Of a stretch of 34,676 nt of DNA, positions 1 to 34,676 are shown piece by piece. The notes beneath the pieces were generated by a model, which saw only the letters and a program-made list of their open reading frames with translations, was not told where the DNA came from and ran no database searches. The translations under genes were made by a program, and so were the position numbers. Within the stretch, counting starts at the first letter, position 1. Each line of letters starts with the position of its first letter. Source of the DNA: Selenomonadales bacterium OttesenSCG-928-I06 (GTDB taxonomy: Bacteria; Bacillota; Negativicutes; Sporomusales; Sporomusaceae); the NCBI GenBank assembly GCA_030266395.1, contig JAJDHX010000012.1:1-34676 (forward strand), given 5' to 3'.

Positions 1-2
1 GT

Positions 3-152
3 GCTAAAGGTTATGGTATTGGTATAACTTATGTTGTTAAGAAAAATATCAATATGCAATTTATCTTCCATGATCTTGAGCCTACTGATAAATCAGTTGG
101 TACTAATAGTTACGAAAAAGTTTATCAATTCTCAACTAATTTCAGATTTTAA
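3..152 (+). CDS. SLH-OmpM-type porin, C-terminal end only (truncated by window edge)
   Basis: Frame 3 reads GAKGYGIGITYVVKKNINMQFIFHDLEPTDKSVGTNSYEKVYQFSTNFRF*, near-identical to the C-termini of the porins at 710-1943 and 11857-13239; terminal Phe is typical of outer-membrane barrels. ORF 31..312 is a shadow frame. Confidence 0.88.
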   Translation, partial: AKGYGIGITYVVKKNINMQFIFHDLEPTDKSVGTNSYEKVYQFSTNFRF

Positions 153-183
153 TTTAAAAATTAACAAAAGAATATTAAAAAAA

Positions 184-217
184 ACTGGCTCTCGAAAAAA
201 TGAGGGCCAGTTTTTTC
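184..217 (+). terminator. Rho-independent terminator of upstream porin copy
   Basis: ACTGGCTCTC-gaaaaaat-GAGGGCCAGT followed by TTTTTT. Confidence 0.85.
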
Positions 218-709
218 TGTGTTTAAATAAAGAAGAAAAGTTTGTTTATTTATTGTTAATGCTTCATTATTATAATACTAAAGCCCAATATTCTGGGTTT
301 TGTATCAAGTGATACTTTTACTTTATCGGTTTTGGTGTAAAATTATAGAGATATTTTTTAATTTTTAGTAAATTTAGAATAGTATTACATGATTCGACAA
401 AAAAATATATGGTTTAGAAGGATTTTTTGGAAAAAACATAGAATATGAATAAATTAATGAATTTATAACAACAAGTTTATTAGGTAATTATAGATAGATT
501 TTGCTATTCTTACGCTATGTTAAACCTAGCATTTAGCAGAGCGTTAAGTATAGATAAAAGCAAAAAAGAAAAATATTTTGAGATAAGATTCTGGAAATTT
601 AAAGGAAATAAGGTTGCTTTAAAAAAGTAGGAGTCTTCTTAAAAATTTTCTTAATGCTTTTAGAAAAAAGCGCAAAATGCGTAAAAAAAATTTTTAGGAG
701 GAAAGAAAA

Positions 710-1943
710 ATGAAAAAAAAGTGTAGCTTTAGCAATTGCAGCTGCTATGTCACTAAGCGTAGCTGGTACTGCACTTGCGAACAATCCTTTCAGTGATGTG
801 CCTCAAGGACATTGGGCATATGACGCAGTAGCTCAATTAGAAAAAGATGGTTTAATCACTGGTTATGGTGATGGAACTTATCGTGGCGACAGAGCAATGA
901 GCCGTTATGAAATGGCTACAGTAATCGCTCAACTTGATGATGCAAATGGTGAAAATGCTGAATTAATCAACAGATTAAGAAGCGAATTTGCTACTGAACT
1001 TTACAATTTAGGTGTTCGTGTAGACAAATTAGAAAAAAATGCTTCTTCAATTAAATTCAATGGCGATGCTCGTATTCGTTACCAAAGTGGTGGCGGTGTA
1101 GCACCTCTAATGGGCATTAAAGATAATGATAATCAAAGAAGAAGCCATCGTTTCCAACAACGTATTCGTATCAACATGACTGCTGATATCAACGAAAAAG
1201 TAAAATTCTTAGGTAGAATTAAATACGAAAACACTAGTAATCGTAAAAATGCTAATGATACTAATAGCCCAACTTCATGGTCACAAGATGTATGGTTAGA
1301 TAGAGCAGAAATCCAATGGAATAACGGTTCTTTCCAAGGACGTTTTGGTAGAATCACTCCAACAATTGGTCAAGGTCTTATCTGGTTTGGCGTTAACCCA
1401 GCAGACGGTGGATTAATTGGTTACAAAACTAAAAAATGGGATATCTTTGCTGGTGTATTAGATTATCGTCCAACAGATCCTAACCATGGTGACAGCACTA
1501 GTGCAACGTATGCTGGTAATAATCCTACAAGTAAAAATGCAACAGTAGCAAATATTGGTTATACATTTAGCGATAAATTCAAACTTACAGCAGCATATTC
1601 AAATGCTCATGCATCTGAAAGTTATTATCCGTTTGAATTAATGGCATTTGGTTTCAATGCTAAGCTTGGTAAAGATTGGGGACTTACTGCAGAGTATATC
1701 AAGAATGAATCAGATACTTATGGTCATTTCCTTGATATGTCAGCTGGTACAGGCTATGGTGGAGCTAACGGAACTACTCCTGCTTGGCAAACTGAGGGTG
1801 GAGCTAAAGGTTATGGTATTGGTATTACTTATGTTGTTGCTAAAAACATCAACATGCAATTTATCTTCCATGATCTTGAAACTACAACTAATAACAAAGA
1901 CTACAACAACATCTACCAATTCTCAACTAACTTCAGATTCTAA
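710..1943 (+). CDS. SLH-domain OmpM-type porin, start codon separated from body by +1 frameshift in an A8 tract (listed ORF starts at internal ATG 747)
   Basis: SLH motif NPFSDVPQGHWAYDAVAQLEKDGLITGYGDGTYRGDRAMSRYEMA plus beta-barrel ending NFRF. AGGAGG then ATG at 710, but ATGAAAAAAAAGTGTAGC (8 A) versus ATGAAAAAAAGTGTAGC (7 A) in the paralog at 11857. Confidence 0.85.
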
Positions 1944-1960
1944 AATTAATAACATCAAAA

Positions 1961-1990
1961 AAGGAACTCTTTCGAGAGTTCCTTTTTTAT
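1961..1990 (+). terminator. Rho-independent terminator of porin
   Basis: AAGGAACTCT-ttcg-AGAGTTCCTT followed by T-run; perfect 10-bp stem. Confidence 0.92.
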
Positions 1991-2089
1991 TTTGTTTTTT
2001 ATTATTTCAAACAATACAGTTTACAATAAATGTTTGTATACGTGACCAAACATTTCTGTTTCTCTAACTTTGTTTTTTATAATAAAATG

Positions 2090-2198
2090 TTTATAATATC
2101 GATTTTAATGTAATTTAAATTATTTAGAACCAGTTGGTAAATCAGTCAGTAGTAATTATAAAAACATATAGCAATTCTATACACATTTCTATTTCTAA
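2090..2198 (+). pseudogene. Decayed 3' remnant of a further OmpM-type porin copy
   Basis: Frame from 2127 reads EPVGKSVSSNYKNI*QFYTHFYF*, aligning with EPTDKSVGTNSYEKVYQFSTNFRF* (copy at 3-152) and ...YRNVYQFYTNFRF*; followed by a terminator as in intact copies. Left boundary approximate. Confidence 0.7.
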
Positions 2199-2221
2199 AT
2201 TCAACAGATTCAACAAACAAA

Positions 2222-2254
2222 AAAGGGTTCTGTATATACAGAACTCTTTTTTGT
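2222..2254 (+). terminator. Rho-independent terminator associated with porin relic
   Basis: AAAGGGTTCTGTATATACAGAACTCTTTTTT hairpin plus T-run. Confidence 0.75.
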
Positions 2255-2318
2255 TATTTAATTTATTAAAATTTGACAAAATATTTCCGGGAAATAAAAA
2301 ATGTAATATTTTGTAAAA

Positions 2319-2714
2319 TCAGCCTTTTATAATTTTAACAAAGAATTTTCTGCTTCTAGGGCCATCAAATTCGCAAAAATAAATACCTTGCCAAGTTCCA
2401 AGAAGGAGATTGCCTTCAGAAATTATAACAGTTGCACTTGAACCTATCATACTTGCTTTAAGATGAGCAGCACTATTACCTTCCATGTGGACAAATTCTT
2501 TTTTATCAGGGAATATATCTTTTAGAGCAAATATTAAATCTTTTGTTACATCTGGATCAGCATTTTCATTTATTGTTATGCCAGCAGTAGTGTGAGGACA
2601 ATATATAATACATATTCCTTCTGCTATTAGGTTTTTTTCTAATGCTTCTTTAACTTTATTTGTGATGTCTATAAATCCTTCATTAGGTGTTTGCAAGTTA
2701 AAAGTATAAATCAT
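2319..2714 (-). CDS. yjbQ: YjbQ family protein (UPF0047; secondary thiamine-phosphate synthase-like)
   Basis: IIYCPHTTAGITINENADPDV, HMEGNSAAHLKASMIGSS, LLLGTWQGIYFCEFDGPRSRK motifs. Confidence 0.92.
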   Translation of the reverse strand: MIYTFNLQTPNEGFIDITNKVKEALEKNLIAEGICIIYCPHTTAGITINENADPDVTKDLIFALKDIFPDKKEFVHMEGNSAAHLKASMIGSSATVIISEGNLLLGTWQGIYFCEFDGPRSRKFFVKIIKG

Positions 2715-2820
2715 ATAATTTCAATCCCTTCCAAAATATTACTAACAGATTATTTAACTTGTAATATTATAAATATTATAACAAAATATCTTTGATTTAA
2801 ATAGATTTATATAAAAGTTA

Positions 2821-2857
2821 AGAGCTTGATATTACAAGAAATATTGTAATATCGAGC
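2821..2857 (-). terminator. Hairpin directly downstream of the DtxR/MntR-type gene
   Basis: AGAGCTTGATATTACAA-gaaata-TTGTAATATCGAGCCT, long stem abutting the stop codon; U-tract on the minus strand is weak. Confidence 0.6.
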
Positions 2858-3286
2858 CTATTTTTTAATTGCAGTTTTAAGTTTAAATTCATCATAAATT
2901 TTGGGGTGTGAGTTGAAAAAATCAACTAGTTGCTCAATCGCGAATATAGTGGGTTTAGATAAATAATGCTCCATAGCTTCAGCTTCTGCACTGACATTAC
3001 AATCTGAACCAATTAATTTCAAAAAATTTTGGAGAAGGGCGTTTCTTTCTATCAGAAATTTACCAACAATATCTCCTTGTTCTGTAAGATAAATATAGCC
3101 ATAGCGTTGATAATTAATATATCCTTTGAGTTTTAGTTTTCTTAAAGCCTTACTTACAGATGGCAAAGATACATTTAATTTGTTGCTTATTTCAGAGACT
3201 CTAACAGCAGGTCGTGTTAGAGAAAGTCTGTATAATTCTTCTAAATAATCTTCTAAACTTGGTGATAGGTCATAATTATCTATCAT
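2858..3286 (-). CDS. DtxR/MntR-family metal-dependent transcriptional regulator
   Basis: N-terminal wHTH LEDYLEELYRLSLTRPAVRVSEISNKLNVSLPSVSKALRKLKLKGYINYQRYGYIYLTEQG and AEAMEHYLS dimerisation segment. Confidence 0.88.
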   Translation of the reverse strand: MIDNYDLSPSLEDYLEELYRLSLTRPAVRVSEISNKLNVSLPSVSKALRKLKLKGYINYQRYGYIYLTEQGDIVGKFLIERNALLQNFLKLIGSDCNVSAEAEAMEHYLSKPTIFAIEQLVDFFNSHPKIYDEFKLKTAIKK

Positions 3287-3479
3287 AAGTTTTACCTCAG
3301 AGGTGATTATTTTAAAATACCGGGTTTTACATGTGGATATCTATTAATGTATATTTATTAAAACATAAAAATATATCAAGAAGATAAAGATGAAATTGAA
3401 TTTTTTTGTTATAATATAAAAATGCAAATATAATTATAAATAAATCACATTATATATTATAAAAACAGGAGGAACTTAA

Positions 3480-4610
3480 TTGATTAACAAAGAACGTGCT
3501 TTAAAAGAGTTTTTTGAACTTGTTCAGATATATGCACCTCCCAGACAAGAACGGAAAGTGGCAGACAAAATAAAAGAAATTATAAAAGAAATAGATTTTG
3601 CTGGTTTGGAACTTGCGGAAGATGATGCAGGAGCAAAAATAGAAGGAAATTGTAATAATTTTATTATTAATATAAAAGGAAATGTTAAAAAAGCACCAAT
3701 TATCCTTTTTTCAGCTCATTTTGATTCAGTTGAGCCTTGTGAAAATGTAGTTCCTGTTTTAAAAGATGGAGTTATAACATCAGAAGGTAATACTGTTCTA
3801 GGTGCAGATGATAAGGCCGGACTTGTGGCAATATTAGAGGCTTTAAGAGTAATAAAAGAAAATCAATTGCCACATGGTGACCTGCAAATAGTTTTTACAG
3901 TTTCTGAAGAGGGTGGTTTGCATGGATCCAGAAATCTTGATCCAACAATACTTAAAGCAGATATCGGATATGTACTGGATGCTGGCGGTTCTCCCGGCAC
4001 AATAATTAACAAAGCTCCTGGTCAGAATCATATTGATGCTATTATTTATGGCAGAAAAGCACATGCTGGTATAGACCCTGAATCAGGAATAAATGCTATC
4101 AAAATAGCTGCTGAGGCACTGTGTCAAATTGATTTGGGCAGAATAGATTTTGAAACAACAGCAAATATTGGTTTAATAGAAGGTGGCAGTGCCACAAATG
4201 TAGTCCCCGATAAAGTTGTTTTAAAAGGTGAAGTAAGAAGTCATAGTGAGAAAAAGCTGGCAGATAAAATTGAGTCAATGGAAAAAGCCTTTTATAGTGC
4301 TGCAAAGAAAAATAATTCCGAATCTTTTGTTGAAGTAAAGCATGCATATATTCCTTTTGCCATAGAAGAGAATGAAAATGTGATATTATTGGCAAAAAAA
4401 GCTGCAGAATCAATAGGATTGAAATCTTCAATTGTCCCGACAGGTGGCGGCAGTGATGCAAATAATTTTAATAAATATGGAGTTAAAACTGCGGCTTTAG
4501 GTATTGGAATGACTAAAGTGCATACTACAGAAGAGTATATATTAGAAGAAGACCTTTATAATTGTGTAAGACTGGTTTTGGCTATAATACAAAAATCAGT
4601 GGAAAACTAA
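3480..4610 (+). CDS. M20/M25/M40 family metallopeptidase (peptidase T-like, YqjE type)
   Basis: SAHFDSVEPCENV, GNTVLGADDKAGLVAILEAL, VSEEGGLHGSRNL, GRKAHAGIDPESGINAI motifs; TTG start after AGGAGG. Confidence 0.9.
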   Translation: MINKERALKEFFELVQIYAPPRQERKVADKIKEIIKEIDFAGLELAEDDAGAKIEGNCNNFIINIKGNVKKAPIILFSAHFDSVEPCENVVPVLKDGVITSEGNTVLGADDKAGLVAILEALRVIKENQLPHGDLQIVFTVSEEGGLHGSRNLDPTILKADIGYVLDAGGSPGTIINKAPGQNHIDAIIYGRKAHAGIDPESGINAIKIAAEALCQIDLGRIDFETTANIGLIEGGSATNVVPDKVVLKGEVRSHSEKKLADKIESMEKAFYSAAKKNNSESFVEVKHAYIPFAIEENENVILLAKKAAESIGLKSSIVPTGGGSDANNFNKYGVKTAALGIGMTKVHTTEEYILEEDLYNCVRLVLAIIQKSVEN

Positions 4611-4611
4611 T

Positions 4612-4644
4612 AAGAAACCTCGCTTATTAAAGTGAGGTTTCTTT
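4612..4644. terminator. Bidirectional terminator between convergent genes
   Basis: AAGAAACCTCGCTT-attaa-AGTGAGGTTTCTTT. Confidence 0.85.
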
Positions 4645-6246
4645 ATTTATTGGGTTTCCATCAGATCTAATATCAGCAGCTACTTGTTTTGTATCTGTTT
4701 TAGGATCAATTTGAATTGCTCCGGCATGTCCCATTAAATTAGAGAATTTTTCTACTGTTTTTATTAGATGTCCTCGTTTTTTTAATTCTTCTAAAATTGA
4801 AACAGGAACACGGCTTTCAAACTTAACGTCATTTTCGGTTTCGCCCCATGCTCTGCCATATAAGTAGCGGGGAGCATTGATAGCATTTTGGACATCATAG
4901 TTATAGTCTACGATTCTTGTCACAATAGTAGCTTGAGTTTGTGGCTGACCCTCTCCGCCCATTGTTCCATAAATCAGATATGGTTTATTATTCTTAAAAA
5001 GCATTGCTGGATTTAAGGTGTGAAAAGTTCTTTTTTGAGGTTCAAGTTTATTAGGGTGATTTTCATCTAAAGAAAAGAAACAGCCTCTGTTTTGTAGAGT
5101 TATTCCCGTATCCTCAGGAATAATACCAGAACCAAATTCATGGTATGTACTTTGGATCAAAGAAACAGCATTTCCCATCTCGTCAGAGAATCCTAACCAG
5201 ACAGTATCCCCTTTTGGTTCGAGTTGGTAATTGAAATCTGCTGTTTTTTCTAAGGAAATATTTTTGGCTAGTAAATTTGCATGTTCTTTAGATAATATAT
5301 AGTCAAGCGGAATATCATAAAAATCCGGATCAGTTAAGTATTTATCTCGAATAATAAATGCCTGTTTACAAGCTTCTATTAGAAGATGATAATAATCTGT
5401 ACTACCTTCTTCTATTTTAGTAAAATCAAAATTATTAAGAATTTGAAGTATTAAAATAGAAGCGAATCCTTGAGTATTTGGCGGTAGGTTATAAACAGTG
5501 AAATCTCTATAAAACCCTTTGATTGGATTTATCCAATTTGCAGTATGATTTTCAAAGTCATCTAAGGTTAAAATGCCGCCATTTGCTTGAATTTCGCTAA
5601 CAATTTTATTTGCGATTTTACCAGAATAAAATTCAGTAGCACCTTTTTGAGCAATTAACTCTAATGTTTTGGCTAAGATAGGTTGCTTAAACAGTTCTTT
5701 TTCTTTATAGGGTAAGCCTTCTTGATTTAAGAAGGTTTCTTTAAAACCTTTAAAAATTTTTAAAGAAGTTATATTCTCATTAGTATATTCTTCTTGGCTT
5801 TTAGTAACAGGAAAGCCGTTTTGGGCATATGAAATTGCTTTTTCAAAGAGATAAGAAAAGCTTTTGGTACCATTTAATTTGGTTTTTGAGTATTCATAAG
5901 CTTTTTGAAGTCCGCTTACTGCACCCGGAACAGTATTACAAGCAAGATATCCTCTAAATGGAATTTTGGAATATCCGAGGTTTTTATAATATTGTATAGT
6001 TGCTCTTTCGCCTGATTTGCCACTAGCATTTAAGCCATTTAGTGATTTGTTTTTAGCATCATATATAAGCCAGAAATTATCTCCGCCCAGAGAGTTCATA
6101 TGTGGATAAACAACACTGATCACAGTTGCTCCAACTATTGCTGCTTCAATAGCATTAGCTCCTTCTTTTAGAACTTCTGTTGCAGCTTTTGTTGCTAGAT
6201 GATGAGGTGTTACAGCTACTGATTTGTTATTTAAAATATTAATCAC
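4627..6246 (-). CDS. Gamma-glutamyltransferase family protein (Ntn-hydrolase, YwrD-like)
   Basis: VSVVYPHMNSLGGDNFWLIYDA, catalytic-Thr region PKGDTVWLGFSDEMGNAVSLIQS, GTMGGEGQPQTQ; no evident signal peptide. Confidence 0.9.
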   Translation of the reverse strand: MINILNNKSVAVTPHHLATKAATEVLKEGANAIEAAIVGATVISVVYPHMNSLGGDNFWLIYDAKNKSLNGLNASGKSGERATIQYYKNLGYSKIPFRGYLACNTVPGAVSGLQKAYEYSKTKLNGTKSFSYLFEKAISYAQNGFPVTKSQEEYTNENITSLKIFKGFKETFLNQEGLPYKEKELFKQPILAKTLELIAQKGATEFYSGKIANKIVSEIQANGGILTLDDFENHTANWINPIKGFYRDFTVYNLPPNTQGFASILILQILNNFDFTKIEEGSTDYYHLLIEACKQAFIIRDKYLTDPDFYDIPLDYILSKEHANLLAKNISLEKTADFNYQLEPKGDTVWLGFSDEMGNAVSLIQSTYHEFGSGIIPEDTGITLQNRGCFFSLDENHPNKLEPQKRTFHTLNPAMLFKNNKPYLIYGTMGGEGQPQTQATIVTRIVDYNYDVQNAINAPRYLYGRAWGETENDVKFESRVPVSILEELKKRGHLIKTVEKFSNLMGHAGAIQIDPKTDTKQVAADIRSDGNPINKETSL

Positions 6247-6265
6247 CTTCTTTAAAAGATTTAGC

Positions 6266-6298
6266 TAAAGCCCAGACAACATTTGTCTGAGCTTTTTA
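6266..6298 (-). terminator. Hairpin terminator downstream of the DedA-like gene
   Basis: AAAGCCCAGACAA-cat-TTGTCTGAGCTTTTT inverted repeat between the two minus-strand genes. Confidence 0.6.
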
Positions 6299-6317
6299 AT
6301 ATTTAAAGAATTGGGTA

Positions 6318-6905
6318 TTAAGATTGAGCAGGTTGTCTGCGAGATCTTCTCCAAAGAGCAACTAATAGTATTATAAGTAAAATTGCTATAACTGAGAGTA
6401 TAATGAATATATCGTAATACTCAGCCATTAAATCCATTGCATAATCTCCAAAGTAATAAATAAGTAGTCCTTCAATCATAAATCTTTTGGCCCTACCTAT
6501 AAATGATACAACAATGAAGACATCCATTCTTATTTTAAAAGCACCTGCAGCGATACTTACGAATTTATAAGGTATTGGCGATAATGCTGCCAAAAATATA
6601 GCCCATACAGCATTTCTTCTCACTTTTTCTTGTATAGGTTCTAAATATTTCTCTGGAATCATTTTTCTTGCGGCAACAATACCAATTTTACGTCCTATAC
6701 CATAGCCTATAAAGCCGCCTACTACAGAGAAAGATGTTGCAGCAATAGCATACAAAATTGCACTGTCAGGATTAGCTAAAGCAAGAGGTATTAAGATTAA
6801 GTCTGGTAATATTGGAGAGATGAAAGATTCAGTGAAAGATGCAATAATAAGTCCATATATTCCCCATTCCAGGAAGACTTCCGTCAAACTGTCGAGAAAT
6901 TCCAT
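6318..6905 (-). CDS. DedA/VTT-domain membrane protein (YqaA-like)
   Basis: SFTESFISPILPDLILIPLALANP, GYGIGRKIG, ALSPIPYKFVSIAAGAFKI; several TM helices. Confidence 0.87.
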   Translation of the reverse strand: MEFLDSLTEVFLEWGIYGLIIASFTESFISPILPDLILIPLALANPDSAILYAIAATSFSVVGGFIGYGIGRKIGIVAARKMIPEKYLEPIQEKVRRNAVWAIFLAALSPIPYKFVSIAAGAFKIRMDVFIVVSFIGRAKRFMIEGLLIYYFGDYAMDLMAEYYDIFIILSVIAILLIILLVALWRRSRRQPAQS

Positions 6906-7068
6906 TTTACACCCTCTTTAAAAAACAATTATGATAGATTTTATTGTACTATAGTAATACTTAGTATGGCAATGTAAAAAAATAATATTTATTTAAAAAT
7001 CAAATAAAAAAATATGAAAATTCTAACAATAAGATTGCCTGGGAATCCAGGCAGCAGTAAGTTTCTCG

Positions 7069-7096
7069 TTTACAAAGTAAACTAATATGATATAAT
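7069..7096 (+). promoter_or_regulatory. Predicted pyc promoter (TTTACA-N16-TATAAT), -35 embedded in inverted repeat
   Basis: TTTACA 7069-7074, TATAAT 7091-7096; inverted repeat GTTTAC-AAA-GTAAAC 7068-7082. Confidence 0.6.
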
Positions 7097-7119
7097 AATG
7101 GGAACAGGAGGAATTTGCC

Positions 7120-10100
7120 ATGAATATGAAAAAAATTAAAACAGTTTTAGTTGCTAATAGAGGCGAGATAGCAATTAGAATTTTCCGAGCATGTAGAGAA
7201 TTAAATATAAGGACAATAGCGGTATATTCAAAAGAGGATGTCTATTCTCTTCATAGATATAAGGCAGATGAATCATATTTGGTTGGTGAAGGCAAGGGGC
7301 CTATAGAAGCCTATCTGGATATTGATGGCATAATAGATATCGCAAAAAAGAATGACGTAGATGCAATTCATCCAGGATATGGATTTTTATCTGAAAATAT
7401 TATGTTAGCTCAAAGATGTAAAGAAGAAGGAATTATTTTCATCGGACCTACTTTAGATCATCTTGATATGTTTGGTGATAAAATAAATGCCCGTGAAAAG
7501 GCTATAGAAGTTGGAATACCAGTAATACCTGGTAGTGATGGTACTGTAAAATCATTAGATGAAGTGCGTGAATTTGCCGAAAAAAATGGTTATCCTTTTA
7601 TAATAAAAGCTGTTCTCGGTGGCGGCGGGAGAGGCATGCGTCTTGTGCGGAGTGAAAAAAATCTTGAAGATGCATATAACTTGACTCGTTCAGAGGCAAA
7701 AGCTGCATTTGGTAATGACGAGATATATATAGAGAAATTTATAGAAAACCCTAAACATATAGAAGTGCAAATTTTAGGAGATGAATATGGCAATTTAATT
7801 CATCTTTATGAAAGAGATTGTTCTGTGCAGCGTCGTCACCAAAAAGTTATAGAAGTTGCACCTTCTCAGGCTTTGAAAGAGGAGACTAGAACTGCTATTT
7901 GTGATGCTGCTGTAAAACTGATGAAACATGTAAATTATGTTAGTGCAGGTACAGTTGAGTTTTTAGCAACATTGGATGGTAAATTTTATTTTATAGAAGT
8001 TAATCCTAGAATACAGGTTGAGCATACTATTACTGAGATGATTACAGGTGTTGATATTGTTCAATCTCAGATTTTAATATCTGATGGTTATAGTTTAAGA
8101 GATGAAGAAGTTGGTAATTTAGTTCAAGAGAATATTCGTTGTAATGGACATTCTATTCAATGTAGGATTACGACTGAAGACCCAACAAATCAATTTACAC
8201 CTGATACTGGTAAAATAATAGCTTATAGAAGTCCAGGCGGTTTTGGGCTAAGGCTAGATGCCGGCAATGCATATGCTGGTTCTGTTATAACGCCTTATTA
8301 TGATTCGCTTTTAGTAAAAGTATCAGTTTGGGGCAGAACTCATAAAAAAGCTGTAGGTAATATGCAGCGTGCTTTAAGTGAGTTTAGAATAAGAGGTATA
8401 AAAACAAATACTGCCTTCTTATATAATGTGATTTCTCACAAAAGTTTTATTGATGGAACATATCATACTGGGTTTTTAGATGAATCTCCAGAATTATTTG
8501 TTTTACCTCAAATAAAAGACAGGGGTACGAAGTTACTTAAATATTTAGCAGAAGTAACTGTAAATGGTCCTCATGGTAAAGGAAGGGCTATAAAACCTAA
8601 ACTTCCTAAAGTGAGAATTCCGGAAAAAATTTCTACAGAAGCACCTAGAGGTACTAAACAAATTCTGGAAGAGCAAGGCCCTGAAGGTATTATTAAATAT
8701 ATGAAAGACCAAAAAAAGGTCTTAATAACAGATACAACTTTTAGAGATGCTCATCAGTCTCTTTTGGCAACTAGGCTAAGAACTTATGATATGTTAGGCA
8801 TTATGGAATCAACCTCTAAACTTATGCATAATTTATTTGCAATGGAAGTTTGGGGTGGTGCCACATTTGATGTTGCTTATAGATTTTTAAAAGAAGATCC
8901 TTGGCAAAGATTAACGCAAATCAGAGAAAAAACACCTAATATTCTTTTGCAAATGTTACTTAGAGCTTCAAATGCAGTAGGATATATGAATTATCCTGAT
9001 AATCTTATTAAAGCTTTTGTTAAGAGAGCTGCCGAAGAAGGTATAGATTTATTTAGAATATTTGATAGCTTAAATTGGCTTCCAGGAATGCAAGTAGCTA
9101 TAGACTCTGTTCGTGATTCAGGTAAAATTGCCATGACAGCAATTTGTTATACAGGTGATATTTTAGATCCAACCAAAACAAAATATGATCTTAAATATTA
9201 TGTGACTATGGCTAAAGAGCTTGAAAAAGCCGGCGGGCATATTTTGAGTATTAAAGATATGGCAGGTGTCTTAAAGCCAGAAGCTGCATATCGTCTTGTA
9301 AGTGCTTTAAAAGAAGCTGTAGATATTCCTGTACATGTTCACACTCATGCAACTACAGGTAATGCTATATATACTTATGCTCGTGCTATAGATGCTGGCG
9401 TGGATATGGTGGATGTTGCTGTGTCATCTATGTCGGGTCTTACTTCACAACCTGGAGCAAGTAGTCTTTACTATGCTCTTGATGGACATGAAAGACAGCC
9501 TGAGATGGATGTTAATGCATTTAATAAAATATCTCATTATTGGGAAGATGTTCGAGCTTTTTATGGTCATTTTGAAAGCAGTCAGTTTTTCCCTAATCCT
9601 GAGGTTTATCATCATGCGATGCCAGGTGGTCAGTATAGCAATTTGAAACAACAGGCAAAAGCAGTTGGTCTTCAAAATCGTTGGGATGAGATAAAAGAAG
9701 CATATGAATTAGTCAATAGAATGTTTGGAGATATAGTTAAAGTAACTCCTTCTTCCAAAGTTGTAGGAGATATGGCTTTGTTTATGGTAGAAAACAATCT
9801 TACTGAAGAAGATGTCTATAATAATGGCGAAACTCTTAACTTCCCTAACTCTGTAGTAGAATTTTTTGAAGGAAAGTTAGGTCAGCCATATCAAGGATTC
9901 CCGGAAAAATTGCAAAAAATAGTGCTAAAAGGAAAGAAACCGATTACTACAAGACCAGGAGAAAATTTGGAACCTATAGATTTCGAAGAGACAAGAAAAA
10001 TTCTAGAGGAAGAACTGAAAGATACTCTTGGCAGATCGATAAGTTATAATGATGTTTTGTCATATTGTTTATATCCTAAAGTATTTTTAGATTGGGCTGA

Positions 10101-10581
10101 TTTTATAAATACTTATAGCGATATGTCTACATTAGATACTCTTACTTTCTTCTATGGACTTGATGATAGAGAAATGGTTAAAGTAGAAATAGAAAAAGGA
10201 AAAACCATATTTGTAAGTCTTGTTTCTATGGATGATCCTTTGCCTGATGGTACAAGAGTTGTTCAGTTTGAAATAAATGGTTCTCCAAGAAGAATTGCTG
10301 TAAAAGACAATTCGGTGAAAAATGTAGTTGTATCTAAACTAAAAGCGAACAAGAAAAAACCAGAACAAATTGGTGCAAGTATGTCTGGCAAAGTAGTAAA
10401 AGTTGTTGTAGATGTTGGCATGAAAATAAGAAAAGGTGCTACACTTCTAATTACAGAAGCTATGAAAATGGAAACAAATGTTCAGGCGCCTTATGATGGC
10501 ATTGTAAAAGAAATATATGTTAAACAAGATGAAAGTATTGAAACAGGAGATCTTTTAATAGAGTTTGCCAAGATACAATAA
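7120..10581 (+). CDS. pyc: Pyruvate carboxylase
   Basis: Biotin carboxylase (VLVANRGEIAIRIFRACRELNI, GGGGRGMR), carboxyltransferase (DTTFRDAHQSLLATRLRTYDM), biotin attachment (EAMKMETNV); full length 1153 aa. Confidence 0.98.
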   Translation: MNMKKIKTVLVANRGEIAIRIFRACRELNIRTIAVYSKEDVYSLHRYKADESYLVGEGKGPIEAYLDIDGIIDIAKKNDVDAIHPGYGFLSENIMLAQRCKEEGIIFIGPTLDHLDMFGDKINAREKAIEVGIPVIPGSDGTVKSLDEVREFAEKNGYPFIIKAVLGGGGRGMRLVRSEKNLEDAYNLTRSEAKAAFGNDEIYIEKFIENPKHIEVQILGDEYGNLIHLYERDCSVQRRHQKVIEVAPSQALKEETRTAICDAAVKLMKHVNYVSAGTVEFLATLDGKFYFIEVNPRIQVEHTITEMITGVDIVQSQILISDGYSLRDEEVGNLVQENIRCNGHSIQCRITTEDPTNQFTPDTGKIIAYRSPGGFGLRLDAGNAYAGSVITPYYDSLLVKVSVWGRTHKKAVGNMQRALSEFRIRGIKTNTAFLYNVISHKSFIDGTYHTGFLDESPELFVLPQIKDRGTKLLKYLAEVTVNGPHGKGRAIKPKLPKVRIPEKISTEAPRGTKQILEEQGPEGIIKYMKDQKKVLITDTTFRDAHQSLLATRLRTYDMLGIMESTSKLMHNLFAMEVWGGATFDVAYRFLKEDPWQRLTQIREKTPNILLQMLLRASNAVGYMNYPDNLIKAFVKRAAEEGIDLFRIFDSLNWLPGMQVAIDSVRDSGKIAMTAICYTGDILDPTKTKYDLKYYVTMAKELEKAGGHILSIKDMAGVLKPEAAYRLVSALKEAVDIPVHVHTHATTGNAIYTYARAIDAGVDMVDVAVSSMSGLTSQPGASSLYYALDGHERQPEMDVNAFNKISHYWEDVRAFYGHFESSQFFPNPEVYHHAMPGGQYSNLKQQAKAVGLQNRWDEIKEAYELVNRMFGDIVKVTPSSKVVGDMALFMVENNLTEEDVYNNGETLNFPNSVVEFFEGKLGQPYQGFPEKLQKIVLKGKKPITTRPGENLEPIDFEETRKILEEELKDTLGRSISYNDVLSYCLYPKVFLDWADFINTYSDMSTLDTLTFFYGLDDREMVKVEIEKGKTIFVSLVSMDDPLPDGTRVVQFEINGSPRRIAVKDNSVKNVVVSKLKANKKKPEQIGASMSGKVVKVVVDVGMKIRKGATLLITEAMKMETNVQAPYDGIVKEIYVKQDESIETGDLLIEFAKIQ

Positions 10582-10586
10582 ATGAC

Positions 10587-10620
10587 AAAAAGGCTTAGAA
10601 TTTATTCTAAGCCTTTTTTT
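10587..10620 (+). terminator. Rho-independent terminator of pyc
   Basis: AAAAAGGCTTAGAA-ttta-TTCTAAGCCTTTTTTT. Confidence 0.92.
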
Positions 10621-10871
10621 AGTGGAATTTGTCAAAATAAACTGATTTTTTCAGATTAATAAAAGATATATCAAAAAAATAAAAAGATAAATTTTTTTCT
10701 TATTAAATAAGGATTTAATAAATATTTTTAGTTTGCTATTTATATCAAGTTAATTGTCAGAAAAATTTTAAATTTCTTAAATATTGTATCGTGCGAGGTA
10801 AAAATTACCATAAAACTATTCTATAATTAAATAAGAGTTGATAAATTTATGAAAAGGAGTTGAAAGTATTT

Positions 10872-11660
10872 ATGAATTTTTGGAGAAAGACAATTGGGCT
10901 ATTAGTAATTTTTACTTTGTTGTTAAGTTTTACTGGAATTGCTTTAACAACTACTGCTGCCGAAGCAGAGTACAACGAAGCTGCAATGAAAGATAAGTTA
11001 GCTAAGGCTCACCGTGTTTTAGCTATGAATGGACATGATGATTGGTTATATGGTCATATGTCTTTCAGAGTACCTGGTACAAATAATTTCTGGATAAAAT
11101 CTTCTACACAAAGTCTTGATGGGGTTACTTCAGATGCTTTGATTTTACTTGATTCGGACTGTAATCCTATTGGTGGTTCAGGCTTAAAAAAACACATTGA
11201 AGCTTTTATTCATGCTGAAATGTATAAAGCCAGACCAGATGTAATGGCTGTAATACATACACATCCACCAAATGCAACTGCACTTGCTTCAATGGGGATG
11301 ATGATAGAGTCATTATCTAATGATGCTGTAATGTTTATTAATGATCAAGCTTTATATACTAAAACTTCTGCGTTGATTACTAATGCTGAAATGGGGGCAG
11401 ATTTAGCTAAAACTCTTGGCAAGAATCGTCTTTTGCTTATTAGAAATCATGGAATCGTTATGGTAGGAGATAGTATTGAACAAGCTGTTGTAGCTGCAGT
11501 CTTTTTAGAAAAAGCTGCTGAATTCCAAATCATTTGTCTGCAAGCAGGCGGAGCGAAATATTCTGCATCTGATAAAGAAATTGAAAGAAGCAGAAATAAC
11601 CGTATTAGTCAAACAAAAGGCATGTACAACTACTTAGAATCTAAAGTTAGCTTAGATTAG
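10872..11660 (+). CDS. Class II aldolase/adducin-family protein with predicted N-terminal signal peptide
   Basis: Zn-site motifs IHTHPPNATALASMG and LIRNHGIVMVGDSIEQA. N-terminus MNFWRKTIGLLVIFTLLLSFTGIALTTTAAEA resembles a Sec signal peptide. ATG 10872 preferred over the listed TTG 10860, which directly abuts AGGAG. Confidence 0.85.
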   Translation: MNFWRKTIGLLVIFTLLLSFTGIALTTTAAEAEYNEAAMKDKLAKAHRVLAMNGHDDWLYGHMSFRVPGTNNFWIKSSTQSLDGVTSDALILLDSDCNPIGGSGLKKHIEAFIHAEMYKARPDVMAVIHTHPPNATALASMGMMIESLSNDAVMFINDQALYTKTSALITNAEMGADLAKTLGKNRLLLIRNHGIVMVGDSIEQAVVAAVFLEKAAEFQIICLQAGGAKYSASDKEIERSRNNRISQTKGMYNYLESKVSLD

Positions 11661-11672
11661 TGCAAATTATAT

Positions 11673-11707
11673 AGAGAAGGTGATTTTTATTTTACATTAC
11701 CTTCTCT
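11673..11707 (+). terminator. Possible terminator hairpin after aldolase-like gene
   Basis: AGAGAAGGTGA ... TTACCTTCTCT; no strong T-run. Confidence 0.45.
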
Positions 11708-11856
11708 AATTTAAAACAAGTCTCTTTAGCTGTGTTTTTTATGATGTTTAGTACAGAAGAGAAGTAAGGTTTTAAAGGAAAAGGTGAAACTTTAAAACTT
11801 CCTTAATAAAATTCAGTACTTTAATTATAAAACAGAAAATTTTTGGAGGGAAAACA

Positions 11857-13239
11857 ATGAAAAAAAGTGTAGCATTAGCTTTAGCTGCTGCTATGTCCTT
11901 AAGTGTAGCTGGTACTGCTCTTGCGAATAATCCATTTAGTGATGTGCCGCAAGGACACTGGGCATATGATGCAGTAGCTCAATTAGAAAAAGATGGTCTG
12001 GTTACAGGTTATGGAGATGGAACTTATCGCGGAGACAGAGCTATGAGCCGTTATGAAATGGCTACAGTAGTTGCTCAACTTGATGATGCAAGTGGCGAAA
12101 ATGCTGAATTAATAAACAAGTTAAGAAGTGAGTTTGCTACAGAACTTTACAATCTTGGAGTTCGGGTAGATAAATTAGAGAAAAATGCTTCTACTATTAA
12201 ATTTAGTGGAGATGGCTGGATTCGTTATCAATCAGGTGGTATAGCGCCTCTTATGTCATTTAAAGATAATCCAAATCAACGCGAAGGAAAACGTTGGCAA
12301 TCACGTATTCGTATTAATATGAATGCTACAATTAATGAAAAAGTTAAATTTTTAGGTAGGGTTAAATATCAAGCTAATACTGCTCGTACAAATCCTAATA
12401 ATAGAGATCCAGCATATTCTTATACTCAAGATACTTTTATGGATAGAGCAGAAATAGTCTGGACAAATGGTACTTTCCAAGGTCGTTTTGGTAGAATTGC
12501 TCCTATGATAGGTCAAGGACTGATTTGGGGAAATAAATCTACAGATGGTGTTTTACTTGGTTATAAAACTAAGAAATGGGATATCTTTGGCGGTGTGCTA
12601 GATTATCGTCCACAAGATCCGCCTCATGGTGACAGTACTAGTGCACTTCCTGCTGCTGCCAGCAAGAATGCTACAGTTGTTAATGTTGGTTATAAATTTA
12701 GTGATAAATTTGGCTTAACTGCTGCGTATTCTAATGGACATAAGTCTGAAGCAGGCACAAGAGACGAGGCTTATCCGTTTGAGTTAATGGCATTTGGTTT
12801 TAGTGCTCAATTGGGCAAAGATTGGAAACTTAATGGAGAATATATAAAGAATGATTCCAAATGGGCTGTTGGCAGAGATGGCAGTAAACAAGATTCGGGT
12901 TACTGGACAAGGCTGACTTGGAAAAATGCTAATATGGCTAAGCCTGGAACTTATTCAATATTTGTCGAATATATGGACCTTGAAGCTTATGCAATTGATT
13001 CTGCAACTTATGGTCATATGCTTAATTTATCAGCAGGTAATGGTTTTAATCCAACACAATATAACGGAACTGGTGCCGCAGGTGCTAAGGGTTATGGCGT
13101 TGTTGCTACTTATGTTGTTGCCAAAAACATTAATATGCAGCTCATGTACCATGATCTTAAACCAACTGACAAAGTTATTAAAGATGCATATGGCGACTAT
13201 AGAAATGTATATCAATTCTATACAAACTTTAGATTTTAA
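11857..13239 (+). CDS. SLH-domain OmpM-type porin (intact copy)
   Basis: Signal peptide MKKSVALALAAAMSLSVAGTALA, SLH domain, barrel ending YQFYTNFRF; GGAGGG RBS. Confidence 0.95.
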   Translation: MKKSVALALAAAMSLSVAGTALANNPFSDVPQGHWAYDAVAQLEKDGLVTGYGDGTYRGDRAMSRYEMATVVAQLDDASGENAELINKLRSEFATELYNLGVRVDKLEKNASTIKFSGDGWIRYQSGGIAPLMSFKDNPNQREGKRWQSRIRINMNATINEKVKFLGRVKYQANTARTNPNNRDPAYSYTQDTFMDRAEIVWTNGTFQGRFGRIAPMIGQGLIWGNKSTDGVLLGYKTKKWDIFGGVLDYRPQDPPHGDSTSALPAAASKNATVVNVGYKFSDKFGLTAAYSNGHKSEAGTRDEAYPFELMAFGFSAQLGKDWKLNGEYIKNDSKWAVGRDGSKQDSGYWTRLTWKNANMAKPGTYSIFVEYMDLEAYAIDSATYGHMLNLSAGNGFNPTQYNGTGAAGAKGYGVVATYVVAKNINMQLMYHDLKPTDKVIKDAYGDYRNVYQFYTNFRF

Positions 13240-13249
13240 ACTATCAAAT

Positions 13250-13286
13250 AAAAAAGAAACTTCTCTTAAGAGAAGTTTCTTTTTTA
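13250..13286 (+). terminator. Rho-independent terminator of porin
   Basis: AAAAAAGAAACTTCTCTT/AAGAGAAGTTTCTTTTTT perfect inverted repeat. Confidence 0.92.
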
Positions 13287-13400
13287 TTTGATTAGTTATA
13301 AAGAGGAATTATTTATTTCGACACGAATTATCAAAAAAGTAATTTATGTGGTACAATAAATAAAATTACATGATAAAGATTCAATTTTGGAGGAAGTTAT

Positions 13401-14135
13401 ATGCTAGAGTTAAAAAACATATCATTTGAAATAGAAGATGAAAACGATAAAAAGACCAGAGAAATTTTGCAAAATGTTAGCTTACAAGTAGAAGACAGGA
13501 GTTTTGTTGTTATAACAGGCCCTAATGGCGGCGGTAAGTCTACTTTGGCAAAAATTATTATGGGAGTTGAAAATCCAACTAGTGGTCAAATAATATACAA
13601 TGGCGAAGATATAACAAACTTAGATATTACTGAAAGAGCAAGAAGAGGTATTGGTTTTGCTTTTCAACAACCGGTAAGATTTAAAGGTTTATTTGTTAAA
13701 GATCTTCTTCAGCTTGCTGCTGGTAGAAAACTTTCGACAGATGAAGCATGTACATATTTATCTGAAGTAGGACTTTGTGCAGTTGATTATATTGATAGAG
13801 AATTAAATTCAAGTTTATCTGGTGGAGAACTTAAACGGATTGAAATTGCCATGTTAATGGTAAGAGGAGTAAAAATATCTATTTTTGATGAGCCTGAAGC
13901 AGGTATTGATTTATGGAGTTTTCAAAATTTGATTCGCGTATTTGAAAAATTAAGAGATGAAAATCAAAGTTCTGTCATTATAATATCTCATCAAGAACGT
14001 ATTCTGGAAATTGCAGATAAAATAGTAGTTATAGCTAACGGGCAAGTAAATGGAGTAGGTTTGAAAAATGAAATACTGCCAGAATTGCTTTCTAACTCTA
14101 GCAAGTTCTGCAGATTTTATGGACGGGAGATGTAG
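13401..14135 (+). CDS. sufC: SufC/SmsC-type ABC ATPase
   Basis: Walker A GPNGGGKSTLAKIIMG, signature LSGGELKRIEIAM, Walker B ISIFDEPEAGID; adjacent SufB/D-like gene. Confidence 0.92.
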   Translation: MLELKNISFEIEDENDKKTREILQNVSLQVEDRSFVVITGPNGGGKSTLAKIIMGVENPTSGQIIYNGEDITNLDITERARRGIGFAFQQPVRFKGLFVKDLLQLAAGRKLSTDEACTYLSEVGLCAVDYIDRELNSSLSGGELKRIEIAMLMVRGVKISIFDEPEAGIDLWSFQNLIRVFEKLRDENQSSVIIISHQERILEIADKIVVIANGQVNGVGLKNEILPELLSNSSKFCRFYGREM

Positions 14136-14137
14136 GT

Positions 14138-15052
14138 GTGAATAATATCATTAAGAAAATACTAGAATTAGTTACCGATAAAAAAGATAAACCTAGTGGT
14201 GCATATAATATAAGGGTTAATGGAGCTTGCGCTGATAGAGGTTGTACTCCAAATGTAGACATTGTTTCCAAAGAAAATGGATCAGGTATTGATATTCATA
14301 TAAAGCCTGGGACAAAAGAAGAAGTTTATATTCCGGTTGTTATTGATAATAACGAATTAACAGATATAGTATATAATGATTTTTATATTGGCGAAGATAG
14401 TGATGTTGTCATTATCGCTGGCTGTGGCATACATAATGAAGGATCTGGTCATACACAACATGATGGTATTCATACTTTTCATGTTGGCAAAAATGCAACA
14501 GTAAAATATTTGGAAAAGCATTATGGAAGTGGCGGCGGTAAAGGTGATAGAGTAATAAATCCTGTTACCAATGTTTTTTTAGAAGAAGGCAGTACTTTGG
14601 AGATGGATACTGTTCAGATTGAAGGTGTAGATTTTACCAAAAGAATAACTAATGGTAAAGTAAATGATAATGCTACTTTACTTATTAAAGAAAAGTTGAT
14701 GACAAGTGGCAATCAAGTTGCTACAACTGAATTTGAAATAGATCTTGATGGTAAAGGTTCAAGTGTTGATGTAATATCTCGTTCTGTTGCTAAAGGCTCA
14801 TCGGTGCAAGAGTTTTATTCCAAAATTAATGGCAATAATGAATGTGCTGGTCATTCGGAATGTGATGCAATTATTATGGATAAAGCTACTGTGACAGCTA
14901 TTCCAGAAATAAAAGCAAATCATGTAGATGCATCTTTAATTCATGAAGCAGCTATTGGAAAAATTGCTGGGGTACAGATAATAAAATTGATGACTTTGGG
15001 GCTTACCAGAGAAGAAGCAGAAAAAGAAATTATTGCAGGATTTTTAAAATAA
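14138..15052 (+). CDS. Short SufB/SufD-family scaffold protein (SmsB-like)
   Basis: GTG start just after sufC stop; SufB/D core EEVYIPVVIDNNELTDIVYNDFYIGEDSDVVIIAGCGIHNEGSG and C-terminal HVDASLIHEAAIGKIAGVQIIKLMTLGLTREEAEKEIIAGFL; 304 aa. Confidence 0.9.
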   Translation: MNNIIKKILELVTDKKDKPSGAYNIRVNGACADRGCTPNVDIVSKENGSGIDIHIKPGTKEEVYIPVVIDNNELTDIVYNDFYIGEDSDVVIIAGCGIHNEGSGHTQHDGIHTFHVGKNATVKYLEKHYGSGGGKGDRVINPVTNVFLEEGSTLEMDTVQIEGVDFTKRITNGKVNDNATLLIKEKLMTSGNQVATTEFEIDLDGKGSSVDVISRSVAKGSSVQEFYSKINGNNECAGHSECDAIIMDKATVTAIPEIKANHVDASLIHEAAIGKIAGVQIIKLMTLGLTREEAEKEIIAGFLK

Positions 15053-15082
15053 TAAAAAATATGCCTAAAAGAGGGGTTAATA

Positions 15083-15889
15083 GTGGACGATAACGTTTTA
15101 TTAGCTTTTGCTTTAACAGCTATTGCTGGTATGTCAACAGGTATTGGAAGCGCTATAGCTCTTTTTGCTAAACAAACTAACAAAAAAATACTTGCTGTGA
15201 GTCTCGGTTTTTCAGCTGGTGTTATGATTTATGTTTCTATGATTGAGATATTTGCTCAGGCAAATGCATCTTTATCACTACATCTTGGCTTAAAAATGGG
15301 TTCAACAGTTACGGTGATCTCATTTTTTGCCGGAATTTTATTAATCGGGCTTATCGATAAATTGATACCTAGTGAAGGAAATCCGCATGAAGTTAAGTCG
15401 CCGATACAAGAATGTGGCGAAAGAAAAAACGGTCAGCAAAAATTAATGCGTACAGGCTTGTTTACAGCTTTGGCAATTGCAATTCATAACTTTCCAGAAG
15501 GTATAGCTACTTTTGTCTCTGCCTTGCAAGACCCTTCTATAGCAATTCCAATAGTTGTGGCAATTGCAATTCATAATATACCAGAGGGTATAGCTGTTTC
15601 TGTTCCTATTTACTATGCAACTGGCAGCAAAAAGAAGGCTTTTATATATTCTTTTATTTCAGGACTTGCCGAACCTGTTGGAGCTATTGTTGCCTATTTG
15701 ATTCTCCTGCCGTTTATGAATGAGCTTGTTTTTGGGATACTCTTTGCTGCTGTAGCAGGTATTATGGTTTTTATATCTTTTGATGAATTATTGCCAGCTG
15801 CCAGAGAATATGGAGAACATCATTTATCTATATACGGACTTATTAGTGGCATGGCAGTTATGGCAGTAAGTTTATTAGCTTTTTTATAG
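15083..15889 (+). CDS. ZIP-family divalent metal transporter (ZupT-like)
   Basis: AIAIHNFPEGIATFVSAL and AIAIHNIPEGIAVSVPIYYATGSKKKA motifs; GTG start. Confidence 0.93.
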   Translation: MDDNVLLAFALTAIAGMSTGIGSAIALFAKQTNKKILAVSLGFSAGVMIYVSMIEIFAQANASLSLHLGLKMGSTVTVISFFAGILLIGLIDKLIPSEGNPHEVKSPIQECGERKNGQQKLMRTGLFTALAIAIHNFPEGIATFVSALQDPSIAIPIVVAIAIHNIPEGIAVSVPIYYATGSKKKAFIYSFISGLAEPVGAIVAYLILLPFMNELVFGILFAAVAGIMVFISFDELLPAAREYGEHHLSIYGLISGMAVMAVSLLAFL

Positions 15890-15942
15890 TGGGCAATAGG
15901 TTAAAATTAATGATAAACACACATCTGCTGCGTTGAAAAATT

Positions 15943-15992
15943 TGTAAGGTCAGTTACGTACGACTAGTACGTGCCTGACCTTACATTTTTTT
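15943..15992. repeat. Long imperfect palindrome (possible terminator and/or dispersed repeat unit)
   Basis: TGTAAGGTCAGTTACGTAC-gacta-GTACGTGCCTGACCTTACA followed by TTTTTTT; arms match 17/19. Confidence 0.75.
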
Positions 15993-16005
15993 GCCTAGAG
16001 ATTTT

Positions 16006-18501
16006 TTAATTAAGCAAAAAGTTTTCGTTGCTGTATGGTTTCTTTTGATTTAAATAGCTTTGCTGCCAGTAGTGCAGCGAATTATCAGTTAAATCTAAAT
16101 CCCAGATATCAGTAGCGTATTGGGCAAAAGCTCTATCGCCGGCAAAGTAACCTGAATTTGCAATATTGTTAAGAGACATTTGGTACCACTTGTTTTCATC
16201 TTTATAAGCTTTTTCCAATGCGTTTTGGGAATCTATATAAGAAGCAAAGTCTTTGAGTACAAAGAAATGGTCATTATTCTTTAAAAATGCATCATAATGT
16301 ACTCTGAATTCGTCGTGATGAACTTTGAAGAAGCCGTTTACTAAAGAATCTAAAATTCTTTTAACACGCGGATCACTTTGATATATATCATAAGAGTTAT
16401 AACCGCCAAATCTATGATAGTCTAAAACTTGACTTGCTTTAAGTCCAAAAATGAAGATGTTTTCCGGTCCTACTAAATTTTTAATTTCAACATTAGCTCC
16501 ATCTAATGTACCTATAGTTATGGCACCGTTCATCATAAATTTCATATTGCCTGTACCACATGCTTCATGACCAGCTGTTGGAATTTGGATGCTTACATCA
16601 GATGCTGGAATAATGAGTTCTGCTTGTGACACATTATAGTTTTCTAAGAATATAACTTTAATCTTGTCTCTTACAGCAATATCATTATTTATTTTTTCGG
16701 CTAAGGTGTTTATGAGTTTGATAGTCTTTTTAGCTTTAAAATAACTGAAGGCGGATTTTCCGCCGAAAATAAATGTTTGGGGAGTTATATCAAGATTAGG
16801 GTTATCTTTTAAGCGATTATAAAGATCCATTATATAAAGGGCATGAAGTGATTGCCGTTTATAGGAATGAATTCTTTTAATATGAGCAGAAAAGATTGAA
16901 GAAGGATCAACAGTAAGACCATAATGGCTTTTAAAGAATTTGGCAGCATACATTTTATTTATATGTTTTATTCTTTTAAGTTCTTCTAATACTTCTTTAT
17001 CACCTGAATAATTTTTTAATAAAGAAAGTTCATCTGGTCTTTTGATAAAACCATTACCAATCAAAGAGATAATTAAATCAGTTAATAACGGATTAACCAT
17101 GAGGAGCCAACGTCTATGAGCGATACCATTTGTAACATTTGTGAATTTTTGTTTGGAAATCTCATAGAAGTCTTTCATAGTGTGCGCTTTAAGAATATCA
17201 GTGTGAATTTTAGCAACACCATTTACTTTATGACTGCCTACTATAGCTAAATGTGCCATTTTAATTGTATTGTTTGAGATAATAGCCATATCTGTTATTT
17301 GTTGGACATTTTTATTATGATGTTCATAAAGTTCTTTGCAAAATCTTGCATTGATTTCTTCAATGATCATATAAATTCTAGGCAGTAGATTTTTGACTAA
17401 TCCTACATCCCATTTTTCCAAAGCTTCTGGCATTACCGTATGGTTGGTATATGATACAGTTTTAGTAGTTATTTTAAAGGCTTCATCCCAATTCATATTG
17501 TGTTCATCCATTAAAATTCGCATTAATTCCGGAATTACGAAAGTTGGATGAGTGTCATTAATATGAAATGCAACTTTATCAGATAAATTTTCCAGAGATT
17601 CTTCAGCAGAAAAATGTGATTTTATAATAGTTTGCAGAGATGCAGATACTAAGAAGTACTCTTGTTTTAATCTTAAGATTTTGCCTTCTGTAGTATTGTC
17701 ATCAGGATACAGGCAATCAGTAATGCATTCATTTATATGTTTGCTTTCTAAAGCATTAGCACAATGGTTAGGATCTAAACTATTACAAACCTCATTAGAC
17801 AAATTCATTTCGGCACTAAATAATCTAAGCGTATTTATGACATCGTTGTGATACCCTAAGACAGGAACATCATAAGGTACAGCATTTATTTCCTCAAAAT
17901 TTTCATGAATAAATTTAACAACACCATTTTTAATTACTCTTATGTTGCCGCCAAATTTTATTTTTACCGCATCATCTTCTCTTCTGTATTCCCAAGCATA
18001 GCTGCCATTTTTCAACCAATCATCAGGGTGTTCAATCTGATAGCCATCTCTTATTTCTTGTTTAAAGAAGCCATAGCGATATCTAAGTCCGCAGCCATTA
18101 CCGATAAGTCCTAAACCAGCCATACAATCAAGGTAACAAGCAGCTAAACGACCAAGACCGCCATTGCCAAGTCCTGCATCAGGTTCTTCTTGTATTAAAT
18201 CATGCAAATCAATGCCAAGATCAGCAAGAGCTTCTTGGCATGTATCTCTTAGATGAAGACTCATTAAATTGCTCTCCAGCAACCTGCCTAATAAAAACTC
18301 TACTGAAAAGTAGTAGACTTGTTTTGTTTGTTCGCTTTTTGCTTTAAGTTTATGGTTTAGCCATTTTTCGCTTATAATATCTCTTAATAGACTTACTAAA
18401 ACTTCAAATCTATCTTTATTTGAAGTTTCTTCTATGTTTCGTGCTTTTAAAGTTTTAAGTCTATCCAGATAAGCTTCTTTAAACTCATGTTGAGTGAGCA
18501 C
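16006..18501 (-). CDS. glgP: Glycogen/starch/alpha-glucan phosphorylase
   Basis: EPDAGLGNGGLGRLAACYLDCMA, HINDTHPTFVIPELMRIL, PLP-site EACGTGNMKFMMNGAITIGTLDGANVEI; 831 aa. Confidence 0.98.
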   Translation of the reverse strand: MLTQHEFKEAYLDRLKTLKARNIEETSNKDRFEVLVSLLRDIISEKWLNHKLKAKSEQTKQVYYFSVEFLLGRLLESNLMSLHLRDTCQEALADLGIDLHDLIQEEPDAGLGNGGLGRLAACYLDCMAGLGLIGNGCGLRYRYGFFKQEIRDGYQIEHPDDWLKNGSYAWEYRREDDAVKIKFGGNIRVIKNGVVKFIHENFEEINAVPYDVPVLGYHNDVINTLRLFSAEMNLSNEVCNSLDPNHCANALESKHINECITDCLYPDDNTTEGKILRLKQEYFLVSASLQTIIKSHFSAEESLENLSDKVAFHINDTHPTFVIPELMRILMDEHNMNWDEAFKITTKTVSYTNHTVMPEALEKWDVGLVKNLLPRIYMIIEEINARFCKELYEHHNKNVQQITDMAIISNNTIKMAHLAIVGSHKVNGVAKIHTDILKAHTMKDFYEISKQKFTNVTNGIAHRRWLLMVNPLLTDLIISLIGNGFIKRPDELSLLKNYSGDKEVLEELKRIKHINKMYAAKFFKSHYGLTVDPSSIFSAHIKRIHSYKRQSLHALYIMDLYNRLKDNPNLDITPQTFIFGGKSAFSYFKAKKTIKLINTLAEKINNDIAVRDKIKVIFLENYNVSQAELIIPASDVSIQIPTAGHEACGTGNMKFMMNGAITIGTLDGANVEIKNLVGPENIFIFGLKASQVLDYHRFGGYNSYDIYQSDPRVKRILDSLVNGFFKVHHDEFRVHYDAFLKNNDHFFVLKDFASYIDSQNALEKAYKDENKWYQMSLNNIANSGYFAGDRAFAQYATDIWDLDLTDNSLHYWQQSYLNQKKPYSNENFLLN

Positions 18502-18648
18502 GTCAGTTCATTCCTTCCTTAAAAATATTACGGTAACTATTTAAAAATAAAATTAAAAATATTGTTAATATTAAGTATGAGCCATATTACTTTTAAATAT
18601 GATTAACTTATAATGTCAATTTTAAAATAGGCAGATAATAGCTATTTA

Positions 18649-18677
18649 TTGACAGTTGATTTGCTAAATGTTACGAT
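18649..18677 (+). promoter_or_regulatory. Predicted sigma-70-type promoter upstream of short terminated transcript
   Basis: TTGACA (18649-18654)-N17-TACGAT (18672-18677). Confidence 0.6.
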
Positions 18678-18700
18678 ATAGCTAAAGAAAGAACCTGACT

Positions 18701-18740
18701 AACTCAAACAAAAATTACTTTGGCATGTTTGAGTTTTTTT
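18701..18740 (+). terminator. Intrinsic terminator/attenuator upstream of FAD oxidoreductase
   Basis: AACTCAAACA ... TGTTTGAGTT followed by T-run, with no ORF between the promoter and it. Confidence 0.75.
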
Positions 18741-18807
18741 AAATTTTTTAATGTATATCCCATTTATATCTTTGGAAATCTGGAATAAAAAGATAGAGGT
18801 GATATAA

Positions 18808-20214
18808 ATGAAAAAATATGATGTTATCATAGTTGGAGCAGGTCCTGCCGGTATTTTTACAGCTTTGGAACTTGTAGAGAAAAGTGCAAAAGTTTTAATA
18901 GTGGAAAAAGGCAGAGACATAAGTAAACGTCATTGTTATTCTGCTGCCAATAAAACTGCTTGTATTAATTGTAAACCTTGCGACATAGTTTGCGGTTGGG
19001 GTGGAGCAGGGGCTTTTAGTGATGGCAAACTTACTTTAACGACAGAGTTTGGTGGGATGCTGGATACATACCTTGATAATACAGAGCTCACAGAGCTTAT
19101 TGATTATATAGATTCTATTTATTTGAAATTTGGGGCAACGCCAATTGTTTATGGTTTGGAGAATCAAGAATTGATTCGTGATTTGCAGCAAAAAGCTGCT
19201 GCTGCTGATTTAAAGTTTATTCCTGCTCAAATTCGTCATTTAGGAACAGAAAAATGTGGCGAAATTTTAGGCAGAATGTATAGCTATTTAAAAGAAAAAT
19301 GCGAAATATTAACTTTAACTCAAGTTGAAAAAATATTAACTAATCAAAATGATAAAAAAATACCTTTGGAAGAAATAGAATATAAAGGTATTCAACTTGC
19401 TGACGGGACTGTTATAGAAAGTGACTATCTGGTAGTTGCTCCAGGCAGAGAAGGTTCTGAATGGTTTGCAAAAGAAACCAGTAAATTAGGGCTTGCTTCT
19501 GAAACAAATCCTGTAGATATTGGAGTAAGAGTAGAGGTTCCTGCTGTTATTACAGAAAAAATAACAGAAGCTGTTTATGAGTCTAAACTTATTTATTATA
19601 CAAAATCATTTGATGATAGAGTAAGAACATTTTGTATGAATCCTTATGGTGTTGTTTCAACAGAAAACAATGCAGGTCTTATAACTGTTAATGGTCACAG
19701 CTATTTAGAACAAAGAACACAAAACACAAATTTTGCTCTTTTGGTTTCTAAGAGTTTCACAGAACCTTTTAAAGAGCCGATTACATATGGTAAATCAATT
19801 GCTAAATTGGCAAATCTTTTGGGCGGCGGAGTAATTGTTCAAAGATTGGGTGATTTAAAAGACGGCAGACGTTCTACTGTGGAACGGATAAAAAGAGGGT
19901 TGGTTGACCCTACTTTAAAAGATGCTACTCCTGGAGATTTAAGTCTTGTTTTGCCGTATAGACATTTGCTTGCTATAGAAGAAATGCTTGATGCCCTTGA
20001 TGTGATTATTCCGGGTGTTAATTCTAGACATACACTTTTATATGGAGTTGAAGCTAAGTTTTATTCATCCAGACCACGTCTTACCAATAAACTGGAAACT
20101 CAAATTAAAAACATTTTTGCTATAGGAGACGGAGCTGGAGTTACACGTGGTCTTGCACAGGCTTCGTGCACAGGTGTTATTGTAGGTAGAGAGATTTTAA
20201 ATAGAAATGTTTAG
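18808..20214 (+). CDS. NAD(P)/FAD-dependent oxidoreductase (COG2509-type uncharacterised FAD dehydrogenase)
   Basis: DVIIVGAGPAGIFTALEL Rossmann motif, CGWGGAGAFSDGKLTLT, C-terminal IFAIGDGAGVTRGLAQASCTGVIVGREI. Confidence 0.88.
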   Translation: MKKYDVIIVGAGPAGIFTALELVEKSAKVLIVEKGRDISKRHCYSAANKTACINCKPCDIVCGWGGAGAFSDGKLTLTTEFGGMLDTYLDNTELTELIDYIDSIYLKFGATPIVYGLENQELIRDLQQKAAAADLKFIPAQIRHLGTEKCGEILGRMYSYLKEKCEILTLTQVEKILTNQNDKKIPLEEIEYKGIQLADGTVIESDYLVVAPGREGSEWFAKETSKLGLASETNPVDIGVRVEVPAVITEKITEAVYESKLIYYTKSFDDRVRTFCMNPYGVVSTENNAGLITVNGHSYLEQRTQNTNFALLVSKSFTEPFKEPITYGKSIAKLANLLGGGVIVQRLGDLKDGRRSTVERIKRGLVDPTLKDATPGDLSLVLPYRHLLAIEEMLDALDVIIPGVNSRHTLLYGVEAKFYSSRPRLTNKLETQIKNIFAIGDGAGVTRGLAQASCTGVIVGREILNRNV

Positions 20215-20283
20215 CTTGAAATTACTAATTTTATTTTAGTATTTAATAAAAGATATAAGCGAACAAAGGGGAAAGATTTATTA

Positions 20284-21576
20284 ATGATTGAAAGATATAC
20301 TTACCCGGAAATGGGCAAAATATGGACAGAAGAAAATGAATTCCGCACAATGCTTGCTATAGAAGTTGCAGCTTGTGAAGCTATGGCAAAGTTAGGGCAA
20401 ATTCCAGAGGAAGCATTAAAAGAAATTCAAGAAAAAGCAGATTTCAAGATAGAAAGAATTAGAGAAATTGAAAAAGAAACTAAACATGACATCTTAGCTT
20501 TTTTAACTGCTGTGGCTGAAAATGTAGGAGATTCATCTAAATATATTCATATGGGACTTACTTCAAGTGATGTTAAAGACTGTGCACTTGCTGTGATGAT
20601 GAAACAGGCTGCAGAAATAATAATAGAAGATTTAGAAAAACTGGAAGCAGTTTTAAGAAGACGTGCTAAAGAACATAAATATACTGCTATGATTGGGCGT
20701 ACTCACGGTATACATGCAGAACCACTTACTTTGGGATTAAAGTTTGCTTTGTGGCTTGATGAAATTAGCCGTGATATTGAAAGAATGAAAAGAGCTAAAG
20801 AGACTGTTGCTGTAGGTAAAATTTCAGGCGCAGTTGGTACATATGCTAATATAGACCCTGAAATTGAAAAATATGTTTGCGAAAAAATGGGAATAAAAAG
20901 AGCTCGTCTAGCAACCCAAGTAATACAAAGAGATCGTCATGCAGAGTTATTGACAACTATAGCTATAGTTGGCGGTACACTTGATAAAATGGCAACTGAA
21001 ATAAGAAATTTACAAAGAACAGACATCAGAGAAGTGGAAGAGTATTTCCATCCAGGACAAAAAGGTTCTTCTGCAATGCCTCATAAAAGAAATCCAATTA
21101 CTTGTGAAAGAGTAAGTGGTTTATCAAGACTTTTAAGAGGGAATTGTCTGGCAGTATTAGAAAATATGGCTTTATGGCATGAAAGAGATATAACTCATTC
21201 TTCAGTAGAGAGAGTTATTTTGCCTGATAGTACTATTACTCTTGACTATATGCTCAAAAATTTTACTAATATAATAGACAAGCTTTTGGTATATCCTGAA
21301 GCTATGAAACAAAATATTGAAAAAACAGGCGGTCTTATATTTAGTCAAAGAATTCTTTTAGCATTGGTTGATAAAGGTGCTTTAAGAGAAGAAGCCTATA
21401 AATATGTGCAAAGAAATGCAATGTCCAGATGGCTTGAAGGTGCCGATTTTAAAACTAACGTCTTGCAAGATGCTGATATAAGAAAATATTTATCTACAGA
21501 AGAAATAGAAGAATGTTTTAATTATTCGTATCATTTAAGACATGTGGATATGATTATGGCAAGGTTTGGGCTGTAA
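20284..21576 (+). CDS. purB: Adenylosuccinate lyase
   Basis: MIGRTHGIHAEPLTLGLKFALW, signature GSSAMPHKRNPITCERVSGLSR. Confidence 0.97.
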   Translation: MIERYTYPEMGKIWTEENEFRTMLAIEVAACEAMAKLGQIPEEALKEIQEKADFKIERIREIEKETKHDILAFLTAVAENVGDSSKYIHMGLTSSDVKDCALAVMMKQAAEIIIEDLEKLEAVLRRRAKEHKYTAMIGRTHGIHAEPLTLGLKFALWLDEISRDIERMKRAKETVAVGKISGAVGTYANIDPEIEKYVCEKMGIKRARLATQVIQRDRHAELLTTIAIVGGTLDKMATEIRNLQRTDIREVEEYFHPGQKGSSAMPHKRNPITCERVSGLSRLLRGNCLAVLENMALWHERDITHSSVERVILPDSTITLDYMLKNFTNIIDKLLVYPEAMKQNIEKTGGLIFSQRILLALVDKGALREEAYKYVQRNAMSRWLEGADFKTNVLQDADIRKYLSTEEIEECFNYSYHLRHVDMIMARFGL

Positions 21577-21606
21577 GTTCTAAAATAGAAAACAGAGCAA
21601 AATTAA

Positions 21607-22014
21607 ATGAATTGGGAGTTTTTTATGAGAAAATTTAAATTTGAGAGGTTATTGCAAGTACTTCTTGCTTTGTGTTTGATTGTTGGTGTGTATTATGTGT
21701 GGGATGAGTATATTAGAGAGCCTATTCATTTAAAAACAAGTATTGAATCACCAGATAATAAATTTATGGCTTATATTTATGAGAAAAAGGGTGGCACCCC
21801 TACTTATCATTTATCTATTATAGAAAAAGAGCAAAGATTAGGAAATCGTGACGGTAATGCTGTTATTTCTTATCGTGAATTTGAAGTCGAATGGGTGAAA
21901 CCTGGAGAAGTTAAAGTCACATTTTTTACTGAACCAGATCAAAAAGAAATGATTAAAAACATGGACGAAATTAGAGATGTTACTGTAACTTATTCAAATT
22001 TACCTCCTAAATAG
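21607..22014 (+). CDS. Hypothetical protein with one N-terminal TM segment (possibly DUF5412-like)
   Basis: LLQVLLALCLIVGVYYVW hydrophobic segment then SPDNKFMAYIYEKKGGTPTYHLSI; start may be ATG 21625. Confidence 0.6.
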   Translation: MNWEFFMRKFKFERLLQVLLALCLIVGVYYVWDEYIREPIHLKTSIESPDNKFMAYIYEKKGGTPTYHLSIIEKEQRLGNRDGNAVISYREFEVEWVKPGEVKVTFFTEPDQKEMIKNMDEIRDVTVTYSNLPPK

Positions 22015-22043
22015 ATTATTATAACAAACAAAAATTTTATAAT

Positions 22044-22082
22044 AAAAACCTCACCAATTTTAATAACTGGTGAGGTTTTTTA
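22044..22082 (+). terminator. Rho-independent terminator
   Basis: AAAAACCTCACCA-attttaataac-TGGTGAGGTTTTTT. Confidence 0.9.
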
Positions 22083-22131
22083 AAACAAATCACTATTTGT
22101 TGCATCTTTAGGACACATTTTTTAGCTTCTC

Positions 22132-22509
22132 TTATAATTTCAATTTATCTAAAGCGTCTTCTACACCTTCGACATTTTTGTAATATTTATGATAAGTTTC
22201 TCGGGCATTTAAGGGCTTGTCTGGTTTTGTAAATCTAGCACATTCCCAATCAATTATAGCTTCTTTTAAATTTTTGATTTTATTATTTCTTTCATGATGA
22301 GAAGAGATATGCCTGTGAATATTGCTTACCGCATTTTTGGGAATAAAAATAGCGTACATAATGATTTTATCCAAATCATGAAGATAACCAGATAAAGTAT
22401 TTTTACCTGTAAGTTCTTTTTCAACTTTTAAATATGCTTTTTTATGTTGCCAAGTATAATTTATTCTTGACTTATAATCTTTAAGAAAATCTTTAAATTT
22501 ATTAGACAT
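22132..22509 (-). CDS. Hypothetical protein with HD-like His/Asp motif (DUF5662-like?)
   Basis: YLHDLDKIIMYAIFIPKNAVSNIHRHISSHHERNN; plausible coding ORF, family call tentative. Confidence 0.5.
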   Translation of the reverse strand: MSNKFKDFLKDYKSRINYTWQHKKAYLKVEKELTGKNTLSGYLHDLDKIIMYAIFIPKNAVSNIHRHISSHHERNNKIKNLKEAIIDWECARFTKPDKPLNARETYHKYYKNVEGVEDALDKLKL

Positions 22510-22723
22510 TGATATCTCCGATATTTAGCTAAGACTTGTTTTTATTTTATCTGATTTTTAAAAGTTTGCCAAGATTGATTTCTAAGTGTTAAAATCAACG
22601 TAAATTTTTTTTATAATCTATTGATTTTCTATTAATTAAAAGATATAATGCGAGATAAGTTTAAATAGATATGGTCAAGCATTGTGTAATTTTAATTAAA
22701 TTTTTAGGGGGTCAAAAATTAAG

Positions 22724-23584
22724 ATGGAACTTTGGATCCAGGAAAATCAAACAGAAAATTTAGCTCTTAAAGCAAGAGTAAAAGAAACTCTTTTTACTAA
22801 AAAATCAATTTATCAGGAAATTGGTATCTTTGATACAGAAGAGTTTGGCAGAATGCTTGTTCTGGATGGTGTTTTTCAAACATCTGAATTTGAAGAATTT
22901 GTTTATCATGAGATGATAGTACATGTGCCTTTTTATACTCATAAAAATCCTGAGAGAGTTTTAATCATTGGGGGCGGTGATGGAGGCAGTGCTAGAGAAG
23001 CTCTTAGACATAAAGATGTAAAAGAAGTTAGAATGGTAGAAATAGATGGTGATGTTGTAGAAGCTTGTAAAAAATATTTGAAGCAAAATAGTATTCAATT
23101 GATAGAAGAAGATAAAGAACCGCGTTTTACGCTTGAAATAGGCGATGGCATTAAACATGTGGAAGAGACAGAGAATTATTATGATATCATAATTGTAGAC
23201 TGCTCTGATCCTATTGGTCCGGGTGAAGGACTTTTTACTAAAAAGTTTTATCAAAATGTTTTAAGAGCTTTAAGAGAAGACGGTATTTTTGTTCAACAAA
23301 CAGAATCTCCTTTTTATCATCAAGAACTGCTTAAAAGAGTTTATAAAGATGTTTCAACTTCTTTTAACTATGCAAATGTATTTCTTGCTAATATTCCTAT
23401 TTATCCAGGCGGACTTCATACATTTACTATAGGTTCTAAAAAATATGATCCATTAAAATTTGAAGAAATTTTACCTAGAGTTAAAGAAGATTTAAAATAT
23501 CAATATTATAATAAAGACATTCATAAAGCAGCATTTGCTTTGCCGCAGTTTTTTAAAGAAATATTAGATAGTGCGGCTAAATAA
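22724..23584 (+). CDS. speE: Polyamine aminopropyltransferase (spermidine synthase)
   Basis: VLIIGGGDGGSAREALRH, VEIDGDVVEACKKYL, IIVDCSDPIGPGEGLFTKKFY, IPIYPGGLHTFTIGSK. Confidence 0.96.
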   Translation: MELWIQENQTENLALKARVKETLFTKKSIYQEIGIFDTEEFGRMLVLDGVFQTSEFEEFVYHEMIVHVPFYTHKNPERVLIIGGGDGGSAREALRHKDVKEVRMVEIDGDVVEACKKYLKQNSIQLIEEDKEPRFTLEIGDGIKHVEETENYYDIIIVDCSDPIGPGEGLFTKKFYQNVLRALREDGIFVQQTESPFYHQELLKRVYKDVSTSFNYANVFLANIPIYPGGLHTFTIGSKKYDPLKFEEILPRVKEDLKYQYYNKDIHKAAFALPQFFKEILDSAAK

Positions 23585-23665
23585 AATTAAAGCTAAGATA
23601 AATCAGTCTGCATGATGCACTGAGAAATAAGATTTTTAATATTATTTTTAGGAAGGGAAATTTAA

Positions 23666-24496
23666 ATGAAACTTGTCCGTTTTGCCCAATTACAACTTTC
23701 TGTCGTTGAAGAGAAGATGAAAAATGTTGAAATTGCAGTTTCATTTTTAGATGTTGTTTCCCGAGAAAATGTGGATATTGTAACTTTGCCAGAAATGTTT
23801 TGCTGTCCATATCAAAAGGAAAATTTTCCGGTTTATGCAGAACCGGAAGGCGGGGAGGTATGGACTGCTTGCTCTGAATTGGCTAAAAAGTATAAAGTTT
23901 ATTTATCAGCTGGGTCAATACCAGAGCTTGATGATAAAGGACAAGTGTTTAATACAGCCTATGTTTTTGACCGTGCAGGACAGCAAATAGGCAAACATCG
24001 TAAAATGCACCTTTTTGATATAAATGTGCGAGGTGGTCAGCAATTTAAAGAGTCAGACATGCTAACAGCCGGAAATTCCGTTACAGTATTTGATACTGAA
24101 TTTGGAAAAATGGGACTTTGTGTTTGCTATGATTTTCGATTTCCAGAGCTAGCTAGGTTAATGGTTTTACAAGGAGCAGAGATAATTTTAGTTCCAGGTG
24201 CCTTCAATATGACAACAGGTCCAATCCATTGGGAACTTTTGTTTCGTTCACGGGCGGTGGATAATCAAGTATTTACTTTCGGAACAGCACCAGCACGAGA
24301 TGGCTGTTCACAGTATGTATCATGGGGTCATAGTATTGCCGTTGATCCGTGGGGTAATGTCATTTCTCACATGGACGAAAAAGAGGGATATACAATTACT
24401 GAAATTGATTTGGAAATCGTGAGTCGAATTAGAAATCAGCTTCCATTACTTAATCAAAGACGAACTGATATATATACGTTGACGGAAATCAAATAA
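23666..24496 (+). CDS. Carbon-nitrogen hydrolase (nitrilase superfamily; omega-amidase-like)
   Basis: Glu-Lys-Cys triad regions LPEMFCCPYQ, KHRKMHLFDI, GLCVCYDFRFPELARL. Confidence 0.92.
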   Translation: MKLVRFAQLQLSVVEEKMKNVEIAVSFLDVVSRENVDIVTLPEMFCCPYQKENFPVYAEPEGGEVWTACSELAKKYKVYLSAGSIPELDDKGQVFNTAYVFDRAGQQIGKHRKMHLFDINVRGGQQFKESDMLTAGNSVTVFDTEFGKMGLCVCYDFRFPELARLMVLQGAEIILVPGAFNMTTGPIHWELLFRSRAVDNQVFTFGTAPARDGCSQYVSWGHSIAVDPWGNVISHMDEKEGYTITEIDLEIVSRIRNQLPLLNQRRTDIYTLTEIK

Positions 24497-24620
24497 ATTT
24501 GCTAGTCTTGTAAGTGAAGCCAGGAAATTCAATTTAGGTCTTTATGTATCAGTTAAACTCCACAACTTCCAAGATCTTGTAAACTAAGAACAATTTATTA
24601 AATAAATAATAGATATTAAA

Positions 24621-24668
24621 AAGGCTTGATTTAAGTGCTTAAGTTCATTTAGACTAAATCTTTTTTAA
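24621..24668 (+). terminator. Probable terminator downstream of nitrilase
   Basis: GATTTAAGT ... ACTAAATC followed by TTTTTT. Confidence 0.5.
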
Positions 24669-24689
24669 TTTATTGTCATAAGATATTTA

Positions 24690-24717
24690 TTGCAAAAAAA
24701 GAAAAAAATGGTATAAT
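24690..24717 (+). promoter_or_regulatory. Predicted promoter for 24778 gene
   Basis: TTGCAA-N16-TATAAT. Confidence 0.5.
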
Positions 24718-24777
24718 TAAAATATGTAAAACTATTATACTATATACATAAATATATGCACTATGAAAGGATGATTT

Positions 24778-25038
24778 ATGATGATTAGTTGTTCTACTAT
24801 TATGGCTATAGTTCAAAAAAATAGAGTTGAGACTTCTACCAAAGTTCAAGAAGTTTTAACTAAGTATGGTTGCAATATAAGAGTGAGATTAGGTCTTCAT
24901 GATTCAGCTATAGACAGCTGTTCTAATAGCGGACTTATTTTGCTTCAAATTTGTACCGAAGACAAAGATGTTGTAAAAGAGATGGAAAAAGCTCTGCAAG
25001 CAATACCAGATGTTATTGTTAAGTATATGGAAATATAA
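24778..25038 (+). CDS. Small ACT/ferredoxin-like fold protein resembling TM1266-type 'iron-only hydrogenase system regulator'
   Basis: 86 aa: MAIVQKNRVETSTKVQEVLTKYGCNIRVRLGLHD...SGLILLQICTEDKDVVKEMEKALQAIPDVIVKYMEI. Confidence 0.55.
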   Translation: MMISCSTIMAIVQKNRVETSTKVQEVLTKYGCNIRVRLGLHDSAIDSCSNSGLILLQICTEDKDVVKEMEKALQAIPDVIVKYMEI

Positions 25039-25059
25039 AATAATAAAGTTTTTAAATAT

Positions 25060-25091
25060 AAAAAACCAAAGTCTATGACTTTGGTTTTTTT
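25060..25091. terminator. Bidirectional terminator between convergent genes
   Basis: AAAAAACCAAAGTC-tat-GACTTTGGTTTTTT. Confidence 0.92.
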
Positions 25092-25098
25092 AGTTTAT

Positions 25099-27990
25099 TT
25101 AGAATGAAAGTCTCCAGCCAGCATATATTTTCCAGGGTTCAGTGAATTTACCACCTTGGGCACGTTCTACACTTAGGTAGATATTATTTCGATCATTAAT
25201 TTGTGATGTATAGCCAACACCATATACCCACCAGTTGTCGCCAAAGCTTTCTGGTATGTCCATGTTGTTTGCAACAATGTTTACATCTCCATCAAATTCT
25301 TTTTCATAAGAAGCTTTTAAATATAAATTAGTCTTCTTTGTTTCATAACCGATTCTAAAGCCTATTCTGCCAAGTGATGATGTGAAACTGTCTACGCCAA
25401 TTTTAAGTCCGTTTGATGCGTGGAAGTTTCCGCCATCTTGGTGTGTATAACTGTATTGAATTTGTGGTTCAACATACCATGCTTCGCCTTGTTCGTTTTG
25501 TTTGAATTTAAAGCGTTTGCCAAGTTCAATTGAAAAGCCCATACCACCAGTACTTACATTGTCACCTGTTACACGGTCACCTACTGTATCAAGCACATTA
25601 AATTTATTTTTCAGCCACATATATTTAAGTAATGCATCAGCATAGAAACCGTTATCTTGGATATAAGTTGTATATAAGCCAACTGTTTTGGAGTCTATAT
25701 CACTATTGCCGCCTGTGCCACTTTTATCCATGCTGTAATTGATATCGCCTTTGCTGTAGCCTATCATACCGCCTATATAAGTGGTACCTTTTTTATTTGT
25801 TTTTATTTTTCTGTCATAACCCATTTGCATACCACTGTAATCCATGTCAAAGCCTCTGACAAAACTTCTGCTGTTAGACTCCATTTGACCGCCATAGCCT
25901 CTGAACCAAAAACCGGCAGCACTTGGGGTATCACGTAAATCGCCTAGTCTTTGAACAAGAGTTTGTGTTTCTGCATAAGAAAGAAGGTAGGCACCCATGA
26001 ATGTGTTGACAGCTGCACTTGCTATAGGACCTGACTTGCCGGTACCATATAGTTCCCAGTTATTTTGGTTGTCTTCTGTACGTCTAAGTCCATACAACCA
26101 TGCACCTATTTCAACATTGTCATTTAATACCTTGAAATCACCATTACCATCACCTGTTTCTACAACAGTAAGTGTTTCTGTTCCATCTGTTTCTGCGCTA
26201 CCTTGATTGTGAATAGATAAAATATGGTAGCCATCTGTGGTTTCAGTAATAATTTTGTCTCCAGTTCCGGCAATGATGTCTGTTTTTAAAGCAAAGTATC
26301 CGTTTGTTGCGTTGCTTGCAGGATTTGCTGTAGATAAATTTTTAATATTTACAGTTGTGCCAAGTTCTGCACTTGTTAAATCTACAGTAGCATTATTAAG
26401 AGTTAAATGTGTAAGAGTGGAATTTCCTGTTACATTCCAAAGTGATTTTGTCATATCAAGAGACAGTGTGGCAGAAGTGCCGGAGAAAGAGGTTTTGCCT
26501 GTAAAAATTGAATTTTCCTCAAACTCAAGGTCAATTACTCCTGTTGATGTTACATTCATATTACCAGTAATATCATAAACTGCTTTACCAGAAACTGTGC
26601 CTTGTTGTCCAGCCGTAATTGCATAAGCATTTTTACTTGAATCAACAGATATGGCTACTGTTCCACTTAAGTTTACTTCACCATTTCTTGTTACTTGGAT
26701 ACCATGTGCATTTTGTCCGCTTGTTATGATGCTAATTCCATTTACATTTATTATGCCTTTTTCTGGAGCTGATGAAAGTACGCCATTACCAGCATTAAGA
26801 CCAATGCCAGAAGTACCTCCAGTTGTGATACTTGTATTTGTAAGGTTTACAGTGCCGCCTCTTGTAGCATAAACACCGTATGCACTTATACCATCTGTTT
26901 TGATTGAGGAACTATCAGCTAAATTAATAATAGAGTCAGCTCCCAGGGAATATAAACCATAAGCACTTGTACCTTGTGTTTTAATGGTAGACTTTTCGCC
27001 AATATTAATTGTTCCACCAGAAATATAATTACTGCCAGCTATAATTCCTGCTTGTACTGCAGAAGAACTGCTTCCTTGTGTAGCAATAGTACTGCCGGCA
27101 CCTATTTCAATATTAGAATCACCATGCCTGCTCCAGACAGCGTGAGCTTTTTGGCCGACTGTGGAGATATCAGCATTTTTGCCTATAGAAATATTTCCTC
27201 CGTAGAGTACATTGTTATTAAAAACCCAACCAGTTACAACTGCACTGGATCCTTCACCAGAGCCGAGGGATTTAATTTCACTATTATCGCCTATTTTTAT
27301 ATAGCCTTTATAAGGATTATCAAAAGGATTAGCTGAGTTATCTGTAGCAGGATTATACTCACTGCTATTGTACGCGTGCACTGCTATTCTATTTCCGCCA
27401 TTAGTTGTTTGACCGCCGGTTTGAGTGATTTTGGCATAATCACCTATTTCTATTTTGCCGCCAGATGATGCACTGACCACTGCTACAGTTGGTCCGTAAG
27501 TATTGCCTTTTATTTCAGCATTATTTCCTATTGTAACAAGACCGTTGCGATGTGCATCTATTGCTGTACCCTCAGATGAAGTTATTTTACTATTGTCTCC
27601 TAAATGAATTTCAGCTTTATAATTAAAATTATAAGTGTCCGCAGAAATGCTAGTGTTTTTGGAGTTGATTTCTGTTGTTCCCAGATTGACAATACCGTTT
27701 CCTTGAGGGATTGTATAATTGTTGTAGAGATATACTTTAATGCCTATTCCGTCAGTATCTATCTTAAGTGCTCCGCCATTTACTATTCCGCCATTAGGAG
27801 AACCAACTAATATTGCTGGATTGCCAGAGGAAAGTGATGGTACAGAGATTATTGAATCGTCAGTTATAGTATAAGTGCTGCCGTCAGTGACTGATATTGG
27901 ATTTTGAGAAGATGCTGCATAACATGGTGTTGTTGCTATAATGCAGCTTATAGCAAGGTATAAAGATCTTTTTTTAGGGACGATTTTCAT
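25099..27990 (-). CDS. Type Va autotransporter: beta-helical passenger plus C-terminal autotransporter beta-barrel
   Basis: Signal peptide MKIVPKKRSLYLAISCIIATTPCYA; repeated IxIGxxAxIxTxG rungs; barrel WFRGYGGQMESNSRSFVRGFDMDYSGMQMGYDRKI ... WKIYAGWRLSF*. Listed ORF extends to 28023. Confidence 0.92.
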   Translation of the reverse strand: MKIVPKKRSLYLAISCIIATTPCYAASSQNPISVTDGSTYTITDDSIISVPSLSSGNPAILVGSPNGGIVNGGALKIDTDGIGIKVYLYNNYTIPQGNGIVNLGTTEINSKNTSISADTYNFNYKAEIHLGDNSKITSSEGTAIDAHRNGLVTIGNNAEIKGNTYGPTVAVVSASSGGKIEIGDYAKITQTGGQTTNGGNRIAVHAYNSSEYNPATDNSANPFDNPYKGYIKIGDNSEIKSLGSGEGSSAVVTGWVFNNNVLYGGNISIGKNADISTVGQKAHAVWSRHGDSNIEIGAGSTIATQGSSSSAVQAGIIAGSNYISGGTINIGEKSTIKTQGTSAYGLYSLGADSIINLADSSSIKTDGISAYGVYATRGGTVNLTNTSITTGGTSGIGLNAGNGVLSSAPEKGIINVNGISIITSGQNAHGIQVTRNGEVNLSGTVAISVDSSKNAYAITAGQQGTVSGKAVYDITGNMNVTSTGVIDLEFEENSIFTGKTSFSGTSATLSLDMTKSLWNVTGNSTLTHLTLNNATVDLTSAELGTTVNIKNLSTANPASNATNGYFALKTDIIAGTGDKIITETTDGYHILSIHNQGSAETDGTETLTVVETGDGNGDFKVLNDNVEIGAWLYGLRRTEDNQNNWELYGTGKSGPIASAAVNTFMGAYLLSYAETQTLVQRLGDLRDTPSAAGFWFRGYGGQMESNSRSFVRGFDMDYSGMQMGYDRKIKTNKKGTTYIGGMIGYSKGDINYSMDKSGTGGNSDIDSKTVGLYTTYIQDNGFYADALLKYMWLKNKFNVLDTVGDRVTGDNVSTGGMGFSIELGKRFKFKQNEQGEAWYVEPQIQYSYTHQDGGNFHASNGLKIGVDSFTSSLGRIGFRIGYETKKTNLYLKASYEKEFDGDVNIVANNMDIPESFGDNWWVYGVGYTSQINDRNNIYLSVERAQGGKFTEPWKIYAGWRLSF

Positions 27991-28042
27991 TATTATATAT
28001 TTCTCCTTATTTATATTAAACAATATTAATTATTATTTTAAT

Positions 28043-28071
28043 ATTATAACCATAAAGAAATATTATGTAAA
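28043..28071 (-). promoter_or_regulatory. Predicted autotransporter promoter
   Basis: Minus strand TTTACA-N17-TATAAT (plus: ATTATA 28043-28048, TGTAAA 28066-28071). Confidence 0.65.
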
Positions 28072-28093
28072 TAATAATTGATATTATTTACAT
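28065..28093. promoter_or_regulatory. Operator-like perfect palindrome overlapping autotransporter -35
   Basis: ATGTAAATAATA-attga-TATTATTTACAT, 12-bp perfect arms. Confidence 0.6.
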
Positions 28094-28231
28094 AAGGATA
28101 ATACTCTTTATAATTAATGTCAAGTTAAAATATATAGTAAAGAGAAGTAATATTAAAATTATTGTTATTTAACAATAAGAAAACAGTAAATTATTTATGA
28201 TTACCTTTCTAGATAATAGCAGTATCTATAA

Positions 28232-28260
28232 TTGACAAGAAAATGAAAGAAATATATACT
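28232..28260 (+). promoter_or_regulatory. Predicted promoter of DUF362 gene
   Basis: TTGACA-N17-TATACT. Confidence 0.65.
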
Positions 28261-28343
28261 TTGAAACATAAGAATATAATATTTAAGTAGATATTTTCAA
28301 TTTTGTTTAATTTAAAAATAAAGTGAAAAGGAATTTGATAATT

Positions 28344-29414
28344 ATGAAATCAAAAGTTTATTTTATTCCTATAAAAGATAGTGCTTCTGTGGCAGAACAA
28401 ACAGAAAAAATGAAAAAAATTGTTGATTTTTCTCAAGCTGAAAATATTGTTTCTCCTGAAGATTTTGTTGCTGTAAAATTTCATGTAGGAGAAGGAGAAA
28501 ATAAAACCAGAGTAGCTCCTGAACTTATAAAAGTAGTTGTAGATAAAATAAAACAGAAAAAAGGTCAGCCTTTTTTAACTGAAACATCTACTCTTTATAA
28601 AGGTGAAAGAGAAAATGCAGTAAAACATATTATGCATGCTCATAGACAGGGCTTTGGTATAGAAAGTGTTGGAGCTCCCTTTGTAATGTCTGATGGTTTA
28701 CTAGGCAATACTGAACATGAAGTGGAAATAAATTGTGAACTTAATAAAACAGTCAAAATAGCTAAAGAAGTTGTTAATACTGATGCTGTTATTGTTGTAT
28801 CTCACCCAACAGGACATGTTATTGCCGGGGTTGGAGCATGTATTAAAAATCTTGGAATGGGATTTGCCAGCAGACAAGGGAAAATGCGTCAACATTCTCA
28901 AATGAAACCAGAAGTTAAAAGCAGTTGTCGTTTTTGTAAGAAATGTATTTCTTGGTGTCCTGAGAGTGCTATTACAGAAAAAGACGAGAAAGCTTACATA
29001 GATAGCAGCAAATGTATTGGTTGTGGTGAATGTATAGCAGTATGTAATTTTGATGCTGTTACTTATGATTACAACAATGATTCTGAATTTGTGCAAAAAA
29101 GCATGGCTGAATATGCTTATGGCGCAGTTAAAGATAAGAAAAACAAGATTTTTTATTTCAATGTGTTGATTAATATGACAAAAGAATGTGATTGTTATGC
29201 TGAAAATCAACCTAAGCTTATACCTGATGTAGGAATTTTAGCTTCAAGTGATCCTGTAGCAATAGACAAAGCTACATTAGATCTTACTTGTGAAGCTAAC
29301 GGACAAAATCTTGGTGAAATTGCTTTTTCATATCATGATCCGCTTATTCAAATTAAGCATGCTGAGAAAATTGGTATGGGATCATCTGAATATGAATTAG
29401 TTGTTGTAGAATAA
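28344..29414 (+). CDS. DUF362 domain protein with 2x[4Fe-4S] ferredoxin insert
   Basis: FVAVKFHVGEGENKT, CRFCKKCISWCPESAI and CIGCGECIAVCNFDAV; AAAGGA RBS favours ATG 28344 over listed GTG 28323. Confidence 0.9.
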   Translation: MKSKVYFIPIKDSASVAEQTEKMKKIVDFSQAENIVSPEDFVAVKFHVGEGENKTRVAPELIKVVVDKIKQKKGQPFLTETSTLYKGERENAVKHIMHAHRQGFGIESVGAPFVMSDGLLGNTEHEVEINCELNKTVKIAKEVVNTDAVIVVSHPTGHVIAGVGACIKNLGMGFASRQGKMRQHSQMKPEVKSSCRFCKKCISWCPESAITEKDEKAYIDSSKCIGCGECIAVCNFDAVTYDYNNDSEFVQKSMAEYAYGAVKDKKNKIFYFNVLINMTKECDCYAENQPKLIPDVGILASSDPVAIDKATLDLTCEANGQNLGEIAFSYHDPLIQIKHAEKIGMGSSEYELVVVE

Positions 29415-29440
29415 TTTGAATTATTAAAGGGGAAGACAAG

Positions 29441-30982
29441 ATGCAATACTTAAGTACACGTGGTTATAAAGATAAATTTTCTGCAGCGGCAGCTATAGAA
29501 AAAGGAATAGCTCAAGATGGAGGTCTTTTTGTACCGGAATATATACCGACGTTTGCCAAAGAAGAACTTCAAGGCCTTATTTTATCTTCTTATGAAGATA
29601 GAGCAGTTGCAGTACTGAAAAAATACCTAACTGATTATACAGAAGAAGAGTTAAGAGAAGCAGCTAAAGAAGCTTATAAAAAAAATGATCTTAACAATAA
29701 TGTAGTTGGTTTTTCCTCAGAAGAGCCGGCACCTCTTGTGAAATTAAAAAGTGATAAAGCTGTTTTAAAGGATTTGCATATACTAGAGTTGTTTCATGGA
29801 CCGACAAGTGCTTTTAAAGATATGGCACTGCAAATATTGCCTCATCTTTTAACAAAAGCATTAGAAAAAACAGGCGAAAAATCTGATGTAGTGATTCTTG
29901 TAGCTACTTCAGGAGATACAGGTAAAGCAGCACTTGAAGGTTTTAGAGATGTAGAAAGAATTAAAATTATAGTGTTTTATCCTGAAGAGGGTGTTAGCGA
30001 TATTCAAAAATTGCAGATGCTGACTCAAGAAGGAAACAATGTAGAGGTAATAGCTGTAAGAGGTAATTTTGATGATGCTCAAAATGGGGTAAAAGAAATC
30101 TTTACAAGTGAAGATTTTAATCAAGAGCTTTTGACAAAAGGGTATAAACTTTCTTCAGCTAATTCTATAAATTGGGGTAGACTTGTACCACAAATAGTAT
30201 ATTATTTTAGTGCTTATTTAGATTTAGTTAAAAATAAAGAAATTGAGTTAGGCGAAAAAGTTAACTTTTCAGTGCCTACAGGAAATTTTGGCAATATTTT
30301 AGCTTTATATTATGCCAAGTTGATGGGACTTCCTGTTGGTAAGCTTATTTGTGCTTCAAATAAAAATAATATATTGACAGATTTCTTAAAAACAGGTGTT
30401 TATGATAGAAACAGACATTTTTATAAAACATATTCACCTTCTATGGACATTTTAATTTCAAGCAACTTGGAAAGACTTTTGTATCAGATTACTAAGGAAG
30501 ATACAAGTAAAGTTGCTGAGTTAATGGAAAGTTTGAAAACAGAAGGCAAGTATGCGGTAGAACCTGAATATTTAAAGAAAATTCAAGAAGATTTCTTCCC
30601 GTCTTGGGCAGATGATGAAAAGACTTTAGAAGTTATAGAAGAAGAATTTGCTGATTCTGGCTATCCTTTAGATCCGCATACAGCTGTTGCTTTTAATGCA
30701 GCTAAAGAATATAGAAAAGCAACCGCGGATTTTGCACCACTTGTTGTTGTATCTACAGCAAGTCCTTATAAATTTAGTGATACAGTCTTAAATGCTTTAG
30801 ATAAAAATAAATATGAAGAACTTAAAACAACTTCAGAATTTGCAATATTGAAAGCTCTTTTTGCGAAAATTAAAATGCCTGTTCCTTTTGGTTTGGCTAA
30901 TTTAGAAAATCAAAATATACTTCACAAAAAAGTTTGCAACAAAGAAGAAATGAAAGAATTTGTTTTACAAAGTCTAGTTTAA
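29441..30982 (+). CDS. thrC: Threonine synthase
   Basis: LSTRGYKDKFSAAAAIEKGIAQDGGLFVPE, PLP-Lys region LFHGPTSAFKDMALQILP, VATSGDTGKAALEGF. Confidence 0.97.
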   Translation: MQYLSTRGYKDKFSAAAAIEKGIAQDGGLFVPEYIPTFAKEELQGLILSSYEDRAVAVLKKYLTDYTEEELREAAKEAYKKNDLNNNVVGFSSEEPAPLVKLKSDKAVLKDLHILELFHGPTSAFKDMALQILPHLLTKALEKTGEKSDVVILVATSGDTGKAALEGFRDVERIKIIVFYPEEGVSDIQKLQMLTQEGNNVEVIAVRGNFDDAQNGVKEIFTSEDFNQELLTKGYKLSSANSINWGRLVPQIVYYFSAYLDLVKNKEIELGEKVNFSVPTGNFGNILALYYAKLMGLPVGKLICASNKNNILTDFLKTGVYDRNRHFYKTYSPSMDILISSNLERLLYQITKEDTSKVAELMESLKTEGKYAVEPEYLKKIQEDFFPSWADDEKTLEVIEEEFADSGYPLDPHTAVAFNAAKEYRKATADFAPLVVVSTASPYKFSDTVLNALDKNKYEELKTTSEFAILKALFAKIKMPVPFGLANLENQNILHKKVCNKEEMKEFVLQSLV

Positions 30983-30991
30983 AAATGAGGG

Positions 30992-31771
30992 ATTATTATA
31001 GAAGCTAAAAAAGAATTAAAAGAATTTTTAAGTAAGCTGCAAAAAGGAGAAATCTCTCTAGAGGAAGCTTTGGACAAATTGACTTTAAAATCTGAGAGAG
31101 AAACTGCTCTTTATGAAGATTTAGGTTTTGCCAAGGTTGACCATAGCAGATATTCCAGGCAAGGGTTTAATGAAGTTGTGTTTGGGGCAGGAAAGACTAC
31201 AGAACAAGTTGTCCAAATTTTAAAAAGTCTATCTTCTTCAGATAAGAACATTATGGCGACCAGAGTTGGTTTAGACACATATAAAGAAGTTTTAAAAGAA
31301 ATTCCGGAAGCTAAATATTATGAACTTGCCAGAATAATATCTATAGAAAAAGAAGAAATAAAAGATCAAGATAAATTTATTTTAGTTTTAGCTGCAGGCA
31401 CAAGCGATATAAATGTGGCTGAAGAAGCTGCTGTTACTGCTGAAATTATGGGCAATAAAGTAGAGAGAGCTTATGATGTAGGAGTTGCAGGTATACACCG
31501 TTTGTTTGATCAGTATGAAAAAATGCAAGAAGCAAATGTAGTTATAACTGTAGCCGGTATGGAAGGTGCTTTAACAAGTGTTGTAGCAGGTCTTGTTTCT
31601 AAACCTGTAATATCTGTACCTACAAGTGTTGGTTATGGGGCGAGTTTTGAAGGACTGACTGCTCTTTTGGCTATGATGAATAGTTGTGCTAAAGGTGTGG
31701 CAGTAGTTAATATTGATAATGGATTTGGTGCAGGTCATTTAGCAAGTATTATTAATAAAATGAACATATAA
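30992..31771 (+). CDS. larB: Nickel-pincer cofactor biosynthesis protein LarB (PurE-like); start codon unresolved
   Basis: YEDLGFAKVDHSRYSRQGFNEVVFGAGKTTEQV, VLAAGTSDINVAEEAAVTAEIMG, VAGMEGALTSVVAGLV. Frame open from 30989 with EAKKELKEFLSKLQKGEISLEEALDKL upstream of the listed TTG 31070. Confidence 0.88.
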   Translation: MIIEAKKELKEFLSKLQKGEISLEEALDKLTLKSERETALYEDLGFAKVDHSRYSRQGFNEVVFGAGKTTEQVVQILKSLSSSDKNIMATRVGLDTYKEVLKEIPEAKYYELARIISIEKEEIKDQDKFILVLAAGTSDINVAEEAAVTAEIMGNKVERAYDVGVAGIHRLFDQYEKMQEANVVITVAGMEGALTSVVAGLVSKPVISVPTSVGYGASFEGLTALLAMMNSCAKGVAVVNIDNGFGAGHLASIINKMNI

Positions 31772-31803
31772 AAAAATACAATCAATTGATTGTATTTTTT
31801 TAT
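31770..31803. terminator. Bidirectional terminator between larB and spoIIID-like gene
   Basis: AAAAAATACAATCAATTGATTGTATTTTTT perfect palindrome. Confidence 0.88.
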
Positions 31804-31854
31804 TTATTCAATATAAATAGACCGTTCTTTTATAAAAAAGAAAGCAATTATAAT

Positions 31855-32127
31855 TTAAATATCTGTAGTTAATGGTTGATTTTTTTCTTTGTATTTTTTT
31901 CTGGTGGCTTCGCCGCCTCTTATATGTCTTTGGGCTTTGTTTGTTTCTAAAACATTTTTGACCTTTAAAGCAAGTTTTTTATTTATTTCAGGTAATCTTT
32001 CGATCATGTCTTTGTGAACTGTGCTTTTGCTTACTCCGAATACTGATGCCGCTTGTCTGACAGTTTCATTAGTATTTAAAATATGTTCACAAATATCCAA
32101 AACTCTTTTTCTTATATGTTCTTTCAT
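31855..32127 (-). CDS. spoIIID: SpoIIID-family sporulation transcriptional regulator
   Basis: MKEHIRKRVLDICEHILNTNETVRQAASVFGVSKSTVHKDMIERLPEINKKLALKVKNVLETNKAQRHIRGGEATRKKY; GGGG-type RBS precedes ATG at 32127. Confidence 0.92.
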   Translation of the reverse strand: MKEHIRKRVLDICEHILNTNETVRQAASVFGVSKSTVHKDMIERLPEINKKLALKVKNVLETNKAQRHIRGGEATRKKYKEKNQPLTTDI

Positions 32128-32194
32128 ATTATTGCTTTTCCCCCTCGTACCCTTGTAATCCTTATTAAAATGTATATGCAGGGAGGGGTAAAAA

Positions 32195-32368
32195 ATGCTC
32201 AACTTAATAGTGTTTTATCTTGCGATTATTGTGCGAGATTTGCTAAATATAGTTAAAAAGACAGGGGAAATAAAGAGTTGTTTAGCTATAATAATTTTTT
32301 TATTTTTTATAAATAAGACAAAGAAAAAAACCGTAATTCTAATTACGGTTTTTCAGATTATTTTTTGA
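32195..32368 (+). CDS. Candidate small hydrophobic ORF (57 aa), divergent from spoIIID
   Basis: GGGAGGGG 7 nt before ATG; MLNLIVFYLAIIVRDLLNIVKKTGEIKSCLAIIIFLFFINKTKKKTVILITVFQIIF*; runs into an antisense terminator, so uncertain. Confidence 0.3.
   Translation: MLNLIVFYLAIIVRDLLNIVKKTGEIKSCLAIIIFLFFINKTKKKTVILITVFQIIF
32326..32353. terminator. Terminator downstream of NapH-like gene
   Basis: AAAAACCGTAATT-ct-AATTACGGTTTTT. Confidence 0.85.
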
Positions 32369-33221
32369 TTGTAAAACCAGAATCGATTGCTTTGTGTGGA
32401 CATGCCTTTTTACAGTCGCCGCAACGAATACATTCCGGGTCATTTGGTTTTTCAAATACAGATATATTTAATTTGCAGCTTGTCTGACAAGCTCCGCATT
32501 GTGTGCATTTTTCTTTGTTAATATTAAAGTTATATAAGGAAATAGGATTAAATAATCCGTAAATTGCTCCCAGAGGGCAGATATATTGGCAAAAAGGTCG
32601 GAACACAATAATTGATAATATAATTGTGGCTATAAGCAGGAAAAATTTCCAGGCAAATAACCAACCTAAAGAGTCTCTAATTCCTTCATTTGTAGTTGCC
32701 AGTGGAATTCCTGCCATTAAAGTGCCTGCAGGACAAATAAATTCACAAAACCAGGGCTGCCCTTGGCCTATTACATCTATGATGAAAATAGGCAGTATTA
32801 TCACAAAAAGAATAAGGATTACATATTTTAAAAATCTTAAAATCATATGCCCGGGCAGTGTTTTTAATTTTTTGCTAAAAGGAATTTTATAAAGTAAATC
32901 TTGAAAAAATCCAAAAGGACATAACCAGCCACAAACAAGACGTCCCAGAAAAACACCTGTTATTATTAAAAAACCTACTATATAAAAGGAAAAATTAAAA
33001 TTGCGGCTGCTTAAAATTGCTTGCAGAGAGCCGATTGGGCATGAACCTAATGCCCCTGGACAAGAGTAACAACTCAGTCCTGGGACACAAACAAATTTTG
33101 ATTTTCCTGTATAAATTTTTCCTTCAATAAAGCCAACTATATATCCATTAGTTACAAGCGAAAAAACAAGCTGTACAAGTCTTTGTAGTTTAAGATTTAG
33201 AAAAGCAAATAAATCAGCCAA
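32358..33221 (-). CDS. NapH/MauN-type membrane polyferredoxin (4Fe-4S binding)
   Basis: FVCVPGLSCYSCPGALGSCPIGSLQ, CGWLCPFGFFQDLLYKIP, CQYICPLGAIYGLFN, CTQCGACQTSC and CIRCGDCKKACP; TTG start overlaps upstream stop by 8 nt. Confidence 0.92.
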   Translation of the reverse strand: MADLFAFLNLKLQRLVQLVFSLVTNGYIVGFIEGKIYTGKSKFVCVPGLSCYSCPGALGSCPIGSLQAILSSRNFNFSFYIVGFLIITGVFLGRLVCGWLCPFGFFQDLLYKIPFSKKLKTLPGHMILRFLKYVILILFVIILPIFIIDVIGQGQPWFCEFICPAGTLMAGIPLATTNEGIRDSLGWLFAWKFFLLIATIILSIIVFRPFCQYICPLGAIYGLFNPISLYNFNINKEKCTQCGACQTSCKLNISVFEKPNDPECIRCGDCKKACPHKAIDSGFTIKK

Positions 33222-33360
33222 TACCTATACACTCTAAACAGACATTGATTGCTTTAATTAAGACAGTGTAATGTTCTTTTCTGGATATACCTACAAAAAC
33301 GAATACTATACCTGTTGTCAATATAGTTAGCCTAATTAGATTTTTTCTCGATATATTCAC
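33214..33360 (-). CDS. 48-aa membrane-anchored CXXC protein (CD1871A-like); absent from supplied ORF track
   Basis: GTG start immediately after the TlpA stop: MNISRKNLIRLTILTTGIVFVFVGISRKEHYTVLIKAINVCLECIGIG*; one TM plus CLEC motif. Confidence 0.8.
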   Translation of the reverse strand: MNISRKNLIRLTILTTGIVFVFVGISRKEHYTVLIKAINVCLECIGIG

Positions 33361-33948
33361 CTATTTTACTTCCTTTAAGGTTTTATCAACGATTTCTTTC
33401 CATTCAGACATGCTTCTGGCACCAACATAAGATTGACCAACTATATTTCCGCTTTTATCTACAAAAATTGTTTCTGGAACAAGGTTAACATCTTCTAATT
33501 TCGCATTTATTAAATCTTCAGATGGGATTAAATGAAGGTAATTGGCATTTGTTTTAGTTATAATTTCTTTAGCCAGCTCTACTTGTTCTTGCGAAAGAGA
33601 GCCGTCGTCATTAAGAACATCAACAACTATTCCTATAACCTGAAAATTTTTGTCTGCATATTCTTTATTGAGTTTTCCTAAATCAGGCATTTCTCTTATA
33701 CATGGCGGACAAAAAGTTGCCCAGATATTAATCATTGTTAAGTCATGATTTTTGAAAATATCTTGATTAACTGCATTGCCGTTTATGTCATGTGCTGTGA
33801 AAGAGCCTAATGTAGAAGAGGCTTGGGCAGTTTGAACAGGAGGCGGGTTATTATTTTTATTAGCCTCATTTTTTGATGCACATGAAACTAATAATAAAGC
33901 TGTTATTAAAGTAATTATTGTTATAAAAAGTTTTCTGTTTCTTTTCAT
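33361..33948 (-). CDS. TlpA-like thioredoxin-fold lipoprotein
   Basis: Lipobox LLLVSC|A; active site INIWATFCPPCIREMPDLGKLNKEY; cis-Pro region NLVPETIFVDKSGNIV. Confidence 0.93.
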   Translation of the reverse strand: MKRNRKLFITIITLITALLLVSCASKNEANKNNNPPPVQTAQASSTLGSFTAHDINGNAVNQDIFKNHDLTMINIWATFCPPCIREMPDLGKLNKEYADKNFQVIGIVVDVLNDDGSLSQEQVELAKEIITKTNANYLHLIPSEDLINAKLEDVNLVPETIFVDKSGNIVGQSYVGARSMSEWKEIVDKTLKEVK

Positions 33949-34080
33949 TTTTATCTCCTTATATAAAAAGATTCTTCTATCTATTATTTTACAAGAATTT
34001 TTCTATATACGCCAGTAAAGAAGTTTTTTAAAAATAAAATAAGATTCAACTTATTTTAGCCAAATCTTATTTTGAATTAT

Positions 34081-34676
34081 TTATTGATAAAATTCTTTTA
34101 AATCAATATATTTATTTGTTGATATTGATTGAATTGCAAAATGCAAATGAGGATCTTCCAAGTTTTCGCTAAATCCTGCTGTGCCAATTACAGTTCCTTT
34201 TTTTATAAGGTCTCCTTTTTTAAAGGCAGCTGTTTTTAGAGAACTATAATAAATGTTGTAGTCGCCATTTTTGATTTTTACTGTTAGTCCTAAAGATTTT
34301 TGGTTTAAAACATCTTCTACAATTCCGTCAGAAACAGAAGTTATCTGGGCATTTTCGCTTAGTTTAAAGTCAACACCATTATGGAATTTCCAGGTTTTAA
34401 GGATTTCATCATATGTCCAGCCATGTTCTTTTATGATTTTATTGGTAAAGAGATTTTTTATTTGTGTATTTTCTTTTAAGTCAAAAGCTTCTTGCGGAAT
34501 GGTTTTTACAGAATGATCTTTTGTTGAGTTTTGTTCATTCTTTACTACTGAAAATGTTGGAGTATTTTCTGAATTATTCAGATGATTGTTTGTTTCCAGG
34601 GTACTGTTTTCCAGATTAGGTGATCTTAAACTTTCTATCCTGGCTAAGCTTTGCTCAATTTCATCTACAGAGTAAT
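34081..34676 (-). CDS. M23 (LytM) peptidase-domain protein, SpoIIQ-like; N-terminus beyond window
   Basis: Minus strand: ...KTWKFHNGVDFKLSENAQITSVSDGIVEDVLNQKSLGLTVKIKNGDYNIYYSSLKTAAFKKGDLIKKGTVIGTAGFSENLEDPHLHFAIQSISTNKYIDLKEFYQ*; HxxxD and HLHF metal motifs intact. Missing from the ORF track because no start is in the window. Confidence 0.88.
   Translation of the reverse strand, partial: YSVDEIEQSLARIESLRSPNLENSTLETNNHLNNSENTPTFSVVKNEQNSTKDHSVKTIPQEAFDLKENTQIKNLFTNKIIKEHGWTYDEILKTWKFHNGVDFKLSENAQITSVSDGIVEDVLNQKSLGLTVKIKNGDYNIYYSSLKTAAFKKGDLIKKGTVIGTAGFSENLEDPHLHFAIQSISTNKYIDLKEFYQ

Follow-up and report, generated by a model that had tools for sequence, protein, structure and literature searches.

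In the analysed stretch of 34,676 nucleotides from Selenomonadales bacterium OttesenSCG-928-I06, called the window below, a TlpA-like lipoprotein, a 48-residue protein with a CXXC motif and a polyferredoxin are encoded one after the other. The question raised by this locus is whether the three proteins constitute an undescribed path which carries electrons across the membrane to extracytoplasmic thiols, as an earlier, sequence-only reading had proposed, and which of them form its core.

Gene organisation and family assignment

The three genes are contiguous, co-directional and all located on the minus strand. The CXXC ORF starts with a GTG immediately 3' of the TlpA stop codon TAG (33363-33361), and the TTG start of the polyferredoxin overlaps the end of the CXXC ORF by 8 nt; the tight packing originally proposed was confirmed. 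The features are:

33361..33948, minus strand: TlpA/ResA-like thiol-disulfide lipoprotein, 195 residues (Redoxin PF08534, 57 bits; AhpC-TSA, 47 bits)
33700..33711, minus strand: CPPC active site of TlpA (C80, C83), WATFCPPCIREMP in translation
33370..33376, minus strand: Shine-Dalgarno-like AAAGGAA, 9 nt 5' of the GTG, from reading the sequence
33214..33360, minus strand: CD1871A-family CXXC microprotein, 48 residues, one TM helix plus amphipathic tail (NF040920)
33229..33240, minus strand: CLEC motif, residues 41-44; C41 is the position exchanged for TGA (predicted selenocysteine, Sec) in relatives
32358..33221, minus strand: NapH-like polyferredoxin, four TM helices, 287 residues (Fer4_5, 72.2 bits; Fer4, 40 bits)
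33039..33089, minus strand: outer loop 1 with C45, C51, C54 and C61 (CVPGLSCYSCPGALGSC)
32919..32933, minus strand: inner-face CGWLC (C97, C101), kept in 171/171 relatives
32733..32747, minus strand: outer loop 3 with CEFIC (C159, C163)
32577..32591, minus strand: inner-face CQYIC (C211, C215), kept in 171/171 relatives
32400..32507, minus strand: C-terminal 2x[4Fe-4S] ferredoxin motif with 8 Cys (PF00037), kept in at least 167/171 relatives
32325..32354, minus strand: hairpin terminator 3' of the polyferredoxin, which could serve both strands

The first protein combines a Redoxin/AhpC-TSA fold with a WCxxC-type motif (its site reads WATFCPPC) and a membrane anchor (lipobox LVSC); it is a TlpA/ResA lipoprotein, and its relatives in the PDB are TlpA and ResA. 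The 48-mer had no match in Pfam. It scores 60.7 bits with the NCBIfam model NF040920 (cut-off 32) and carries a C-terminal CxxC, which makes it a full member of the CD1871A family; the gene, said to be lost by a 60-residue ORF cut-off, is already covered by this model and is not wholly missed. The family name gives no function or partner, and the model includes neither Sec forms nor divergent Cys forms nor the link to the polyferredoxin. In the literature searched, we found no paper on CD1871A or on this combination of genes. With regard to the earlier reading, one correction is that its CXXC family had been named before.

For the polyferredoxin, Pfam gave three Fer4_5 stretches and two Fer4 stretches. 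Being polytopic, with PF12801 (Fer4_5) and a C-terminal ferredoxin, it belongs to the NapH-like superfamily; its scores are below the NapH/MauN cut-offs (TIGR02163, 74.3 versus 213 bits; NF007013, 60.2 versus 234 bits). A DsbD_TM domain (PF02683) was not matched in this protein by Pfam, and neither Pfam nor NCBIfam gave a match to the FtrB catalytic domain in the proteins of the window. Genes for S-layer homology proteins, a pertactin-type autotransporter and SpoIIID (747-1943, 11857-13239, 25099-28023 and 31855-32202) suggest that the host is a diderm, spore-forming and Negativicutes-like member of the Bacillota; a true periplasm is therefore probable. Upstream of threonine synthase, the opposite strand encodes another Fe-S protein, with DUF362 and a 4Fe-4S ferredoxin (28323-29414).

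Conservation and pairing of the genes

When GTDB representative contigs were scanned with only the polyferredoxin as query, 80 loci were obtained from Bacillota, Spirochaetota, WOR-3, Thermodesulfobacteria, Deltaproteobacteria, Riflebacteria, Actinomycetota and others. The block of two to three genes was found again in more than 100 genomes of many phyla, and this recurrence is not due to chance. The CXXC ORF adjoins the polyferredoxin in 78 of the 79 assessable loci (71 called by HMM, 3 by eye, 4 as TGA form); L109 was left out of the count, as its contig begins inside the gene. The sole exception is L098; elsewhere in its genome (G305), a UXXC gene stands alone (L201) and both genes of a Cys-type pair are present (L215).

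Co-occurrence was determined in 300 genomes from the phylum of the window (sample 1) and 247 genomes from the Desulfobacterota-like phylum of L099 (sample 2). In sample 1, all 39 genomes with an NF040920 match have a strong polyferredoxin match, i.e. 150 bits or more, the next best match scoring 76 bits; vice versa, 42/42 polyferredoxin genomes have a CXXC ORF, including three apparent exceptions where the ORF is present. For sample 2, the corresponding values are 73/73 and, if UXXC is accepted besides CXXC, 76 of 77. No CXXC genome without polyferredoxin occurred in either sample. Thus, the pairing of CXXC protein and polyferredoxin is near-obligate; the gene-neighbourhood search proposed with the earlier reading gave a near-perfect result for these two genes, and the micro-ORF, conserved across phyla, is genuine.

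An adjacent or fused TlpA was found in 53 of the 80 loci: it is located upstream in 23 and downstream in 24 cases, and in 6 cases, all from one clade, it is fused to the C-terminus of the polyferredoxin, so that Fer4_5 and Redoxin domains lie within one chain. Since the gene order changes and fusion occurs, a functional link is more likely than an inherited neighbourhood. In the remaining 27 loci, a standard adjacent TlpA was not found by HMM. Of the proposed three-gene unit, the CXXC protein and the polyferredoxin are the core, and TlpA is the commonest but not a universal partner. The annotation of Peptoclostridium acidaminophilum shows these neighbours beside its CD1871A-family gene.

Several further observations were made in the neighbourhoods. 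MsrA and MsrB were considered as operon partners and rejected, as none occurred among the neighbour clusters of the 80 loci. In L034, a second TlpA (6293-7336) has an N-terminal rhodanese domain. An OmpR-type regulator and a sensor kinase are encoded just upstream of the module in the Anaerococcus loci L058, L065, L070, L077 and L089. The CXXC ORFs of rumen Clostridia (L081-L088, L093) carry 100-230 additional N-terminal residues with no Pfam match.

A predicted selenocysteine form of the microprotein

An in-frame TGA takes the place of the first CxxC cysteine in 30 loci from 28 genomes; in these loci, a TGA occurred at no other position of the microprotein. The ORFs of L099, L103, L107 and L112 read L-TGA-L-S/T-C-I-G; the Cys form L079 reads ICLECVGIG. 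Most of the Sec forms have a SECIS-like hairpin after the TGA, which is absent from the Cys forms; in the consensus, a 6-bp stem carries a GGGT-type loop across the stop codon, with GC/AU exchanges. The folding energy of 20 nt beginning 15 nt past the TGA was on average -9.1 kcal/mol for 24 distinct Sec sites and -1.1 kcal/mol for 139 Cys forms (p=5e-15), and the contrast holds among high-GC loci (p=3e-11). Covariation of the SECIS alone (RNAalifold, pair counts) is modest because half of the stem codes for protein; the energy contrast is the better test. SelD scored above its cut-off in all six genomes tested, and in four of them selD itself contains a TGA. At least four Sec/Cys exchanges are required on the tree, one of them, in L231/L234, being an independent origin; the hairpin of these two is weaker and differently shaped.

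We therefore predict that the Sec forms constitute a selenoprotein family. Their sequences had no match among the NCBIfam selenoprotein models, and the family is absent both from the table of the 2026 selenoprotein review (PMC13188914) and from the deep-Sep families that the main text of PMC12013277 describes. Relative to that review table, the predicted Sec family is new. The TsoA LULAxC selenoprotein (NF045695) is likewise small and has an L-U-L motif; however, its spacing is U-L-A-x-C instead of U-L-x-C-I-G, and there was no HMM match. As Sec nearly always replaces a redox-catalytic Cys (PMC13188914), C41, with which CLEC begins in the window, is most likely catalytic and not a structural ligand. 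This is evidence which the earlier reading did not have, and the thiol-redox role proposed there has survived the tests.

Three candidates for recoding were discarded. The TAA in the match of G405 is a codon upstream of the Met, and the TGA codons in the polyferredoxin matches of G369 and G317 are a normal stop or belong to a disrupted frame. A covariation of Sec with the exchange of Cys159 for Ser, seen in 23 of 24 cases, was rejected: the cases stem mostly from one clade, a test with independent pairs had no power, and the independent Sec lineage L231/L234 retains Cys159.

Among the Sec loci, the Desulfobacterota-like ones have neighbours that include TlpA, TlpA-like/TPR proteins, multiheme cytochromes and a CxxCH-containing sensor kinase; L200 shows the canonical order UXXC-polyferredoxin-TlpA. 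Near the Sec module of L099, L103, L109, L190, L191 and L224, two conserved neighbours are found: a multiheme cytochrome, with 8-13 CxxCH where the copy is complete, and a protein that resembles histidine kinases and has a single CxxCH. In L192, L195 and L207, TlpA-like/TPR proteins having WATWSPRS-type sites without CxxC are encoded beside Sec microproteins and multiheme cytochromes.

Membrane arrangement and electron route

Alignments of 109-171 relatives were used to assess the polyferredoxin. C51, C54, C61, C97, C101, C163, C211 and C215 are invariant in 171/171 sequences, and the eight ferredoxin cysteines are nearly so (at least 167/171). C45 is present in 154/171, the rest, except two, having a Cys shifted by one or two residues; C159 is replaced by Ser in 33/171. 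The protein has four hydrophobic segments, and its second loop is positively charged, which argues for N- and C-termini inside; consequently, C45-C61 and C159/C163 would point outward and C97/C101 and C211/C215 inward. NapH has been described with four TMDs and with clusters at the cytoplasmic side (PMC5449189). An AlphaFold model of a natural polyferredoxin-TlpA fusion contains an extra helix (307-330, pLDDT 75) between the ferredoxin and TlpA domains, which fits a ferredoxin inside and a TlpA outside. No solved structure covering the membrane part was found; Foldseek matched only the ferredoxin part to the PDB. Thus, the two ferredoxin clusters noticed at the outset are complemented by two invariant sets of cysteines, presumably one at each face of the membrane.

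In order to model the complex, an artificially tethered chain was derived from L034, consisting of the CXXC ORF with its stop read as Ser, a linker of about 50 residues, and the polyferredoxin; its alignment comprised 88 rows, only 10 of them paired. AlphaFold gave pLDDT values of 90-98 over most of the microprotein, below 50 for the linker, and a pTM of 0.81. As this value was reached despite about 63 disordered residues, we infer that the microprotein has a defined position relative to the polyferredoxin. Inter-protein covariation was computed as APC-corrected mutual information from 163 paired sequences. Of the top 40 pairs of the CXXC tail, outer loops 1 and 3 account for 24 (p=5e-5), and cytosolic parts are avoided, with only 3 pairs (p=5e-6); these p-values ignore shared ancestry and are indicative. 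The top pairs, drawn from few columns, involve polyferredoxin residues 161, 53, 56, 159 and 45. Taken together, conserved cysteines, topology, model and covariation lead to a predicted position of the CXXC tail at the outer face of the polyferredoxin.

With respect to the donor, menD was above its cut-off in none of 43 carriers including the host of the window, and a strong MqnA/D match occurred in 9 of 43; 33 of the 42 carriers from sample 1 have neither, and the same is true for the host itself, whose assembly is 72% complete. The values for sample 1 (0/42 and 9/42) suggest that quinol is not the general donor. The suggested check for ccdA/dsbD gave no match to PF02683 in the whole, 72% complete assembly. 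DsbD/CcdA is rarer in carriers (17/42 versus 191/258, raw p=4e-5); however, this negative association vanishes within families (CMH OR 0.58, p=0.53), and the data argue weakly for a polyferredoxin system that substitutes for CcdA/DsbD.

We consider it probable that the operon encodes a quinone-independent, thiol-reducing conduit through the membrane; this reading builds on the gene unit, the invariant cysteines, the Sec/Cys exchange, the contact signal at the outer face and the TlpA fused behind an extra helix. A low-potential donor in the cytosol, most likely reduced ferredoxin, would feed the C-terminal 2x[4Fe-4S] domain. Electrons would then pass to a cluster or thiol site at the inner face (CGWLCP and CQYICP) and to an outer-face site, presumably a cluster, formed by C51, C54, C61 and C163 with C45/C159 beside it. 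From this site, electrons would reduce the C-terminal CxxC (in relatives, UxxC) of the microprotein, which is membrane-anchored and would be docked there, and an electron pair could go on to the CPPC of TlpA by thiol-disulfide exchange; TlpA, in turn, would reduce disulfides of putative clients outside the membrane. The outward direction is the presumed one.

The TlpA-like protein next to the module has lost its CxxC at some Sec loci, and about a third of all loci have no standard adjacent TlpA by HMM; the acceptor is perhaps not TlpA in every case. Carried further, the CXXC protein and the polyferredoxin could be a general outward electron module with TlpA as an accessory and c-type cytochromes, another reductase or a metal as main acceptor. 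The loci lacking an adjacent TlpA (27/80), the multiheme cytochromes with 13 CxxCH adjoining Sec loci and the variety of reductases served by NapH-like proteins (PMC8238504) are in favour of this idea. However, TlpA on either side of the core, and fused to it in one clade, indicates selection for keeping them together, the Sec/CxxC chemistry points to thiol exchange, and the cytochromes are plausible clients whose haem sites (CxxCH) are reduced. We regard such a module as unlikely. Since anatomy does not fix the direction, the chain might also run in reverse, the polyferredoxin oxidising the thiols of TlpA and CXXC for a cytosolic acceptor, which would make it an anaerobic analogue of DsbB/VKOR in disulfide formation; a quinone-independent oxidant could be useful in the many carriers where quinone synthesis was undetected. 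This appears quite improbable: ferredoxin clusters of low potential make poor oxidants, Sec lends itself to strongly reductive chemistry, and, to our knowledge, all characterised TlpA/ResA-type proteins with WATxCPPCxxEMP act as reductants. That the CxxC of a structural subunit ligates a metal or an Fe-S cluster shared with the polyferredoxin would suit the conserved, C-terminal tail and its predicted docking at the Cys-rich outer loop, but is highly improbable given Sec at the first Cys in 28 genomes, its repeated exchange with Cys and its overwhelmingly redox-catalytic use (PMC13188914).

The conduit proposed here can be likened to a DsbD/CcdA output plus FTR chemistry on a NapH-like chassis. 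It belongs to neither DsbD/CcdA nor FTR, and its polyferredoxin is NapH-like, but not a NapH. With NapH/MauN and NapH-like proteins, for which outward electron transfer has been proposed (PMC8238504), the polyferredoxin shares four TM helices, CxxxCP motifs and the C-terminal 2x[4Fe-4S]. In contrast to NapH, it has the invariant outer Cys set, scores far below the TIGR02163 cut-off, is accompanied by the CXXC microprotein and TlpA instead of an FMN-binding protein or NapG, and would not be quinol-linked in most carriers. The presumed output, cytosolic electrons delivered to extracytoplasmic TlpA/ResA, equals that of DsbD/CcdA; however, the DsbD_TM domain is missing, the Fe-S chassis replaces the intramembrane Cys pair, and the donor would be ferredoxin and not thioredoxin. 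The proposed Fe-S-to-disulfide chemistry resembles that of ferredoxin-thioredoxin reductase, whose Sec form is listed in the review table (PMC13188914); FtrB, however, is soluble, has a different fold and no sequence match to the proteins of the window.

These findings propose a role for an unstudied family of microproteins and for a clade of NapH-like proteins, and add a selenoprotein candidate of a kind which automatic gene callers truncate or miss. The two-protein core is conserved in gut Clostridia, Spirochaetes, Desulfobacterota and candidate phyla, and offers a candidate answer to the question of how extracytoplasmic thiols are reduced in obligate anaerobes which have neither CcdA/DsbD nor quinones. 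We give about even weight to the broader view that it represents, beside DsbD/CcdA and DsbB/VKOR, a third link between the thiol pools inside and outside the membrane: an Fe-S wire, driven by ferredoxin, which crosses the membrane and ends in a docked thiol/selenol microprotein of 45-60 residues, which would be widespread in quinone-less anaerobes and would include an unlisted selenoprotein family.
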